64,000 nt of DNA from Bacillus rhizoplanae (GTDB lineage Bacteria > Bacillota > Bacilli > Bacillales > Bacillaceae_G). The stretch spans positions 62,001-126,000 of the forward strand of contig NZ_CAKJTI010000001.1 of NCBI RefSeq assembly GCF_917563915.1. Direction: 5' to 3'. The position numbers and the translations under genes were made by a program. Each line of letters opens with the position of its first letter. The first letter of the stretch is position 1. Of this stretch, positions 1 through 64,000 are shown in pieces. The notes under the pieces were generated by a model. That model searched no databases. It was given only the letters and a program-made list of their open reading frames with translations, and was not told the origin of the DNA.

Positions 1-2
1 TG

Positions 3-1295
3 GACCTAATTGCAAAAAAACGTGATGACAAAGCATTAACGACAGAAGAAATTAATTTTATCATTGAAGGCTACACAAATGGTGATATTCCAGATTACCA
101 AATGAGTTCACTTGCAATGGCAATTTTCTTCCAAGATATGAATGAGCAGGAACGTGCTGATTTAACGATGGCAATGGTAAATAGCGGCGATACAATTGAT
201 TTATCAGCGATCGAAGGAGTAAAAGTAGATAAACATTCAACAGGTGGTGTTGGTGATACAACTACGCTTGTGTTAGGTCCATTAGTGGCTGCTTTAGGTG
301 TACCAGTTGCGAAAATGTCTGGTCGTGGTCTTGGGCATACAGGTGGTACGATTGATAAATTAGAAGCAGTTCCGGGGTTTCATGTAGAAATTGAAAACGA
401 GGAATTTATTCGTCTTGTAAATGAAAATAAAATTGCTGTTATTGGTCAAAGCGGAAACTTAACACCTGCTGACAAAAAGTTATATGCACTTCGTGATGTA
501 ACGGCAACGGTAAACTCTATTCCGTTAATTGCAAGCTCTATTATGAGTAAAAAAATTGCAGCTGGTGCGGATGCAATCGTTCTTGATGTCAAAACAGGTG
601 CGGGTGCATTTATGAAAACGGACGAGGACGCGAAGCAATTAGCTGAAGCAATGGTTCGCATCGGTAACAATGTTGGCCGTAAAACAATGGCAGTTATTTC
701 TGATATGAGTCAGCCGCTTGGTGAGGCAATCGGTAACGCTTTAGAAGTGAAAGAAGCGATTGATACATTGCAAGGAAAAGGGCCAAAAGACTTAGAAGAT
801 TTATGTTTAACGCTTGGAAGTCAAATGGTGTACCTAGCTGGACATGCTTCTTCTTTAGAAAATGCGCGTGAAAAGCTAATCGAAGTCATGAACAACGGAA
901 AAGCACTAGAAGCATTTAAAACGTTCTTAGCAGCACAAGGCGGCGACGCTTCAGTTGTAGATGATCCTTCTAAATTGCCACAAGCACAATATAAGATTGA
1001 AGTAGAGGCAAAAGAAGATGGATATGTATCTGAAATCGTTGCAGATGAAATTGGAACAGCAGCAATGCTTTTAGGAGCAGGTCGTGCAACGAAAGAATCT
1101 GAAATCGATTTAGCAGTTGGACTTATGCTTCGTAAAAAAGTGGGCGATAGCGTGAAGAAAGGTGAATCGCTTGTAACAATTTACGCGAACCGTGAAAATG
1201 TAGAAGACGTAAAACAAAAAATTTACGAAAACATGAAGGTATCTGCAGAGCATGTAGATGCACCAAAGTTAGTACATGGCATTGTAGAGAAATAA
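3..1295 (+). CDS. pdp: Pyrimidine-nucleoside phosphorylase (5' end outside window)
   Basis: Phosphorolysis of uridine, thymidine and deoxyuridine in cytosolic nucleoside salvage. The reading frame is open from base 3 ([16 protein letters not shown]), so only a few N-terminal codons are missing; the first internal ATG at 102 is not the true start. Family hallmarks are visible: a [13 protein letters not shown] phosphate-binding loop, [18 protein letters not shown], and [11 protein letters not shown]. The C-terminal alpha/beta domain (from about residue 340) is intact. Length and motifs fit Pdp of bacilli rather than the thymidine-only DeoA. A Rho-independent terminator follows directly. Confidence 0.95.
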
Positions 1296-1320
1296 GATAA
1301 AGTGAAATGCTAATCAGCAG
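1296..1320 (-). repeat. Possible head fragment of a bcr1-like element
   Basis: The bases just after the pdp stop (ATAAAGTGAAATGCTAATC and on) resemble the ATAAAGTGAAACTTCCATCAG terminus of the bcr1-like repeats found elsewhere in the window, but the rest of the element is absent. It is either a relic or chance similarity. Confidence 0.3.
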
Positions 1321-1323
1321 TAT

Positions 1324-1359
1324 AAAAAAAGCTATGGAGTTTTCTCTTTAGCTTTTTTT
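1324..1359 (+). terminator. Rho-independent terminator after pdp
   Basis: Inverted repeat AAAAAAAGCTA / TAGCTTTTTTT separated by a short loop, ending in a T-run. It lies between the pdp stop and the corA ribosome-binding site. Confidence 0.75.
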
Positions 1360-1384
1360 GCTTATAATAATAATGGGTGAAACT

Positions 1385-2335
1385 ATGATAAGAATTTGTG
1401 CAGTAACAAAAGAAAATGAAGTATTATATGATTTGTCATTAGAAGAAACAAAGCGAGAAGATATTGTGTGGTTTTGGCTAGATTTATGTAAACCGACGAA
1501 AGAAGAGTATACATATATTTTACAAGACTATTTCAAATTCCATCCCCTTGCGATTGAAGATTGTTTAGAATATGTACAGAGGCCAAAGGTTGACTTTTAT
1601 GAAGGGTATCACTTTTTAGTTCTTCATGCTTTTAGTGAAGATGGATTAGAGCCGCATGAAATTGATTTATTCGTTAGTGATCATTTTGTTGTATCCTTTC
1701 ACTTTTCGCACAATAAGGCGATTGAACGAGCATGGAATAAACTTGGGGAAAGACAACGTATAAAGAGAAGCACTCTTCATGTAACGCATACAATTATTGA
1801 CCAAATTGTCGATGATTATTTTGCTCCGGTATATTATATTGAAGATCATTTAAATGCAATTGATGACAATTTAACAGGGGATATAGCAAGTACTGTATTA
1901 GAAGAGGTATTTGATATTCGCTCTGATTTATCAAAATTACGAAGAACAATTGTACCAATGCGCGATTTATTGTATCGTATTTTAAATTCAACGCGTTTTC
2001 ATGGTGTGAATGATCATGAAATTTATTTTAAAGATATTTATGATCACCTGTTAAAATTGTCTGAGATGATTGAAACAAGCCGAGAACTGACAGCTGATAT
2101 TCGCGATAGTTACTTTTCGCTAAACTCTCATCATATGAATAACATTATGAAAACGTTAACGGTTTTTTCAACCATTTTCATGCCATTAACATTTATTGTT
2201 GGTGTATATGGAATGAATTTTGACAATATGCCAGAGTTAAAGTGGGAGTATGGTTATTATATTTGTTTAGCCATAATGGCTCTTATTGGTGGTGGCATGA
2301 TGGTATGGTTTTATAAGAAGGGCTGGTTTAAATAA
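1385..2335 (+). CDS. corA: CorA-family magnesium/divalent-cation transporter
   Basis: Inner-membrane pentameric Mg2+ (Co2+) channel. The 316-residue product has a large acidic cytoplasmic N-terminal domain with long helices and two C-terminal membrane helices; the diagnostic YGMNF signature closes the first helix and is followed by NMPEL in the loop. ATG 1385 is chosen because GGGTGA lies four bases upstream; earlier in-frame starts at 1358 and 1373 fall in or just after the pdp terminator. The TAA stop sits inside the ATAAA end of a bcr1-like element, so the element begins exactly where the gene ends. Confidence 0.93.
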   Translation: MIRICAVTKENEVLYDLSLEETKREDIVWFWLDLCKPTKEEYTYILQDYFKFHPLAIEDCLEYVQRPKVDFYEGYHFLVLHAFSEDGLEPHEIDLFVSDHFVVSFHFSHNKAIERAWNKLGERQRIKRSTLHVTHTIIDQIVDDYFAPVYYIEDHLNAIDDNLTGDIASTVLEEVFDIRSDLSKLRRTIVPMRDLLYRILNSTRFHGVNDHEIYFKDIYDHLLKLSEMIETSRELTADIRDSYFSLNSHHMNNIMKTLTVFSTIFMPLTFIVGVYGMNFDNMPELKWEYGYYICLAIMALIGGGMMVWFYKKGWFK

Positions 2336-2486
2336 AGTGAAACTTTCATCAGTAGGGGCTTTCTCCCCCACTGATGGTTAGTTGAACCAACCGGACACAT
2401 GCCAGCAGTTGTCCGCCACTTATCCTCTTCGTTTCTCTCTACATCTTGAGGTGGTGGTCTTATTGCCTGCGAATAGCGGGATAATA
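2332..2486 (-). repeat. bcr1-like element, copy A (about 155 bp)
   Basis: Reverse-orientation copy running from ATAAAGTGAAACTTTC to GCGGGATAAT. It contains all recognisable blocks of the family: the hairpin around CATCAG...CTGATGG, GGTTAGTTGAACC, the purine/pyrimidine-rich paired arms and the CGAATAGCGGG hairpin. Its left terminal ATAAA includes the corA stop codon. Confidence 0.9.
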
Positions 2487-2517
2487 AAAAACGCCGGGAA
2501 TTCCCAGCGTTTTTTAT
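2486..2517 (-). terminator. Bidirectional terminator downstream of the purine permease
   Basis: AAAACGCCGGGAATTCCCAG with matching GCGTTTTTT arm, a strong GC hairpin followed by T-runs on both strands. It ends the leftward permease transcript and shields it from corA. Confidence 0.85.
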
Positions 2518-3807
2518 TTAGCCGATGGCATGTAACACAAACATGAGTAAGAAGAGACACGTGATAGTATAAAGAGGTTTTGCAACTTCTTTATGTTTAC
2601 CAAGTGCTACTTTTAAGATTGGATATGCAATGAATCCAAAAGCAATACCATCAGCAATGCTATATGTGAGCGGAATCATAACGATAATTAAAAACGCTGG
2701 AAATCCTTCTGAAAAATCGTTCAGAGGAATTTGTTGAATGTTTGTAATCATTAAACCGCCAATAATAATTAAGATTGGAGCGATTGCACTATCTGGAATT
2801 AACTTTACAAACGGTAAAGCAAACAATGAGGCAAAGAATAATCCGCCAGTGACGATAGACGTCAGACCTGTCTTGCCGCCCGCTGTAATACCAGCAGCAC
2901 TTTCTATTGTAGAAACAGTTGGACTTGTGCCAAATAGCCCGCATGTCATCGCTGAAATTGCATTTGCTTGATAAGCACGAGGGAATTTACGCTGATCTTC
3001 TAATAAACCGTGCAAAAGCCCCATGTTTTCAAAAATGAGTACCATACTCAATGAGAACGTTGCAATTAAAAATGGTAAAGAAGTCAGTTTCCCAAACGAC
3101 ATTGCACCAAAAACATCACCATAGTTAGCAAATGAAAATGAACTATTGCCAACTTGACTTGTATCAACAATACCAAATAACCAGGAAATTCCGGTTCCAA
3201 TTGCAATGGTCCATAAAAAGTTTCCACGTACATTACGAATAAATAAAACTAATGCAACAATAAGCGTAAGCAGTGTAGCTAGAACAACGGGACTACCTAA
3301 ATTTCCTAATGCAACAGCAGTGTTCGAATTCGCAACGACAATGCCACCTTTTTGCAAGCCGATAAATGCTAAAAATAGCCCGATACCGACAGTAATCGCT
3401 TCTTTTAACGACTTTGGAATTGCAGTAGAAAGTGTACGAGCAATAGGTGTAAACGCGGTAATTGTAAAAATAATACCAGCGATAAAGACAGCTGCTAATG
3501 CTTCTTGCCAAGTTAAACCAAGCGTATGCACAGCTGTGTACGTGAAAAACGCATTTACTCCCATACCTGGTACAAGAATCACCGGTGCATTTGCCCAAAA
3601 TGCCATCAATAGACAGCCGATAAATGAGCTAAATACAGTTGCCAAAATTCCTGCTTCAAGGGGAATACCAGCATCTGATAAAATAGATGCATTCACAATC
3701 ATAATATAAACAATCGTGAAAAATGATGTTACACCAGCAACTACTTCTTGTTTTGGCGATGTGTGATGTAGGTCTAATTTAAATGTTTTTTCAAGGATTC
3801 CTTTCAT
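2518..3807 (-). CDS. AzgA/NCS2-family guanine-hypoxanthine permease (PbuG/PbuO-like)
   Basis: Proton-driven uptake of purine bases across the cytoplasmic membrane. The 429 residues are almost wholly hydrophobic, with about 12 membrane helices, and show the family's VAGVTSFFTIVYIMIVNASI start, the PGMGVNAFFTYT motif and, in the second half, SPTVSTIESAAGITAGGKTG. Length equals that of B. subtilis PbuG/PbuO. ATG 3807 follows AAGAAGG. Which purine is preferred cannot be decided from sequence. A structured-looking leader lies upstream. Confidence 0.88.
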   Translation of the reverse strand: MKGILEKTFKLDLHHTSPKQEVVAGVTSFFTIVYIMIVNASILSDAGIPLEAGILATVFSSFIGCLLMAFWANAPVILVPGMGVNAFFTYTAVHTLGLTWQEALAAVFIAGIIFTITAFTPIARTLSTAIPKSLKEAITVGIGLFLAFIGLQKGGIVVANSNTAVALGNLGSPVVLATLLTLIVALVLFIRNVRGNFLWTIAIGTGISWLFGIVDTSQVGNSSFSFANYGDVFGAMSFGKLTSLPFLIATFSLSMVLIFENMGLLHGLLEDQRKFPRAYQANAISAMTCGLFGTSPTVSTIESAAGITAGGKTGLTSIVTGGLFFASLFALPFVKLIPDSAIAPILIIIGGLMITNIQQIPLNDFSEGFPAFLIIVMIPLTYSIADGIAFGFIAYPILKVALGKHKEVAKPLYTITCLFLLMFVLHAIG

Positions 3808-3890
3808 GTTAAACCTTCTTTTTCATATCCCTCTCCCGCCCGTGATATCCCTATGCAGGGCTCACCGTCTATTATTATAACAAAACGAAA
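3808..3890 (-). promoter_or_regulatory. Promoter and structured leader of the purine permease
   Basis: On the minus strand TTGTAA and TATAAT-like boxes precede a ~65-base leader containing GAGCCCTGCATAGGG, a GCCC/GGGC pairing option and AGGGATAT twice around ACGGGCGGGAG. The fold could be regulatory, but I cannot match it to the purine riboswitch consensus or any other class. Confidence 0.4.
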
Positions 3891-3941
3891 GGTTTTTACA
3901 ATAAAAAAATGAGAACGTTTTCTTTTTTACTAGATGTACAA

Positions 3942-4601
3942 TTAAATATAGGTGAAAATAGCACGGACAGTCGAAATGATTTCCAATTCTCCTGATTGGA
4001 TAGGAGGAGCACCGCTATGGACAGCGGAATAAGCAACAAATTCCCGCGGCATATGAGAGGACTCTTCAACGACAGAAATGGGAATGGGATTTACATTTAG
4101 ATTATATGTACTAGCAATCGTCCTTGCTTTTTCTTGGGCATTTTGCACAGCGAGTACTAATGCTTGTTTGTAATAAGCATTAGGCTCTGAAACGCGAAAT
4201 ACAAGTCCTTTGGCGACATTTGCCCCGTTTGCTACAGCTGCTTCATATACTTCCCCTGCTTTTTGTACATTCAACACAATAATTTCATATAAATGCTCAA
4301 CTTGATAACCGCGTAACATAGCCTTTTCGTTCACGTATTCATATTGCGGTGTAATGGTGTAAGAAAGCGTTTTGATATTTTGCTCTGTAATTCCAAGTTG
4401 TTTCAAAGAATCAAGTAATTTAGTAGAAAGAGCAGCATTTTCTTCTTGTGCTTGCTTTACATTTGTACCTTCAGTACGAACACCAATTGTTAACACGACA
4501 ACATCAGGTTTTGCTTTTACGACACCTTCACCTTGTACAGTAACAGTTGCTTCTTTGCCATTACGTAATTCATGTGAATATAGAGGCATTCCAATTTGCA
4601 T
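3942..4601 (-). CDS. SIMPL-domain (DUF541) protein
   Basis: The 219-residue product starts GKEATVTVQGEGVVKAKPD and follows the whole SIMPL/DUF541 pattern (VTVxGEGxVxxxPDxxxLxxGV, then LGIxxxxIxTxxYxxxPxYxY). Members form ring-like oligomers and have been linked to oxidative stress defence or interaction with signalling proteins; the precise role in Bacillus is unknown. No signal peptide is visible, so a cytosolic location is likely here. ATG 4601 is preceded by GGAAGGTG. Monocistronic, transcribed toward the permease. Confidence 0.85.
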   Translation of the reverse strand: MQIGMPLYSHELRNGKEATVTVQGEGVVKAKPDVVVLTIGVRTEGTNVKQAQEENAALSTKLLDSLKQLGITEQNIKTLSYTITPQYEYVNEKAMLRGYQVEHLYEIIVLNVQKAGEVYEAAVANGANVAKGLVFRVSEPNAYYKQALVLAVQNAQEKARTIASTYNLNVNPIPISVVEESSHMPREFVAYSAVHSGAPPIQSGELEIISTVRAIFTYI

Positions 4602-4721
4602 AACTGTTCACCTTCCTTTCTCTATTTATATGAAAGAAGTGAGTCCACTTTGTCCTTAAATTTAGAAATATAGTGGAAAATCTAAGTAGAAAGAAAATAT
4701 ATACAATTAAGGTATTTATGC

Positions 4722-4727
4722 ATTATA
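4722..4727 (+). promoter_or_regulatory. Likely -10 box of the marR promoter
   Basis: TATAAT within CATTATAATATG, 36 bases before GTG 4763. If used, it rules out the longer reading-frame starts at 4673, 4718 and 4730. Confidence 0.45.
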
Positions 4728-4762
4728 ATATGTGTAAATATTATAAAAAAGGGTCGAGAACA

Positions 4763-5182
4763 GTGAACGAAAAACGAGAAGCACTTATTTTAGACTTATC
4801 TATCTCCTTTCGGAAAATGATTCGTTTATTACAAAATGATATTAATGAACTCTTTTCTGAGCATATGCCATGGAATGAATTTTCTGTACTGCGTGCATTA
4901 TATTGGAAAAGCCCGCAAATGGCATCGCAAATTGCAAGTGAAGTGAATGTTACATCGAGTCATATTACAGCGGTTACAGATCGTCTTGTTCGTAAGGGGC
5001 TTGTAACGAGAAAGCGCTCTGATTCAGACAGGCGCATTGTTTATTTAGAAATTACGGATACCGGGAAAGATGTTGCCGAAAAGCTTGAAAATGTTCGAAA
5101 AGAATATTATAGAGAGAAGTTCCAGGACTGGAGCGATCAAGAAATTGAAATGGTATTAGAGCTCTTTGGCAGAGTTCTATGA
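4763..5182 (+). CDS. MarR-family transcriptional regulator
   Basis: A 139-residue winged-helix repressor or activator. The DNA-binding domain (about residues 35-100) shows MASQIASEVNVTSSHITAV, the recognition helix, followed by the wing TRKRSDSDRRIVYLEIT typical of MarR/SlyA proteins. GTG 4763 is chosen because a TATAAT box lies at 4722-4727 and AAAGGG precedes the GTG. Flanking genes are a divergent SIMPL protein and a secreted protein; no ligand can be inferred. Confidence 0.85.
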   Translation: MNEKREALILDLSISFRKMIRLLQNDINELFSEHMPWNEFSVLRALYWKSPQMASQIASEVNVTSSHITAVTDRLVRKGLVTRKRSDSDRRIVYLEITDTGKDVAEKLENVRKEYYREKFQDWSDQEIEMVLELFGRVL

Positions 5183-5217
5183 AAAATAGAAAAGCAATTT
5201 TTGCTTTTCTATTTTTT
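5183..5217 (+). terminator. Terminator after marR
   Basis: Perfect inverted repeat AAAATAGAAAAGCAA / TTGCTTTTCTATTTT with T-run, immediately after the stop codon. Confidence 0.85.
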
Positions 5218-5305
5218 ATGGCTTCATCATACTACAGAACGGATGCGCTGCATAAAAACAGACCTACATTCCTATACTTTACCTATATGGAATAGGAGGC
5301 AGACT

Positions 5306-5851
5306 ATGAAACGTATTGTTTCTTTTGGAATTATCGGTATATGTTTACTATGTTACAGTATGGAGATAAGTGCAGCGTCTCCAAATCAAATTGTACAAAA
5401 AGAACTAGAATATATCTCAAATCATAAGCCTGTTTTATACTCACAATTATGGATGCGCTCGATGCAAACTTCTGTTTTGTTTCATCATAGTGATAACATT
5501 CATCATCAAGATACTTTACATAACATAAAACATTCCTCCCTCGTAAAGGTAAAACAAATTTCACTGGCCAAAGCTTCTGTTTATATTCCGCGAGTTTCTC
5601 AGTATGTGTCAAAATTCGGAAAAGAAAATGTACAAGTGTACTATTTAGCTGTGCAGTATGATGTGAAAAAAGAAAATCCATACCAACTAAATGGAATAAA
5701 TTACTTTTTACAAGTATTTGTACAAGAGTATGGGGACTGGAAAATTGCTGAAAGTGTTGTCGCACCGACAGATCAAATCGTGACAAACGATGATGGATTT
5801 GGGACAGACGAAGAGAAGACATATAGCGAAAGACGAAAAAATGCAAAATAG
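5306..5851 (+). CDS. Secreted protein of unknown function
   Basis: A 181-residue product with a signal peptide (KRIVSFGIIGICLLCYSM, probable cleavage after ISA-A). The mature part has a histidine-rich patch (HHSDNIHHQD) and a C-terminal half (YYLAVQYDV...NYFLQVFVQE...WKIAES) resembling small cystatin/NTF2-like folds, but I do not recognise a named family. ATG 5306 has an ideal AGGAGG seven bases upstream; the longer frame to 5201 runs into the preceding terminator. Followed by a strong terminator. Confidence 0.75.
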   Translation: MKRIVSFGIIGICLLCYSMEISAASPNQIVQKELEYISNHKPVLYSQLWMRSMQTSVLFHHSDNIHHQDTLHNIKHSSLVKVKQISLAKASVYIPRVSQYVSKFGKENVQVYYLAVQYDVKKENPYQLNGINYFLQVFVQEYGDWKIAESVVAPTDQIVTNDDGFGTDEEKTYSERRKNAK

Positions 5852-5874
5852 CCCCCTGACTAGGAGGCTATTTT
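5845..5874 (+). terminator. Terminator, left copy of a 30 bp direct repeat
   Basis: AAAATAGCC[C]CCTGACTAGGAGGCTATTTT hairpin. The same 30 bases, with one difference, recur at 8111-8140 on the other side of the adenine-deaminase-like gene. Confidence 0.85.
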
Positions 5875-5881
5875 CACGTTG

Positions 5882-6038
5882 TTTATCCCGCTATTCGCGG
5901 GCAGTAAGACCCCCGCCTCAAGATGTAGAGAGAAGCGAAGAAGATAGGTGGGGGATAACTGCTGGCATGCGCCCGATTGGTTCAACTAACCATCATTTGG
6001 GGATGAAAAACCCCCACTTGATGGAGGTTTCACTTTAT
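5882..6038 (+). repeat. bcr1-like element, copy B (157 bp)
   Basis: Full-length forward copy bounded by TTTAT at 5882-5886 and 6034-6038, containing CCCGCTATTCGCGGG, CCCCCGCCTCAAGATG, GATAGGTGGGGGATAACTGC, GGTTCAACTAACC and the terminal GTTTCACTTTAT. Its right end supplies the stop codon (TAA, 6035-6037 on the minus strand) of the convergent deaminase-like gene. Confidence 0.92.
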
Positions 6039-7810
6039 CTTACAAAATAGTCACTCTTCATTCTCTTAACCGAAGACACAACTGCATTCTCTTTAATAGA
6101 ATATACTCCTTCAGCTGTTAAACGTACAGCTGGTAAATGGGTCGATGTTAAAAAGAACATTGTGTATAATGGATCGATATGCTGATGTCCTCTTTCCTTT
6201 AGAAGTTGCACAAGCCCTGTCGTTTTTAAAATCAGTTCATGCATGGGCAACTTGCTCATTTTTCCTCCAAGCGGCAATTCCAAATTGAATAAGGTTTCCT
6301 CCCCTTCCATTAATATGGTACCGCCCCCTTGATCGAGTAGTTGATTTACAGCTTTCACCATGATCTCTTTCTTTTGCCCTATAACAACGATATCTTGAGA
6401 TGCTGTGTAGGTTGTCGCTACAGCATCTAGGTGATCGGCAAATCCTTTTAATATACCGTTAGTAACCCATTTTCCCTTTTGATCAATAAGACTGACATAA
6501 CAATATCCTTCTTTAGCTTCTAACTCAATAATGCCTTGTTTTAGCAGCAGTGATTCGGGACTGGATTTTGTAATAACCGCATTAAGCATTTCTATTACAG
6601 GGACTTCCGGGTTTTCAGCGGTCATATCTAGCCATTCCGGCTGAACACGCCATTCTATGTGCATAGGTTCAAACTGCAATTGTTGCCAATCACATACAGG
6701 AAACGGCTTCAAGAGTTGTCCGTTTGTCACAACCAGCTGTCCGTTTGCTATAACCTTGACCGGGGAAGGCTTGCTTATATCCTCGAGAAATAGAATATCT
6801 GCGACTCGTCCCGGAGCGATTCCACCGATTTCTTGATCCAATCCATAATATGTTGCGGGATTTAAAGTGGCCATCCGATAAGCGGCATGGAAAGGAACAC
6901 CATTATCGAGAGAAATCTTAATAAGATAGTCCATCAATCCATGTTGAAGAAACGGAGGCATGGAGCCATCTGTTGTTAACATAAGCCTTGAAGCGGAAGA
7001 GAAATCAAAGTTGAGCTCTTGTAAATCTTTGATTAGGCCCGGCAAATCAGGACGTATAGAGGAGTGACGCAAAGTTGCATACATACCTAAACGAAGCCTT
7101 CTGATTACTTCCTCTCCAGTGATAGCTTCATGACAAGCCGTAACACCGAGTGCTGCCAAAGCATTTAAGGTTTCACTGGAGGCTCCTGGGTTATGCCCCT
7201 CAATTCTTTTGCCCAGCCTCCGTGCTTCTGCTATTCCTTCAAGTATAGTTTCATCGCCAGTCAAGGCAGCAGGCCAAGCAGTTAATTCGCCAGCTTGTAT
7301 AACCCGCTTATGACGAAGCAAACTGACCAAGCGCTCAGTCGTGAATTTCGCTAACATATCCGGGTGGTTGCTTTGTGGATCCATCCTTGCCCACCAATAA
7401 TTTTTGACAGGCAAATGACTGCTGTAATCCATTAAATATTCAAAATTTTTCTGATCTGTATTTAAATAAAATATTAGATTATCATTCACTAAAGTCGTTG
7501 TACCTAAGCTTAAAGCGAATTCTCCAAATGAAGTAAGATTATAGTACTGATATGGATGTGCATGAGGTTCGATGTATCCTGGAACTAACGTAAAACTGGA
7601 TGCATCTATAATTTGCGTTTTTTCATCAATTTGCGGTTCCCGTATTCCTACATAAGCAATACGATCTTCATACAAAACGATATCTTTTCTTTCCAGCTCT
7701 CCTGTGTATACATTAAACACAATTCCTCCTGTAATCCAAGCTGTTGCTGGGTGCTTACCCCTTGATACTTCTATAAGCTTCCACAATGTATCCTTTTCAA
7801 TGGATCTCAT
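6035..7810 (-). CDS. Adenine-deaminase-like amidohydrolase (YerA-like)
   Basis: A 591-residue metal-dependent hydrolase of the adenine deaminase family (adenine to hypoxanthine). Metal and catalytic residues are present: PGYIEPHAHPY (HxH), GELTAWP (Glu), EGHNPG, TACHEAITGEE and TTDGSMPP (Asp). The C-terminal half has the usual beta-sandwich and GG-rich cap. ATG 7810 follows GGGGGA; a start 10 codons earlier lacks a good site. The gene looks GC-richer than its neighbours by eye and is flanked by near-identical 30 bp repeats, suggesting acquisition. B. subtilis YerA has not been shown to deaminate adenine, so substrate is uncertain. Confidence 0.82.
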   Translation of the reverse strand: MRSIEKDTLWKLIEVSRGKHPATAWITGGIVFNVYTGELERKDIVLYEDRIAYVGIREPQIDEKTQIIDASSFTLVPGYIEPHAHPYQYYNLTSFGEFALSLGTTTLVNDNLIFYLNTDQKNFEYLMDYSSHLPVKNYWWARMDPQSNHPDMLAKFTTERLVSLLRHKRVIQAGELTAWPAALTGDETILEGIAEARRLGKRIEGHNPGASSETLNALAALGVTACHEAITGEEVIRRLRLGMYATLRHSSIRPDLPGLIKDLQELNFDFSSASRLMLTTDGSMPPFLQHGLMDYLIKISLDNGVPFHAAYRMATLNPATYYGLDQEIGGIAPGRVADILFLEDISKPSPVKVIANGQLVVTNGQLLKPFPVCDWQQLQFEPMHIEWRVQPEWLDMTAENPEVPVIEMLNAVITKSSPESLLLKQGIIELEAKEGYCYVSLIDQKGKWVTNGILKGFADHLDAVATTYTASQDIVVIGQKKEIMVKAVNQLLDQGGGTILMEGEETLFNLELPLGGKMSKLPMHELILKTTGLVQLLKERGHQHIDPLYTMFFLTSTHLPAVRLTAEGVYSIKENAVVSSVKRMKSDYFVR

Positions 7811-8133
7811 GTAACTCTCCCCCTTATCTGCTTTTTTCACGCTCAGAATTATTTTAGTTCATATAAAATATCTAAAAATTCAGTCTCATATACTTTTATA
7901 TTTTACTATAAAGGGGGCACGTTGTAGATTATCTTTTCTTCTTCTATTTTTTTGTAAGTTAAATCTATGCCAGACTTGCGCAGCAAACGCAGTGCGGCTC
8001 ACTTTTTCAGGTTCTGTTCTACATAGTACATATGAAAACTCCTCTTTCAATTGTAAAGAGGAGGGGAGAGGGGCAAGTGTATAGTGACAAGTTTATTTTT
8101 CGACACTATGAAAATAGCCTCCTGACTAGGAGG
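7811..8133. other. Intergenic region, 323 bases
   Basis: Contains an AT-rich stretch that may hold the leftward promoter of the deaminase-like gene (7850-7920), then two hairpins (8033-8063 and 8111-8140) that end the ABC-permease transcript. No open frame with a ribosome-binding site was seen. Confidence 0.5.
8033..8063 (-). terminator. Second hairpin downstream of the permease operon
   Basis: CTCCTCTTT / AAAGAGGAG arms with a seven-base loop; on the minus strand it is followed by TTTTC, so it can act as a back-up terminator. Confidence 0.5.
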
Positions 8134-8140
8134 CTATTTT
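8111..8140 (-). terminator. Terminator, right copy of the 30 bp direct repeat
   Basis: AAAATAGCC[T]CCTGACTAGGAGGCTATTTT, 29 of 30 bases identical to 5845-5874. It overlaps the stop codon of the leftward permease gene and terminates that operon. Confidence 0.85.
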
Positions 8141-9201
8141 GCATATAAAGAAAGTTTATGTTTTAACATTCGTTGCAAAATGGCATATGTCAAAATGCTA
8201 AACCCTATAAAATACGTATAGTGAAGCGGGATAGATTTACTGCCATCAGTGAAAATTTCGCTGCCAAGAAGTCCGAAACAAATGGAAGTACATATTGAGA
8301 AATAGACATGAAGTCTTTGATATAGCAATATTTTTCCATTATGTTCATTTGGTGAACGTGCATATAAATAAGCTCCTAGCGGAAGACAAATGAGCATATA
8401 AATTGCAGGACTTAATAGTGTCCAAGCAGAAGGAACATGGTGATAAGTAGGTCCTACATGTATTTTTTCATATTCATCTTTTATAGCTTCTCTATGTGGA
8501 TCATAGTCGTAGTTAATAGTGAAATGAGCAAGGGGAGCTATAATACTTGTGTTTTCTGTATACAGTGAACTTTTATTATAAGCATTATTATATTCTTGTT
8601 GTGATAAATCAACATGCAATGCAAAGAAAGGAAACGCAAGCTGAAAAATATAAATGGGAAAAACCATTATAATATAACTTAGCGCGCTTTGTGAGATAAT
8701 GTTTCCTGTAATGGTTCCGATAAAGAGAGCTAATGTGTACACCGCAATCAATGTAACAATCGTATACACGAAGTATAGATGAAACAACGTAAATGATTGA
8801 TACTGAGAATGTATCGTAGTTTTGTAGACGATATACATAAGAAACCAACTTACGCTAAGTGCACTTACGATATGAACCGTACCGAATAACCATTTTGATA
8901 GAAACAGGTGGAAGCGTTTAAATGGCATAGACCAAAGAAAATCGATCGATTGATTATGACGTTCCCATCCTATTAATATGGTAGCCAATCCAATTAATAG
9001 TAGAGCAGGAAAAAATGTAGGACTGTCTGCGCTCAAATGATATGAATAATAAGTATCCGTAGTGTCGTACAAGTACTTAGCTTTGTGCTGTGCATTCGTA
9101 TAATATTCATATGGTAAGAGATACAACGTACTTAGCCAAAATAGCACAATGACATACTTCCCTTGCTTCCAGTTTCGTATCCACAATGCTTTCTGAAACA
9201 T
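8134..9201 (-). CDS. ABC transporter permease, second paralogue
   Basis: A 355-residue integral membrane protein with about six to seven helices and large loops between pairs, paralogous to the gene upstream (both begin with KALW-R--KQGKY and share LFWLS-LYLLPY and NNQS/HNQS-DFLWSMPF). The pattern matches ABC-2 exporters of the GntR-YtrA type that respond to cell-wall antibiotics. ATG 9201 is preceded by GAGGTG. Last gene of the gntR-ATPase-permease-permease operon. Confidence 0.8.
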   Translation of the reverse strand: MFQKALWIRNWKQGKYVIVLFWLSTLYLLPYEYYTNAQHKAKYLYDTTDTYYSYHLSADSPTFFPALLLIGLATILIGWERHNQSIDFLWSMPFKRFHLFLSKWLFGTVHIVSALSVSWFLMYIVYKTTIHSQYQSFTLFHLYFVYTIVTLIAVYTLALFIGTITGNIISQSALSYIIMVFPIYIFQLAFPFFALHVDLSQQEYNNAYNKSSLYTENTSIIAPLAHFTINYDYDPHREAIKDEYEKIHVGPTYHHVPSAWTLLSPAIYMLICLPLGAYLYARSPNEHNGKILLYQRLHVYFSICTSICFGLLGSEIFTDGSKSIPLHYTYFIGFSILTYAILQRMLKHKLSLYAK

Positions 9202-9251
9202 GTAATTCACCTCAAATTATACGTATATTCTTCTTGTTTAAAATAGTATCG

Positions 9252-10334
9252 TTATCTTCCACTGAAAGAAAAATTCCACTTAAGCAAGCGAGTTAAAATG
9301 ATATAACTAACAATCCCTGTCCCTAAAAAGGCTATATAATAACTCCATAAGACGTTTGCTCCCAATGTTTGACCGCCGAGTAGCGCAAAGCAAAGGACTG
9401 TACAGCCAATAAACCATTTCTGTAACTGTGGAAACAATAATATTTTTCCATTTTGTTCATTAGGAGATCGCATATACAGGACAATAGCAATTGGTAAAAA
9501 TAGAACAATATAAATAAATGGGCTAAATAATTTCCAAGCAGATGGAATCGATGTATGTTTCATTGGATTTACTGTAGGTGATTCGGAGATTTTATTCCCG
9601 TATCGATCGAATTCCATTTGAGGGTGGTAATCGTATTGAATATAAAAAGTATCTAGCGGTGCAACTATACTTGTCGGTGCTAAATATGTTCCCAATTTAT
9701 TTTCCATTTTATAGAGTTCTTCTTTTGAATCCCCTATATGAGCAGAAAGAAATCCAGACAATAATAGTGCTAAGCCATACGGAAGAAATAAAATGACTGC
9801 GGTTAAGGCACCTTGTGAAAAAAGATTCCCTGTAATTGTTCCAATGAATAAAGCAAATGTATAGATAGCAATTAGCGAAATTGTAGCGTATATAAAATAA
9901 GTATGGAACGGACTGAAATCTTGATAAGCATTATGAAAAGATACTTTTTTAATTCCATACATACTAATCCAGCAAATAAAATTCACGATAATGATATTGA
10001 AAATACCAAACAACCATTTTGTTAGAAAAATACTTTTTCTTTGAAAAGGCATAGACCAAAGAAAATCGGTTGATTGATTATTGCGTTCCCAGCCAATTAA
10101 GATGCAAGCAAGTGCAATGAGAAGTATGCCTTGTACTATGACAATATCAGGTCCTGAAAATGAATAAGAATAGTAATATATATAATCATCGAATTTCATT
10201 TTTGATTGTCTAAGCTGCGCTTGTGCATCACTGTAATATTGATAAGGAAGCAGATATAAACTACTTAACCAAAACAATAGAACAATATATTTCCCTTGTT
10301 TATACGTTCGCATCCATAACGCTTTATGAAACAT
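9252..10334 (-). CDS. ABC transporter permease, first paralogue
   Basis: A 360-residue membrane protein paralogous to the downstream gene, so the exporter is probably a heterodimeric membrane core. Helices alternate with hydrophilic loops; the sequence NNQSTDFLWSMPFQRKSIF is shared. ATG 10334 has AGGAGGG upstream and overlaps the end of the ATPase gene by 11 bases, indicating translational coupling. Substrate unknown; the family is linked to bacitracin-type or membrane-active compound response. Confidence 0.82.
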   Translation of the reverse strand: MFHKALWMRTYKQGKYIVLLFWLSSLYLLPYQYYSDAQAQLRQSKMKFDDYIYYYSYSFSGPDIVIVQGILLIALACILIGWERNNQSTDFLWSMPFQRKSIFLTKWLFGIFNIIIVNFICWISMYGIKKVSFHNAYQDFSPFHTYFIYATISLIAIYTFALFIGTITGNLFSQGALTAVILFLPYGLALLLSGFLSAHIGDSKEELYKMENKLGTYLAPTSIVAPLDTFYIQYDYHPQMEFDRYGNKISESPTVNPMKHTSIPSAWKLFSPFIYIVLFLPIAIVLYMRSPNEQNGKILLFPQLQKWFIGCTVLCFALLGGQTLGANVLWSYYIAFLGTGIVSYIILTRLLKWNFSFSGR

Positions 10335-11205
10335 GTGATCCCTCCTCGAAAGCCGTAACAAATACATCCTCAAGTGACATTGGCAACTCTTCTAATAAGA
10401 GCGGCTGCTCTTTATGAAATTTCTCTAACGTAGCTGTTACGTTGCCTTCGATTAAGATGGTATATACTTTTCCTGTTTGGTTTAATACTTTCACATTACA
10501 TAAATTCACTAGCTTTTGTGGTAGTGAGCGTTCGTAAGCTACTTGAATTTTTGCATAGCGTGATTTTGTATCTTCTAAAGCTGTGATAGATGCAATTGTA
10601 CGATCTTTTAAAATGATGACTGTGTCTGCGATTTTTTCGACTTCATCTAGGTGATGTGTAGAAATGAGAATGGTAATTTCTCGCTCTGCTACTTCTTCGA
10701 TTAAAAACTGAAGAATCTGTCTTTTTACGATAGGATCAAGTCCATTTGTCGGCTCATCTAAAATTATATATTCTACTCCAGTAGAAAAAGCTAAAATCAT
10801 TGCTAGCAAAGCTTTCATTCCGCGAGAGTAGCTGCGAATGCGTTTCTCTGGTAAGTTAAAGCGCTCTAGTAGTTTATAAAAATAGTCTTCATTGAAATTA
10901 TGATAGACTGCCTTATAAAATTTTACGATTTCTTTTACTGTATATCCGCTGAGTACATTTGTAGAGTCTGGAACATATACGACCACTTGTTTTACTTCAG
11001 GATGTTTGTGCACGTCAATCTCGTTATATGTAACCGTTCCTTCATCTGGATTTAAGATTCCAACGAGTGTGCGTAATAATGTTGTTTTTCCAGCTCCGTT
11101 TCTTCCGAGTAATCCGACGATGCTTCCTTTTTTTAAAGTAAATGAAATATCTTCTAATATGATTTGGTTATCAATTGTTTTCTTTACGTTTGTCACCTTC
11201 AGCAT
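10324..11205 (-). CDS. ABC transporter ATP-binding protein
   Basis: A 293-residue ATPase driving the two adjacent permeases. Walker A GLLGRNGAGKTTLL is near residue 33, the signature is the variant SYSRGMKALL, Walker B is YIILDEPTNGLDP and the switch His lies in STHHLDEVEKIAD. A ~70-residue C-terminal extension follows, as in ABC-2 drug exporters. ATG 11205 has AGGGGGA upstream and lies 35 bases inside the end of the regulator gene. Confidence 0.92.
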   Translation of the reverse strand: MLKVTNVKKTIDNQIILEDISFTLKKGSIVGLLGRNGAGKTTLLRTLVGILNPDEGTVTYNEIDVHKHPEVKQVVVYVPDSTNVLSGYTVKEIVKFYKAVYHNFNEDYFYKLLERFNLPEKRIRSYSRGMKALLAMILAFSTGVEYIILDEPTNGLDPIVKRQILQFLIEEVAEREITILISTHHLDEVEKIADTVIILKDRTIASITALEDTKSRYAKIQVAYERSLPQKLVNLCNVKVLNQTGKVYTILIEGNVTATLEKFHKEQPLLLEELPMSLEDVFVTAFEEGSHVS

Positions 11206-11590
11206 GAGTATTTCCCCCTAATTCTTTATAGTATGAATCAATCCAATCATGAATTTTTTCTTTTGAAATACCGAGATAAGAAGCTTCTAGTAATAATTGA
11301 TGAAATTGTTTTTCCACCATAGCAATTTTCCTTTCATCTTGTGTTGGAGTAATCGATTGGCATACAAATGTTCCTTTGCCTCGCAGTGTTTCAATAATTC
11401 CTTGTCGTTCTAACTCTTGATACGCTTTACTCACTGTATTTGGATTTACCACGAGTGAAGAGGCAAGTTCCCGAACAGAAGGGAGTTTATCATTTGGTGC
11501 GAGCATTGCTTTTAAAACTAGTTCCTTTACGTTGTGAACAATTTGTTCCCATATCGGAGTGTTGCTTCTTGGATCAAGTTGAATGTGCAA
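11171..11590 (-). CDS. GntR-family (YtrA subfamily) regulator
   Basis: A 139-residue regulator with an N-terminal winged helix (PIWEQIVHNVKELVL, then KLPSVRELASSLVVNPNTVSKAYQ) and only a short helical C-terminal tail, which defines the YtrA subfamily. Such proteins repress an operon with ABC exporter genes. TTG 11590 is favoured over TTG 11596 because AGGAGG stands eight bases before it. An inverted repeat TAAGTGTA / TACACTTA downstream of its own promoter is the probable operator, so the operon is likely autoregulated. Confidence 0.88.
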   Translation of the reverse strand: MHIQLDPRSNTPIWEQIVHNVKELVLKAMLAPNDKLPSVRELASSLVVNPNTVSKAYQELERQGIIETLRGKGTFVCQSITPTQDERKIAMVEKQFHQLLLEASYLGISKEKIHDWIDSYYKELGGNTHAEGDKRKENN

Positions 11591-11618
11591 GAGCAATGCC
11601 TCCTTCCTGATGAATTTT

Positions 11619-11647
11619 TAAGTGTACTATTAAACGTAATACACTTA
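11619..11647 (-). promoter_or_regulatory. Operator-like inverted repeat of the GntR operon
   Basis: Perfect 8 bp arms TAAGTGTA and TACACTTA separated by 13 bases, just downstream of a -10-like TATTGT (11650-11655) and upstream of the gntR ribosome-binding site. AGTGTA/TACACT arms are characteristic of YtrA-type operators. Confidence 0.75.
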
Positions 11648-11649
11648 AT

Positions 11650-11678
11650 ACAATATATAGCATACTTTTGTTTGTCAA
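11650..11678 (-). promoter_or_regulatory. Sigma-A promoter of the GntR-ABC operon
   Basis: On the minus strand TTGACA (11673-11678) and TATTGT (11650-11655) with a 17-base spacer; the overlapping TATATT is an alternative -10. Confidence 0.6.
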
Positions 11679-11699
11679 TGCTATTTTTAGAAAAAGATG

Positions 11700-11728
11700 G
11701 TATAAAAACCCTTCATTTGGAAAAGATA
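11700..11728 (+). promoter_or_regulatory. Candidate forespore (sigma-F) promoter of dacF
   Basis: GTATA (11700-11704), 14 bases, then GGAAAAGAT (from 11719). This fits the GYWTA / GGNNANANT pattern of sigma-F, the known regulator of dacF in B. subtilis. Confidence 0.5.
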
Positions 11729-11755
11729 GGTGTGATATAGAATGGAGGGTTAGTC

Positions 11756-12934
11756 ATGAAGCGATTGATTGGAATACTTGTTTGTTTCATGTTATTGCTT
11801 TCCGCTGTTCCAATTGGTTTTGCGCAGTCTGAGAAAAAAGAAGCGGAAACAAAACCAAAGCTAGCGGAACAAGCATTGTCAGCGATTGTTATTGAACAGG
11901 ATACGGGAAAAGTTTTATTTGAAAAAAGTCCAAATGAAAAGTTGCCACCTGCTAGTATGACAAAAATTATGACCATGCTACTCATTATGGAGCAAATTGA
12001 AAAAGGAAAGTTAACACTGAAAGATAAAGTGAGAACGAGTGAACATGCAGCTTCTATGGGCGGATCACAAATTTTCCTTGAGCCTGGTGAAGAAATGACA
12101 GTCAATGAAATGTTAAAAGGCATTGCAATTGCATCCGGAAATGATGCATCAGTTGCAGTTGCTGAACATATTGCTGGGTCAGAAGAAGGATTTGTAGACA
12201 TGATGAATAGAAAAGCGAAAGATTTAGGACTTAAAAATACTCATTTTCAAAATCCAACAGGCCTTCCAGCCAAGAACCATTATTCAACAGCATATGATAT
12301 GGCAGTTATGGCAAAGGAATTAATGAAATACCCGTTAATTCGTAAATATACAGGTAAATATGAAGATTATTTACGAGAAGATACGGATAAGAAATTTTGG
12401 CTTGTGAATACAAACAAGCTTGTTCGGTTCTATCCAGGTGTTGATGGCGTGAAAACAGGCTTTACAACAGAGGCAAAATATTGTTTAACAGCATCTGCAG
12501 AGCGAAATGGCATGCGCGTCATTTCTGTTATCATGGGATCTCCAACATCAAAAGAACGTAATGCGGAAGTAACGAAGCTTCTTGATTATGCATTTAGTCA
12601 ATATATGACACAAAAAATGTATACAAGAGGCGAAAAAATTCAGACAGTAAAAGTTGGAAAAGGAAAAAAAGAAACTGTCGACTTAGTTGCGTCTGACAAT
12701 GTTTCTCTACTAATGAAAAAGGGAGAAACGATGAAAAATATTAAAAAAGAAGTAGTTGCTGAGGAAAAAGTAAAAGCTCCAATTAAAAAAGGAGATGCTT
12801 TAGGTACACTTGTCATAAAAAAAGATAATCAAGTATTACTCAAACAGACAATTGTTGCGAAAGAGGATGTCGCAGCAGCAAGCTGGTGGGAGTTATTTAA
12901 ACGAAGTTTTGGGATGTTTTCGACATCGAAATAG
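11756..12934 (+). CDS. dacF: D-alanyl-D-alanine carboxypeptidase DacF (penicillin-binding protein)
   Basis: Trims the terminal D-Ala of peptidoglycan stem peptides during spore cortex formation. The 392-residue product has a signal peptide ending near FAQS, the acylation motif SMTK (Ser67), SGN (127-129) and KTG in VDGVKTGFTTEA, followed by a C-terminal beta-rich PBP5-like domain with an amphipathic end. GGAGGG precedes ATG 11756. As in B. subtilis it lies just before spoIIAA, under a probable sigma-F promoter. Confidence 0.95.
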   Translation: MKRLIGILVCFMLLLSAVPIGFAQSEKKEAETKPKLAEQALSAIVIEQDTGKVLFEKSPNEKLPPASMTKIMTMLLIMEQIEKGKLTLKDKVRTSEHAASMGGSQIFLEPGEEMTVNEMLKGIAIASGNDASVAVAEHIAGSEEGFVDMMNRKAKDLGLKNTHFQNPTGLPAKNHYSTAYDMAVMAKELMKYPLIRKYTGKYEDYLREDTDKKFWLVNTNKLVRFYPGVDGVKTGFTTEAKYCLTASAERNGMRVISVIMGSPTSKERNAEVTKLLDYAFSQYMTQKMYTRGEKIQTVKVGKGKKETVDLVASDNVSLLMKKGETMKNIKKEVVAEEKVKAPIKKGDALGTLVIKKDNQVLLKQTIVAKEDVAAASWWELFKRSFGMFSTSK

Positions 12935-12962
12935 CGGCAATTTTGTTGCCGCTTTCTCTTTT
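12934..12962 (+). terminator. Terminator after dacF
   Basis: GCGGCAA-TTTTG-TTGCCGC hairpin followed by TTTCTCTTTTG. Read-through to spoIIA, known in B. subtilis, would have to pass it. Confidence 0.75.
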
Positions 12963-13047
12963 GTTGAATTTGTTGTTATCTCAATGGTAAGAGATGTTGC
13001 TAGAAGGTTCATTTTATGACGAAATAGTACTTCTTTTGTCAGGTAGA

Positions 13048-13072
13048 AGGATTCTACATCTATATTAGAGAA
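13048..13072 (+). promoter_or_regulatory. Candidate sigma-H promoter of the spoIIA operon
   Basis: AGGATTC (13048-13054), 13 bases, GAGAA (13068-13072); weak match to the sigma-H consensus AGGAWWT / RGAAT, at the position expected for spoIIA control. Confidence 0.35.
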
Positions 13073-13129
13073 AAACTTCTTATATGTTTTGCGTGTATAC
13101 GCGAATTTTGAATGTAAGGAGGAAATAGA

Positions 13130-13480
13130 GTGAGTCTTTCCATTCATTTAGAAGTAAAGCGTGACGTCTTATGTGTTCGTTTAGCAGGCGAACTGGATCA
13201 TCATACTGCCGAAGAGTTGCGAGCGAAAGTCACTGATATGATTGAGACGCATCATGTTCATCATATTATTTTAAACTTAGAGCAATTAGCATTTATGGAT
13301 AGTTCTGGTCTTGGTGTTGTGTTAGGAAGATATAAACATGTCAAAAGCTTAGGCGGCGAAATGGTTGTATGTGCAATTTCTCCTGCTGTAAAGCGCTTGT
13401 TTGAGATGTCAGGGCTATTTAAAATTATTCGTTTAGAAGAAAATGAAGCGCATGCGCTCGCGACATTGGGGGTGGCGTAG
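13130..13480 (+). CDS. spoIIAA: Anti-sigma-F factor antagonist SpoIIAA
   Basis: Unphosphorylated SpoIIAA binds the anti-sigma factor SpoIIAB and frees sigma-F in the forespore. The 116-residue STAS-domain product carries the phosphorylation site in [15 protein letters not shown] (second Ser by homology). GTG 13130 follows AAGGAGG. First gene of the spoIIAA-spoIIAB-sigF operon; the SpoIIAB start codon follows its TAG directly. Confidence 0.97.
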
Positions 13481-13921
13481 ATGAGAAATGAAATGAACCT
13501 TCAATTTTCAGCATTAAGTCAAAATGAATCGTTTGCTCGGGTTACAGTTGCGGCTTTTATTGCACAGCTCGATCCGACGATGGAAGAGTTAACTGAAGTG
13601 AAAACAGTTGTGTCTGAGGCGGTAACGAATGCTATTATTCATGGGTATGAAGGGCATGCAGATGGTATTGTGTATATTACGGTTATTTTGGAAGATGACA
13701 TGGTAAAGTTAACGATTCGTGATGAAGGGATTGGAATTCTAGATTTAGATGAAGCAAGGCAACCCCTTTTTACAACAAAACCCGAATTAGAGCGTTCCGG
13801 AATGGGATTTACCATTATGGAAAATTTTATGGACGAAGTAGAGGTTATTTCTAATGAATCTTTCGGGACAACGATCCATTTGACGAAGCATCTATCAAAA
13901 AGTAACGCTCTATGCAATTAA
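13481..13921 (+). CDS. spoIIAB: Anti-sigma-F factor / serine kinase SpoIIAB
   Basis: Binds sigma-F and phosphorylates SpoIIAA. The 146-residue GHKL ATPase shows the N box [14 protein letters not shown], the G1 box RDEGIGI and the G2 region [14 protein letters not shown]. Length equals that of B. subtilis SpoIIAB. The gene abuts spoIIAA and lies 12 bases before sigF, the classical order that sets protein stoichiometry. Confidence 0.97.
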
Positions 13922-13933
13922 GGAGAATTGCCT

Positions 13934-14692
13934 ATGGACATAGAGGTCAGAAGTGAAAAAGGAAAAGGGCAGTTAAAGGATCGCGAGTTAAAAGAATTAA
14001 TTCAAAGAAGTCAAGATGGTGATCAAGGAGCGAGAGATTTAATTATACAAAATAATATGAGACTTGTTTGGTCGGTTGTACAACGTTTTTTAAATCGTGG
14101 TTATGAGCCGGAAGACTTGTTTCAAATTGGTTGTATTGGTTTGCTAAAATCTGTCGACAAATTTGATTTATCTTTTGATGTAAAGTTTTCAACATATGCA
14201 GTTCCAATGATTATTGGAGAAATTCAACGTTTCTTACGTGATGATGGGACAGTGAAAGTAAGTCGTTCTTTAAAGGAAACTGGAAATAAAATTCGCAAAA
14301 TGAAAGATGAATTATCAAAAGAGTATGGCCGTGCACCGACAGTTACTGAAATAGCAGAGGCGCTAGAGTTAACACCAGAAGAAGTTGTAATGGCGCAAGA
14401 AGCAAGCCGTACTCCATCATCCATACATGAAACGGTGTATGAAAATGATGGTGATCCTATTACCATTTTAGATCAAATTGCGGATCGTTCTGAAACGAAG
14501 TGGTTTGATAAGATTGCTTTAAAAGAAGCGATTCGTGAATTAGATGAACGTGAACGACTGATTGTGTATTTACGGTATTATAAAGATCAAACGCAATCGG
14601 AAGTAGCGGAGCGTTTAGGAATTTCGCAAGTACAAGTGTCACGGCTAGAAAAGAAAATATTAAAGCAAATGAAGGACCGAATAGGCGAATAG
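13934..14692 (+). CDS. sigF: RNA polymerase sigma-F factor
   Basis: First compartment-specific sigma factor of the forespore. The 252-residue product has sigma region 2 (MRLVWSVVQRFLNRGYEPED, LFQIGCIGLLKSVDKFD, KFSTYAVPMIIGEIQRFLR), region 3 (TEIAEALELTPEEVV) and region 4 (LIVYLRYYKDQTQSEVAERL, ISQVQVSRLEKKI). ATG 13934 has AAGGAG upstream; the TTG two codons earlier is less likely. A terminator overlaps its stop codon. Confidence 0.97.
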   Translation: MDIEVRSEKGKGQLKDRELKELIQRSQDGDQGARDLIIQNNMRLVWSVVQRFLNRGYEPEDLFQIGCIGLLKSVDKFDLSFDVKFSTYAVPMIIGEIQRFLRDDGTVKVSRSLKETGNKIRKMKDELSKEYGRAPTVTEIAEALELTPEEVVMAQEASRTPSSIHETVYENDGDPITILDQIADRSETKWFDKIALKEAIRELDERERLIVYLRYYKDQTQSEVAERLGISQVQVSRLEKKILKQMKDRIGE

Positions 14693-14707
14693 TCTATTCG
14701 TTTTTTT
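14686..14707 (+). terminator. Terminator after sigF
   Basis: CGAATA-GTC-TATTCG hairpin followed by seven T residues; overlaps the end of sigF. Confidence 0.75.
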
Positions 14708-14722
14708 ATTTCAAAAAAAGTT

Positions 14723-14752
14723 GTATTAGAAAATTTTCCAATATCCATACTA
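14723..14752 (+). promoter_or_regulatory. Candidate sigma-G promoter of the spoVA operon
   Basis: GTATT (14723-14727), 18 bases, CATACTA (14746-14752). The -10 fits the CATNHTA pattern and spacing fits sigma-G, the regulator of spoVA in B. subtilis. Confidence 0.5.
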
Positions 14753-14784
14753 CAATTACGAGGAATAGTTAAGAGGTGATTGGA

Positions 14785-15405
14785 GTGGAGCAAACGATAT
14801 ATGTAAAGATGAGAAGTCGCCTGCAAGTGTCGCCTACTTATGAGATTAAAGTTGGTGATGTTGCACAAGTAGTTGGAGATTCAGATATTGTAGACGAAAT
14901 AAAACGACAGGCTGTATACAAAATTACAAAGAAAGATAAAACGCATGTGGTAATTGATGTGATGAAAGTCATTCAGCGCATTCAACAGTATTCTAGCAGC
15001 TTACAAATTAATTTGCTTGGTTCAGCACAAACTATTGTTGAAATCGTATATGAGAAAAAACGAGTAAATCCATTTTTTTTTGGAATGGTTTGGCTATTAC
15101 TATTTGTGGGAGCTGCCCTTGCAATTATTTATTTTCATGAAGACGTTAGTATGCAGCAAGTACATCAACGCTTGTATTACATGATTACAGGAGAAAACAA
15201 TAAAAAGCCACTTTTATTTCAAGTCCCATATTCGTTAGGACTTGGACTTGGAATGATTCTTTTTTTTAATCATGTTTTTCAAAAACGCATTAATGAGGAG
15301 CCGAGCCCATTAGAAGTTGAAATGTTCCAATACCAGCAATCTCTCGATCAATATGTGATGATGAATGAAAATAAAGAAATGATAAAGAAAATCCCAAATG
15401 ATTGA
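14785..15405 (+). CDS. spoVAA: Stage V sporulation protein AA
   Basis: Part of the SpoVA complex that moves Ca-dipicolinic acid through the inner spore membrane. The 206-residue product has a soluble N-terminal domain (EQTIYVKMRSRLQVSPTYEI, KVGDVAQVVGD) and two membrane helices in the second half (VWLLLFVGAALAIIYF and SLGLGLGMILFF). GTG 14785 is chosen because AGAGGTGA lies just before it and the resulting length equals the B. subtilis protein. It overlaps spoVAB by eight bases. Confidence 0.93.
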   Translation: MEQTIYVKMRSRLQVSPTYEIKVGDVAQVVGDSDIVDEIKRQAVYKITKKDKTHVVIDVMKVIQRIQQYSSSLQINLLGSAQTIVEIVYEKKRVNPFFFGMVWLLLFVGAALAIIYFHEDVSMQQVHQRLYYMITGENNKKPLLFQVPYSLGLGLGMILFFNHVFQKRINEEPSPLEVEMFQYQQSLDQYVMMNENKEMIKKIPND

Positions 15406-15814
15406 ATATATCGGGGTAATCTTTATTGGATTTGCTGGTGGAATTGCTGTTGGAGGAGGATACGTTGCATTTTTAACTGTATTAGGTGTGATTCCAAGGC
15501 TTGCTCAGTTAACGAAAAGTGGTCATCGTGTTCAATATTATGAATGGGCTGTTGTGAGCGGTGCATTAAGCGGCGCATGGTGCAGTTTACGCGATATCAC
15601 ATTGGTGGCTTCACCGTATTGGCTTTTGCTCCTTGGATTGTTATGTGGCACATTTATTGGAATGCTTGCCGCTGCCTTAACAGAAGTGCTGAATGTACTT
15701 CCGATATTGGCAAAACGTGTTGGGGTTGATGGGAAAATTGTTATTCTTCTTATCGCACTTGTTCTTGGTAAGGTGGTAGGTTCTTTATTTCATTGGATTT
15801 ATTTTGTGAAATAG
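15398..15814 (+). CDS. spoVAB: Stage V sporulation protein AB
   Basis: A 138-residue membrane protein with about four helices (IGVIFIGFAGGIAVGGGYVA at the N terminus, GLLCGTFIGMLAAALTEVLN in the middle). Together with SpoVAA it is needed for dipicolinate movement in spores. Overlaps spoVAA and lies 11 bases before spoVAC, with AGGAGG before the next gene, so the operon is tightly coupled. Confidence 0.93.
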   Translation: MIEYIGVIFIGFAGGIAVGGGYVAFLTVLGVIPRLAQLTKSGHRVQYYEWAVVSGALSGAWCSLRDITLVASPYWLLLLGLLCGTFIGMLAAALTEVLNVLPILAKRVGVDGKIVILLIALVLGKVVGSLFHWIYFVK

Positions 15815-15825
15815 GAGGTATGTAA

Positions 15826-16287
15826 ATGACACCGCGAAAATTGAAAGATGATTATACAAATAACGTGAAAAAGTATCAATCAAAACCTAACTATGTTATG
15901 AATTGCGTCAAGGCTTTTGTTGTGGGAGGGCTTATTTGTATATTAGGTGAAGCTTTGATGAAGATGTATATACACTATTTTGATTTTACGGAGAAAAATG
16001 CGGGAAATCCAGCAATCACAACATTAATATTATTGTCGGCCATTTCAACGGGGATTGGTGTATATGATAAACTTGGACAATTTGCAGGGGCAGGATCAGC
16101 AATCCCGGTTACTGGATTTGCAAATTCAATGGTGAGTGCAGCAATGGAACACCGCAGTGAAGGGATTGTTCTTGGGATTGCCACTAATATGTTCAAGATT
16201 GCTGGAAGTGTAATTGTATTTGGTGTTGTTGGAGCGTATGTTGTAGGTCTCATTCGGTATACATGGAAGCTGTTTATCTCGCCCTAA
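15826..16287 (+). CDS. spoVAC: Stage V sporulation protein AC (dipicolinate channel subunit)
   Basis: Mechanosensitive channel subunit of the SpoVA complex; 153 residues with four or five helices and the conserved GIGVYDKLGQFAGAGSAIPVTG, shared with SpoVAEb. ATG 15826 follows GGAGG. The last codons (TTT ATC TCG CCC TAA) coincide with the 5' end of a shrunken bcr1-like element, so the native C terminus may have been replaced by Phe-Ile-Ser-Pro from the repeat. Confidence 0.93.
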   Translation: MTPRKLKDDYTNNVKKYQSKPNYVMNCVKAFVVGGLICILGEALMKMYIHYFDFTEKNAGNPAITTLILLSAISTGIGVYDKLGQFAGAGSAIPVTGFANSMVSAAMEHRSEGIVLGIATNMFKIAGSVIVFGVVGAYVVGLIRYTWKLFISP

Positions 16288-16372
16288 TGGCAGTAATCTC
16301 TCACCTTAAGATTCAGAGAAAACGAAGAGGATAGGTGAGGTGGGAAATCACTAAGGGAAGTTTCACTTTTTG
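16273..16372 (+). repeat. bcr1-like element, copy C, internally deleted (about 100 bp)
   Basis: Begins with TTTATCTCGCCCTAATGG (overlapping the end of spoVAC), continues with CTCACCTTAAGATTCAGAG and GATAGGTGAGGTGGG, and ends AAGTTTCACTTTT. The central CCCGATTGGTTC...hairpin block is missing. It occupies most of the spoVAC-spoVAD gap and reads in the same direction as the operon. Confidence 0.82.
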
Positions 16373-16391
16373 TAAGTAAAGGAGAAGACAG

Positions 16392-17405
16392 ATGAGATTA
16401 ACTGGGAAACAAACGTGGGTATTTCAAAACGATGTATATGTGAATGCGACAGGAACGGCTGTTGGGCCGGAAGAAGCGGAGGGACCGCTTGGAGATGGTT
16501 TTGATATTACATATGATGATTTGCATTGTGGAGAAGAGAATTGGGAGCTAGCAGAAAGACGATTAATGAGAGATTCAATTCAACAAGTATTGCGAAAAGA
16601 AAAACTGCAAGCATCTGATATAGATTTTTTTTTAGCTGGAGATTTATTAAATCAAACGGTTACAGCAAATTATGTTGCTAGAGAACTTTCGATTCCATTT
16701 CTAGGAATGTTTGGAGCATGTTCAACTTCTATGGAGACTCTAGCTGTTGGCGCTGCATTTATTGATGGTGGATTTGCAAATCGCGTATTAGCAACAGTTA
16801 GTAGTCATAATGCCACTGCTGAAAGGCAATTTCGTTATCCAACAGAGTACGGAGGGCAAAAACCAACTACAGCGACGTTTACTGTTACAGGAGCTGGTAC
16901 AGCTTTAATTAGTCGTGAAAGAAGTTCAATTAAAGTAACATCAGCAACCATTGGAAAAGTTCAAGATTTAGGCATAACAGATCCGTTTGATATGGGATCT
17001 GCTATGGCGCCTGCTGCAGCCCATACAATTCAACAGCATTTTGAAGATTTAAAAAGAAGTGCTGCAGATTATGACTTAATTGTGACGGGTGATTTATCTG
17101 CAGTCGGAACACCAATTACGCGGCAACTTTTGTTAGATGAAGGCTATGACATAGGTAATGTCTATAATGATTGCGGTTTAATGATTTATAGAGACGACCA
17201 GCAAGTATTTGCAGGGGGAAGTGGCTGTGCCTGCTCTGCAGTTGTGACATATGGACATTTAATGAAAGAAATGAGAAAGGGGAATTTACAACGGATTTTT
17301 GTTGTAGCAACAGGTGCCTTGTTAAATCCGATTATGATTCAACAAAAAGAAACGATTCCAACGATTGCACACGGTATCGTATTTGAAAGAATAAAAGGGG
17401 TGTAA
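16392..17405 (+). CDS. spoVAD: Stage V sporulation protein AD
   Basis: Peripheral dipicolinate-binding subunit of the SpoVA complex, with a thiolase/KAS-like fold. The 337-residue product shows FLGMFGACSTSMETLAVGAA and GGSGCACSAVVTYGHLMKEM as in the family; length equals the B. subtilis protein. ATG 16392 follows AAAGGAG. The upstream gap is mostly a bcr1-like remnant, which must be transcribed in the spoVA mRNA. Confidence 0.95.
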   Translation: MRLTGKQTWVFQNDVYVNATGTAVGPEEAEGPLGDGFDITYDDLHCGEENWELAERRLMRDSIQQVLRKEKLQASDIDFFLAGDLLNQTVTANYVARELSIPFLGMFGACSTSMETLAVGAAFIDGGFANRVLATVSSHNATAERQFRYPTEYGGQKPTTATFTVTGAGTALISRERSSIKVTSATIGKVQDLGITDPFDMGSAMAPAAAHTIQQHFEDLKRSAADYDLIVTGDLSAVGTPITRQLLLDEGYDIGNVYNDCGLMIYRDDQQVFAGGSGCACSAVVTYGHLMKEMRKGNLQRIFVVATGALLNPIMIQQKETIPTIAHGIVFERIKGV

Positions 17406-17408
17406 TAT

Positions 17409-17759
17409 GTGGAATTTATATATGCGTTTGTAGTTGGAGGTGTGATCTGTGTTATTGGACAACTACTGTTAGATTTTACAAAATTAACACCTGCACATGT
17501 TATGGCAATCTTCGTAGTAGCTGGCGCTATTTTAGATGGATTTGGAATTTATGATAAATTAATTCAGTTTGCTGGAGCAGGAGCGACTGTTCCTATTACA
17601 AGTTTTGGTCATTCTTTATTACATGGTGCGATGGAAGCTGCAGAAAAGCATGGTTATCTTGGGATTGGAATGGGTATGTTTAAGTTAACATCTGTTGGAA
17701 TTACAGCAGCAATTTTATTTGCATTTTTAGCAGCACTTATTTTTAAACCGAAAGGATAA
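17409..17759 (+). CDS. spoVAEb: Stage V sporulation protein AEb
   Basis: A 116-residue membrane protein homologous to SpoVAC ([20 protein letters not shown]). Subunit of the dipicolinate channel. GTG 17409 is the only start in frame with a plausible AGGGG upstream; the nearby ATG 17407 is in another frame. Three bases after spoVAD. Confidence 0.93.
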
Positions 17760-17764
17760 ACAAG

Positions 17765-18343
17765 ATGAGAAGAAGGGTTATTTTGGTGACAGACGGAGAT
17801 GAATATGCACAGCGAACAATCGAGTTACTGACAAAGGAGTTTGGGGGACGATGTATTTCGGCATCACAAAGTAATCCAACGAAATTAACAGGGAGAAAGA
17901 TTGTTGAGCTTATCATGCAAACACCACATGACCCAGTTTTTGTTATGTTTGATGATAGTGGATATATTGGAGAAGGTTCAGGAGAAAAAGCACTAAAATA
18001 TGTAGCAACGAATAAACAAATTGACGTGCTTGGCGTGTTAGCTGTCGCTTCTAATACGCATCATTGGGAATGGGCCCGCGTTGATGTAAGCATCGATCGA
18101 GAAGGACGGTTAACTGAATATGGTGTTGATAAGTTTGGGTTAGCGGATGTTGAAATAGGAAGGATTAACGGTGATACCGTTTACTGTTTAGATGAACTAA
18201 ATGTCCCCATTATTGTTGGAATTGGAGATATTGGAAAAATGTACGGAAATGATGACTGGAAGCGTGGATCACCTATTACAAAAAAAGCAATTCAAGTAAT
18301 TTTAGAAAGGAGTGGGTTTTATGACCAACAAACAAAAGACTAG
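17765..18343 (+). CDS. spoVAEa: Stage V sporulation protein AEa
   Basis: A 192-residue soluble protein beginning [19 protein letters not shown] and containing [20 protein letters not shown] and [20 protein letters not shown], typical of SpoVAEa. Biochemical role unknown; it is made in the forespore with the rest of the operon. Its end overlaps spoVAF by 23 bases. Confidence 0.92.
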
Positions 18344-19790
18344 TATACCAATTTCTTCATTTTTAAGCGATAATGAAAATTATTTAAAACAAACAGTTGG
18401 ACTTGGTGTCACGTTTGATGTAGGGATTCGAAAATTTCGTATTTTAGATAAAGAAATTGGTGTTCTGTTTGTGAACGGTTTGTGTGATACGAACTATATT
18501 ATACATATTTTGGAGGAGGCTGTTGATACAAATGAAATACAAAGGTATGAAGATACCGTAAAGCTGCTAGAAAATCGTCTCATTCATCAGCAAGTAAGTA
18601 AAATAAAGACGATGGAAGATGTAATATTTCAAGTTTTATCAGGTTTAATCGTTATTTTTGTCGAGGGAGAAACAGAAGCATTTGTAATAGATGTTCGTAG
18701 CTATCCAGGACGAACTCCGACAGAGCCGGATACAGAAAAAGTTGTTAGAGGTGCCCGCGATGGATTTGTTGAAAATATTATTGTGAATACAGCTCTTATT
18801 CGGCGGCGTATTCGTGATCCTCGCTTGCGGCATGAGATGATACGGGTAGGCGAGCGGTCACAAACGGATATTTGTATCGCATATGTACAAGATATTGCGA
18901 ATCCAGACTTAGTGAAAATAATAAAGCAAGAATTAGAAAATATTCAAATCGATGGTATAACGATGGCTGATAAAACCATTGAGGAGTTTCTTGTCAAACA
19001 AGGATACAATCCTTTTCCGCTTATTCGATATACAGAAAGACCAGACGTCGCTGCGAATCATTTACTAGAAGGACATGTTTTACTATTGACAGATACTTCC
19101 CCTAGTGCAATTATTACACCAACAACATATTTTCATCATGTACAGCATGCTGAGGAGTTTCGTCAAAATCCTGCTGTCGGAACGTTTTTACGTTGGACTC
19201 GATTTCTCGGAATATTATTTTCACTGTTCTTATTACCACTTTGGCTTGCGTTTGTATTGGAGCCTACTTTATTGCCAGAAAAACTTGCGTTTATTGGACC
19301 GAATAAAACGACAAATTTACCAATTTCCTTGCAAATTATTTTAGCGGAAGTAGGATTGGAATTTTTGCGAATGGCATCTATCCATACACCAACACCACTG
19401 TCATCAGCAGCCGGGTTAATTTCAGCTGTATTAATTGGTCAAGTAGCAATTGATGTCGGTCTATTTGTACCAGAAGTGATCTTATATACTGCTATTTCTA
19501 TGATTGGAACATATGCAACGCCAAGCTATGAATTAGGATTAGGGAATAAAATTGGTAAATTATTCCTTATTATATGTACAGCTGTATCTCGAGATATAGG
19601 ATTTGTTATTGGAATGACATTGTTAATTTTATTTTTAGCATCGATTAAAAGTTTGCAAACACCGTACCTTTGGCCATTTCTTCCATTTGATTTGGGAGCA
19701 TTCATGAAAATTTTCATTCGGCCGTCTATTTCTAGTTTGAAAATGCGTCCAAGTATAGTTCATCCACAAAATATAAGACGACAAAAATGA
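18321..19790 (+). CDS. spoVAF: Spore germination protein SpoVAF (GerA family)
   Basis: A 489-residue member of the GerA-A family. The first half is hydrophilic (about residues 1-280) and the second carries about five membrane helices ([20 protein letters not shown] onward) with the conserved [23 protein letters not shown] 18321 is chosen because AAAGGAGTGG stands before it. Last gene of spoVA, with a terminator at its stop codon. Confidence 0.94.
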
Positions 19791-19818
19791 GCAGAAGGAA
19801 ACTTCTGCTCATTTTTAT
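19787..19818 (+). terminator. Terminator of the spoVA operon
   Basis: TGAGCAGAAG-GAAA-CTTCTGCTCA followed by TTTTTATT; starts at the spoVAF stop codon. Confidence 0.9.
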
Positions 19819-19901
19819 TATAAATTTATATGTTTTTAACAAAAACATAACATTTCTTTTGTACACTAGAAGTACATATGTTGTATGGAAGGGGAGATTA
19901 C

Positions 19902-20687
19902 ATGATTAAGTTATTTGTGAGCGATTTAGATGATACACTCGTTTATAATGTGAATCGGATTCGTCGAGATGATGAAAAAGCATTATGTTGGCTAGCAGAG
20001 AAAGGAACGGATATTTGTTTTGCTTCTGGCCGTTTTACTCATCGTATTCATGATGCTGTGAAGCAATTCGCTTTCCCTTATTATACAACAGGATTAAATG
20101 GTGCGGTCTTATTAACGAAAGAAGGGGAAATGCTCCACGAATCGACTTTTAATCGTGAGATTGCCCGGGAAATATATAAATATATACATGAAAAAGAGAT
20201 GGCGGATATTGTATGTGCGAAGGAGCATCGATATACGAAAAAGAAAAATGAGCATCATCGTATGTTTGAAGAATATATTCAAGTGAAAATCGCAGAAGTG
20301 GAGACATTAGATGAAGAATTTGGACAAACTATTCATCCCGCAAAATTATTTGTATATGGAGAAGAAGCAAAAATTACAATGTTAGATGAAGAGCTGCGAA
20401 ACAAGTTTCAAGGTAAAGCAGAAGTAGTGATTTCGGGAAAGAGATATGTGGATATTATGCCAGTTGGAATTAGTAAAGGAAGTGCACTGCAACTTTTAAT
20501 GGAACATTTACAAGTAGAAGCACATGAAGTAGCGTGCATTGGGGATTCCTTTAATGATGTCTCAATGTTTTCTGTGACGCCGCATTCTTTTACGTTGCAT
20601 CATGCTCATCCATATGTGAAAGGAAAAGCGAATCATGTTGTTCGTTCTGTAGAAGAAGCAATTATGAAACTTCCGTTGTTAGCATAA
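19902..20687 (+). CDS. Cof-type HAD-superfamily phosphatase
   Basis: A 261-residue HAD-IIB hydrolase, probably acting on a sugar phosphate or small phosphorylated metabolite. Motif I is VSDLDDTLVYN, motif III lies in ISKGSALQLLMEHL and motif IV is CIGDSFNDVSMF. ATG 19902 follows GGGGAG. A paralogue is at 30638-31456. It stands where lysA is found in B. subtilis (between spoVAF and ypuA), a local difference in gene order. Confidence 0.85.
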   Translation: MIKLFVSDLDDTLVYNVNRIRRDDEKALCWLAEKGTDICFASGRFTHRIHDAVKQFAFPYYTTGLNGAVLLTKEGEMLHESTFNREIAREIYKYIHEKEMADIVCAKEHRYTKKKNEHHRMFEEYIQVKIAEVETLDEEFGQTIHPAKLFVYGEEAKITMLDEELRNKFQGKAEVVISGKRYVDIMPVGISKGSALQLLMEHLQVEAHEVACIGDSFNDVSMFSVTPHSFTLHHAHPYVKGKANHVVRSVEEAIMKLPLLA

Positions 20688-20717
20688 AAAAAGCTCGTCA
20701 ATGACGAGCTTTTTTTT
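20686..20717. terminator. Bidirectional terminator between HAD gene and ypuA
   Basis: AAAAAAAGCTCGTCA-TGACGAGCTTTTTTTT, serving the rightward HAD gene and the leftward ypuA gene. Confidence 0.9.
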
Positions 20718-21582
20718 AATTAAATAGTGATTTAATAAAGTCAATAAAGCTAGAGAATACACCTTTTAGACTTTCTAAAAAGCCCTGACCTTCGTCGGAA
20801 CTTAGAAACGATGAAACATGGTCTTTCGCTTTATTTAATTGGTTACTAACTTGATCCCAATCGATATTTAGGTTTTTCATTTTGTCGAAGAGTGCTACTA
20901 AATTATTGAGTTGTTCATCAGTTAATGTAATTCCAAGTTGATCTGCAACCTTTTTAATGAGTGAACGTAAATCTTCAGTTGTTTTTGGTTGCTCTTTTGC
21001 TATTTCTTCTTTAACGTTTGCAACAAGTTGTACAGCTTTATCATTCCCGATTTCGTCACCAAGTTTTGCGGTTTGAACCATTTCTTCGTTTGCAACTTTT
21101 TTTACTTCTTCTGGAATTTCTTTTTTCGATGTTGTTTCGTAAGCTTTCATTAAACCTGTTAAAGCTGCAGTTCCTGACACTTTAAATGGTGCTGTTATGT
21201 ATATATTAGCATCTTTTACACCTGCTGTAATTAATGCGTTTGTATACATTGCATCTGTTACCCAATTAATATTTTGCGCTTGTACAACAAGACCAGATCC
21301 TTTTTTTGTATACGTAATCATAGAAGAAGAAATTGCTTTTGTGCCGATTTGTGCGTTTGGTACAACTCCATCTAAATATTTATGTTCTTCCGCATTTGAT
21401 ACTGTAATAATTTGCGCATCTTTTGGCGCTTTCATTTCTTCAAGAAGCTGTTGTTTTTGCTGCTCTGTTAAATTTTCTCCTAATGTAACAATAGACTCTC
21501 CCTCAATCACGTCTGCGTATGAAGCTGTTGGAATTAAAAAGACCATCATAGCTAATAGCAGCGCTAATAGTTTCGTTTTCAC
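20716..21582 (-). CDS. ypuA: Secreted DUF1002 protein YpuA
   Basis: A 288-residue exported protein with a signal peptide (KTKLLALLLAMMVFLIPTAS, cleavage near SYA-D). It contains the DUF1002 domain: GESIVTLGENLTEQQKQQLL, then VQAQNINWVTDAMYTNALIT and the helical C-terminal part. B. subtilis ypuA is in the same neighbourhood and is cell-envelope-stress responsive; molecular function unknown. Transcribed opposite to its flanks. Confidence 0.9.
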   Translation of the reverse strand: MKTKLLALLLAMMVFLIPTASYADVIEGESIVTLGENLTEQQKQQLLEEMKAPKDAQIITVSNAEEHKYLDGVVPNAQIGTKAISSSMITYTKKGSGLVVQAQNINWVTDAMYTNALITAGVKDANIYITAPFKVSGTAALTGLMKAYETTSKKEIPEEVKKVANEEMVQTAKLGDEIGNDKAVQLVANVKEEIAKEQPKTTEDLRSLIKKVADQLGITLTDEQLNNLVALFDKMKNLNIDWDQVSNQLNKAKDHVSSFLSSDEGQGFLESLKGVFSSFIDFIKSLFN

Positions 21583-21702
21583 GAAAAATCGCTCCCTTTC
21601 TCTTTCTGAAATTTTCGGGCAACAAAGTAATTATAGTATATTTTTTGTATTTGTCATCCGTCTTCAGAATGATTTCTGGAAGAAACAGCAGGATTGTCGG
21701 AT

Positions 21703-21756
21703 TTTATTCCGTTATTCGTGTGCAGTAAGCCCTTGCTGATAGAGGTTTCGCTTTAT
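21703..21756 (+). repeat. bcr1-like element, copy D, minimal 54 bp derivative
   Basis: TTTATTCCGTTATTCGTG, then CAGTAAGCCC fused to TTGCTGATAGAGG and TTTCGCTTTAT. Both TTTAT ends are kept while the middle ~100 bp are absent. Confidence 0.78.
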
Positions 21757-21827
21757 TAAGAAGGTATTGGTGTTGAAATAGAGAAGTATATTTTTAACAT
21801 ATTATTTATTTGGAAGGAAGAGATAGA

Positions 21828-22417
21828 GTGCGACCTTTGTTGAGGGCGGAAGCGTTGATTTTTAATCGTGATAGGATAAGTATATTTATTCAATGTGATA
21901 CAAACGAAGAGTTTTATCCCGCACTAACGGGCAGTAAGACTCCCACCTCAAGATTCAGAGAAAGCAAAGAAGATAGGTGGGAGATAACTGCCCGTAAGGG
22001 CCCGATTGGTTCAACTAACCATCAGTGGGGGTGAAGAAAACCCCACTGATGGAAGTTTCACTTTATCGTTTGCCTGGTGGGTCGATTGAGTTTGGAGAAA
22101 GTGCTGCAGCGGCAATTGAAAGAGAGTTTGTGGAAGAATATGATTTACAAGTAACAGCAGAGCATTTTGCAGCTGTAAATGAACATATTTTTGAGGCAGA
22201 TAATCAAAAATATCATCATTGTACGTTATTGTATTGGTGTACTGTTAAAGAAGGTGAGCGGGCAGTAAGATGGCATAAAGAGCATTCTGATATTATGTTA
22301 AAGTGGGAAGAAATTAGTAAATTGAAAGCAACGCCAATATATCCAGAAGGGGTTATGAAAATTATTGAACAGAATAAAAAAGAACCTGTGCATTGGCTTG
22401 AGGAAGTAACATACTAA
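21828..22417 (+). pseudogene. Nudix hydrolase gene split by a bcr1-like element
   Basis: The 5' part (GTG 21828 to 21917) encodes VRPLLRAEALIFNRD and on to CDTNEEFY; the 3' part (from 22067) continues RLPGGSIEFGESAAAAIERE and FVEEYDL, a perfect Nudix box (GX5EX7REUXEE), then a normal C terminus. Removing 149 bases (element plus one TTTAT copy) restores a continuous 146-codon frame; with it, the frame shifts and closes in the element. GAAGGAAG precedes GTG 21828. The disrupted state is certain; residual expression of the 3' part from ATG 22025 or 22049 inside the element is possible but lacks a good ribosome-binding site. Confidence 0.93.
21913..22066 (+). repeat. bcr1-like element, copy E (154 bp), inserted in the Nudix gene
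   Basis: Complete copy with TTTAT at 21913-21917 and 22062-22066. The host sequence reads GAAGAGTTTTAT before and TTTATCGTTTGCCTGG after, so TTTAT is the duplicated target. Internal pairing ACGGGCAGT / ACTGCCCGT and the GTGGGG...CCCCAC hairpin are intact. Confidence 0.95.
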
Positions 22418-22506
22418 ATTTAACAAGGTTTTTGCAATAATATTTTTGTTTATTACAGTGATTGTGGTAATATAAGGCTGAGATTGTTGAAAGGAGCTTA
22501 TTATAC

Positions 22507-22944
22507 ATGAAAACTTTAGGATACATATTAATGGAAAACGGTGAAAAGATCGAATTAGAATTTTTCCCAGAAGAAGCACCAAAAACAGTAGATAACTTTA
22601 AAAAACTAGCAAATGAAGGTTTTTATAATGGGGTTACTTTCCACAGAGTAATTCCTGGTTTTGTAAGCCAAGGTGGCGATCCAACAGGAACAGGAGCAGG
22701 CGGTCCTGGCTACACCATTCCTTGTGAAACAGATGGCAACCCTCATAAACACGTTGTAGGCGTACTTTCTATGGCACATGCAGGAAGAAATACTGGAGGA
22801 AGCCAGTTCTTTATTGTACATGAACCACAACCGCATTTAGACGGTGTTCACACTGTATTCGGTAAGGCAACAAGTGGTATTGAGACAGTATTAAATATGC
22901 GTCAAGGCGATGTTATGAAAGAAGTTAAGGTTTGGGAAGAGTAA
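22507..22944 (+). CDS. ppiB: Peptidyl-prolyl cis-trans isomerase B (cyclophilin)
   Basis: Cytosolic proline isomerase assisting protein folding. The 145-residue cyclophilin domain shows [50 protein letters not shown] and [15 protein letters not shown] 22507 follows AAGGAGC. Position after ypuA is as in B. subtilis. Own terminator downstream. Confidence 0.96.
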
Positions 22945-22950
22945 AATGTG

Positions 22951-22979
22951 AAAAGAGAGCAAAATGCTCTCTTTTTTTA
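22951..22979 (+). terminator. Terminator after ppiB
   Basis: AAAAGAGAGC-AAAAT-GCTCTCTTTTTTT. Confidence 0.9.
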
Positions 22980-23041
22980 TTTAAAAAAGAATTTGTAAGT
23001 GAAGAGCAGTAAAAGATATATATAGGAGAATTTACGTATCT

Positions 23042-23192
23042 TTTATTCAGTTATTTGCAGGCAATAAACATCCACCTCAAGATTCTGAGAAAATAAAGAA
23101 GGTAGATGGGGGATTACTGCTAGCATACCTCGATTGGTGAGAGTTTTCCATCAGTGGGGGATGAAAAAACATTGATGGAAGTTTCAATTTAT
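23042..23192 (+). repeat. bcr1-like element, copy F (151 bp, diverged)
   Basis: TTTATTCAGTTATTTGCAGG, CATCCACCTCAAGATTCTG, GGTAGATGGGGGATTACTGC, CGATTGGTGAGAGTTTTCC and the terminal GTTTCAATTTAT. It belongs to the GGTGAGAGCTTTCC subtype and carries several substitutions, including one in the right terminal block. Confidence 0.85.
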
Positions 23193-23217
23193 GTGCCATT
23201 TAGGCTAGATACGAACA

Positions 23218-23240
23218 ATATTATGCTATTGGCATAATAT
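23218..23240. other. Perfect hairpin ATATTATGC-N5-GCATAATAT
   Basis: Nine-base arms with a TATTG loop in the AT-rich gap before ribT. Could be an operator or an RNA hairpin; no T-run follows closely, so not a typical terminator. The rest of 23193-23416 shows no coding frame. Confidence 0.45.
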
Positions 23241-23401
23241 GAATAGAATATCTATATTTGACTTCCTCTTCCCCTCTTTGTATGATTATAAAGTTGTTTT
23301 TTGGGGCAAATCTTCTCAGCTAATTAGAAATATTGTAAAATAGATATGATGTAAGATTTAAAATGCTGGTTGAAGGGATATATGATTTGTAACTTTTGTA
23401 A

Positions 23402-23782
<381 letters not shown>

Positions 23783-23787
23783 TAAAA

Positions 23788-23822
23788 GCAGAGATAATAT
23801 TATCTCTGCTTTCTTTTTTGTA
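23788..23822. terminator. Bidirectional terminator between ribT and ypuF
   Basis: AAAGCAGAGATAA-TA-TTATCTCTGCTTT with flanking A/T-runs; covers the end of the leftward ypuF gene. Confidence 0.88.
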
Positions 23823-24318
23823 ATTGTATATTTCGCTCGTTAATCACATCTTCACGATTGCGGTGAGAATGTTTATGAATAATATCCGCACTTGGAGTAG
23901 AAGAAGTCTCTTTCCAAGGAAGTCCTTTGTTTTTACATAATTGCATGCATATGTCTTCTAGATTCGGATCAGAAAAAGGAAGAAATAGTGCTGTATAAGA
24001 CTCATGGTTTTGAATGATGTGCAGTCGTTCCTGAAGGAGTAATAATAGTTTTGGATAATCTAAATCTAATGCCTCTATGTGCTGTTTTTCATTTTGCAAA
24101 ATGAATAGCGCACTCTTTATCATTCGCTGGGCGCCGTTCCAATTACAACGTCTATGATGATATAAAGCAACAGCAATTTGAATGAGACCTACCCAATGTT
24201 GTTCACGCTCTCCGCGTGGTTTTGTTTTCCAATGTTCTTCTAAAATTTCGTGACATTCAAAGTAGTCGTAATCACTATGAAAATGAATTAAAAACTGTAT
24301 GTATGCTTCATGATACAT
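23800..24318 (-). CDS. ypuF: DUF309 protein YpuF
   Basis: A 172-residue helical protein with the DUF309 signature: HSDYDYFECHEILEEHWK, then QHWVGLIQIAVALYHHRRCN and WNGAQRMIKSALF. The conserved His, Glu and Trp positions suggest a metal-binding helical bundle, but no activity is established. ATG 24318 is chosen because AGGAGTG precedes it; 15 further upstream codons are in frame but lack a site. Neighbour of scpA as in B. subtilis. Confidence 0.88.
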   Translation of the reverse strand: MYHEAYIQFLIHFHSDYDYFECHEILEEHWKTKPRGEREQHWVGLIQIAVALYHHRRCNWNGAQRMIKSALFILQNEKQHIEALDLDYPKLLLLLQERLHIIQNHESYTALFLPFSDPNLEDICMQLCKNKGLPWKETSSTPSADIIHKHSHRNREDVINERNIQLQKRKQR

Positions 24319-24361
24319 GTTTTTCACTCCTATTCTAAGCAGCGTACATATATAGTGTATC

Positions 24362-24517
24362 ATAAAGTGAAACTTCCATCAGTGGGGGTTTTTTTCACCC
24401 CCCATTGATGGTTAGTTGAACCAATCGGGCGCATGCCAGCAGTTATCCCCCACCTATCTTCTTCGCTTTCTCTAAACCTTGAGGTGGGAGTCTTACTGCC
24501 TGTTAGTGCGAGATAAA
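24362..24517 (-). repeat. bcr1-like element, copy G (156 bp)
   Basis: Reverse copy from ATAAAGTGAAACTTCCATC to GCGAGATAAA, with GGTTAGTTGAACCAATCGG and CCCCCACCTATCTTCTTCG. It lies upstream of ypuF and downstream of the YjcZ-like gene. Confidence 0.92.
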
Positions 24518-24520
24518 TAT

Positions 24521-24550
24521 AAAGCGACTAGAGGTTGTTCTAGTCGCTTT
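24521..24550 (-). terminator. Hairpin after the YjcZ-like gene
   Basis: AAAGCGACTAGA / TCTAGTCGCTTT perfect 12 bp arms followed on the minus strand by ATATTTATC; likely terminator. Confidence 0.6.
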
Positions 24551-24557
24551 ATGTCAG

Positions 24558-24647
24558 TTAGCAAAAACAAGCTGCGCCGACAATAATTAATAAAATAAAC
24601 AACACAACCAGCAGAGCGAATCCGCCGTGGAAACCTCCATGTACCAT
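24558..24647 (-). CDS. YjcZ-family small sporulation membrane peptide
   Basis: A 29-residue peptide, too short for ordinary gene finding: it begins VHGGFHGGFALLVVLFIL and ends LIIVGAACFC, the Gly-rich head plus single-helix pattern of the YjcZ family found in spores of bacilli. AGGAGG stands ten bases before ATG 24647. Function unknown; probably made late in sporulation. Confidence 0.85.
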   Translation of the reverse strand: MVHGGFHGGFALLVVLFILLIIVGAACFC

Positions 24648-24818
24648 AGTTTGTAACCTCCTACAATGTGTACTCATTACACTGCTATCATATGAACGGG
24701 ATAGGCATTGTGGCCTAGGTATACGTCTATTTTTGATTAAATTTTTGAAAAAGGTTGGATAGTGTATGAGTATGTTCTATACTTATGGAGTGACAGAAAA
24801 AATGTGGTGGGATGATTT

Positions 24819-25550
24819 GTGCAATATAATTTTAAAGTTGAGGCATTTGAAGGCCCTTTAGATTTGTTATTACATCTAATTAATCGTTATGAAATTGATA
24901 TATATAACATTCCTGTAGCGGAAATCACAGAACAATATTTATCATATATCCATGCGATGAAAGAATTACAGCTTGATGTTGCAAGTGAATATTTAGTTAT
25001 GGCCGCGACGCTATTACAAATTAAAAGTAAAATGTTGCTTCCAAAGCATGAAGAAGATGTACAGGATAGCAGTGAAGAATTTATAGAAGATCCTCGGCAA
25101 GAGTTAATGGAACGTCTAATTGAGTATAAGAAATATAAGCAAGTTGTTACCCAATTAAAAGAAAAAGAGCAAGAACGAGCACAGCTATATACACGTCCTC
25201 CTCTTGATTTTATGATGTTTCAAAAAGAGGATGATGAAAAGCTGCCGATTGATGTTACGCTATATGATATGCTGGCAGCATTTCAAAAGCTAATGCGTCG
25301 AAAGAAAATACAGCGTCCGGTAACAGCTACAGTTGCTCGGCAAGAAATTCCAATTGAACAACGAATGGGTGATGTTTTAAAACAGTTAGAAATGGCAGGA
25401 GGTCGTCAAAGTTTTTATGATTTATTTGCAGATGATGACCGGGAAATGGTTGTTGTTACATTTTTAGCAATTTTAGAGCTTATGAAACATCAGCAAATTT
25501 TCATTGAACAAGAGCATAATTTTGATGAAATCTTTTTATTGAAACCATAG
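24819..25550 (+). CDS. scpA: Segregation and condensation protein A (kleisin)
   Basis: Kleisin of the SMC condensin complex that compacts and separates chromosomes. The 243-residue product starts [20 protein letters not shown] with the canonical [12 protein letters not shown] motif, followed by [20 protein letters not shown] and a C-terminal winged helix ([19 protein letters not shown]). GTG 24819 is the start with GGTGGG upstream. Paired with scpB downstream. Confidence 0.96.
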
Positions 25551-25638
25551 TTGTACTGTTTGACCGAACGCAATATATTGTTGTTCGGTCTTTATGACGT
25601 ATACGGATACAAAGAATGTGAGAAAGGAGCTTTTATCG

Positions 25639-26211
25639 TTGGATAGACAAGAACAAAAGGCAGTTATAGAAGGGCTGCTGTTTGTAGCAGGAGATGAAGG
25701 GATTTATCCGGAGCAAATCTCAAAAGTGTTAGAGATAGAAGTGAAAGCTGTAATAAAGCTTGTAGAGGAACTACAGACGGAATATGAGCAATTGCACCGA
25801 GGTTTGCAAATTGTTCAATTTGCAAAGGTGTATCGTTTTACAACGAAAAAAGAACATGCCTCGTATTATCAAAAATTGATGGATGCACCAACAGCTACAT
25901 CTTTATCGCAAGCAGCATTAGAGACATTAGCAATTGTTGCTTATCGCCAGCCAATTACGAGAACGGAAATCGAGGAGATTCGCGGTGTAAAAACAGATCG
26001 CGCTTTGCAAACGCTTGTTTCTCATTTGTTAATTAAAGAAGTAGGGCGTGTAGAAGGACCAGGCCGTCCCATTCTATACGGCACAACAAAAGAATTTTTA
26101 GATACATTTGCATTACAAACATTAGATGAATTACCTGCTCTGTCAGAAGAAGGCGAAGGAATGAATGAAGCGGATTTATTCTTTGGTTCTTTACAAGAAA
26201 TTTCGAAGTGA
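25639..26211 (+). CDS. scpB: Segregation and condensation protein B
   Basis: Dimeric winged-helix partner of ScpA in the SMC complex. The 190-residue product has [20 protein letters not shown] and [20 protein letters not shown] followed by [22 protein letters not shown] 25639 is preferred (AAAGGAG upstream, family length) over ATG 25594, which has no ribosome-binding site. Confidence 0.94.
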
Positions 26212-26239
26212 AAGCTTGGCATTTTGCCAAGCTTTTTTG
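26211..26239 (+). terminator. Terminator after scpB
   Basis: AAAGCTTGGC-ATTTT-GCCAAGCTTTTTT. Confidence 0.9.
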
Positions 26240-26288
26240 TATATGAAATGAAAGCTGCGTCATACTAAATAGAAAAAGGAGAAGGTGT

Positions 26289-27191
26289 ATGAAAGATGTG
26301 CGTATCGCTCTTTTTCTATTTTCAACTGTTTTATGTATAACTTTAAATAGTGCATCCCCTATACGTCAGCATACTTCTATACATACGGTTTCTTCCTTTT
26401 CAAGTCAACGTACGCATTTAGGTAAGATGACTGTAAATTTTTTAAGAGTTGGGCAAGGAGATGCAACAATTATTTCTTTACCGAACGGGAAAACAATTTT
26501 AATTGATGGTGGACCGTATGAAGCTGGGGAGCCTATTATTGATACATTAATTAAAAAAGGGATTAAACGTTTAGATGTTGTCATTAGCACACATCCTGAC
26601 ATGGATCATATCGGGGGATTAATTCCAATTATTGAACAAATGCCGGTTTCACTTGTGTTAGATAGTGGAAAACTATATAGTTCATTTACATATCACACGT
26701 ACATAAGAAGTATTAAAAAAAGAGGAGTGCCGTTTTTAAGTGTAAAAGAAGGGCAATATATCCCTCTGGACCCTCATATTTCTATTCAAGTGTTAAACGA
26801 TGGGAAAGCGAAACGAGAAAATAATGAATCGTCTATTGTATTGAAAATTCGTTATGGTAAGGCTGATTTTTTATTTATGGGAGATGCAGATACACATACA
26901 GAAGAAGAAATGATAAAACAATATGATATGCATGCAGATGTATTAAAAGTTGGTCATCATGGCTCGTATACGTCAACGAGTGAAAAGTTTATAACAGCTG
27001 TTGCACCGCAGTTTGCTGTTATCTCATATGATAAAAAGAATCCGTATGGTCATCCACATCGAAGTGTGATGAAACGGTTATATCGGCATGGCATCGCCGT
27101 ATATACTACCGTAAAACATGATGTTGAAATTGAGACAGATGGTGAGCGTATTGTTATTCAGCATCAGTTACCTTTACCATTGTTAAAATAG
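26289..27191 (+). CDS. ComEC-like metallo-beta-lactamase-fold hydrolase, exported
   Basis: A 300-residue protein with an N-terminal signal-like segment (IALFLFSTVLCITLNSAS) followed by a metallo-beta-lactamase domain like the C-terminal domain of the competence protein ComEC: FLRVGQGDATIISLPNGKT, STHPDMDHIGGLIPII (HxxxDH), LFMGDAD and VLKVGHHGSYTSTS. Such stand-alone proteins may act on nucleic acid or phosphodiester substrates outside the cell; this is inference. AAAAGGAGAAGG precedes ATG 26289. Confidence 0.85.
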   Translation: MKDVRIALFLFSTVLCITLNSASPIRQHTSIHTVSSFSSQRTHLGKMTVNFLRVGQGDATIISLPNGKTILIDGGPYEAGEPIIDTLIKKGIKRLDVVISTHPDMDHIGGLIPIIEQMPVSLVLDSGKLYSSFTYHTYIRSIKKRGVPFLSVKEGQYIPLDPHISIQVLNDGKAKRENNESSIVLKIRYGKADFLFMGDADTHTEEEMIKQYDMHADVLKVGHHGSYTSTSEKFITAVAPQFAVISYDKKNPYGHPHRSVMKRLYRHGIAVYTTVKHDVEIETDGERIVIQHQLPLPLLK

Positions 27192-27249
27192 TGTATGTAT
27201 ATCTCATTTCAGCATTGAGATATATAAGCTGCTGAAATTACAAATATAG

Positions 27250-27726
27250 TTAATTACGTTTATATACAGTAGCGTTCCAAAGCTTTTCTTGATATCCGTT
27301 CAATAAAATATCTAAATCATGCATAATACGATGCATTTCTACAAGTGTAGTTGCTCTTCTTTCTTCACGGGCTTGTTTCGTGTAAGAAACAATATTTTGG
27401 AAGTCTTTTTGTAAAGCCCCTTCAACTGCCGGTGTGTACTGCAAGAATTGTTCTTCAATTTGTTTTAAAGCAGCATCATGCTCAGTCCATAAAGAAGAGG
27501 AAGGGGTCCAGTTTTTATATTGATCATAACAGACCAACTTGTTTAGCAATTCATGCTGTTCGTGAATTGATTTGTAAATAGCTGCAGTTTGTGCATCCTT
27601 TGGAGGTTCTGGAGGTGATGTAACTTGTTTAGATATATTCATTTTCGCCATCATATAATAAGACCCAGAGCCGATCAGAACTACTGTTACAAAGATAATA
27701 CATGAAATAATTGTTGACTTTTTCAT
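27250..27726 (-). CDS. Membrane-anchored protein of unknown function
   Basis: A 158-residue product with one N-terminal membrane helix (STIISCIIFVTVVLIGSGSY), a short Pro-rich linker (SPPEPPKDA) and a helical extracellular part. No known domain was recognised. The gene is single, read opposite to its neighbours. Its upstream region is AT-rich and shared with the nagA regulatory region. Confidence 0.6.
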   Translation of the reverse strand: MKKSTIISCIIFVTVVLIGSGSYYMMAKMNISKQVTSPPEPPKDAQTAAIYKSIHEQHELLNKLVCYDQYKNWTPSSSLWTEHDAALKQIEEQFLQYTPAVEGALQKDFQNIVSYTKQAREERRATTLVEMHRIMHDLDILLNGYQEKLWNATVYKRN

Positions 27727-27823
27727 AAAATTGTTAACCTCTCCTTTTGAATAAAAAATACTATATATTATAATTAGAGAAGAAAAAGAAATTACCTTTT
27801 TCTTATATTAAAAATTCACCCAT

Positions 27824-27839
27824 AATGTATAGACAACTA
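27824..27839 (+). promoter_or_regulatory. Probable NagR operator (dre site) in front of nagA
   Basis: AATGTATAGACAACTA resembles the TGGTMTAGACCA-type palindromes bound by NagR/YvoA in B. subtilis. It overlaps a likely -35 region, with TATATTATGAT downstream as -10. Confidence 0.6.
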
Positions 27840-27916
27840 CTCGTGTATATATTATGATGAAAATAGGCAAATAGGTAATAATACAAGTAGTATTATATGG
27901 GAAAGGATCGATGGAA

Positions 27917-29059
27917 ATGAAAACGCAAGTTGTCATCAATGCCAAAATTTATACAGGTCATGAAGTGCTAGAAAACGGTTTTATTCGTTACACAGATCAA
28001 ATTCACGAACTGGGATTGATGGCTCAGTATGTACCAAAAGAAAATGAAGAGATTCATGATATAAAAGGGAATCTTGTAATTCCAGGAATGATTGATATTC
28101 ATATTCACGGTGGATACAATATTGATGCAATGGATGCAAATAGCGACGGATTAGTAACTCTCGGCAAACAGATGTTACAAGAAGGAGTTACAACTTTTTT
28201 TCCAACAACAATGACACAGTCTCCTGAAGCAATTGAAGCGGCTCTAAGTGCTGCAAAAGAAGCGAAGGGAAAAGGTGCGCATTTTGAATATATTCATTTA
28301 GAAGGCCCGTACGTTTCAAAAAAACGTGCAGGTGCACAGCCGCTTGAGTACATTGTTCCTGCAAATATTGAACAATTTAAACAATGGCAAGAAGCAAGCG
28401 GAAATTTAATTAAACTGGTAACATACGCTCCTGAAGAAGAAGGTGCGCGTGAATTTGAACAACACCTTGCGGAAACTGGGGTTATCGGTACGATCGGACA
28501 TACAGATGCAACTGATGAGCAATTAACAGGTAGAAATATTACACATGCAACTCACCTTTATAATCAAATGCGTGGTTTGCATCATCGTGAGCCGGGTGTA
28601 GTTGGTCATGTGTTATTAAACCCAGATGTAATGGTTGAAGTGATTACAGATGGTATTCATATTCATCCGGATATGGTGAAATTGGCATATAAATTAAAAG
28701 GACCTAAAAAAGTGAGTGTCATTACAGATGCGATGCGTGCAAAAGGTTTAGCAGATGGATTATATGAACTTGGTGGACAACCGGTTATTGTAAAAAATGG
28801 CAGTGCGCGATTAGAAGATGGCACATTAGCAGGCAGCATTTTAACGATGGATCAAGCGTTTCGTAACGTGATTGCGTTTACTGGATGTTCTGTTGAAGAA
28901 GCAGTTCTTATGACATCAATTAATCAAGCTGAAGAGTTTGGATTAGTAAATAAGGGTGCTTTAGAAACAGGAAAAAATGCGGATTTTGTTATTATGTCTA
29001 AAGATTTATATGTACAAGATACAGTTCGATTAGGAGCTCATATGAAAGAGGGGAAATAA
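27917..29059 (+). CDS. nagA: N-acetylglucosamine-6-phosphate deacetylase
   Basis: Deacetylates GlcNAc-6-phosphate to glucosamine-6-phosphate. The 380-residue amidohydrolase shows GMIDIHIHGGYNIDAMDANS, HLEGPYVSKKRAGAQ, the zinc-site His in GTIGHTDAT and HATHLYNQMRGLHHREPG, and catalytic Asp in VSVITDAMRAKGL. ATG 27917 is preferred to 27911 because AAAGGA lies nine bases away. Its stop codon touches the nagB start; nagR follows. Confidence 0.95.
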   Translation: MKTQVVINAKIYTGHEVLENGFIRYTDQIHELGLMAQYVPKENEEIHDIKGNLVIPGMIDIHIHGGYNIDAMDANSDGLVTLGKQMLQEGVTTFFPTTMTQSPEAIEAALSAAKEAKGKGAHFEYIHLEGPYVSKKRAGAQPLEYIVPANIEQFKQWQEASGNLIKLVTYAPEEEGAREFEQHLAETGVIGTIGHTDATDEQLTGRNITHATHLYNQMRGLHHREPGVVGHVLLNPDVMVEVITDGIHIHPDMVKLAYKLKGPKKVSVITDAMRAKGLADGLYELGGQPVIVKNGSARLEDGTLAGSILTMDQAFRNVIAFTGCSVEEAVLMTSINQAEEFGLVNKGALETGKNADFVIMSKDLYVQDTVRLGAHMKEGK

Positions 29060-29857
29060 ATGAATATCGTTGTTGTAAAAACTCCAGAAGCATTAGCGGA
29101 AGCTGGTTATAAATTAATTGAACAAGTTGTAAAATTAAAAGAAAATCCAGTGCTAGGAATGGCTACAGGAAGCTCTCCATTGGGAATTTACGCATTAATG
29201 AGAAAAAATAAACTTGATACAAGCTGTGTAACCACTGTAAACTTAGATGAGTACGTAAATTTACCACATGAAGACAAAAACAGCTATCATTACTTTATGC
29301 AAGAACAGTTGTTTGATCATCTTCCATTTAAAGAAACTTATGTACCAAATGGAATGGCAGGCGATTTACAAGAGGAATGTAAACGTTATGAAAGCATTAT
29401 TGATGCCAATCCAGTTGATTTGCAAATTCTTGGAATCGGTGAAAACGGTCACATCGGATTTAATGAGCCGGGAACATCATTTGATTCTGCAACTAACATT
29501 GTTGAGTTAACAGAATCTACCCGTCAAGCAAACCGTCGTTTCTTCGAAAAAGAAGAAGATGTGCCAACTCATGCAATTACAATGGGAATTGGTAGCATTA
29601 TGAAAGCGAAACAAATTTTACTTGTTGTTTCTGGCTTGAAAAAAGCAGAAGCGATGAAGGAAATGCTACAAGGGAACATAAACGAAGGTTGTCCGGCTAC
29701 GGTTTTACAACGTCATCCAAATGTAACCGTAATCGCAGATCAAGAAGCTCTATCTTTATGCAGTGAGGCGATTGCTGATGAACATCGACAAGTATTCACC
29801 ATTTCCGATCTATTATCAGATTCAAGAGTGGGTGAAGCAACTAATGGAAGCCGGTGA
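29060..29857 (+). CDS. nagB: Glucosamine-6-phosphate deaminase
   Basis: Converts glucosamine-6-phosphate to fructose-6-phosphate and ammonia, feeding glycolysis. The 265-residue product has [52 protein letters not shown] and [20 protein letters not shown], all typical. It starts immediately after the nagA stop. The C-terminal ~26 codons overlap the start of nagR by 80 bases. Confidence 0.96.
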
Positions 29858-30509
29858 ATGGAAGCCGGGAGATAAAATTCCATCTGAAAATGAATTATGT
29901 GATAAGTTTGAAGTAAGTCGAATGACAATCAGACAGGCAATTAATAATTTAGTTGAACAAGGATATTTATATCGAAAGCGTGGAATTGGAACTTTTGTAC
30001 AACTTCCGAAAGTTGAACAAAAGTTACAAGGCATGACTGGATTTACGGAGGATATGCTCTCTCGTGGAATGAAACCTAGTAGTGCGCTATTAAGCTTTCA
30101 ACTTGTTCCGGCTACTGCTAAAGTAGCAGACAGGCTTAGAATTCAAGAGGGAGAATCAGTTTACGAAGTGAGACGTATTCGCTTAGCTGACGAGGAACCA
30201 ATTGCGTTTGAGACAACGTATTTGTCACCATCTCTTGTAAAAGATATTAATGAAGAAATTTTGCAGCAATCATTGTATGAGCACCTAGAAAAAAAACTAG
30301 GCTTTAAGCTAGTTCGTGCTACGCAATCTATTGAAGCATCTATTGCAACGGATGAAGAGGCTGCGCATCTTCATATTCCGAAGAAAGCACCTGTGCTTGT
30401 AATGAGACAATGGTCGTATGCAGAAGGTGAGTTGCCGCTGGAATACGTAAAGTGTATTTACAGAGGAGATCGTTATAAGTTTATTACAAATATTTCACGC
30501 AATAAGTAG
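29778..30509 (+). CDS. nagR: GntR/HutC-family repressor NagR (YvoA)
   Basis: Repressor of N-acetylglucosamine catabolism, released by GlcN-6-P or GlcNAc-6-P in B. subtilis. The 243-residue product has the winged helix ([40 protein letters not shown]) and a UTRA effector domain (from about residue 80, with [13 protein letters not shown]). ATG 29778 within nagB fits the family start [13 protein letters not shown]. Confidence 0.94.
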
Positions 30510-30533
30510 AACATAATGTTTTATGTAGTGAAA

Positions 30534-30624
30534 TAAAGTGAAACTTCCACCAGTGGGGGCATCCTGCACTGATTGAAAGCTCTCACCAATCGGGCTTTTA
30601 TTGCCCGCGAATAGCGGGATAAAA
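30534..30624 (-). repeat. bcr1-like element, copy H, internally deleted (91 bp)
   Basis: ATAAAGTGAAACTTCCACC, GAAAGCTCTCACCAATCGGG, then directly GCCCGCGAATAGCGGGATAAA. The CCTATCTTCTTCG...CTTGAGGTGGGGG arm is absent; both termini are intact. Confidence 0.85.
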
Positions 30625-30663
30625 ATACGACTCATCCTTATAAGGAGTGAGTCGTATTTTTAT
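30625..30663 (-). terminator. Terminator of the leftward HAD gene
   Basis: AATACGACTCA / TGAGTCGTATT arms around TCCTTATAAGGAG, flanked by A/T-runs on both sides. Confidence 0.85.
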
Positions 30664-31456
30664 ATACTTCATTATTATACTGAAGAACATATTGAATCGC
30701 ATCTTTAACAGAAGGAACAGTATGAGTTGCGTGTTGTCTGACTTCATCATCTGCATCTGCCATCGCAAAGCTATGAGGTGTTAAAGCAAACATTGGGATA
30801 TCATTGTAGGAATCACCAATACAAGCTATTTCATTAGGCTGAATGTTAAATTCCTCTAATAAGACAGAAATAGCAGACCCTTTACTAATGTTAGGTGGCA
30901 TAACATCTAAACACTGCTCGGCAGAAATAAAGGTGCTTACTTTCCCTTTAAAACTTTCATTAATTTGCTTTTGAAGAGTAACTAAATCGTCTTTCGTACC
31001 CCCAACTGAAATTTTATTTGGGAAAATTGTTTTATCGATTTTTTCGAGCAAATTTGGTTCTGCAACGGAAGTCATTTTTACTTGCTTTTCGAGCTCATGA
31101 ATAAACGGTGTTTTTTCCTCAATATAATAATTATATTCATCACTTACATAACGAAAGAATGGTTCTTTATTTGTTATAGACAACAGCTCTGGTAAAATAG
31201 TAGAATCAAATGTTGCTGATAACAATTGTTTATTTTCGTGTGTATATACAAATACACCATTCACACTAATACGATGAAAGTTCATGTCAACTTTGTCCAT
31301 TAACTCGGCAATTTCATTATCAAGTCTTCCGGAAGCGAAACAAAGGATTATATTTTGGTCAGCAAGGCTACGCAGTGCATCTATATCTTGTTCATCGATT
31401 ACACCTCCGTGTTGCATCATTGTGCCATCAATATCGCTTATGAACATTTTAATCAT
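30638..31456 (-). CDS. Cof-type HAD-superfamily phosphatase
   Basis: A 272-residue HAD-IIB hydrolase paralogous to the one at 19902. Motif I is FISDIDGTMMQHG, motif II the Ser of LCFASGRLDNEI, the lysine is in NISKGSAISVLLEEF and motif IV is CIGDSYNDIPMF. Substrate is unknown; neighbouring sugar genes make a sugar phosphate plausible. ATG 31456 has AGGAGC upstream. Confidence 0.85.
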   Translation of the reverse strand: MIKMFISDIDGTMMQHGGVIDEQDIDALRSLADQNIILCFASGRLDNEIAELMDKVDMNFHRISVNGVFVYTHENKQLLSATFDSTILPELLSITNKEPFFRYVSDEYNYYIEEKTPFIHELEKQVKMTSVAEPNLLEKIDKTIFPNKISVGGTKDDLVTLQKQINESFKGKVSTFISAEQCLDVMPPNISKGSAISVLLEEFNIQPNEIACIGDSYNDIPMFALTPHSFAMADADDEVRQHATHTVPSVKDAIQYVLQYNNEVYKNTTHSL

Positions 31457-31621
31457 GGTGCTGCTCCTTTCTACTAGACGTTTATCTTTACATTATACGC
31501 ATCTCATACAATCATGTCTAAAAAACGACATTTTCAAAATGGTAGATGTTTTACATTGACGAAAAATAAGATTGTTCTGTAACATGAAAGAAGACCTTTT
31601 TACGCGCAAGGGTGGTGTTGT

Positions 31622-32470
31622 ATGAATAATTGTCTCGAAATTAAAAAAGTTTTAAATAATAATGTTATTATTGCGGCCCATCCAGAACATGAAGAAGTAG
31701 TTGTCATTGGAAAAGGAATTGGGTTTGGCAAAAAAGCAAAAGAAATGTTACAAGTAGAACAGATTGAAAAAATGTTTGTGTTAACAAATGAACGTGAGCG
31801 TGAACAATATAAACTTCTTGTTCCGCATGTGAGCGAGAAGTTAATTGAATTGATGAATGATCTTATGTTTTATATTCAAGATCGAGTAGATACACCGTTA
31901 AATGAGCATATTCATATTGCTTTAACAGATCATATTGCTTTTGCGATTAAGCGATTAAAGCAAGGATTTACAGTAGACAATCCATTTTTAGTAGAAACAA
32001 AAGTACTGTATCCAAATGAATATAAAATTGCAGAGGAAGTTGTAGAATTAATTAACGCTCGTTTAAATATTCATCTTCCAGAAGGGGAGATTGGATTTAT
32101 TGCATTGCATATTTATAGCTCTATTACAAACTCTGAAGTGTCTTCTATTAATCAAAATTCTAGATTGATTGCTCATCTCGTCTCTTTAATTGAAGAAAAT
32201 TTACAAATCGTGTTAGACAAAGAGAGCATTCATTATTTACGTCTTGTTCGGCATTTGCAATACGCGATTGAACGTGTGAAAAATGGTGAACAAGTGGAAG
32301 AATCACAACATCTTGCAGACCTTTTAAAAGCCGAATTTCCAGAGTGCTATAATTTGGCGTGGAAACTTGTCAAAGTAATGCAAAAGGAATTGCAACTGCC
32401 CGTGTATGAAGCAGAATCGATTTATTTAACGATGCACTTACAGCGTTTAGTGAAGGTAGAAAAAACGTAG
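31622..32470 (+). CDS. glcT: Transcription antiterminator GlcT (BglG family)
   Basis: RNA-binding antiterminator of the glucose PTS operon, inactivated by EII-Glc phosphorylation when glucose is absent. The 282-residue product has an N-terminal CAT RNA-binding domain (LEIKKVLNNNVIIAAHPEHE, EVVVIGKGIGFGKKA) and two PRD domains with conserved His residues (IHIALTDHIAFAIKR, IHYLRLVRHLQYAIERV, IYLTMHLQRL). The target RAT/terminator lies just downstream, in front of ptsG. Confidence 0.95.
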   Translation: MNNCLEIKKVLNNNVIIAAHPEHEEVVVIGKGIGFGKKAKEMLQVEQIEKMFVLTNEREREQYKLLVPHVSEKLIELMNDLMFYIQDRVDTPLNEHIHIALTDHIAFAIKRLKQGFTVDNPFLVETKVLYPNEYKIAEEVVELINARLNIHLPEGEIGFIALHIYSSITNSEVSSINQNSRLIAHLVSLIEENLQIVLDKESIHYLRLVRHLQYAIERVKNGEQVEESQHLADLLKAEFPECYNLAWKLVKVMQKELQLPVYEAESIYLTMHLQRLVKVEKT

Positions 32471-32493
32471 AAATTGTTTAATTTTGTCGAAAA

Positions 32494-32507
32494 TGTAAAC
32501 GTTAAAA
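32494..32507 (+). promoter_or_regulatory. cre-like site upstream of the ptsG promoter
   Basis: TGTAAACGTTAAAA agrees with the CcpA cre consensus TGWAANCGNTNWCA at 13 of 14 positions and lies just upstream of the -35 box, a location compatible with activation. A weaker match (10 of 14) is at 32592-32605 downstream of the promoter. Confidence 0.5.
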
Positions 32508-32514
32508 AAAGTTG

Positions 32515-32543
32515 TTGAATCGCTTACATGACTTATGTATAAT
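32515..32543 (+). promoter_or_regulatory. Sigma-A promoter of ptsGHI
   Basis: TTGAAT (32515-32520), 17-base spacer, TATAAT (32538-32543). Transcription would start near 32550, about 255 bases before ptsG. Confidence 0.75.
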
Positions 32544-32640
32544 AATCTTACAGAAAGTTATTATTTTCGACAAATGTTGCGCATCGATAAACGGAAACGT
32601 TTGCGTGAATTGAATATCGCACTTATTTCATTACGATTCG

Positions 32641-32758
32641 ACACGTGTTACTGATTCGATCAGGCATGAGTGAAGAAGAGGTTGGAATGGTAGCTGTTGA
32701 AAGGGACATACTACTCCTTGATAGCTATTTTCTACCTTTTTTTAACTCATGCCTTTTT
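32641..32758 (+). promoter_or_regulatory. GlcT RNA antiterminator (RAT) and overlapping ptsG leader terminator
   Basis: The RAT-like palindrome ACACGTGTTACTGATTCGAT followed by CAGGCATGAGTG spans 32641-32672. Its 3' arm AGGCATGAGT (32662-32671) can instead pair with ACTCATGCCT (32745-32754), which is followed by TTTTTG, giving a terminator. The two structures are mutually exclusive, exactly the GlcT switch known upstream of ptsG in B. subtilis. The intervening ~70 bases form the terminator loop. Confidence 0.88.
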
Positions 32759-32805
32759 GCATTTGCCGAAAGTAAAAATAAAAAAGAAAGGGAGGAAGAA
32801 TCCAA

Positions 32806-34866
32806 ATGTTTAAAAAGATTTTTGGTGTTCTTCAAAAAGTCGGAAAAGCATTGATGCTTCCAGTTGCTATCCTTCCGGCGGCAGGTATTTTACTTGGATT
32901 TGGTAATGCATTTCAAAATCCACAGTTAACAAATTTAATCCCTGCTTTAAAAGCAGACTGGTTTGTTCTAGTTGCAAAAATTATGGAACAATCTGGTGAT
33001 ATTATTTTCGCAAACCTTGCATTATTATTCGCAGTAGGGGTTGCCATCGGGTTATCAAACGGAGACGGAGTAGCTGGATTAGCAGCCTTCGTTGGATATT
33101 TAATTATGAATAAAACGATGAGCGTCTTCTTAGGAGTAGACAAATTCGTTACAATTGTAAGTGATAAAGTTCCAGTTAAAACTGGTTTTACAGATCCAGC
33201 TTATGCAAATGTATTAGGCATTCCAACGCTTCAAACAGGAGTGTTTGGTGGTATTATTGTCGGGATATTAGCGGCATATTGCTATAACAAATACTACAAC
33301 ATCGAATTGCCATCATATTTAGGATTCTTTGCCGGTAAACGTTTCGTACCAATTGCAACAGCAACATTCTCTGTACTTTTAGGGATTGTAATGTGCTTTG
33401 TTTGGCCACCAATTCAAGGTGCTTTAAATACGTTTTCACATCAAATGATTGATGCAAATAAAACGTTAGCAGCATTTATGTTTGGTTTGATTGAGCGGTC
33501 TTTAATTCCGTTTGGGCTACATCATATTTTCTATGCGCCGTTCTGGTTTGAGTTTGGTTCATATACAAATTCGGCGGGTGAAATTATTCACGGTGACCAA
33601 AAGATTTTCATGGCACAATTAAAAGATGGTGTTACATTAACAGCTGGTACATTTACAACAGGTAAATATCCGTTCATGATGTTCGGTCTTCCAGCAGCAG
33701 CATTAGCAATGTATCATGAAGCACGTCCGGAAAACAAAAAAATGGCAGCTGGTATTTTAGGGTCTGCTGCGTTAACATCTTTCTTAACAGGTATTACAGA
33801 ACCGATTGAGTTCTCATTCTTATTCGTGGCACCTGTATTATTTGGAATACATGCAGTATTTGCTGGTTTATCATTTATGACTATGCAACTTTTAAACGTT
33901 AAAATCGGGATGACATTCTCCGGTGGTTTAATTGACTTTATGTTATTTGGTGTCTTACCAGGCCGTACCGCATGGTGGTGGGTAATTATTGTTGGTCTTG
34001 CATTAGCAGTGATTTACTACTTCGGATTCCGTTTTGCAATTCGCAAATGGGATTTAAAAACACCAGGTCGTGAAGTAGTAGAAGAGGTTGAAGGAGCAGG
34101 AAAAGTAGAAGCAGGCGAGCTTCCAGGTGAAATTTTAGTAGCGTTTGGCGGAAAAGAAAACATCGCTTCTTTAGATGCTTGTATTACACGTTTACGCGTT
34201 CAAGTAAAAGATCAAAAAGATGTAAATAAAGATCGTTTAAAAGAGCTTGGAGCAGCAGGTGTTCTTGAAGTTGGTAACAATATTCAAGCGATTTTCGGAC
34301 CAAAATCTGATACGTTAAAATCACAAATTCAAGATATTATGGCAGGTCGTGCAGTGCATGTTGAAAAAGAAGCACCTGCGAAAGTGAAAGAGCCTGTACA
34401 AAAAGCGGATACAAATGAAGTGATTGCTATTCCGATCGAAGGTAAAATTTTACCGATTACAGAAGTACCAGACCAAGTATTTTCTGGAAAAATGATGGGA
34501 GATGGCTTTGCAATCGAACCAACAGAAGGTACAGTAGTCTCTCCAGTAAATGGCGAAATTGTGAACGTATTCCCAACAAAGCATGCAATCGGTATTCAAT
34601 CAGAAGGCGGAAAAGAAATTTTAATTCACTTCGGTATTGATACGGTGAAATTGAATGGAGAAGGCTTTGAAGCGCTAGTTTCTCAAGGTGATAAAGTAAC
34701 GCAAGGCCAGCCTTTATTAAAAGTAGATATAGCATTTGTAAAAGAAAATGCGCCTTCTATTATTACGCCAATTGTTTTCACAAACTTACAAGAAGGACAG
34801 AAAGTTGAAATCAAAAAGCAAGATAATGTCCAAAAAGGTGAAACAAACGTTATTGATATTCAGTAA
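32806..34866 (+). CDS. ptsG: PTS glucose-specific EIICBA component
   Basis: Imports glucose and phosphorylates it to glucose-6-phosphate. The 686-residue fusion has a IIC channel domain (about 1-400; [40 protein letters not shown]), a IIB domain with the phosphocysteine in [15 protein letters not shown], and a C-terminal IIA domain with the active His in [22 protein letters not shown] precedes ATG 32806. The long leader holds the GlcT switch. Confidence 0.96.
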
Positions 34867-34892
34867 AATTTAGACGCAAAATGTTTATAATT

Positions 34893-34930
34893 ATAATAGG
34901 CGATGTAGTTGACCGAGCATCGCCTATTAT
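34893..34930 (+). other. Hairpin in the ptsG-ptsH gap
   Basis: AATAGGCGATG / CATCGCCTATT arms with a 12-base loop, followed by ATATACAATAG rather than a T-run. It may cause partial termination or stabilise the ptsG 3' end, separating ptsG from ptsHI levels. Confidence 0.55.
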
Positions 34931-35002
34931 ATACAATAGAAAGTGTAGTACTCACGTCTATACAACTTAAAATATACTGTAGTTTAAAGGAGATAGATCA
35001 TT

Positions 35003-35266
35003 ATGGAAAAAATCTTTAAAGTAACTAGCGACTCAGGAATTCATGCTCGTCCAGCAACTTTACTTGTAAACACGGCAAGCAAATTTGGTGCTGATATTAA
35101 CTTAGAATATAACGGCAAAACTGTAAACTTAAAATCAATCATGGGTGTTATGTCTTTAGGTATTCAACAAGGCGCAGAAATCAAAATCACTGCAAATGGT
35201 GATGATGCAGCTCAAGCAGTAGCAGCTATCGAAGAAACTATGAAAAACGAAGGATTAGGAGAATAA
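35003..35266 (+). CDS. ptsH: Phosphocarrier protein HPr
   Basis: Central phosphoryl carrier of the PTS and, when Ser-phosphorylated, CcpA corepressor. The 87-residue product has the active His in SGIHARPAT (His14 by this numbering, one less than B. subtilis) and the HPr-kinase site in [13 protein letters not shown] (Ser45). AAAGGAG precedes ATG 35003. The TAA stop overlaps the ptsI start (TAATG). Confidence 0.97.
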
Positions 35267-36978
35267 TGATTCTTAACATTAAAGGGATCGCCGCGTCAAG
35301 TGGTATTGCAATTGCAAAGGCGTTCCGTCTAGAAAATCCTGAATTTAATATTGCAAAGAAATCGATTACGGATGAAGCTGCGGAAATCGCACGCTTAGAA
35401 GCTGCGCTTGAGAAATCAAAGTCTGAATTAGAGGCAATTAAAAATCATGCTTTTGCTGAGCTTGGAGCTGATAAAGCGGCTATCTTTGAAGCACATTTAC
35501 TAGTATTAAATGATCCAGAACTAGTAAACCCAGTAAAAGATAAAGTGAAAAACGAAAAAGTAAACGCTGAATTTGCGATGGATGAAGTTGCATCAATGTT
35601 CATTACTATGTTTGAGAGTATGGATAATGAGTATATGAAAGAACGTGCAGCGGATATTCGCGACGTGACAAAGCGTGTTATTGCACACTTACTTGGAATT
35701 AACTTCTCAAACCCAAGTACAATCTCCGAAGAAGTAATCATCATCGCAGAAGATTTAACACCGTCTGATACAGCACAATTAAATCGTAAATATGCAAAAG
35801 GTTTCACAACTGATATTGGTGGACGTACATCTCACTCTGCAATTATGGCTCGTTCAATGGAAATCCCAGCTGTTGTTGGGACAAAAGTTGTTATGGAGCA
35901 AATTCAAAACGGTGACATCGTAATCATCGACGGTTTAGATGGAGAAGTAATTGTAAACCCATCTGAAGAGACTCTTCGTGTTTATGAAGAAAAGAAAGCA
36001 CAATTTGAAGAGCAAAAAGCAGAATGGGCAAAATTAAAGAATGAAGCAACAGTTACGGCAGATGGTCATCACGTTGAGCTTGTAGCAAACATCGGTACAC
36101 CAAAAGATGTAAAAGGTATTATTGACAACGGCGGTGAAGGCGTCGGTCTATATCGTACAGAATTCTTGTACATGGGCCGTGACAACCTTCCAACAGAAGA
36201 AGAGCAATTTGAAGCATACAAAGCTGTTCTTGAAGGTGTAGGAGAAGGTCAGCCGGTTGTTGTTCGTACACTTGACATTGGTGGCGATAAAGAGCTTCCA
36301 TACTTACATTTACCAAAAGAAATGAACCCGTTCTTAGGCTACCGTGCAATTCGCTTATGCTTAGAAGAACAAGATATCTTCCGTACACAATTACGTGCAT
36401 TACTTCGTGCGAGTGTATACGGTAATTTAAAAATTATGTTCCCGATGATTGCAACTCTTGATGAATTCCGTCAAGCGAAAGCAATTTTATTAGAAGAAAA
36501 AGAAAAACTTGTGCAAGCTGGTACAGTTGTGTCTGATAGCATTGAAGTTGGTATGATGGTAGAAATCCCAGCTTCCGCGGTGTTAGCTGATCAATTTGCA
36601 AAAGAAGTAGATTTCTTCTCTATTGGAACAAATGATTTAATTCAATACACAATGGCAGCAGATCGTATGAATGAACGCGTATCTTACCTATACCAACCAT
36701 ATAACCCAGCAATTTTACGTCTTGTAAAAATGGTTATTGATGCAGCTCATAAAGAAGGGAAATGGGCTGGTATGTGCGGTGAGATGGCAGGGGATGCTCT
36801 AGCAATTCCGTTATTAGTTGGATTAGGATTAGATGAGTTTAGCATGAGTGCAACATCTATTCTTCCAGCAAGAACACAAATTCGTAAGCTTTCAAAAGCA
36901 CAAATGAAAGAGTTAGCACAAAAAGCTTTAAATATGTCAACTGCTGAAGAAGTAGTAGAACTTGTAAAAAGCATTTAA
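35266..36978 (+). CDS. ptsI: PTS enzyme I
   Basis: Transfers phosphate from phosphoenolpyruvate to HPr. The 570-residue enzyme contains the phosphohistidine motif [20 protein letters not shown], the PEP-binding signatures [20 protein letters not shown] and [20 protein letters not shown], and the active Cys in [10 protein letters not shown]. Overlapping start with ptsH implies coupling. A terminator follows. Confidence 0.97.
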
Positions 36979-36980
36979 TG

Positions 36981-37021
36981 AAAAAAACCTGAGCTGAATG
37001 AAATCGGCCTCAGGTTTTTTT
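36981..37021 (+). terminator. Terminator of ptsGHI
   Basis: AAAAAAACCTGAG and CTCAGGTTTTTTT arms enclosing CTGAATGAAATCGGC. Confidence 0.85.
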
Positions 37022-37049
37022 ATACAGTAAACATTTTTTAGTTGATACG

Positions 37050-37101
37050 AATTGGTTTCGAACTAATCGGGTTCTTACTGTCCATAAATGCGGGGTAAAT
37101 A
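37050..37101 (-). repeat. bcr1-like remnant, copy I
   Basis: GTTTCGAACTAATCGGGTTC, TTACTGTCCATAAATGCGGGG and TAAATAAA recall the GTTGAACCAATCGGGCTCTTACTGCCC...GCGGGATAAA half of the element; the other half is not recognisable. Confidence 0.55.
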
Positions 37102-37130
37102 AAACCAGGAAAGCAACAGCTTTCCTGGTG
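37097..37130 (-). terminator. Terminator of the His-rich protein gene
   Basis: On the minus strand ACCAGGAAAGC-TGTT-GCTTTCCTGGT followed by TTTATTT. Confidence 0.85.
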
Positions 37131-37143
37131 GTAATGACTTCTA

Positions 37144-37452
37144 TTAGAAAACGATAGCTACAACATCATGTGGGCAAACACGTAATAAACCTCCACCAGG
37201 TATACTACCTCCTGAGAAAAGTGCTACGCCATTTGAGAAGCCTTCAAATCTAACGTTGGTGAAAGTACCATTATCTCTAATTGTTAATAGAGTAATTAAA
37301 GTACCGACAGTAATATTTCTAAGAACATTGCATAAACGAGATCTATGATCATCATCGTGTTTTATGTGGTGATGGTGATCGCGATCGCGATCGCGTCGAT
37401 GACAGTCATCGCGTCGATGACAGTCATCGTGAAATCCAAAACATCCGAACAT
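37144..37452 (-). CDS. His/Asp/Arg-rich small protein, possibly spore surface
   Basis: A 102-residue product: a cysteine-containing head (FGCFGFHDD), a charged repeat tract (CHRRDDCHRRDRDRDHHHH), then a compact domain (LRNITVGTLITLLTIRDNG, FEGFSNGVALFSGG, VCPHDVVAIVF). The repeat tract comes from DNA repeats, two 18 bp units and three GATCGC units. The Cys/His-rich head suggests metal binding or cross-linking as in coat proteins; this is inference. AAGGGGGTG precedes ATG 37452. Family not recognised. Confidence 0.65.
   Translation of the reverse strand: MFGCFGFHDDCHRRDDCHRRDRDRDHHHHIKHDDDHRSRLCNVLRNITVGTLITLLTIRDNGTFTNVRFEGFSNGVALFSGGSIPGGGLLRVCPHDVVAIVF
37384..37434. repeat. In-frame tandem repeats (GATCGC x3 and 18 bp x2)
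   Basis: Inside the His-rich gene: GATCGCGATCGCGATCGC, then two units of GTCGATGACAGTCATCGC. Each long unit contains the perfect palindrome GATGAC-N-GTCATC, so the tract can fold on itself. Confidence 0.85.
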
Positions 37453-37647
37453 AATTCTCACCCCCTTCACATTAATAAGATATGCTTTAGGTACATGCTT
37501 TGCTTGGACACAGTAAAGAATTTTTTTAGATTTTTTCCTATTTTATAGGAAAAGAATAAGTTTTTTAGGTAGAATGTTGTTATTCTCCTTATAACATATG
37601 AAAAGAGGGAAATGAGAGTTTGGACAAAAATCTGATATGAATATAAA

Positions 37648-37679
37648 AAAGACTGCCCCTTTTTTAAAGGCAGTCTTTA
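37648..37679 (-). terminator. Terminator of the 72-residue membrane protein gene
   Basis: AAAGACTGCC / GGCAGTCTTT arms flanked by A- and T-runs, overlapping the gene's stop codon. Confidence 0.8.
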
Positions 37680-37895
37680 TATTTTTTTGCTTTTATATAA
37701 AACAATGATATATACAGGAAGTGCTAATAGTAGTGGTGCAACGGAGCGAGCAGCATGCTGACCAATTTCGGACTGAAGCGCTGTTTCTTTTGAAAACTGT
37801 AGCATCGCAATATTTGTCATATCTCCAACGAAGTATAGAAGTAGTACTGTGACTAGATAGCACAATATTGCGATAAAGCTTCCAGATAAATTCAA
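37677..37895 (-). CDS. Small membrane protein of unknown function
   Basis: A 72-residue product with two predicted helices (SFIAILCYLVTVLLLYFVGD and VAPLLLALPVYIIVLY) and a short hydrophilic loop. TTG 37895 is chosen because GTGAGGGA lies before it; an alternative TTG is at 37919. No family recognised. Confidence 0.55.
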   Translation of the reverse strand: MNLSGSFIAILCYLVTVLLLYFVGDMTNIAMLQFSKETALQSEIGQHAARSVAPLLLALPVYIIVLYKSKKI

Positions 37896-37970
37896 CGAAA
37901 ATCCCTCACTTGTTATCAATTTGTTACTATTGTATCATAATTGTAACAAAAAATCATCTTTAGATTACAG

Positions 37971-38121
37971 TCTGCTATTCCTAGGTAGTTATCCCCTCTT
38001 AATATTTAGAGAGAAGTGAAGAAAATAGATGGAGAATAGCTGCTGTCACGTGCCTGGTTGGTGAGAGCTTTCCGTTAGTGAGAGATGAAAAAAACCTCCA
38101 CTAATGGAGGTTTCACTTTAT
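37971..38121 (+). repeat. bcr1-like element, copy J (about 150 bp, diverged 5' end)
   Basis: Degenerate left end (CTGCTATTCCTAGGTAGTT), then AGAGAGAAGTGAAGAAAATA, GGTTGGTGAGAGCTTTCCG, and an intact right end CTAATGGAGGTTTCACTTTAT. Its terminal TTTAT holds the stop codon of the leftward nitroreductase gene. Confidence 0.85.
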
Positions 38122-38738
38122 TTTGCCCATTCTGTTACTTGTTCTACGCTCATGCGTGGTGCTGGGTGCCCCTCTAATGTAGATTCACCAATTGTAATTA
38201 ACATAATTGGAAGGTAGCGAGAAGACAGGTTAAACTCTTCCATTAATGCTTGCGGGTTAAAACCTCCGATTGCACATGTATCCCAACCAGTTGCTTTTGC
38301 TGCAAGCATAAGTTGCATTGCTGCTAAAGAGGCATTAGAGAATGCGGCATCGCGTGGGTATTGTTCACGTTGATATGCACTTTCAATATTTTGTGCCAAA
38401 CGATTTTTTGCTTCTTCTTGCATAAGTCCTTGTTCTACAAGTGGACCGTATACAGCATCAACATTTTTATATGCTTCTAAGTCACCTAATATAGCGACAA
38501 CTGCAGATGCATCAAGAATTTGTTGTTGATTATATGCGATTGGATGCAAGCGGCGTTGTACATCTTCTCCTTGGAATACAAGGAATTTCCAGTGTTGTAA
38601 ATTCCATGCCGATGGTGCTTGGCCAGCAGCTTTTAAAATATCATATAGTTCCTCTTTTGAAATCTCTTTTTCAGGGTTGAAAGCACGATTAGATGTACGT
38701 TCGTATAAAACAGTAAAGAAATCTTGCTGTGTCATCAT
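38118..38738 (-). CDS. NAD(P)H nitroreductase (MhqN/YodC-like)
   Basis: A 206-residue FMN-dependent oxidoreductase with the nitroreductase start YERTSNRAFNPEKEISKEEL, the FMN motif GQAPSAWNLQHWKF and GWDTCAIGGFNPQALMEEFN near the end. Homologues reduce quinones and nitro compounds in thiol/quinone stress. GGAGG precedes ATG 38738 (ATG 38735 is equally possible). The stop codon is formed by the end of a bcr1-like element. A 15 bp palindrome lies upstream. Confidence 0.87.
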   Translation of the reverse strand: MMTQQDFFTVLYERTSNRAFNPEKEISKEELYDILKAAGQAPSAWNLQHWKFLVFQGEDVQRRLHPIAYNQQQILDASAVVAILGDLEAYKNVDAVYGPLVEQGLMQEEAKNRLAQNIESAYQREQYPRDAAFSNASLAAMQLMLAAKATGWDTCAIGGFNPQALMEEFNLSSRYLPIMLITIGESTLEGHPAPRMSVEQVTEWAK

Positions 38739-38795
38739 AATTCCTCCAAGCTTTGTTTCTATTTGTAAATGAGTTGAATATAAAAATGTTCTTAA

Positions 38796-38810
38796 CTTAC
38801 ATTTTGTAAG
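38796..38810 (-). promoter_or_regulatory. Palindrome CTTACA-TTT-TGTAAG upstream of the nitroreductase gene
   Basis: Perfect 6 bp arms around three bases, about 60 bases before the start codon: a plausible operator for a MarR/HxlR-type quinone-stress repressor, but the cognate regulator is unknown. Confidence 0.45.
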
Positions 38811-38953
38811 CAGATACTGTAAAAGGATATAATATATGCAGTTCTATTGTCAAGTGTTTTAAAAAAGATATGAATAAAAGAAGATATTCGCACAAACGTC
38901 TCACTTATTGTTGTCATACAATAAAAAGATGATACGGGGCTTCAAAAGGTTTC

Positions 38954-39056
38954 TATAACGTGAAACTGCCATGTGATGGTTTGTTGAACAAATCAAGTTC
39001 TTATAAGTGATGAACTCTATCGTAAGGGATTCTTAAGCTTGTAAGAATGGGATAAA
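38954..39056 (-). repeat. bcr1-like remnant, copy K (about 103 bp)
   Basis: ATAACGTGAAACTGCCATGTG, GGTTTGTTGAACAAATCAAG and a decayed tail ending GAATGGGATAAA. It lies directly upstream of the diguanylate cyclase gene and ends five bases before its start codon, so it contributes that gene's leader. Confidence 0.65.
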
Positions 39057-39060
39057 TGAA

Positions 39061-40371
39061 GTGAGTGAAAGCCTAGTGGTGAACATTCTGCATTTTTTAT
39101 TGGAACATACAGTTTTTCAAAATGTATTACAAGATCTCGATGTGAATGTATTGTATATTGAAGAAGGTCATAATCAACAACATACAGTTGCAGCGTTAAA
39201 GCCAAAGTGCTTGTTTTTGGCACATAGTTTTAAGGACGGGAAAATATTGTTTGAAAAAGTTCAACCACAAATCGTAATTATATATATTTCTGACTCTTCT
39301 CAAGTCGAATTTGTAAAAGAATTATTTACTTCAGATATTTCTTTTATCATTGTATGGAGTGAACAAGTTACATCTCAATTTGTTGACCTTATTAAACTTG
39401 GGGTACGAAACATTGTGTTACCTCCAATTACGCCTCAATCTATACTTTCTGAAGTGCAAAAGAGTGTGTATGAATTGTCATTGTTAAAACAAGTTATATT
39501 ACAACAAGAACTACTTCAAATGATATTTGATTTTCAGAATGATTTGTTGTTTATTGTAGAAGATGACGAAATTATAGATTGCAATACAAATTTTTTACGT
39601 TTCTTCGGATATGAAGATCTCATGTCATATCATGAGCATCACATCACATTTGCTGAACATTTTGCAGAGGAGAATGGGTATTATATTGCAGAAAATGATA
39701 CAATGTGGATTGATGATTGCTTAACGAAATCAAGAAAAATCAAAATGTATAATGAGGATGAAGAAGCAACTGTGTTTTTGTTACGTATTGCTCCTTTGCC
39801 GGATGATGTAACGAGATTCATCGTTACATGTACAGATATTACAGAGTTAGAAGAAGAGTATAAAGAACAAGAGCGCTTAGCAACAATTGATTCCTTAACA
39901 AATATTTATAATCGGTTGAAGTTTCAAAGACTATTTTCACAAGGTTGGGAAACTGCTATACGAATGAGCCAATCATTTGCTCTTATTTTATTTGATCTTG
40001 ATGATTTCAAAAAAGTAAATGACACATATGGTCATGATTTTGGAGATTTAGCATTGGTACAACTAGCGGAACTTGTGACAGCAAAATTACAGCCGCATCA
40101 TGTTTTTGCACGGTGGGGCGGAGAAGAATTTATTATTTTTTTGTCTCATACAACAGAAAAAGAAGCATTTCAAATTGCGGAATCGCTTCGATTTTTTATC
40201 GAAACAAAAAAATTTTCTGGAATTTCAAATATCACAGCAAGCTTTGGGGTTGCTGCATACGAAAATGGAATTACGAAAGAAATATTGATGCATCGAGCAG
40301 ATGTTGCATTATATGAAGCGAAGAACAAGGGGAAAAATCAAGTGTGCTTATATAGAAAAGAAAAAATGTAA
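39061..40371 (+). CDS. PAS-GGDEF diguanylate cyclase
   Basis: Predicted to make cyclic di-GMP. The 436-residue product has a receiver-like N-terminal region (about 1-140) without a clear phospho-Asp pocket, a PAS-like domain (about 155-265), and a GGDEF domain (DSLTNIYNRLKFQRL, FDLDDFKKVNDTYGHDFGD, ARWGGEEFIIFLS). The active site GGEEF is intact, but the RxxD inhibitory site five residues before it is missing (QPHH), suggesting no product inhibition. GTG 39061 is preceded only by a bcr1 remnant and a weak GGGAT site, so the start is uncertain. Confidence 0.88.
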   Translation: MSESLVVNILHFLLEHTVFQNVLQDLDVNVLYIEEGHNQQHTVAALKPKCLFLAHSFKDGKILFEKVQPQIVIIYISDSSQVEFVKELFTSDISFIIVWSEQVTSQFVDLIKLGVRNIVLPPITPQSILSEVQKSVYELSLLKQVILQQELLQMIFDFQNDLLFIVEDDEIIDCNTNFLRFFGYEDLMSYHEHHITFAEHFAEENGYYIAENDTMWIDDCLTKSRKIKMYNEDEEATVFLLRIAPLPDDVTRFIVTCTDITELEEEYKEQERLATIDSLTNIYNRLKFQRLFSQGWETAIRMSQSFALILFDLDDFKKVNDTYGHDFGDLALVQLAELVTAKLQPHHVFARWGGEEFIIFLSHTTEKEAFQIAESLRFFIETKKFSGISNITASFGVAAYENGITKEILMHRADVALYEAKNKGKNQVCLYRKEKM

Positions 40372-40379
40372 CATGTTTT

Positions 40380-40406
40380 CGCAACAAATTGTTGCGATTT
40401 TTTTTT
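40380..40406 (+). terminator. Terminator after the GGDEF gene
   Basis: CGCAACA-AAT-TGTTGCG followed by a long T-run. Confidence 0.85.
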
Positions 40407-40466
40407 ATTGTCGGATAATGGTGAGGGAGGAATAATTATTTAAGATGCGATGGAGGATTTTTAGAA

Positions 40467-41579
40467 ATGAAGACGTTATGGAGTGCAATTATTTTTTTTC
40501 TTTCTATTATATTAGTTGGGAGCTATTTCTTTTTTAAAGTACCTGCTAAAAAAGAAGCAAAGTCAATAAAAACAATACCCTCTACTGATACAATAAAAGA
40601 AAAAGAAAAAGAAATTGATTATACGGCTGTTGCACAAAAACTAGAACAATATTTAAAAGATAAACAATTTAATGGCTCAGTTCTCGTTTCATATCAAGGC
40701 CGTACAATATTAGATAAAGGGTATGGCTATGCGGATGTACAAAAACAAATTGAAAATACACCGCAAACAAAATATCGAATTGGTTCTATTACAAAAACGA
40801 CAATTGCCGGGTCGATTCTACAGTTGCAAGAACAAGGAAAAATAAATATACAGGATAACGTGAATAAATATATTCCTTCTTTTCCTGCTAATAAAAATAT
40901 TACGTTGTATCATTTATTAACGCATACATCGGGAATCCCTGATCATGGAAAAGGGAAAGTCAATGCGGCATCCCGTCTTAATTTAGTGACATGGATTGGA
41001 CAACAGTCAACTGCTTTTCAACCTGGAAGTGGCTGGTTATATTCAGATTATAATTATATGTTGCTAGCTTATATTCTAGAAAAAAGCTCGGGACAATCTG
41101 TAGCACAATACGTTACAGATCATATTTTTATTCCCGCGGGAATGACAGAGTCAGGTATGGGGGAGACACCAGCAGGAGATGTGAATTTTTCAAAAGGATA
41201 TAAAAAGAAAGAGAATGAACTGGTGCTAGCGCCTAAATTAGCAATGAATTGGTTATATGGATGCGGAGAGATGTATACAACGGTGCATGATATGAAAAAG
41301 CTGGATGAAGCAATTATGACAGGTAAGCTTATTTCTGCTGAAAGCTTAAAATTAATGCTAACACCATCCTCAGAAAAAAAATATGCATTTAGCTTATATA
41401 TATATCCAGATTATTATCATAATCATGGTGTACTTGCGGGATGGAATACATTTAACAATTTTAATTGGGATAAACAATTATTTGTAATTGCATTTTCAAA
41501 TGTGCAAAATGGAATTGATGATGAGTTTAATACTGAGTTTCGTAAACTGGTGAGTGATTTATTAGAGAAAAGGGGATGA
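40467..41579 (+). CDS. Serine hydrolase of the beta-lactamase/PBP-like family
   Basis: A 370-residue membrane-anchored or secreted protein with an N-terminal hydrophobic segment (LWSAIIFFLSIILVGSYFFF). The class C-like catalytic motifs are present: SITK in RIGSITKTTIAG, YSDYN (YxN) in WLYSDYNYMLLAYILE, and HNHG in place of KTG. Family members hydrolyse D-amino peptides or esters; not necessarily a resistance enzyme. GGAGG is 11 bases before ATG 40467. Followed four bases later by the dehydrogenase gene, so probably an operon. Confidence 0.85.
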   Translation: MKTLWSAIIFFLSIILVGSYFFFKVPAKKEAKSIKTIPSTDTIKEKEKEIDYTAVAQKLEQYLKDKQFNGSVLVSYQGRTILDKGYGYADVQKQIENTPQTKYRIGSITKTTIAGSILQLQEQGKINIQDNVNKYIPSFPANKNITLYHLLTHTSGIPDHGKGKVNAASRLNLVTWIGQQSTAFQPGSGWLYSDYNYMLLAYILEKSSGQSVAQYVTDHIFIPAGMTESGMGETPAGDVNFSKGYKKKENELVLAPKLAMNWLYGCGEMYTTVHDMKKLDEAIMTGKLISAESLKLMLTPSSEKKYAFSLYIYPDYYHNHGVLAGWNTFNNFNWDKQLFVIAFSNVQNGIDDEFNTEFRKLVSDLLEKRG

Positions 41580-41583
41580 GAAG

Positions 41584-42468
41584 ATGAAGCAGATATTGCC
41601 ACCGGCTTCTATTGGTTTTGTTGGTACAGGTGTTATGGGAAAAAGTATGGTGCGTCATTTATTAAAAGCTGGTTATACTGTTTATGTATATAATCGTACA
41701 AAAGAAAAAACAGCAGCTTTGATTGAAGAAGGTGCGTACTGGTGTGATTCTCCTAAGGAAATTGTAAGAACAGTGGATGTTGTAATGACTATGGTTGGTT
41801 ATCCACATGATGTGGAAGAAGTATACTTTGGTGCAGGGGGAATTCTTACTCATGCAGAACGAGGGACGATTACGATTGACTTTACAACATCAACACCAAC
41901 TCTTGCGAAACGTATTTATGAAGAAGGGAAGAGCAAAGGAATTCATGTATTAGATGCCCCGGTATCGGGCGGAGATATCGGAGCAAAAGAAGGAAGCCTT
42001 GCGATTATGATCGGTGGGGATGAAGAAGTATATGAAGCATGCTTGCCGTTATTTGAATTGTTAGGTAAAAACATTATGTTGCAAGGAAATGCGGGTAGTG
42101 GCCAACATACAAAAATGTGCAACCAAATTGCGATTGCATCTAATATGCTTGGTGTATGTGAAGCACTTGCTTATGCAAAAAAGGCAGGTTTACATCCAGA
42201 AAAAGTGTTACAAAGTATTTCTACTGGTGCCGCAGGTAGCTGGTCATTAAGTAATTTAGCACCGCGCATGTTACAAGGTGATTTTGAACCAGGATTTTAC
42301 GTGAAACATTTTATTAAGGATATGAAAATTGCGTTAGCAGAAGCAGAACAATTTGGATTATCTGCGCCTGGCTTAGCTCTTGCGCGAGAATTATATGAAC
42401 AATTGATGCAAGACGGTGAAGAAAATAGCGGAACACAGGCATTATATAAACGATACATAAAGGAGTGA
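41584..42468 (+). CDS. Beta-hydroxyacid dehydrogenase (3-hydroxyisobutyrate dehydrogenase-like)
   Basis: A 294-residue NAD(P)-dependent oxidoreductase: Rossmann motif GFVGTGVMGKSMVRHLLKAG, substrate-binding DAPVSGGDIGAKEGSLAIM, and the catalytic Lys in GNAGSGQHTKMCNQI. It resembles B. subtilis YkwC. The substrate may be a short beta-hydroxyacid or tartronate semialdehyde; sequence cannot tell. Linked to flanking genes by gaps of four bases. Confidence 0.88.
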   Translation: MKQILPPASIGFVGTGVMGKSMVRHLLKAGYTVYVYNRTKEKTAALIEEGAYWCDSPKEIVRTVDVVMTMVGYPHDVEEVYFGAGGILTHAERGTITIDFTTSTPTLAKRIYEEGKSKGIHVLDAPVSGGDIGAKEGSLAIMIGGDEEVYEACLPLFELLGKNIMLQGNAGSGQHTKMCNQIAIASNMLGVCEALAYAKKAGLHPEKVLQSISTGAAGSWSLSNLAPRMLQGDFEPGFYVKHFIKDMKIALAEAEQFGLSAPGLALARELYEQLMQDGEENSGTQALYKRYIKE

Positions 42469-42472
42469 GTGT

Positions 42473-42805
42473 ATGGGTTTAGAGAAATTTGATAATATCA
42501 TTGATACGGTACAGCGCGCAGCAACAATTCATATTAATGATAAGCAACTGGCTGCGTTTAAAAAGAAGTATAGTTTTGAACCGGTATTTGAATATGGTAG
42601 AGATGAAACAGGTCGTTATGTCATTCGAACAACGAAAGAAATGCTAGAAGAGATGGAATTTTATTTAGCGTTAAAGTACGAACGTGATCTCATTGATTTA
42701 TATATGAATGCAGAAGTAGACGGGAAATTTTATGTTTCGGTTAGTTATGGAGAGGATGCACTTCATTTACAGGAGCTATTTCAATTTTTAGAAGAAAATA
42801 AATAA
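42473..42805 (+). CDS. Conserved hypothetical protein
   Basis: A 110-residue soluble, acidic protein (FDNIIDTVQRAATIHINDKQ near the start, EEMEFYLALKYERDLIDLYM later). No named family recognised. It follows the dehydrogenase by four bases with AAAGGAG-like sequence, so it is the last gene of that operon, and a terminator follows its stop. Confidence 0.65.
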   Translation: MGLEKFDNIIDTVQRAATIHINDKQLAAFKKKYSFEPVFEYGRDETGRYVIRTTKEMLEEMEFYLALKYERDLIDLYMNAEVDGKFYVSVSYGEDALHLQELFQFLEENK

Positions 42806-42834
42806 AAAAGTCCTCATATGAGGACTTTTTTATT
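42804..42834. terminator. Bidirectional terminator
   Basis: AAAAAAGTCCTCATATGAGGACTTTTTT, shared by the rightward operon and the leftward gene that follows. Confidence 0.88.
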
Positions 42835-43112
42835 TAGGAAAGGCCTGTTGCTCGGCGTGCTTTTTCAATTGGAAAGGGAATGACTTCAGCCATTCTAGTT
42901 CGAGTAAATCGTTTTGTGCGAGAATGACGTAATATATATAGTGCAAACAGTAAACAAACAGGAATTGCACCATATAAACCGAAAAATAAAGCGCTTACAG
43001 AAGATGCGACAAAACCAATCATACCAACTTCTAATTCCTCCATAATGGCTCCCACAACAGCAGGTATAGACCCGCAAACGACACCGAAAAGAATGGCTAA
43101 AATTAACTCCAT
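42834..43112 (-). CDS. Small membrane protein of unknown function
   Basis: A 92-residue product with two or three helices (LILAILFGVVCGSIPAVVGA and FVASSVSALFFGLYGAIPVC) and a basic C-terminal tail rich in Arg (SRTKRFTRTRMAE). AGGAGGAAGGG precedes ATG 43112. No family recognised. Confidence 0.6.
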   Translation of the reverse strand: MELILAILFGVVCGSIPAVVGAIMEELEVGMIGFVASSVSALFFGLYGAIPVCLLFALYILRHSRTKRFTRTRMAEVIPFPIEKARRATGLS

Positions 43113-43237
43113 GTATTCCCTTCCTCCTTTTTACAATTCCACTTGTTTTTTCTATTATTTGTATTATAACACATTTTAAACAGAATATTCAGAAAAAGTT
43201 CATAAAATGTTCATAAAATTGTAAAAAATTATTCAAC

Positions 43238-43276
43238 AAAAAAAGCAGGGTTATCTCCATGTATGAAATAACCCTG
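43238..43276 (-). terminator. Terminator of the mtnWXBD operon
   Basis: CAGGGTTAT / ATAACCCTG arms; on the minus strand CTTTTTTTG follows. A second A/T-rich inverted repeat lies at 43305-43344, just after the mtnD stop. Confidence 0.8.
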
Positions 43277-43304
43277 TCCATAGGAGAATGTATATATGTA
43301 GAGT

Positions 43305-43344
43305 GAATAAAAGGAAGGAAAAGGGGAATCCCTTCTTTTTATTC
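43305..43344 (-). other. Inverted repeat just downstream of mtnD
   Basis: GAATAAAAGGAAGG / CCTTCTTTTTATTC arms with a ~12-base loop; could stabilise the mtnD 3' end ahead of the main terminator. Confidence 0.5.
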
Positions 43345-43355
43345 AACGTACTACT

Positions 43356-43868
43356 TTAGTAAATAGGAACCCAACCTTCAGTTGTCACAAAAATACGAAT
43401 TGCCACGACCTGACGATCATCTTGAAGCGTAAAGTAATGTCTCGTGTTTTCAGGAACCGAGATTAAATCCCCTGGTTCAAGTTCAACATCAAAGAAACGA
43501 CCATCTTTTCCTTGAATGGCAAAAATGCCATGTCCGCTGACGATAAAGCGAACTTCATCATCGGTATGATGGTGTTCATGTTTAAAGTTTACTAACAATT
43601 CATCTAAATTCGGTGTTGCATGAGAAAGTGAGATGACATCGCTCGCTTGATAGCCACGGCGCTTAGAAACATCAGCAATTTCTTCTGCGAACACTTCTAA
43701 AATTTCTTTCTTATTTTCATCAGTTAATGCATAGTTTTCTTGTAAATGAACAGGAAGCTTTGTAATATCCCATTTCTCATACAAAACATCTTCATTTTGT
43801 AAAAACTGTTGTACTTCTATTTCTTTTTCAATACGAGTGTTAACTTCATGAATACGAATTTGCACCAT
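43356..43868 (-). CDS. mtnD: Acireductone dioxygenase
   Basis: Cleaves acireductone with oxygen to give the keto-acid precursor of methionine (Fe form) in methionine salvage. The 170-residue cupin has the metal motif [20 protein letters not shown] and [15 protein letters not shown]. Last gene of mtnWXBD; its start overlaps mtnB by 23 bases. Confidence 0.95.
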
Positions 43869-44484
43869 GTTGAACGCCTCCTTTAATTGATAACAGTTTA
43901 ATATGAAATTGGAATAGAAACTCGTATGCTTCTAATCTCTTTTTTGTATCAAAGCTATCTTTTCCCCATACTGTAATGCCGTGATTGCGAATTAAAATAG
44001 CTCCTGCATCTTCGCGAATATGATTGCGGAATTGCTCACCTAACGTTGGAATATGAGCGTAATTTTCAATGATTGGAATACGAATAGAAGCTCCTTCTTC
44101 CCAAATATTGAGTGCTTTAATAATTTCTTGATTACAGAACACAACTTCTTTTTCGTGTACATTTGTAATGACATTGTTATCGGTTGTATGAACGTGCAAG
44201 ACGCATGCAGCGTTTGTATGATTATAAATGTGAGTGTGCAACAATGTTTCTGCAGAAGGACGTAAATCTGTTTCTAAAACAGGATCACCATTTTGATCAA
44301 CTAACAGAAAGTCATCTGGTGTTGTTTTTGTTTTATCTCTTCCGCTTGCTGTAATGAGAAAGGTAAGTGGATTGTCACTCACTTTTATTGAAATATTTCC
44401 GCTTGTTGCTGGAAACCAGTTCCGGTCGGTTAATTCTTTTTTCAGTTCACTCAGTTCTTGCCATTGACGAAATAGTTGTTTCAC
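43846..44484 (-). CDS. mtnB: Methylthioribulose-1-phosphate dehydratase
   Basis: Zinc-dependent class II aldolase-like enzyme of methionine salvage; 212 residues with [14 protein letters not shown], zinc-binding HVHTTDNN and [14 protein letters not shown]. Its substrate is made by MtnA, whose gene in this window is a remnant. Overlaps mtnX by four bases (ATGA). Confidence 0.95.
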
Positions 44485-45140
44485 TTTATCACCTCCAACA
44501 ATTGCTTCACTTCGCTTTGTATATCGTGAAATGTTTCAAACGGTGTATAAGAAATGTGATGTTCTTTACATTTTGTAATAAGAAAGTCACGAGCAAATAC
44601 CTTGTCAGCAAGCTTTGCTGCTTGTAAATCTGTAATAGAATCACCAATTATGATTTTAAAATCATTTTGTGAACTTAAATTGCGAATAAGTGTTGATTTA
44701 CAAAGACCACATTCATTTTCGCAATGCTCATCACACGGATATGGCCAGTTTACTTGAACTGTTTTACCCGAAAAATCAGTTGCATTACAGTAAATTTGAT
44801 TAGAATCTATAAGTTCTTCAAGAAGTGGATAAACGAAAAAGTCCATTCCTCCTGATATAATATGAAGTGAGATGTTATTTGTTTGGACAAACTGTACGAA
44901 TTCTTCAAAACCAGAACGAATGACAGCAGATTTTTTTATGAAAGTTGTAATCTCATCTTGTAAACTTGTAGGTAATAGAGAAAAAAGTTTTCCTACACCT
45001 TCTTGAATAGAAAGTTTTTGTGATAAAATTTGTTGTTTAATTGTTTCCGCTTCTGGCGGTGCAAACTTTTCCATAATGGCAACGATATTATCGTTATTTG
45101 TAATTGTGCCATCGAAATCGCAAAAAATGTGAATGCTCAT
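44481..45140 (-). CDS. mtnX: 2-Hydroxy-3-keto-5-methylthiopentenyl-1-phosphate phosphatase
   Basis: HAD-superfamily phosphatase of methionine salvage; 219 residues, motif [14 protein letters not shown], cap region with a Cys cluster ([13 protein letters not shown]), motif [18 protein letters not shown]. Overlaps both neighbours by four bases, so the mtnWXBD operon is tightly coupled. Confidence 0.94.
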
Positions 45141-46381
45141 GATTTCACCTCTTTAGAAGGGTCACCCCACAAACGAAGGGCTGCCTGTAAATCACCATCA
45201 TCAACTGCATGTAGCGGCGTGTTTGTTAGCGTAGCATCGATGGCAGTGCGAAATGCTTTTCCGCCTCCTTGTGCACCAGATGGATGTCCGTGAATACCGC
45301 CACCAGCATTAATGACGCATTGCTGACCAAAATCACGAATAAGAAGTGGAACAAATCCTGGGTGAATACCAGCGGATGGAACTGGAAAGCTTCGTTTAAA
45401 TGGTTCGTTCTCATCTGTAAGTGCTTTTGCTAGATAAAGTGCTTCTTCTTTTTTTAAAGCAACAGTTCCATAAGGTGATGGAAATAATGAGAAATCTGCG
45501 CCTGCACAGCGAAGTAGTTTACCTAGTAATAAGGAAGACGAAAATCCATATAATTCAGATGCGATGTAAGTTCCACTTACTGCTGGGTGTGCCATGATTG
45601 GGACAGAAACATCATCATCTTCCGCTAACGCTTGCAAAACATCAAGTCCATAAGCAAATGCATTAAAGAGTAATACATCAGCTCCGGCTGCAACTGCTTG
45701 TTTTGCTTTCTCTTTTAAATCATAAGTCCGTCCTGACAAATTAACGGCATATAACGTCTTATGACCATATGTTTCGTATACGGACTGCAATACTTCTTTT
45801 CCGGCTCGAATGCGTTCAGAAAGCGGTGTTAACGGATTATCAAATAAAATTTCATCATCTTTTACAATGTCTACACCACCGCTTGCTTGGTCGCGAAGCT
45901 GTGTTTTTAAATAACCGATATTACGGCCAATCATTCCTTTAAAAATACTCATGAGAAGAGGGCGGTCGTGAGCATTCAAGGTGTTTCGTATCCCATCGAT
46001 ACCAAATTTAGGACCTGGAAAACACTTTTTTATATCATCAGAAAATGTCAAATCAATTAATTTAATTTCTCCATCCAGTGATAGCTTTCCGAAAACAGTT
46101 GTAAAAATCGCTGGTAAGTCGGTACTGAAGTTAGCAGATGGGTAATGAATTTTAATAAGACCGCGTTTTACTTTTTTATCAAGGTATATATTTATTTTTT
46201 CATTATCTTCTAATTCATCTACGCTAATTACTGAGCCTTTATGTTGTTTTAATTGTTCTTGTAGTAATTGGGGTAAGTGTGTCCACGAACCAACTGTTAA
46301 ACCGAGAGCAATTTGCTCTGCTTTTTGAATTAAATTTTGAGAATCATCATGAATTAAGTATGTTGCTGTTATTCCGCTCAT
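45137..46381 (-). CDS. mtnW: 2,3-Diketo-5-methylthiopentyl-1-phosphate enolase (RuBisCO-like)
   Basis: RuBisCO-like protein enolising the diketone intermediate of methionine salvage. The 414-residue product has the carbamylated-Lys motif [15 protein letters not shown] and phosphate-binding [17 protein letters not shown] 46381 is chosen because AGGAGG is eight bases before it; ATG 46387 is too close. A SAM-I riboswitch with terminator is in the leader. Confidence 0.95.
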
Positions 46382-46402
46382 TTTCATAACCTCCTAGTCG
46401 AA

Positions 46403-46548
46403 TAAAAAAACCTCTCAGCTAAGGAGAGGTTTTTACAACCAGCTCCTTATCTGTCAGCTTAATGCTGCGAGAATTAGCACCGTGCCTATATAAAATAGAT
46501 CGGTTGCCGGGTTTCATTGGGCTCGTCCCTCCACCTGCTCTTGATAAG
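46403..46548 (-). promoter_or_regulatory. SAM-I riboswitch (S box) controlling mtnWXBD
   Basis: On the minus strand: CTTATCAAGAGCAGGTGGAG, GGGACGAGCCC, ATGAAACCCGGCAACC, GGCACGGTGCTAATTC and GACAGATAAG (46444-46548), then the terminator AACCTCTCCTTAGCTGAGAG with T-run (46403-46435). High SAM favours termination. Confidence 0.96.
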
Positions 46549-46602
46549 AAGTATTCGGAAATATTTTAATTTTTTTAATAACTGAATTCTGACAGAGAAT
46601 TT

Positions 46603-47793
46603 TTATGTTGTCAATGATTTTTTGAAAATTTTTAATTGATCAATCCTATGGACCGCTTCGCGAAGGCGTTCTTCTGTATGTAATAAGCCAACGCGAATGT
46701 AATCTTCCCCATGTGTACCAAAGCCGACACCTGGTGCAACGGCAACGTGAGCTTTCTCTAATAATACATCAGCAAATTGTTCTGAAGTATACCCATCTGG
46801 AATAGGCAGCCATGCAAAAAAAGATCCTTTTGGTGCAACCACATTCCAACCGATAGAACGACAGGCAGTAATCAAAGCATTTCTTCGAGATTCATAGCGT
46901 TCAACTAGTTCATCTACGCAAGTTTGCGGACTTAGTAACGCTTCGCGAGCAGCTTCTTGCACGGCACCGAAAATACTGACATACATATGATCTTGTAATA
47001 AGTTGATTGCTTCAATGACACTTTCATTCCCAACAGCAAACGCAATGCGCCATCCTGCCATATTATATGTTTTTGATAATGTATAAATTTCAATGCCAAC
47101 ATCTTTTGCTCCATCAACTTGTAAGAAACTAATTGGCTTTTTAGCATCAAAGCCAATGGCACCATACGCGAAATCATGACAAACTAAAATGTCATGTTTG
47201 TTTGCAAACGATATAGTTTCCTCGAAGAATTTTGTTGTTGCAATGGCTCCTGTTGGATTGTTCGGATAGTTTAAAAACATTAATTTTGCTTGTTCAGCAG
47301 TTTGGAAATCAATCTTTGTATAATCAGGTAAAAAATGATTTTCTGCCAATAATGGCATTGTTGCAAGTTTTGCTTTCGCTAAGGCAACACCTGATAAATA
47401 ATCTGGATAACCAGGATCAGGAACGAGAATTGTATCGCCTGGATTTGTAAAACAAAGCGGTAATTCAACTAATCCAGCTTTTCCGCCAAATAAAACAGCT
47501 ACTTCGGTTTTGGGATTTAACTGTACACCGTATTCACGCTCATAAAACGTAGCGACAGCTTCTTTTAAGCTTTCGTGTCCGCGAAATGGCGGATATTTAT
47601 GATGAATTGGTTGTTCTACTGCACGCTGCAGTGCTGCTACGATATGCGCTGGCGTTGGCTGATCTGGATTTCCTTGTCCTAAGTTAATAACATCATGACC
47701 AGCTTGCACGGCTTTGTTGACTTTTGTGACAAGCGAAGCAAAAAATTGTGTTGGTAATGACGTTAATAACCCAGAAGATTGAAAATATTTCAT
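46603..47793 (-). CDS. mtnE: Methionine aminotransferase of the salvage pathway
   Basis: PLP enzyme aminating 2-keto-4-methylthiobutyrate to methionine. The 396-residue fold-type I aminotransferase has INLGQGNPDQPTPAHIV, LFLNYPNNPTGAIA, and the PLP Lys in IYTLSKTYNMAGWRIAF. ATG 47793 follows AGAGGTGG; a GTG nine bases earlier is in the ribosome-binding site. Divergent from mtnU. Confidence 0.92.
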   Translation of the reverse strand: MKYFQSSGLLTSLPTQFFASLVTKVNKAVQAGHDVINLGQGNPDQPTPAHIVAALQRAVEQPIHHKYPPFRGHESLKEAVATFYEREYGVQLNPKTEVAVLFGGKAGLVELPLCFTNPGDTILVPDPGYPDYLSGVALAKAKLATMPLLAENHFLPDYTKIDFQTAEQAKLMFLNYPNNPTGAIATTKFFEETISFANKHDILVCHDFAYGAIGFDAKKPISFLQVDGAKDVGIEIYTLSKTYNMAGWRIAFAVGNESVIEAINLLQDHMYVSIFGAVQEAAREALLSPQTCVDELVERYESRRNALITACRSIGWNVVAPKGSFFAWLPIPDGYTSEQFADVLLEKAHVAVAPGVGFGTHGEDYIRVGLLHTEERLREAVHRIDQLKIFKKSLTT

Positions 47794-47894
47794 ACTTTCC
47801 ACCTCTTTTGAAAGTTGTTACAATTCTAGTGACAAATAATATAACCATTCCAACTTTTTGTAAAGAAAAAATAAAAGGGAGTAGGGAGAAATCA

Positions 47895-48674
47895 ATGAAA
47901 ATTGCTTGTATTCAAATGGATATTACTTTTGGGAATGTAGAAAAAAATATAGAACATGCTGGAATAAAAATAAACGAAGCGATGAAGGAAAAACCAGACG
48001 TTATTGTATTACCAGAGTTATGGACAACAGGTTATGATTTGGAACGTCTTCCTGAAGTTGCTGACCAAGATGGGAAATACACGAAACAATTATTATCAAA
48101 GTGGAGTAAGCAAAATTGTGTGAATATTGTTGGAGGATCGATTGCTAAGCAAACAGAGAAAGGTGTTACAAATACAATGTATATTAGTAATCGAAGCGGG
48201 AAAATTGTGGCTGAATATAGTAAAGTGCACTTGTTTCAACTGATGGATGAGCATAAATATTTAATTGCTGGAAATAAAACGGGTCACTTTATATTAGATG
48301 ATATGCCGTGTGCAGGAACAATTTGCTATGATATTCGTTTTCCAGAGTGGATACGCGTTCATGCTGCACAGGGGGCAACAGTATTATTCGTTGTAGCCGA
48401 GTGGCCACTTGTTCGCTTAGCGCATTGGCGGTTATTACTTCAAGCAAGGGCGATTGAAAATCAATGTTATGTTGTGGCTTGCAATCGTGCTGGGCGTGAT
48501 CTGAATAATGTATTTGCAGGCCATTCGCTTATTATTGATCCTTGGGGAGAAGTCGTGAATGAGGCAGATGAAACAGAAATGATTTTGTATGGAACATTAG
48601 ATGGAAAGAAGATTTCTGAAGTGCGTAAAGGGATTCCTGTTTTTTTTGATCGCTGTCCAGAATTGTACATGTGA
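47895..48674 (+). CDS. mtnU: Carbon-nitrogen hydrolase (omega-amidase-like) MtnU
   Basis: Nitrilase-superfamily amidase, thought to hydrolyse alpha-ketoglutaramate formed by the glutamine-dependent transaminase MtnE. The 259-residue product carries the Glu-Lys-Cys triad: VLPELWTTGYDL, YSKVHLFQLMDE and GTICYDIRFPEWIR. ATG 47895 follows TAGGGAGA; 49 upstream codons in frame belong to the divergent mtnE region. Confidence 0.92.
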   Translation: MKIACIQMDITFGNVEKNIEHAGIKINEAMKEKPDVIVLPELWTTGYDLERLPEVADQDGKYTKQLLSKWSKQNCVNIVGGSIAKQTEKGVTNTMYISNRSGKIVAEYSKVHLFQLMDEHKYLIAGNKTGHFILDDMPCAGTICYDIRFPEWIRVHAAQGATVLFVVAEWPLVRLAHWRLLLQARAIENQCYVVACNRAGRDLNNVFAGHSLIIDPWGEVVNEADETEMILYGTLDGKKISEVRKGIPVFFDRCPELYM

Positions 48675-48681
48675 AAAAGTA

Positions 48682-48711
48682 TTGACAAACAATTTTTATT
48701 CTTGGTATAGT
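48682..48711 (+). promoter_or_regulatory. Sigma-A promoter of mtnK
   Basis: TTGACA (48682-48687), 18-base spacer, TATAGT (48706-48711), just upstream of the SAM riboswitch. Confidence 0.7.
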
Positions 48712-48747
48712 CAACAACAGAAACCGGAAAATTCAGACAACTATATA

Positions 48748-48942
48748 CTCTTATCAAGAGCAGGTGGAGGGATTTGGCCCGATGAAGCCCAGCAACCGAC
48801 CGTAATACCATTGTGAAATGGGGCGCACAATTCGCGCCTAGTAAGGCACGGTGCTAATTCCAACAGAAAGAGAGACTTTCTGATAGATAAGAGGGGAGAA
48901 GTGAATCTTCAAACCTCTTTCGTCATCGAAAGGGGTTTTTCT
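48748..48942 (+). promoter_or_regulatory. SAM-I riboswitch (S box) controlling mtnK
   Basis: CTCTTATCAAGAGCAGGTGG, GATGAAGCCCAGCAACCGAC, AAGGCACGGTGCTAATTCC and GATAGATAAGAG form the aptamer (48748-48893), with an extended P3 stem. The terminator AAACCTCTTTCG...CGAAAGGGGTTTTT is at 48911-48942; GAGGGG after the aptamer can pair with CCTCTTTC as antiterminator. Confidence 0.96.
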
Positions 48943-48980
48943 TATGATGAAAAACCCCGATACATTAAGGGGGAATCAGA

Positions 48981-50165
48981 GTGGGGTACAAACAATTAAC
49001 AGAAGAAACAGCCGTTACATATGCGAAAGAACATGGTTATTTTTCAGAAAAGGCAGTTGTCACTTGTGAAGAAATTGGTGATGGGAATTTAAATTATGTG
49101 TTTCGTTTACATGATGGGAAGAAGGGATTGATTCTTAAGCAGGCTCTTCCATATGCAAAGGTAGTAGGAGAAAGTTGGCCGCTATCTTTACGCCGTGCAA
49201 CCATTGAAAGTGATGCATTGCAAATTTTTGCAAAATACGTACCAGAGTATGTACCGAAAGTATACGGGCACGATGAAACATTAGCGATTATTGCTATAGA
49301 AGATTTATCAGCATTAACGATAACGAGAAAAGGATTGGTAAACGGGGAAGACTATCCACTATTATCCAAACATATCGGGCGTTTTTTAGCTCATGTTCTT
49401 TTTTACACATCCGATTTTGGACTACAAACAGAAGAAAAAAGAGTGCTAGATAGTCAGTTTACAAACCCTGATTTATGTAAAATTACAGAGGCTCTTGTAT
49501 TCACTGATCCATTTGCAAACTATGAAACAAATGAGTATGAAGAAGAATTACAAGATGTTGTTGACGAACTTTGGTGGGATAAAAATTTGAAGCTACAAGT
49601 AGCGCAGTGTAAGTATAAATTTTTGACGAGAAAAGAAGCATTAATTCACGGTGATTTACATACTGGAAGCATATTTTCATCATCTTCAGAAACGAAAGTA
49701 ATTGATCCAGAATTTGCGACATTTGGTCCGTTTGGATTTGATTTAGGCCAATTGATTGCCAATTTATTATTAAATGCACTGTCACGTGAAGAAAACAAAC
49801 GCAGTGTATTATTTTATCATATTGAGCAAACATGGAGCGTTTTCGTAGAAACATTTACGAAGTTATGGGTACTCGAAGGCATAGAGCCGTATACGAAAGA
49901 AAAGCAATGGTTACCAATTGTACTGAACAATATTTTCACTGATGCAGTTGGATTTGCAGGATGTGAGATTATTCGCCGTACAATTGGATTAGCGCATGTC
50001 GCAGATTTAGATGAGATTTCTCATAAAGAAACACGGTTACAAGCAAAAAGACACGCATTACGGTTAGGAAGAAAATTACTTCTACATAAAATAGAAAATG
50101 CAGATGCTCGTTTGTTCCATATATTATTTAATTCTATTGTTTTTGAGAAGGAAGTGAAAGCATGA
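48981..50165 (+). CDS. mtnK: 5-Methylthioribose kinase
   Basis: Phosphorylates methylthioribose at C1, first step of methionine salvage. The 394-residue kinase has [20 protein letters not shown], the catalytic [13 protein letters not shown] and metal site [23 protein letters not shown] 48981 follows GGGGGA. Its TGA overlaps an ATG that starts the mtnA remnant, the coupling expected of an intact mtnKA operon. Confidence 0.95.
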
Positions 50166-50362
50166 GTACAAACGTGGCAGTACTTTGTTCTGTTAGTTGG
50201 AAGGGAGATTCCATCGCTCTTTTGAATTAAAAGAAGCTGCCGACTATTGTTGAATATAAGACATTAACTACAATTGAAGATGTTTGGAAAAGTATTGTTT
50301 TATTAGTGGTGCGAAGGGAGTATCAAGTGGAAATCGCAAAGATATTCGGAAAAACAAGCTGA
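50162..50362 (+). pseudogene. mtnA: Remnant of methylthioribose-1-phosphate isomerase gene mtnA
   Basis: Sixty-six codons in one frame, plus the final TGA. It begins [22 protein letters not shown], then an ochre TAA at codon 23 (50228-50230, where a Gln is expected), then KKLPTIVEYKTLTTIEDVWK and SIVLLVVR, the MtnA N terminus. At about 50312-50320 it jumps to EYQVEIAKIFGKTS-stop, which looks like the MtnA C terminus, so about 280 codons are missing. The ATGA overlap with mtnK and the terminator after the gene are kept. The normal protein is about 350 residues; identification rests on my memory of the family sequence. Confidence 0.85.
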
Positions 50363-50386
50363 AATGATTTAGCTTGTTTTTATTTA
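50350..50386 (+). terminator. Terminator after the mtnA remnant
   Basis: AAACAAGCT / AGCTTGTTT arms with a GAAATGATTT loop, then TTATTT; overlaps the last codons of the remnant. Confidence 0.8.
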
Positions 50387-50435
50387 CCACTTTTTTGGAG
50401 TTTCACTTACTTATAATAAGAAGGGAGGAGAGACT

Positions 50436-50588
50436 ATGGAGGAATGGATATCGGTTATAGGCAATGTTGGCTTTCCAATTGTTGTTACGCTATACTTACT
50501 GCATAGAATTGAAAGTAAGTTAGATAGCGTTATTGTCGCGATTGAGAAGTTACCAAAGCAGATGCAAAGATATGAAGCTCCAAAATAA
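50436..50588 (+). CDS. YvrJ-family small membrane peptide
   Basis: A 50-residue peptide with one helix (VIGNVGFPIVVTLYLLHRIE) and a polar tail (KLDSVIVAIEKLPKQMQRYE), the layout of YvrJ-family proteins. GGGAGGAGA precedes ATG 50436. The TAA stop lies in the terminal ATAAA of a bcr1-like element. Role unknown. Confidence 0.8.
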   Translation: MEEWISVIGNVGFPIVVTLYLLHRIESKLDSVIVAIEKLPKQMQRYEAPK

Positions 50589-50739
50589 AGTGAAACTTCC
50601 ATCAGTGGGGGATGAGGTCCCCCACTGATGGAAAGCTCTCACCAATCGGGCTCTTAGGGGCAGTTATTCCCCGCCTATCTTCTTCGCTTTCTCTAAATCT
50701 TGATGTGGGGGTCTTACTGCCCAAAAGTAGCGGAATAAA
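50585..50739 (-). repeat. bcr1-like element, copy L (155 bp)
   Basis: Reverse copy bounded by ATAAA at 50585-50589 and 50735-50739, with the long perfect hairpin CATCAGTGGGGG / CCCCCACTGATG and GAAAGCTCTCACCAATCGGG, i.e. the GGTGAGAGCTTTCC subtype. The left end encodes the stop of the YvrJ-like gene. Confidence 0.92.
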
Positions 50740-50793
50740 ATATATTCAAAAACGGATTGTGTGGTAAAGGCACAATCCGTTTTTGAATATATT
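50739..50793. terminator. Long perfect hairpin / terminator of the SDR gene
   Basis: ATATATTCAAAAACGGATTG plus TG pairs with CACAATCCGTTTTTGAATAT plus AT: 22 bp arms around TGGTAAAGG. On the minus strand it follows the dehydrogenase gene, so it serves as terminator. Confidence 0.8.
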
Positions 50794-50819
50794 TAATAGA
50801 AGAAAAAATTTGCTGAACT

Positions 50820-51596
50820 TTACTGTGCGGTATAACCACCATCAATGACAACAGCTTGTCCTGTAATGCCTTTCGCTTTTTCACTTGCTAAAAATAAGGC
50901 GTAGTCTGAAATTTCTTCCACGCTAAGCAATCTTTTTTGTGGTACAAGCGGGTAAATTACATCTTTTAATACATGTTCAAGCGGGACATCTCTTGTTATC
51001 GCTAAATCTTGAAGTTGGTTGCGAACAAGAGGTGTATCAACGTAGCCAGGACAAAGTGCATTTACTGTAATACCATGCTCGGCAGCTTCTAATGCCGCTA
51101 CCTTAGTGAGCCCAATTACCCCGTGTTTGGCGCTGTTATATGCAGATTTTCCAGCAAAACCAACAAGACCATTAATAGAAGCTATATTAATGATGCGTCC
51201 GTATTTTTGTTTTTTCATAATAGGAAAAGCATGTTTTATCGCAACAAACGGTGCAATTTGCATAATCTTAATAAGCATTTCAAATTTTTCTGTTGGAAAA
51301 TCTTCAATCGGGGAAACGTATTGCATACCTGCGTTATTAATTAATATATCAAGTGAACCAAAACGTGCAACTGTTTCAGAAATAGCTTGTATAATCTCTT
51401 GTTCTACTGTTACATCACATTGCATTCCAAATACTTTATATCCTTCGTTCTGTAATTGTTTCGCTGCCTCTTGTGCCTTGTCTTCTAAACGATCTGTAAT
51501 CATTACAGTTGCGCCTTCTTTTGCAAAGGCTTTTCCCATTTCATATCCAATTCCGCTTGCGGCACCTGTTAAAAATACAACGCGATTTATAAACAT
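50820..51596 (-). CDS. Short-chain dehydrogenase, probable 3-hydroxybutyrate dehydrogenase
   Basis: A 258-residue SDR oxidising D-3-hydroxybutyrate to acetoacetate with NAD+. It has the cofactor motif LTGAASGIGYEMGKAFAKEG, NNAG, catalytic Ser (INIASINGLVG) and YNSAKHG. The close of the protein, GITGQAVVIDGGYTAQ, and the long insertion before it (LAITRDVPLEHVLKDVIYPL) match BdhA-type enzymes. AAAGGGATGG precedes ATG 51596. Confidence 0.85.
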   Translation of the reverse strand: MFINRVVFLTGAASGIGYEMGKAFAKEGATVMITDRLEDKAQEAAKQLQNEGYKVFGMQCDVTVEQEIIQAISETVARFGSLDILINNAGMQYVSPIEDFPTEKFEMLIKIMQIAPFVAIKHAFPIMKKQKYGRIINIASINGLVGFAGKSAYNSAKHGVIGLTKVAALEAAEHGITVNALCPGYVDTPLVRNQLQDLAITRDVPLEHVLKDVIYPLVPQKRLLSVEEISDYALFLASEKAKGITGQAVVIDGGYTAQ

Positions 51597-51697
51597 TTTT
51601 TATTCCATCCCTTTCATGAATATAGTTAACTCTATTGCTCTATTTAGAGAAATAAGGATGGAAATCCTGCAATCTTTTTGGAAAAAAATGCTTAAGC

Positions 51698-51779
51698 TAT
51701 CTTGTAAAGCAAAATACCGGTTGTTATACTACTTGGTAAAGCAAGATACTTATATTTATCTATCTTGTAAAACAAGGTA
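51698..51779 (+). promoter_or_regulatory. padR promoter with three palindromic operator-like boxes
   Basis: TATCTTGTAAAGCAAAATA (51698-51716), TACTTGGTAAAGCAAGATA (51730-51748) and TATCTTGTAAAACAAGGTA (51761-51779) are imperfect palindromes of one consensus, spaced 32 and 31 bases. They overlap the -35 (TTGTAA 51702), the -10 (TATACT 51725) and the leader before AGGAGG. Confidence 0.8.
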
Positions 51780-51796
51780 GAAGGAGGATTTGAATA

Positions 51797-52129
51797 ATGT
51801 CGACGAGTCAAATGCTAAAAGGTATTTTAGAAGGATGCTTGCTTGCTATTATTTCTGAAGGAGAAATATACGGATACGAAATGAGTGAAAAACTGGCACA
51901 GTACGGTTTTACAATGGCAAGTGAAGGAAGTATTTATCCGTTATTAATTCGTATGCAAAAAGAAGGATTGATTACGAGTACGATGAAGGAGTCACCATCT
52001 GGTCCAAAGCGAAAATATTATACATTAACAGAAAAAGGTGAAGATGCATTAGATGATTTCATGGAAAGGTGGGAAGCGATGCAAAGTAGTGTGCAGCGGT
52101 TGTTAGAGGGAAAGGAAAGCAGACGGTAA
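51797..52129 (+). CDS. PadR-family transcriptional regulator
   Basis: A 110-residue repressor: MLKGILEGCLLAIISEGEIY and GYEMSEKLAQYGF form the start of the winged helix, EGSIYPLLIRMQKEGLITS the recognition part and YYTLTEKGEDALDDFMERWE the dimerisation helix. AAGGAGG precedes ATG 51797. It probably represses itself and the next gene through the three upstream boxes. Confidence 0.92.
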   Translation: MSTSQMLKGILEGCLLAIISEGEIYGYEMSEKLAQYGFTMASEGSIYPLLIRMQKEGLITSTMKESPSGPKRKYYTLTEKGEDALDDFMERWEAMQSSVQRLLEGKESRR

Positions 52130-52199
52130 AGTCTGTATTTCTAACGCTGAAACAATGAAAGGAAATCAAAAATAAGTAATCTAGACGAGGAGGTTACAT

Positions 52200-52961
52200 A
52201 TGAACGTTTCTAAAGAAGGTAAAAAGTTTTTGATTGATATGAAAGTATATTTATTAACAAAGGGAATAAAAGAAGATGATATAAATAACTTTTTAGAAGA
52301 CGCTGAGCTTCATTTAATAGAAGGAGAAAAAGAAGGAAAGACGGTAACGGATATTTTTGGAGACTCGCCGAAAGAATATGCAGAAGAATTGGCTGAAGAG
52401 ATGGAAGTTGATAAAAGGGAAAATGTAAAATCTCTCGTTACTTCAATTGTTAGTATTGGTGGGTATTGGATATTGAATAGCATTTTATTTAGCAATCCCA
52501 ATCATCATCTAACGATTTCAAATGTAGATTTAATTGGGTATCCAATCATTTTACTCCTTTCTATTATAGTAACGGTTGTTGCATTAAAAATGTCTTCTTT
52601 TAAAAGCAAATTAATAGAGTTTAGTATTATATATGTAATGGTTATGATTCCAATTCTATTACTTGTATTAATTAAGTTTGTTGATGAATGGATGGGGATA
52701 CCGATTATCCAATTGTCAGAATCGCAAAGTTTTATTTTGGCAGGAATTATATTCTTAGTTTTAATCATTATTAATTTTTACCTTCTTCGTTGGATAGGGG
52801 TACTTACAATAATTTTACCAATTTCTGTTATGTTTATATTTGAAGGGTTAGCAAAACAAAATCTATATTGGAGTATTCCTCAAATGTTTTTAGCGTATGG
52901 AAGTTTAGCTTTACTTTTCTTATGGTATAACAAAATGGAAAATAAAAAGAATAAAGTGTAA
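52200..52961 (+). CDS. HAAS-domain membrane protein, partner of PadR
   Basis: A 253-residue protein: the N-terminal ~70 residues are helical and acidic (KKFLIDMKVYLLTKGIKEDD, FLEDAELHLIEGEKEGKTVT, DIFGDSPKEYAEELAEEM), the pattern of the HAAS/DUF1700 signalling domain, followed by about six membrane helices. HAAS proteins commonly sit next to a PadR gene and are thought to modulate it. GAGGAGG precedes ATG 52200. Confidence 0.82.
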   Translation: MNVSKEGKKFLIDMKVYLLTKGIKEDDINNFLEDAELHLIEGEKEGKTVTDIFGDSPKEYAEELAEEMEVDKRENVKSLVTSIVSIGGYWILNSILFSNPNHHLTISNVDLIGYPIILLLSIIVTVVALKMSSFKSKLIEFSIIYVMVMIPILLLVLIKFVDEWMGIPIIQLSESQSFILAGIIFLVLIIINFYLLRWIGVLTIILPISVMFIFEGLAKQNLYWSIPQMFLAYGSLALLFLWYNKMENKKNKV

Positions 52962-52998
52962 AGAGGATTACGCAGTATTCTAAATTGAGAGTGGGAAA

Positions 52999-53205
52999 AT
53001 GGAAACAGAAAAGCGAAACTGGTTATCATTATTGGATCCTGCGTGTTTTCTATTACTTGACACACTGTCAGTTGGAATGATTGCGGTATTTAACTTACAA
53101 AGTGGAATATATACAGAACTGAATTATGTAACGTTTGTTTTTGTAATTTTATTTTTATTATTTTCAGGAATCAAGGGTATAACAGAAAAAGAAGAACGAT
53201 TTTAA
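52999..53205 (+). CDS. Small membrane protein, possibly cut short by an in-frame stop
   Basis: A 68-residue product with two helices (PACFLLLDTLSVGMIAVFNL and YVTFVFVILFLLFSGIKGI). After its TAA (53203-53205) the same frame continues for 22 codons (KFGYLYFWCAFLFICAGLLL-IW) to a TAA at 53272, adding a third helix, so the gene may have lost its end by a nonsense mutation. GAGAGTGGG precedes ATG 52999. Follows the HAAS gene by 37 bases. Confidence 0.6.
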   Translation: METEKRNWLSLLDPACFLLLDTLSVGMIAVFNLQSGIYTELNYVTFVFVILFLLFSGIKGITEKEERF

Positions 53206-53287
53206 AAATTTGGGTACTTGTATTTTTGGTGTGCATTTTTATTTATATGTGCAGGACTACTGTTAATTTGGTAAAGGTCGTGTGAAT

Positions 53288-53347
53288 ATGAAATTCTTTT
53301 GTTCTTCTTCTTTCTGTTTTGGTTTTGTAGTTGGACTAGGATTTTAA
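53288..53347 (+). CDS. Possible 19-residue peptide
   Basis: ATG 53288 opens MKFFCSSSFCFGFVVGLGF and ends at TAA 53345-53347. Cys/Phe/Gly-rich and hydrophobic, but no clear ribosome-binding site is seen, so it may be chance. Confidence 0.25.
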   Translation: MKFFCSSSFCFGFVVGLGF

Positions 53348-53376
53348 TATTTACAAAGAAAAAGTAACTGCAGCGG

Positions 53377-53994
53377 TTACTTTTTTTCTTTGCGCAATAA
53401 GGGACTTTTTAAAGATAATTCTTTTTGGGTATTTGTTAATAAGGAATCTATTTGTGATTTATGAGGGGTAGGAATGATGTAATGCATAAGGTTTGTGGGA
53501 GAAGGATGGTGTTCGGAACCGTTTGGACATTCGGGATCTGCATTTGTAAGCTTGTCCTGTACACGGCGCGTGAATAAAATGTGACCAATTTCATGTGCGA
53601 GTGTGTACATGTTCTTCCAAGCTGAAGCGGCGTTTGTTAATACAATGTAACCTTTAATTTGTTTATTAGTTGATAAAGAATAGGCACAAGCGATAACGGA
53701 TTGCTCTTGAAAATAATCACTACCGATATAACAAATATAAATATCACTTTGCGATGCACGTTCGGTACATTCAGCAAATAAAGAAGTCAACTTTGGTTGT
53801 GATTTTAGTGAAGACATGTAACTAATTTCACCGTCATTAAAACGATAGGGTTCGTCTAACGTGCTGATATCTTCAATTTGAAATACGATAGGATGCCAAA
53901 TATATTCAGTAATTGTAATATCCCTAGCAATCCGGTCTTTATCAATATTCGCTCCAGGAGCGATGCAAACACATATGTTAACGTAAGGACACAT
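53377..53994 (-). CDS. HEXXH zinc metallopeptidase-like protein
   Basis: A 205-residue protein with the zinc motif TLAHEIGHILFTRR near residue 143 and, further on, NLMHYIIP, which resembles the Met-turn of metzincins. The N-terminal part (NICVCIAPGANIDKDRIARD) has no signal peptide. The third zinc ligand of classic metzincins is not obvious, so a distinct subfamily is likely. GTG 54003 lies in the ribosome-binding region; ATG 53994 follows GAGGTG. Last gene of a three-gene leftward cluster. Confidence 0.72.
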   Translation of the reverse strand: MCPYVNICVCIAPGANIDKDRIARDITITEYIWHPIVFQIEDISTLDEPYRFNDGEISYMSSLKSQPKLTSLFAECTERASQSDIYICYIGSDYFQEQSVIACAYSLSTNKQIKGYIVLTNAASAWKNMYTLAHEIGHILFTRRVQDKLTNADPECPNGSEHHPSPTNLMHYIIPTPHKSQIDSLLTNTQKELSLKSPLLRKEKK

Positions 53995-54048
53995 ATGAGA
54001 CACCTCAAATATAGTGAATTTTTCTGACGAGATAAAAAGAAAATATCT

Positions 54049-54345
54049 TTAACGATTGAAAAAAGAAGGAATAAATGTTTTTAATGTATCTACAGTATTT
54101 TTTGACCGCATCATGTATGGGGAATATTCTTTATTTGATAAAAGTTGCGGCAACATATCATCATCTTTGTTAAGTAAATTGCCAAAATTTGTTATCATAT
54201 GAGTAAATTGTTCATCCGTAATCATACCGCTCGTGTGCCAATAGCACATCATCGCATAGGCAATGGAGCTTGTATCGACGGTTACGTTTACATTAACATG
54301 GGAGTTTCCGCTGTTTGAAATATTTGAGCCGTTTTTTGGTAGCAT
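54049..54345 (-). CDS. Uncharacterised protein with ISNSGNSHVNVNV motif
   Basis: A 98-residue protein starting LPKNGSNISNSGNSHVNVNV, followed by a helical domain (AYAMMCYWHTSGMITDEQFT). The N-terminal motif recurs in the upstream repeat protein ([13 protein letters not shown]), implying a shared role such as assembly or targeting. AAGGAGG precedes ATG 54345. No known family. Confidence 0.7.
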   Translation of the reverse strand: MLPKNGSNISNSGNSHVNVNVTVDTSSIAYAMMCYWHTSGMITDEQFTHMITNFGNLLNKDDDMLPQLLSNKEYSPYMMRSKNTVDTLKTFIPSFFNR

Positions 54346-54385
54346 GATAAAACCTCCTTACAAAAATAGGCTACGTTTTAGTAGC

Positions 54386-55057
54386 CTAATCGTATTTGTC
54401 TCGATTATAGTTGTTTTGATTTGGGTAATTTTGATTTGGGTAATTTTGATTTGGGTAATTTTGATTTGGGTAATTTTGATTTGGGTAATTTTGATTTGGG
54501 TAATTTTGATTTGGATAATTTTGATTTGGATAATTTTGATTTGGGTAATTCTGATTTGGGTAATTTTGATTTGGATAATTCTGATTTGGGTAATTTTGAT
54601 TTGCGTAATTTTGTGAGGATTGAGCGGCATTATTTAATGTATTTGTTAAAAATGGGAGCAAAGCCGCTAATAATTGGTTTGTAACATCTGTATTCAACTG
54701 CCCTTGTCCCTGTGCTTGCCCTTGCCCTTGTTCTTGTCCCTGTGCTTGCCCTTGCCCTTGCTCTTGCTCTTGCCCTTGTTCTTGTCCCTGTGCTTGCTCT
54801 TGTCCCTGCCCCTGTTCTACATCAGTAGACTGCCGATTCGAAGAAGCTGTTTCAGAATCTAAATCAGAGTCTACATTTAAATTTACGCGGGAATTTCCAC
54901 TGTCTGAAATCTGAGCAACATTGTGATTGTGTGTATGTTTTTTTGTAGTTTCTTCTTGTGAGTCAGATCCAGATCCAGATCCAGATTCAGATTCAGATCG
55001 GTTTTCAGTGTATTGGGATCTTCTTCGATAACGATCATAATAATAAAAACACAACAA
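54386..55057 (-). CDS. Low-complexity repeat protein (QG-rich and NYPNQ repeats)
   Basis: A 223-residue protein: basic/tyrosine head ([14 protein letters not shown]), Ser/Gly/Glu run, His patch (KKHTHNHN), motif [13 protein letters not shown] (about residue 50), ~45 residues of Gln-Gly/Glu repeats, a helix ([20 protein letters not shown]), then about 12 NYPNQ repeats. TTG 55057 (or 55054) follows AAGGAGAGGG. The make-up is that of a structural, possibly spore-surface or extracellular polymer-forming protein; unproven. Confidence 0.72.
54412..54606. repeat. 15 bp tandem repeat (about 12-13 units)
   Basis: Units of GTAATTTTGATTTGG with small changes (GGATAATT, ATTCTG), encoding NYPNQ on the minus strand. 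Contiguous without spacers. Confidence 0.95.
54700..54820. repeat. Gln/Gly-coding degenerate repeat
   Basis: Repeated CTTGCCCTTG / CTTGTCCCTG hexa- to dodecamers encoding alternating Gln-Gly, Gln-Glu and Gln-Ala in the repeat protein. Confidence 0.85.
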
Positions 55058-55165
55058 TACCCTCTCCTTTATGAACTATAGAAATTGTCTATATCAATAC
55101 TTTATGTGAAAATAGAGAATATGTATGGACAAATTAACTATCATTTAGGATAGTTTTTTATCATG

Positions 55166-55354
55166 TCACAACATAAGTTGATAAGAAATTATTATATTTA
55201 CATTAGGATGATTATGGGAAATTACAGCATCAAGGTATGTATATGTAGTGTTCTTGTTGTTGGGTTTTTTAGCGGTGTGATTGTTATGTAATAAGATGAT
55301 TAGAAATGTAGCGATTATGAGTACTTTTTTTGGAATCGCTTGTTTATCCCGCAT
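55166..55354 (-). CDS. Possible small exported protein, start supplied by a bcr1-like element
   Basis: An open frame of 62 residues: RDKQAIPKKVLIIATFLIIL looks like a signal sequence, followed by HTAKKPNNKNTTYTYLDAVI and SHNHPNVNIIISYQLML. The ATG at 55354 lies inside the terminal hairpin of element M, so the original 5' end may have been lost. Coding status uncertain. Confidence 0.4.
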   Translation of the reverse strand: MRDKQAIPKKVLIIATFLIILLHNNHTAKKPNNKNTTYTYLDAVISHNHPNVNIIISYQLML

Positions 55355-55498
55355 TAACGGGCAGTAAGCCCCCCACCTCAAGATTGAGAGAGAAGCAAAG
55401 AAGATAGGTGGGGAAAACTGCCCGTAAAAGCCCGATTGGTTCAACTAACCCTCAGTGGGGGATGAAGAAAACCCCCACTGAGGGAAGTTTTACTTTAT
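55343..55498 (+). repeat. bcr1-like element, copy M (156 bp)
   Basis: Forward copy with TTTAT at 55343-55347 and 55494-55498. It shows CCCGCATTAACGGGCAGTAAG (minus a base here), CCCACCTCAAGATTGAGAG and the hairpin CCCTCAGTGGGGG / CCCCCACTGAGGG, in which A-T of other copies is C-G. Confidence 0.93.
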
Positions 55499-55501
55499 CC
55501 C

Positions 55502-55525
55502 TTCACTGATGGGATTTCATTTTAT
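55502..55525 (+). repeat. Second bcr1-like tail fragment next to copy M
   Basis: TTCACTGATGGGATTTCATT followed by TTAT resembles the 3' end of the element (CCACTGATGGAAGTTTCACTTTAT). It suggests an older copy existed at the same place. Confidence 0.55.
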
Positions 55526-55646
55526 TAGCAGCTGTGTGTTGGCCGGGAAAATAAAAAATTGATTGAAAGAAGTCAGAAAATAGTCACACTTCGACACGTT
55601 TATATATCCATTTTTTGTTATAGTAAAAAGAAAAGGGGGAAAAAAC

Positions 55647-55940
55647 ATGTATACATTTAAAATTGTTTCAGATCGTGAAGCTGTTTATCAGTTTGCGAGT
55701 TATGCTCAAGTTGTACAAGGGGTAGAAAGTGTATATGTGGAAGTAGGTGAACCTTTGTATGAGCGTCCTCTTATGAAGTTTTATGTTCATGTCTCCATAA
55801 AACAAGAGTATGAACAAGCAAAAGCGTTGCGTGAAATCGCACGTTTAGTAGAATTAGGACGTTTTACATACGTACATTACCGAGATGAAGAAATTGAAAG
55901 AGCATTTGAAGAAGTAAAATATGAGAGCCGTGTAGGCTAG
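55647..55940 (+). CDS. Conserved hypothetical protein
   Basis: A 97-residue soluble protein (YTFKIVSDREAVYQFASYAQ, then VEVGEPLYERPLMKFYVHVS) with an alternating alpha/beta pattern and no recognised domain. AAAGGGGGAAAA precedes ATG 55647. Single gene between two bcr1-like elements. Confidence 0.65.
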   Translation: MYTFKIVSDREAVYQFASYAQVVQGVESVYVEVGEPLYERPLMKFYVHVSIKQEYEQAKALREIARLVELGRFTYVHYRDEEIERAFEEVKYESRVG

Positions 55941-55954
55941 ATAATAAGGAAGGA

Positions 55955-55984
55955 AGAGGCTAATGTGAATTAGCTTCTTTTTTT
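55955..55984 (+). terminator. Terminator directly followed by bcr1-like element N
   Basis: AGAGGCTAA-TGTGAA-TTAGCTTCT plus T-run; the element's TTTAT starts one base after the T-run. Confidence 0.85.
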
Positions 55985-55985
55985 G

Positions 55986-56143
55986 TTTATCCCGCATTAA
56001 CGGGCAGTAAGCCCCCCACCTCAAGATTCAAAGAGAAGCAAAGAAGATAGGTGGGGGGAAAACTGCCCGTAAAAGCCCGATTGGTTCAACTAACCATCAG
56101 TGGGGGATGGAAAAAACCCCCACTGATGGAAGTTTCACTTTAT
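55986..56143 (+). repeat. bcr1-like element, copy N (158 bp)
   Basis: Forward copy with TTTAT at both ends, ACGGGCAGT / ACTGCCCGT pairing, and the perfect hairpin CCATCAGTGGGGG / CCCCCACTGATGG. Nearly identical to copy M. Confidence 0.94.
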
Positions 56144-56223
56144 GAAAATATTTTTATATGTATCAAACAAATAAAGAAGGAATTTTGCTATGATAGGAGA
56201 GGAAAAGAAAGGGGAGTTATGTA

Positions 56224-56673
56224 ATGGGGTATATACAGGAACTAAGGGAATTAGTTGGAACAAAACCACTTATTATAGTAGGCTCAGCAATTATTGTTTT
56301 AAATGAAAAGAATGAAGTATTATTACAACTTCGTTCTGATACATATGATTGGGGATTGCCAGGGGGAGCAATGGAGCTAGGAGAAACAATTGAAGAAACA
56401 GCAGAGAGAGAATTAAGAGAAGAAACAGGTTTAAAAGCAGATTTCTTACAATTTCTTGGTGTGCTCTCTGGGCAGGATTTATATTATCGTTATCCGCATG
56501 GAGACGAAATTTATAATGTAATCAATGCATTTCAAGCACATCACGTATATGGTGAAATAGAATGTGATGAAGAAGGGGTAGACATTCGGTATTTTCCAAT
56601 TGATAAGTTACCGAAATTAAATACAACAACAGAAAAAATCCTTCAAAAATTTTTATTAGCATTAACAGAGTAG
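56224..56673 (+). CDS. Nudix hydrolase
   Basis: A 149-residue Nudix-fold pyrophosphohydrolase with the complete box in PGGAMELGETIEETAEREL plus REETGL. The N-terminal region (PLIIVGSAIIVLNEKNEVLL) is typical of small MutT-like enzymes acting on nucleotides or nucleotide sugars; substrate unknown. GGGAG precedes ATG 56224. Confidence 0.88.
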   Translation: MGYIQELRELVGTKPLIIVGSAIIVLNEKNEVLLQLRSDTYDWGLPGGAMELGETIEETAERELREETGLKADFLQFLGVLSGQDLYYRYPHGDEIYNVINAFQAHHVYGEIECDEEGVDIRYFPIDKLPKLNTTTEKILQKFLLALTE

Positions 56674-56820
56674 GAAGAAGAATGAACCTTCTTTCTATTT
56701 TTTATTATATTAAATATTTTGATTTCTTAGTTACCTCATAATATAATAGATATAGATATACATCTTATGTTATTCCATCCAAAAATTTACTAGGATACAT
56801 AGGAGAGGGGAAAGTACAAG

Positions 56821-57996
56821 ATGCGCAATGTAGTCATTACAGCTGCAGTTCGTTCACCAATTGGAACATTTGGAGGAGCTTTCAAAAATGTAAAACCGAC
56901 TGAACTAATGGTTCCTGTATTGCAGGAAGCTGCGAAAAGAGGCGGTGTTTTGCCGCACGAAGTAGATGAAGTGATTTTAGGTCACTGTATTCAACGAACA
57001 GATGAGGCAAATACAGCAAGAACAGCAGCGCTTATGGCGGGATTTCCTGATACAGTTACAGGTTACACAATTCAGCGTCAATGTGCTTCGGGTATGCAGG
57101 CATTAATTTCAGCAGCAATGCAAATTCAATTAGGTGTAAGTGATGTTGTTGTTGCAGGTGGAGTAGAAACGATGAGCTCTAGTCCATATGTATTGAAAGA
57201 GAACCGCTGGGGACAACGACTACAACACGGAGAAATTCGTGATATGGTGTGGGAAGTGCTAGAAGATCCAACGAATCATATTATGATGGGTGAAACTGCG
57301 GAAAATCTTGCTGAGCAATATGAAATTTCTCGTGAAGAACAGGATGAAGTAGCAGTGTTAAGTCATCAACGTGCCATTCATGCAATCGAAGCGGGCTATT
57401 TTGACGAGCAAATTGTGCCGATTACGATAAAGGAACGTAGAAAAGAGATTGTTGTTTCCAAAGATGAACATCCTCGTGCAGATATTACGTTAGAAAAACT
57501 TTCGGGTTTAAAAGCAGCTTTTCGTAAGGGTGGAACAGTAACCGCAGGAAACGCATCGGGTATTAATGACGGAAGCGCAGCGTTAGTACTAATGAGTGAA
57601 GAAAAAGCGAAAGAAAAAGGGCTGCAACCGTTAGTGAGAATCGTAGGATACTCTATGGCAGGGGTAGATCCTAAAATTATGGGAATCGGTCCAGCACCAG
57701 CAATTCGAAAAGGACTGGAAAATGTAAATTGGTCAGTAAACGATGCGGATTTATTTGAAATTAATGAAGCATTTGCTGCGCAATATTTAGCAGTAGAAAA
57801 AGAATTGGGCTTAAATCGTGAAAAAGTGAATGTAAATGGTAGTGGAATCAGTCTTGGACATCCAATTGGATGTACAGGTGCACGTATTACAGTAAGCTTG
57901 ATTCATGAATTAAGAAGACAAGGACTTGAAAAGGGAATTGCTTCTCTTTGTGTCGGCGGCGGTATGGGAGCAGCGTTATTTATAGAAGCACTATAA
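56821..57996 (+). CDS. Acetyl-CoA acetyltransferase (thiolase)
   Basis: A 391-residue thiolase condensing or cleaving acetoacetyl-CoA. The acylated Cys is in QRQCASGMQALISAAM (about residue 88), followed by ALFEINEAFAAQYLAVEKEL, GSGISLGHPIGCTGARITVS and the final ASLCVGGGMGAALF. Length and motifs fit biosynthetic thiolases. GGAGAGGGG precedes ATG 56821. Monocistronic, with a strong terminator. Confidence 0.94.
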   Translation: MRNVVITAAVRSPIGTFGGAFKNVKPTELMVPVLQEAAKRGGVLPHEVDEVILGHCIQRTDEANTARTAALMAGFPDTVTGYTIQRQCASGMQALISAAMQIQLGVSDVVVAGGVETMSSSPYVLKENRWGQRLQHGEIRDMVWEVLEDPTNHIMMGETAENLAEQYEISREEQDEVAVLSHQRAIHAIEAGYFDEQIVPITIKERRKEIVVSKDEHPRADITLEKLSGLKAAFRKGGTVTAGNASGINDGSAALVLMSEEKAKEKGLQPLVRIVGYSMAGVDPKIMGIGPAPAIRKGLENVNWSVNDADLFEINEAFAAQYLAVEKELGLNREKVNVNGSGISLGHPIGCTGARITVSLIHELRRQGLEKGIASLCVGGGMGAALFIEAL

Positions 57997-58039
57997 GAAA
58001 CAAAACCAGCTAATGTGTTCATTAGCTGGTTTTGTTTCT
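57996..58039 (+). terminator. Terminator after the thiolase gene
   Basis: Perfect 20 bp arms: AGAAACAAAACCAGCTAATG / CATTAGCTGGTTTTGTTTCT with a TGTT loop. Confidence 0.88.
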
Positions 58040-58341
58040 GTATGAAATAGTCTCCCTCGATCTTCAAACAGAGTTTCACCGTTTGATAATACTCTGTTTC
58101 TTCTAAAGTAACTTCTTGTATTTTTCCTAATATAAGCAATACATAGTTGCATCTAGGTACACCATTAAAGTTGGAGAATGTGTAGTTATATTCAAAGTAG
58201 ATTATATTTTCAAAATAGCAGAAAAGACAAGGATTAGACAACTTATTAATAAAAAATTAAGGACATTAAATACAGAATCTTTTTAGTCCTATATTGCATT
58301 GTTCTCGGTTGAAGTGTAATAATGAAGAGTTATATCATTTA
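58040..58341. other. Gene-free stretch, possible decayed leftward gene
   Basis: On the minus strand 58040-58241 is open and protein-like (SNFNGVPRCNYVLLILGKIQ, VTLEETEYYQTVKLCLKIEG), but no ribosome-binding site is clear and the frame runs into the thiolase gene. It may be a pseudogene; nothing else is seen. Confidence 0.35.
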
Positions 58342-58475
58342 TTTATCCCGCGTTAACGGACAGTAAGACCCTCACCTCAAGATTCAGAAAAAAACAAAGA
58401 AGATAGGTGGGGGATAACTGTCCGTAAAAGTTCGATTGGTTCGACTAACCCTTAATGAAGGAAGTTTCACTTTAT
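58342..58475 (+). repeat. bcr1-like element, copy O (134 bp, shortened 3' hairpin)
   Basis: TTTAT ends at 58342-58346 and 58471-58475. ACGGACAGT pairs with ACTGTCCGT, a compensated G-C to A-T change relative to copies E, M and N. The CAGTGGGGG hairpin is reduced to CCTTAATGAAGG. Confidence 0.92.
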
Positions 58476-58548
58476 ATTTAGAGAGAAAATAATTAGTATA
58501 ATTATATTTAATGGTTGTTTCATAGCATGTAATGATAGGAGTAAGACA

Positions 58549-59292
58549 ATGAAAATATGGAACGTATTTTGTATTTTATGTAGTTTTGTTATTGTTTTAA
58601 GTGGTTGTGCTCAGCATGAAAAAGTGAAGCAGCCGAAGAAACAGGCCATTCCAGAAACGAATGAATACGGCGGCATACAATTAACAAAAGTGGGACAAGA
58701 GATTAAAGAAAAAAATTGGGGTACTCTAAAATTAGAACAAATCAAACATGTAAATGAAACATTTACAGTTGGAACAATGAAAATCTATGTAGAAAATGTG
58801 AGAGTTATTACACTATCGAATATGGAAGATGAAACAAAAGAGATGTTGGAAATGTATACAAAATTAAGTCCAGAAGAAGTACAACGTCGTTTAGGTGAGA
58901 CACTGGACCAAGCAGAGGCAGAATGGTATGCATCATTAAGTGGACAAGATATTGGTGATACTGCTAAATATGTTGAAATTACATATAAGGTTGAAAATAC
59001 AGGAGACAAAGAGATGCAGTTCTTTTCTATGAATGATGTAACTGTAAATGAAACGCAACAATTTCATGTACCAAAACAAAACTTCTTATATGCAGAAGAC
59101 ACGTTTGTTGGTACAAAAAGTGTAACGAGAGAGGATTATAGTTCTGGTGAAATAAGGGAAGGGTTAATTGGTCTTTTACTAAGTGATAATAATGAAAAAA
59201 TAAAAAGGATTTCTTTTACAACAGATGTACTTGCAACAGGCGATACACATCAGAAAATAGCAGAACCACAAACATTTACCATTTCACTATAA
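58549..59292 (+). CDS. Lipoprotein with DUF4352-like domain
   Basis: A 247-residue lipoprotein: signal WNVFCILCSFVIVLSGCAQ with lipobox LSGC, then a linker and an Ig-like/DUF4352-like region (TVGTMKIYVENVRVITLSN, KYVEITYKVENTGDKEMQFF). Probably anchored outside the cytoplasmic membrane; function unknown. GGAG precedes ATG 58549. Confidence 0.78.
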   Translation: MKIWNVFCILCSFVIVLSGCAQHEKVKQPKKQAIPETNEYGGIQLTKVGQEIKEKNWGTLKLEQIKHVNETFTVGTMKIYVENVRVITLSNMEDETKEMLEMYTKLSPEEVQRRLGETLDQAEAEWYASLSGQDIGDTAKYVEITYKVENTGDKEMQFFSMNDVTVNETQQFHVPKQNFLYAEDTFVGTKSVTREDYSSGEIREGLIGLLLSDNNEKIKRISFTTDVLATGDTHQKIAEPQTFTISL

Positions 59293-59311
59293 CAGTGAAA
59301 TGGTTTTTTCT
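59278..59311 (+). terminator. Terminator overlapping the lipoprotein gene end
   Basis: ACCATTTCACT-ATAAC-AGTGAAATGGT followed by TTTTTTC. Confidence 0.88.
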
Positions 59312-59387
59312 TAATTGTTAGTAGGACAGGAAATATGTCGTTTTGTAGAGAATTTATATACATATAGCGTTTAGGAGGGAAATGAAA

Positions 59388-59585
59388 ATGCAGAAGGGAT
59401 GCTACGTATGTGGTAATAAAGAAGTAGAAACAGGTACTATGTCACCTTATATAGAAAGCAATATTGGAAGTTATATTGTTCCGTTCGCAGAAATGACAGC
59501 AGAAGTGGCAATATGTAAGAATTGCGGAGCTGTTATAACGATGAAACAAGAACATATAGAGTATAATCAAAGGAGAGAGAAGTAA
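59388..59585 (+). CDS. Small zinc-ribbon protein
   Basis: A 65-residue protein with two CxxC knuckles (GCYVCGNKE and ICKNCGAVIT), likely binding one zinc ion. ATG 59388 is preferred because AGGAGGGA lies seven bases before it; ATG 59382 is too close. Followed five bases later by an acetyltransferase gene, probably co-transcribed. Confidence 0.75.
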   Translation: MQKGCYVCGNKEVETGTMSPYIESNIGSYIVPFAEMTAEVAICKNCGAVITMKQEHIEYNQRREK

Positions 59586-59590
59586 ACGTA

Positions 59591-60100
59591 ATGTATATTG
59601 TCAAAGCAAATCTACATGATGCAAAAGAACTTGCACGCGTTCATGTTGATAGTTGGAGAGAAACATATGAAGGCATTATGCCAAAAGAAGTGTTAGATAA
59701 AAAATCGTATGAGAAACGAGAAGCATTGTGGAAACAAATATTACAGAAGCAGCAGTCGCATGTTTATGTTGCCAAAACAATTGATGGGAAAATAATTGGT
59801 TTTGCAGATGGCGGGAAAGAGCGAACTGGTAAATATGAGTATGACGGAGAGTTATATGCGATATATATTTTACGGGCATATCAGCGTAACAAACTTGGAA
59901 AAAGATTGATAAAAGCGGTGGCAGCAGATTTATATAAGAATGGATATCGTTCTATGCTTGTTTGGGTAGTAGCGAACAATCCGTCTAAATATTTTTATGA
60001 GGCGTTACAAGCTTCTTTTGTAGATGAGAAGGATATTGAAGAATTATACATAAAAGAACTTGCATACGGTTGGAAAGATATACAAACTCTTTTCATATAA
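59591..60100 (+). CDS. GNAT-family N-acetyltransferase
   Basis: A 169-residue acetyltransferase (IVKANLHDAKELARVHVDSW, acetyl-CoA motif AYQRNKLGKRLIKAVAADL, then SMLVWVVANNPSKYFYEAL). Similar to small-molecule or protein acetyltransferases of bacilli; substrate unknown. GGAGAGAAG precedes ATG 59591. Confidence 0.88.
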   Translation: MYIVKANLHDAKELARVHVDSWRETYEGIMPKEVLDKKSYEKREALWKQILQKQQSHVYVAKTIDGKIIGFADGGKERTGKYEYDGELYAIYILRAYQRNKLGKRLIKAVAADLYKNGYRSMLVWVVANNPSKYFYEALQASFVDEKDIEELYIKELAYGWKDIQTLFI

Positions 60101-60180
60101 TACAATTCCCGGCAACGGCCTGCTCGTTTTATTACTTCGTGAATATAATGAAGTGAATAGAGTGAAAGGAGAGACAATCC

Positions 60181-60558
60181 GTGAGAATATTCACGGTTTT
60201 GGTCGGGTTTATTGTAGCCGCTTGCTTTCAAATAGGATTATTATGTATGTTACAACGAATCGAGCAACTATCACTTCCTCATCTTCTATATGAACTGGTA
60301 TATGTAGGGGCATTATTTGGATTTGGAATGGGTATTGCGCATTATTTCTATAAACATAAGATTTATATACTTATAATCGTATTCGTCTTTTTATACGGAT
60401 GGGGATATTATCGTTATAACGACAGAGTTCAAAGCATTTTACAACTGCACATTGTATCGATTCAACATGCATTACTGTTATTATTTTGTATTATGTTTGG
60501 AACCATTGTTTATAGAATGTTGTTTTATAAAGAAAATATAGAGAAAAAGGTCAGATGA
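60181..60558 (+). CDS. Membrane protein of unknown function
   Basis: A 125-residue protein with four helices (FTVLVGFIVAACFQIGLLCM; LVYVGALFGFGMGIAHYFY; IYILIIVFVFLYGWGYY; ALLLLFCIMFGTIVYRMLFY). GTG 60181 follows GAAAGGAGAG. No family recognised. Confidence 0.7.
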   Translation: MRIFTVLVGFIVAACFQIGLLCMLQRIEQLSLPHLLYELVYVGALFGFGMGIAHYFYKHKIYILIIVFVFLYGWGYYRYNDRVQSILQLHIVSIQHALLLLFCIMFGTIVYRMLFYKENIEKKVR

Positions 60559-60580
60559 AATATCTCATTTGACCTTTTTT
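60544..60580. terminator. Bidirectional terminator
   Basis: AAAAAGGTCA / TGACCTTTTTT arms, between the membrane protein gene and the leftward lipoprotein gene. Confidence 0.8.
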
Positions 60581-61013
60581 AAGATTGTTGTTTTTCTTTT
60601 GTAAGGTAAGTTTTTACACTTTGTAATTGGAGTTGTTCAGGGAGACGAAATTCTTGTTTTTGTTCTTCAAATTGTTTTTTTGTATAGGGACCAAACCGGC
60701 GGTTATTTTTCAAATCGATAATCCAATAATTTTCTGTCGCTTGATTAGTAATAGAAGCATCAGGGTTATTAGGGTCATCTGTTTGCTCTATTTGTTTTGC
60801 TAAAATATAATTGTCGTTCCAGGCAATTTCTACAATTTCTGGTGGAATATATTGAGAGGCGTACAAGGCATCTGTTTTAGGGAAAAGTTCTAGTGCATTA
60901 CCGGAAACATTAATGAGCTCATATTCATCCCCAATGCTGTAATGAGATGGATTAAAATTTGTTGTACAACTAGTTAAAAATATGAGAGAGCAAACGATGA
61001 TGAATCGTTTCAA
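60579..61013 (-). CDS. Lipoprotein of unknown function
   Basis: A 144-residue product with a short signal (KRFIIVCSLIFLTSCTTNF, lipobox LTSC) and a mature region with DIKNNRRFGPYTKKQFEEQK-like sequence typical of small Bacillus lipoproteins. Monocistronic, transcribed leftward. Confidence 0.75.
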   Translation of the reverse strand: MKRFIIVCSLIFLTSCTTNFNPSHYSIGDEYELINVSGNALELFPKTDALYASQYIPPEIVEIAWNDNYILAKQIEQTDDPNNPDASITNQATENYWIIDLKNNRRFGPYTKKQFEEQKQEFRLPEQLQLQSVKTYLTKEKQQS

Positions 61014-61159
61014 TATGAGCTCCTCCTTCTGAAATGTGATTGATACATATTTTACAGGAAAAGAAAATAAAACACCAATTCATGAGTTGTTTACAACTGT
61101 TTTTAGACATGATACGATGAAACGGTTAATAAAGGATAGAAAAAAGGAGTCGACACAAC

Positions 61160-61615
61160 ATGAAGCTGAAAATACATCAACCAGTGATTGTTATAAACCG
61201 TCTAGCTGCTGCAATGATCGATATGTTTTTCATTTCTGTTTCGTATGGTGTTATAGTCGCAATTACAACAGGAAACTATAAAGCAATTTTGAATCGTTTT
61301 AATGTGAGTTCAGGAGACATCCGTTATGACCTTGGGCTTTCATTTTTATTAATGGCGCTTTATTTTATAATTCTACCATTTATTTGGAATGGAAATACAC
61401 TAGGGAAAAAAGTTACACGTACAAAACTTGTATCACTTACAAGTGAAAAGTTAACGTTAGGAATATTAACAATGAGATTTATTGTATTGTTAGTACCAAA
61501 TATCTTATTTCTCGGAATTCCGGTGATATGTAATATATACATGATGTTGATTAGAAGTGATAATCGTGGCTTTCATGATCTTATAGTAAAAACTAAAGTT
61601 ATAAGTGTTGTGTAG
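61160..61615 (+). CDS. RDD-family membrane protein
   Basis: A 151-residue RDD protein with the family Arg-Asp pair in VINRLAAAMIDMFFISVSYG and helices around LGLSFLLMALYFIILPFIW and FIVLLVPNILFLGIPVICN, with GNTLGKKVTRTKLV between. RDD proteins may transport ions or solutes. AAGGAG is about 11 bases before ATG 61160. Confidence 0.85.
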   Translation: MKLKIHQPVIVINRLAAAMIDMFFISVSYGVIVAITTGNYKAILNRFNVSSGDIRYDLGLSFLLMALYFIILPFIWNGNTLGKKVTRTKLVSLTSEKLTLGILTMRFIVLLVPNILFLGIPVICNIYMMLIRSDNRGFHDLIVKTKVISVV

Positions 61616-61617
61616 AG

Positions 61618-61644
61618 AAAGGGAAGTAGTTGCTTCCCTTTTTT
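61618..61644 (+). terminator. Terminator after the RDD gene
   Basis: AAAGGGAAG-TAGTTG-CTTCCCTTTTTT. Confidence 0.85.
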
Positions 61645-61763
61645 AATTTGAAAATATTTGTTTGTATAATTTGGTACAGGGGAAATATGAAAGAACTAGT
61701 CATACTAACATTAAAGATTTTGTCAGCACAATGGAGGATACTATGAATTTGGTTAAATAGGAA

Positions 61764-61810
61764 ATGATTGAATAAAAATCAACTTGAATTATAAAAATAT
61801 TTTTATTCAG
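61764..61810. other. AT-rich inverted repeat upstream of the candidate small RNA
   Basis: TGAATAAAAAT and ATTTTTATTCA arms ~25 bases apart in otherwise featureless sequence (61645-61840). Confidence 0.5.
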
Positions 61811-61842
61811 TCTAAATTTTTACAAAATTCGATATATTTAAT

Positions 61843-61928
61843 TGGTATAATAGAATTTATATAGGACAGGCATCTCCTATATAGTACCCTCCATATTGAT
61901 GGCGCGTCCTGGAAAGGCGCGCTTTTTT
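61843..61928 (+). ncRNA. Candidate small RNA or leader with terminator
   Basis: An extended -10 promoter TGGTATAAT (61843-61851) precedes a ~70-base unit: hairpin TATATAGGA...TCCTATATA, a C-rich single strand (GTACCCTCC), then the GC hairpin GCGCGTCC...GGCGCGC followed by TTTTTTA (to 61928). No open frame lies inside. Could be an independent small RNA or an attenuating leader of the 32-residue gene at 62010. Confidence 0.5.
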
Positions 61929-62009
61929 ATAATTAATAGACTGAAAATTAAGAAAATGTTATTATTTATAATAAAGAGTTCATGTTTCTTCACATTGGGA
62001 GGGAGCGAA

Positions 62010-62108
62010 ATGACAGGAGAAAGTTTATTATTTTGGGGAATTCTTATTTTTATTGGTCTAGTTTTTGATCAGTATAATAGTAAGAAAAAAGGGAAAATTC
62101 GAAAGTAA
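62010..62108 (+). CDS. Small membrane peptide
   Basis: A 32-residue peptide with one helix (ESLLFWGILIFIGLVFDQY) and a very basic tail (SKKKGKIRK). GGGAGGGAG precedes ATG 62010, so translation is likely. No family recognised; downstream of the candidate small RNA. Confidence 0.65.
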   Translation: MTGESLLFWGILIFIGLVFDQYNSKKKGKIRK

Positions 62109-62207
62109 GCGATTATATTATATGTATCTATCTTTTCCTGCTTGCGGATGCTTCGAAAAAAGGAGTATACTGTATGACGGTAAGACTAACCAGAAGGAGT
62201 AATGACG

Positions 62208-62684
62208 ATGAAGCTAGCAGGAAAGGTTGTCGTTGTAACAGGTGGAGGCATCGGCATTGGCCGTAACACGGCTCTTTTGTTGGCACAACAAGGTGCAAAG
62301 GTAATTGTGACAGATATTGATGAGGAAAACGGACAAGCAACAGTGGAGGAAATTGTAGATTTAGGTGGAGATGCACTTTTTGTTACTCATGATATGAGTA
62401 GGCAAAGTGATTGGCGACATGTTTTAGAAGTTGCAATTGAAGCCTACAACAGAATCGATATGTTGTTTAATAATGCCGGATTATATAAAATAGGTCCAAT
62501 TTTTTCTCATGAAAAAGAGAACGATTCCAATGCGCTTTGCATAAATGACGTCTGGATAGAAATAAAACAGTTGAGGTCATCTTTTATGGAACAGCAAGAA
62601 GAAGTGAGATTGAGTGATCTACCTATTTTTGGTGTTATCAGTACAAAGGAACAGTCACTTCATACAGTAGAATCATTAGTATAA
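62208..62684 (+). pseudogene. Truncated short-chain dehydrogenase with foreign C terminus
   Basis: The first ~100 residues are a clear SDR (KVVVVTGGGIGIGRNTALLL, VTDIDEENGQ, IDMLFNNAG), but after YKIGPIF the frame continues with 60 residues unlike any SDR and the catalytic YxxxK half is absent; family length is about 250. A deletion fused the N-terminal part to another coding sequence. ATG 62208 is preferred for the AAGGAG spacing. Probably non-functional. Confidence 0.75.
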
Positions 62685-62691
62685 TAAGTTG

Positions 62692-62729
62692 AAAACCGTC
62701 CTCAATTTGTATGTGGACGGTTTTTTTTT
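62692..62729 (+). terminator. Terminator between the SDR remnant and msmX
   Basis: AAAACCGTCC / GGACGGTTTT arms and long T-run; also flanks the leftward msmX gene end. Confidence 0.85.
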
Positions 62730-62731
62730 AT

Positions 62732-63832
62732 TTAGCGAATACGTTTTTCAGTTTTTATATCAAAGAAGTGCGCTTTGTTCATATCAAAAGCAAGCTTGAT
62801 CTGGTCACCGTGTGTAAAAGTATGTCTTGCGTCAACACGAGCTGCAAAATCTTGATTTCCAAGTTTCATATATAAAATAGATTCTGCACCTAATAGTTCA
62901 GCAACATCGATTTGTGTTGTAAATGTTGTGTCTTGTGAAGCTTCCAAAAATAAGAGTTCATCATGAATATCTTCTGGGCGAATGCCTAAAATAATTTCTT
63001 GGTTCATGTAGCCATGCTTGTCTAGTAGTTTCATTTTTCCTTCGGATACTTTCATTTTTACTTTATTGTCTATTACAAAGTGATTTTTTGTTAACTGACC
63101 ACGAAAAAAGTTCATCGCAGGAGAGCCAATAAATCCGCCAACGAAAACATTTTCTGGTGTTTCATATACTTCTTTTGGTGTTCCAATCTGTTGTATCTTT
63201 CCATCTTTCATAACAACAAGACGCGATGCCATTGTCATAGCTTCTGTTTGATCGTGTGTTACATAAATAGTTGTTGTTCCCAGTTTTTGATGTAGCTTAG
63301 AAATCTCTGAGCGCATTGTTACCCGTAATTTTGCATCTAGGTTTGATAACGGTTCGTCCATTAAGAAGACTTTTGCATCACGAACAATGGCACGTCCTAA
63401 TGCGACACGTTGCCGTTGTCCCCCAGATAAGGCTTTCGGTTTTCGATTTAAATATTCTTCAAGGCCTAAAATACGAGCTGCATCCTTTACGCGGCGATCA
63501 ATTTCGTCTTTTGGTATTTTGCGAAGTTTTAAGCCGAATGCCATATTATCGTAAACACTCATATGTGGGTAGAGAGCATAGTTTTGAAAGACCATTGCAA
63601 TGTCGCGATCTTTTGGAGGAACATCATTCATTACCTTGCCATCAATTGAGAATTCCCCTTTGGAAATATCCTCTAAACCAGCAACCATTCGTAATGTCGT
63701 TGATTTTCCGCATCCAGATGGACCGACAAATACAATAAATTCTTTATCTTGTATGTGTAAATTGAAGTCTGTAACTGCAGTTACATTGTTATCATATATT
63801 TTATAAATGTTTTCTAATTTTAGTTCTGCCAT
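62732..63832 (-). CDS. msmX: Sugar ABC transporter ATP-binding protein (MsmX/UgpC/MalK type)
   Basis: A 366-residue multi-use ATPase energising carbohydrate ABC importers. Walker A GPSGCGKSTTLRMVAG, signature LSGGQRQRVALGRA, Walker B KVFLMDEPLSNLDA and the switch YVTHDQTEAMTM, followed by a regulatory TOBE-type domain (LGIRPEDIH). ATG 63832 has GGGAGG upstream. Standing alone, it probably serves several importers, as MsmX does in B. subtilis. cre-like sites lie upstream. Confidence 0.9.
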   Translation of the reverse strand: MAELKLENIYKIYDNNVTAVTDFNLHIQDKEFIVFVGPSGCGKSTTLRMVAGLEDISKGEFSIDGKVMNDVPPKDRDIAMVFQNYALYPHMSVYDNMAFGLKLRKIPKDEIDRRVKDAARILGLEEYLNRKPKALSGGQRQRVALGRAIVRDAKVFLMDEPLSNLDAKLRVTMRSEISKLHQKLGTTTIYVTHDQTEAMTMASRLVVMKDGKIQQIGTPKEVYETPENVFVGGFIGSPAMNFFRGQLTKNHFVIDNKVKMKVSEGKMKLLDKHGYMNQEIILGIRPEDIHDELLFLEASQDTTFTTQIDVAELLGAESILYMKLGNQDFAARVDARHTFTHGDQIKLAFDMNKAHFFDIKTEKRIR

Positions 63833-63857
63833 GACTTTTCCTCCCAGCAAAAAAGTA

Positions 63858-63871
63858 TGCAAACGTTTTCT
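63858..63871 (-). promoter_or_regulatory. cre-like site close to the msmX start
   Basis: TGCAAACGTTTTCT (12 of 14 matches to the cre consensus), between the putative promoter and the msmX start codon: a position for CcpA repression. Confidence 0.6.
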
Positions 63872-63915
63872 TTGATTTTATTATAAATGAATGCATAATA
63901 AAAAGAAATAAAAAA

Positions 63916-63929
63916 TTAAAACGTTTTCA
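63916..63929 (-). promoter_or_regulatory. Second cre-like site upstream of msmX
   Basis: TTAAAACGTTTTCA (13 of 14 matches), about 58 bases farther upstream; a TATAAT-like box on the minus strand (about 63879) lies between the two sites. Confidence 0.6.
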
Positions 63930-64000
63930 TAAATTTAAGAAAATATACACAAAAATAGTGTGTTTTTAATATTAAAAGAGCTCTAACTATATTTTTTAGA

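Follow-up and report, generated by a model that had tools for sequence, protein, structure and literature searches.

A bcr1-like element in a split Nudix gene of Bacillus rhizoplanae and the probable single-strand mobility of its family

The bcr1 repeat of the Bacillus cereus group has reportedly been treated by Okstad 2004, Klevan 2007 and Kristoffersen 2011. An excerpt of PMC6542083 describes the first element of this kind as confined to the B. cereus group, and excerpts of two accounts label it MITE-like or list it as a MITE (PMC6542083, PMC3446304). For 18 bcr repeat families taken together, the second of these excerpts reports expression of about half of the copies in one B. cereus strain and of 40% in a second strain (PMC3446304). 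Members of the IS200/IS605 family, as described in excerpts of three further accounts, produce no target duplication, insert 3′ of a pentanucleotide, carry subterminal hairpins and take an orientation that follows replication (PMC7290912, PMC6006769, PMC5371812). Among the matches listed in a literature search covering titles and abstract openings, with the original bcr1 papers outside its scope, none linked bcr1 to IS200/IS605 transposition, which is no proof of absence.

Here we describe a bcr1-like element that lies within a Nudix gene of Bacillus rhizoplanae, together with its relatives across the Bacillales. As an instance, a bcr1-like copy within a gene is ordinary; the mechanism is not. 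We propose that bcr1-like elements are probably non-autonomous transposons consisting of ends only, which travel as single-stranded DNA by the IS200/IS605-like HUH/Y1 route known as 'peel and paste'.

A Nudix gene interrupted by a bcr1-like element

In the window, by which we mean the whole 64-kb stretch of DNA analysed, a Nudix open reading frame on the plus strand is divided into a 5′ half of 30 codons with a GTG start (21828-21917) and a 3′ half of 116 codons plus stop (22067-22417). Both halves are stop-free (21828-21917 and 22067-22414), in agreement with the sequence-only reading, which had described a 146-codon frame with no other lesion; that figure is the sum of the two, since the halves were translated and searched apart by tblastn rather than joined. 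Each half alone was matched in 9/9 homologues (L001-L009), with a right-half identity of 41-47%. Across all nine loci, locus position 6000 holds the final residue of the left half (Y) and position 6001 the initial residue of the right half (R). Because residues of both halves fall on adjacent codons in every homologue, the claim of insertion stands: a bcr1-like element is inserted into a formerly continuous Nudix gene, as had been supposed. This evidence for an intact gene is at the protein level only, the best relative in the scanned genome collection being at 47%.

The interruption follows a target TTTAT at 21913-21917 (plus strand), defined by sequence and family comparison. The element itself occupies 149 bases (21918-22066, plus strand), as delimited by sequence and by the other copies in the window; its body starts with CCCGC at 21918, and it closes with a TTTAT at 22062-22066 (plus strand) that family comparison of flanking 5-mers probably assigns to the element. 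The downstream flank reads CGTTTG from 22067. Counted with both TTTATs the span is 154 bases, so the sequence confirms the 154-base element, bordered by TTTAT on both sides and splitting the Nudix frame, that had been read there. The earlier statement that it encodes no transposase is likewise borne out by the sequence and the list of open reading frames. As these 149 bases hold no gene, the element is not fileable as an autonomous IS200/IS605 member and could at most be a trans-mobilised derivative.

Counting the Nudix copy, the window holds 11 bcr1-like copies, one of them partial. The other ten lie at 2332-2485 (minus strand; left 5-mer ATTAT, right TTTAT), 5882-6038 (plus), 16273-16369 (plus; the partial copy, no right end found), 23042-23192 (plus), 24362-24517 (minus), 37965-38121 (plus; degenerate left end), 50585-50739 (minus), 55343-55498 (plus), 55986-56143 (plus) and 58342-58475 (plus; without the 3′ arm of the right hairpin). 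They are 72-91% like the Nudix copy over the aligned part, a range that does not bear out the suggestion in the sequence-only reading that the insertion is probably recent. Given 11 copies in the window and a fold far below shuffles, the Nudix-borne element is not a product of chance. It is called bcr1-like for its length, its TTTAT ends and its copy number, and after the name used in the earlier reading, not by comparison with a published consensus. The placing of the window in the B. cereus group likewise goes back to the repeat and the earlier reading. At the Rfam gathering score the window yields two SAM riboswitches alone (46444-46550, minus; 48748-48893, plus), and a search of 11 loci yields nothing; the three weak Rfam matches at the Nudix element are all to unrelated families.

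Beyond the window, the order of G007 was sampled with a covariance model built from 31 copies, which detected relatives of the element in at least 56 of 150 Bacillales genomes, all counts from this model being lower bounds owing to strict filters and to the scoring of at most 20 candidates per genome. In a DNA search, 7 of the 10 genomes behind the Nudix homologues contained relatives. Searched against plasmids by blastn, the element returned three records, from Pseudalkalibacillus, Peribacillus and Klebsiella, none of them from the B. cereus group. The Klebsiella grimontii plasmid pNY3A (L077, about 2981-3072) bears a bcr1-like element that has TTTAT at each end and lies close to a restriction endonuclease gene; this copy in a Gram-negative plasmid possibly reflects transfer from Bacillales. 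The phage collection gave no match to the Nudix element or to L152. Among viral contigs, the element was present in 13/13 retrieved with the left flank of one site and in 6/6 retrieved with the right flank of another, and no empty site was found in these contigs. Copies at two fixed places in related viral contigs (L149-L152, L230-L240) suggest long retention in a prophage family.

Length variants of the element were also seen. In extended variants, GATTGGTT and CAACTAACC are separated by about 57 to 161 inserted bases that include small hairpins (L099, L102, L107, L109; L148, L153, L156, L157; L210, L227). Several of these inserts contain ACAGGAYGT or its complement, and the hairpin array seemingly lies in either orientation, depending on the genome. 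Minimal forms of about 50-60 bases (L154, about 3700-3753; L155, 3596-3649; L219, 733-777) resemble products of deletion between CCCCAC runs in the two hairpins, left and right.

Flanking pentanucleotides and empty sites

Empty sites were compared in fetched 20-kb stretches by setting the flanks of G050 copies against uninterrupted homologues in G089. Eight flank pairs were examined, four of which were informative: three empty sites read a single TTTAT (L270/L222, L271/L210, L272/L214), and the fourth, L261/L217, reads TCTAT. The junction had diverged in L279/L271, L281/L265 and L265/L281, and L288/L313 was filled in both. Past mobility, which the sequence-only reading had asserted for the Nudix copy, is borne out for the family by the empty sites of other members. 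The four G050/G089 sites fit either duplication of the target or a TTTAT borne by the right end of the element, and it is copies in targets other than TTTAT that separate these two readings.

The clean case of this kind is one locus, L265_9910, and the reading rests on this and other copies elsewhere than the Nudix locus. L265_9910, which is 2.7% from the consensus of its genome, has TTCAT as its left flank and TTTAT as its right end. Five loci were compared: G089, G159 and G160, its three nearest relatives, have TTCAT at the empty site, which has diverged in the remaining two, G119 and G147. L263_8340 has GTTAT on the left and TTTAT on the right; the G160 empty site reads GTTAT and its right flank differs by two bases (AT), and in G159 and G089 the site is changed. 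L266_9989 likewise has GTTAT on the left and TTTAT on the right, and the 5-mer before the flank homologous to its right flank is ATTAT in G089, ATTAT in G159 and CTTAT in G160. As supporting cases, these two loci appear to point to no duplication, less cleanly than L265_9910. For the empty site of a TTGAT copy (L255 of G083), no usable relative was found.

Left and right 5-mers do not covary across the family. The left 5-mer is TTTAT in 102 of 146 matches, and one-base variants are common among the rest. Of these matches, 8 lacked a left anchor, 5 lacked a right anchor and 3 were duplicates; among the remaining 130 copies, TTTAT is at both ends in 81, the left end only is deviant in 36, the right end only in 7 and both in 6. 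About five of the 36 (TTATC three times, CTTTA, ATTTA) are apparently shifted by one base in anchoring, and the right anchor is misplaced in one of the 6 (L257). The asymmetry of 36 versus 7 (binomial p 9e-6) recurs among the 97 non-tandem copies as 27 versus 5 (p 1e-4), p values that are optimistic because the copies share ancestry and the left-only class includes some anchoring offsets. In the five non-tandem copies with both ends deviant the two 5-mers are unequal, and equal variants occur in 0/97. Equal variants are present in a tandem copy, L244 (CTTAT on both sides), and in an array copy, L245 (TTAAT on both sides), which has a degenerate left end and is tandem on its right. The 53 copies less than 8% diverged comprise 9 left-only, 2 right-only and 0 both-deviant cases, which is not significant alone.

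Because mutation alone predicts several changes on the left at this divergence, our argument rests on the asymmetry and the empty sites rather than on the number of left variants. Taken from these comparisons, the right TTTAT is probably the last five bases of the element, with no target duplication. The 5-bp duplication that had been read from the Nudix locus is not supported, in view of L265_9910, where a TTCAT empty site corresponds to TTCAT on the left and TTTAT on the right, and of the lack of joint variation in the two 5-mers. Equal flanking pentamers are not proof of target duplication.

Hairpins, replication and candidate enzymes

The element strand folds into two hairpins at -64.5 kcal/mol (z -7.8, 0/200 shuffles), and the opposite strand folds with a z of -7.4. 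The left subterminal hairpin (21927-21995, plus strand), defined by the fold and by covariation of the outer stem, consists of an outer stem, an internal loop and an inner stem; the right one (22019-22052, plus strand) is defined by fold and covariation. Across 31 copies, 94.4% of cells are standard pairs and 12 of 18 pairs show compensatory change with both sides changed, covariation being present in both hairpins. The covariation score was reached by 0/500 shuffles, and its advantage over slid versions is partly expected because the structure was predicted from the same alignment. The element has subterminal hairpins at both ends, and terminal inverted repeats are absent as judged by eye.

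The strand with leading-strand sequence is the template of the lagging strand. Using GC skew as a proxy for replication direction, with elements masked and the element strand defined as TTTAT, left end, right end, we scored 102 copy clusters from 20 genomes, in stretches chosen from the best-scoring listed copies and not at random; the element strand was that of positive skew in 73 clusters and the opposite one in 24, with 5 ambiguous. Divided by flanking-gene class relative to skew, the concordant and discordant clusters number 34:18, 18:4, 15:2 and 6:0. In likelihood-ratio tests, skew given gene directions afforded a p of 9e-9, and gene directions given skew a p of 0.02. TTTAT itself lies on the skew strand at a frequency of 50% outside ORFs and 54% overall, against which 73/97 yields p values of 4e-7 and 2e-5, respectively; this TTTAT skew is too small for strand bias of the pentanucleotide to explain the orientation.

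In G089, 29 of 40 listed copies are concordant with the terminus set at 1.75 or 1.85 Mb, and 26 of 40 (p 0.08) with the terminus at 1.95 Mb. Discordant copies equal or exceed concordant ones in several few-copy genomes (concordant:discordant, G021 0:2, G007 1:2, G054 0:1, G142 0:1, G073 2:2). In the window, 8/11 copies lie on the positive-skew strand, 14 of its 16 4-kb segments being positive. Overall, element orientation tends to follow replication, whatever direction the flanking genes take.

A possible relation to IS605 emerges at the left end. An IS605 of Sporosarcina thermotolerans (G010) that carries tnpA and tnpB is inserted after TTTAT, and its left hairpin resembles the bcr1-like left hairpin (nhmmer E 0.006). 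Related IS605 elements in G050 and G105 begin TTTAT/CC, the slash marking the boundary, and most other IS605s of the G010/G050/G105 class follow TTTAA. A profile of 21 left ends of this class searched against the 20-kb stretches gave 66 matches at E<=50, the best two being IS605 left ends; 37 of the 66 fall on bcr1-like repeats (best E 0.035), which make up 1.1% of the sequence, and those among the 40 best of the 66 lie on the matching strand. We consider this left-end similarity weak and the link no more than suggestive. Compared at both ends with autonomous IS605 elements, the bcr1-like repeat is like those of G010, G050 and G105 on the left and differs from them on the right. The IS605 right ends examined, whose limits were set partly by eye, end near TTCAAC, TTCAA or TTGAC without TTTAT, so the bcr1-like right end is without an autonomous counterpart. 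IS605 right ends can encode guide RNA; a guide-RNA-like bcr1 right end was considered and set aside, as no match was seen by eye among the IS605 right ends examined.

PF01797 (Y1_Tnp) was found in 125 of the 150 genomes, a frequency at which its presence has little power, and it showed no association with the element (45/56 element-positive and 80/94 element-negative genomes). It is absent at E<=1e-3 from 3 of the 28 genomes with at least nine element matches (G054, G065 and G135) and also from G003 (12 element matches), gene absence from a possibly incomplete genome being weak evidence. In G089, where copies are as close as 0.7% to the consensus, an IS605 TnpA alone exceeds the cut-off, in two copies with TTGAT as target, and no RAYT-length Y1 gene does so. 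TnpA of the TTTAT/TTTAA class occurs at E<=1e-40 in 19/150 genomes, 8 of them element-positive versus 48 of the other 131, and at E<=1e-20 in 22 genomes, 10 of them element-positive; over the 150 genomes it showed no association with element presence. A comparison with PF07282 covered 10 genomes, too few to show association. Among the matches listed for Y1 genes (46 loci), no bcr1-like repeat lies within about 1.5 kb except at the IS605 left ends of G010.

L221 of G089 (11485-13100) has a TTTAA-class left end followed by a 398-residue ORF that by eye is TnpB-like, about 1.4 kb from a bcr1-like copy. In two related genomes, a Y1 protein of 194-199 residues, possibly RAYT-like, is found in similar surroundings (L408 of G159 and L411 of G050).

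The mover may have disappeared following a burst, may be too divergent, or may be another single-strand enzyme. An unrecognised single-strand integrating enzyme may exist because G003, G054, G065, G135 and G089 have no fitting PF01797 protein. We tentatively entertain, with more doubt than confidence, a widespread Bacillales class of single-strand transposons that has identical cleavage pentanucleotides at both ends and a mover other than a recognisable Y1 transposase.

Proposed mechanism and comparison with known systems

In the proposed mechanism, the element would fold on the lagging-strand template into its two subterminal hairpins, and a putative enzyme acting in trans would cut directly 3′ of the TTTAT flanking the left end. 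The same putative enzyme would make its other cut directly 3′ of the five-base TTTAT with which the element closes, and the excised single strand would enter 3′ of another TTTAT-like pentanucleotide exposed at the fork. Since target and right-end cleavage site usually have the same five letters, such insertion would mimic a 5-bp target duplication. Direct support comes from the lack of duplication (one clean site, two supporting), the site preference, the covarying hairpins, the orientation with GC skew and the spread of the family; a single-strand circular intermediate, the identity of the enzyme and any role of guide bases at the feet of the hairpins are what we infer beyond these. The earlier statement that the element moves in trans or by an unknown mechanism can in this way be narrowed to probable insertion into the single-stranded lagging-strand template by a putative enzyme.

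A classical MITE would owe its TTTATs to a DDE transposase whose staggered cut of 5 bp duplicates the pentanucleotide, and the TTTAT at both ends of 81/130 copies, the single TTTAT at three empty sites, the two tandem-array copies with equal variants on both sides and the MITE-like label or MITE listing in excerpts of the literature (PMC6542083, PMC3446304) all agree with such an origin. We nevertheless judge it improbable in view of the TTCAT target and TTTAT right end of L265_9910, equal variant 5-mers in 0/97 non-tandem copies, an orientation linked to replication, and ends that by eye are not inverted repeats of each other. Lagging-strand hairpins would likewise be used in an integron-attC-like, site-specific recombination of the folded single strand, with a candidate host or mobile tyrosine recombinase crossing over at TTTAT. 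This route needs no Y1 enzyme and fits the head-to-tail arrays, in which tandem copies share one TTTAT (for example G076 640055-640562; also G021 and G054); the resemblance of the bcr1-like left end to IS605 left ends argues against it, and we think it an unlikely source of the family.

Retro-insertion could leave an orientation bias, and a candidate reverse transcriptase might act on a structured transcript and insert it into the lagging-strand template. The strand folds well as RNA too, and copies of bcr repeats are partly expressed in B. cereus strains, as the excerpt of PMC3446304 states. IS200/IS605 accounts better for the retention of both exact ends and for an insertion point 3′ of a pentanucleotide, and no Rfam family matched the element at gathering score; insertion by way of RNA strikes us as very improbable indeed. 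If IS200/IS605-like movement as single-stranded DNA is the true reading, a repeat conspicuous in the B. cereus group, and in many other Bacillales as well, would be a passenger of the replication fork. The question of what moves bcr1 would then be testable, as movement should depend on strand, on the hairpins and on a trans-acting single-strand transposase.

Like bcr1, the element described here is a short interspersed repeat with a TTTAT motif, many copies and a MITE-like label. It departs from the restriction to the B. cereus group given in the excerpt of PMC6542083 in having relatives in at least 56/150 Bacillales genomes, and from published bcr1 in that the right TTTAT is read here as probably part of the element. 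Unlike a MITE of a DDE transposon, it has no terminal inverted repeats as judged by eye, and target duplication is not supported. With REP sequences and TnpA-REP (RAYT) it shares short, palindromic, non-coding repeats that are possibly moved by Y1 enzymes; it differs from them in having two hairpins per unit with TTTAT ends, and in that no repeat lies near the Y1 genes listed (46 loci) except the G010 IS605 left ends. From the IS200/IS605 family and its ends-only derivatives (PATEs) it differs in the lack of tnpA, in the same pentanucleotide at both cleavage sites and in that no autonomous element with a matching right end was found. With them it shares a probable absence of target duplication, a point of insertion 3′ of a pentanucleotide, hairpins in subterminal position and an orientation that follows replication.
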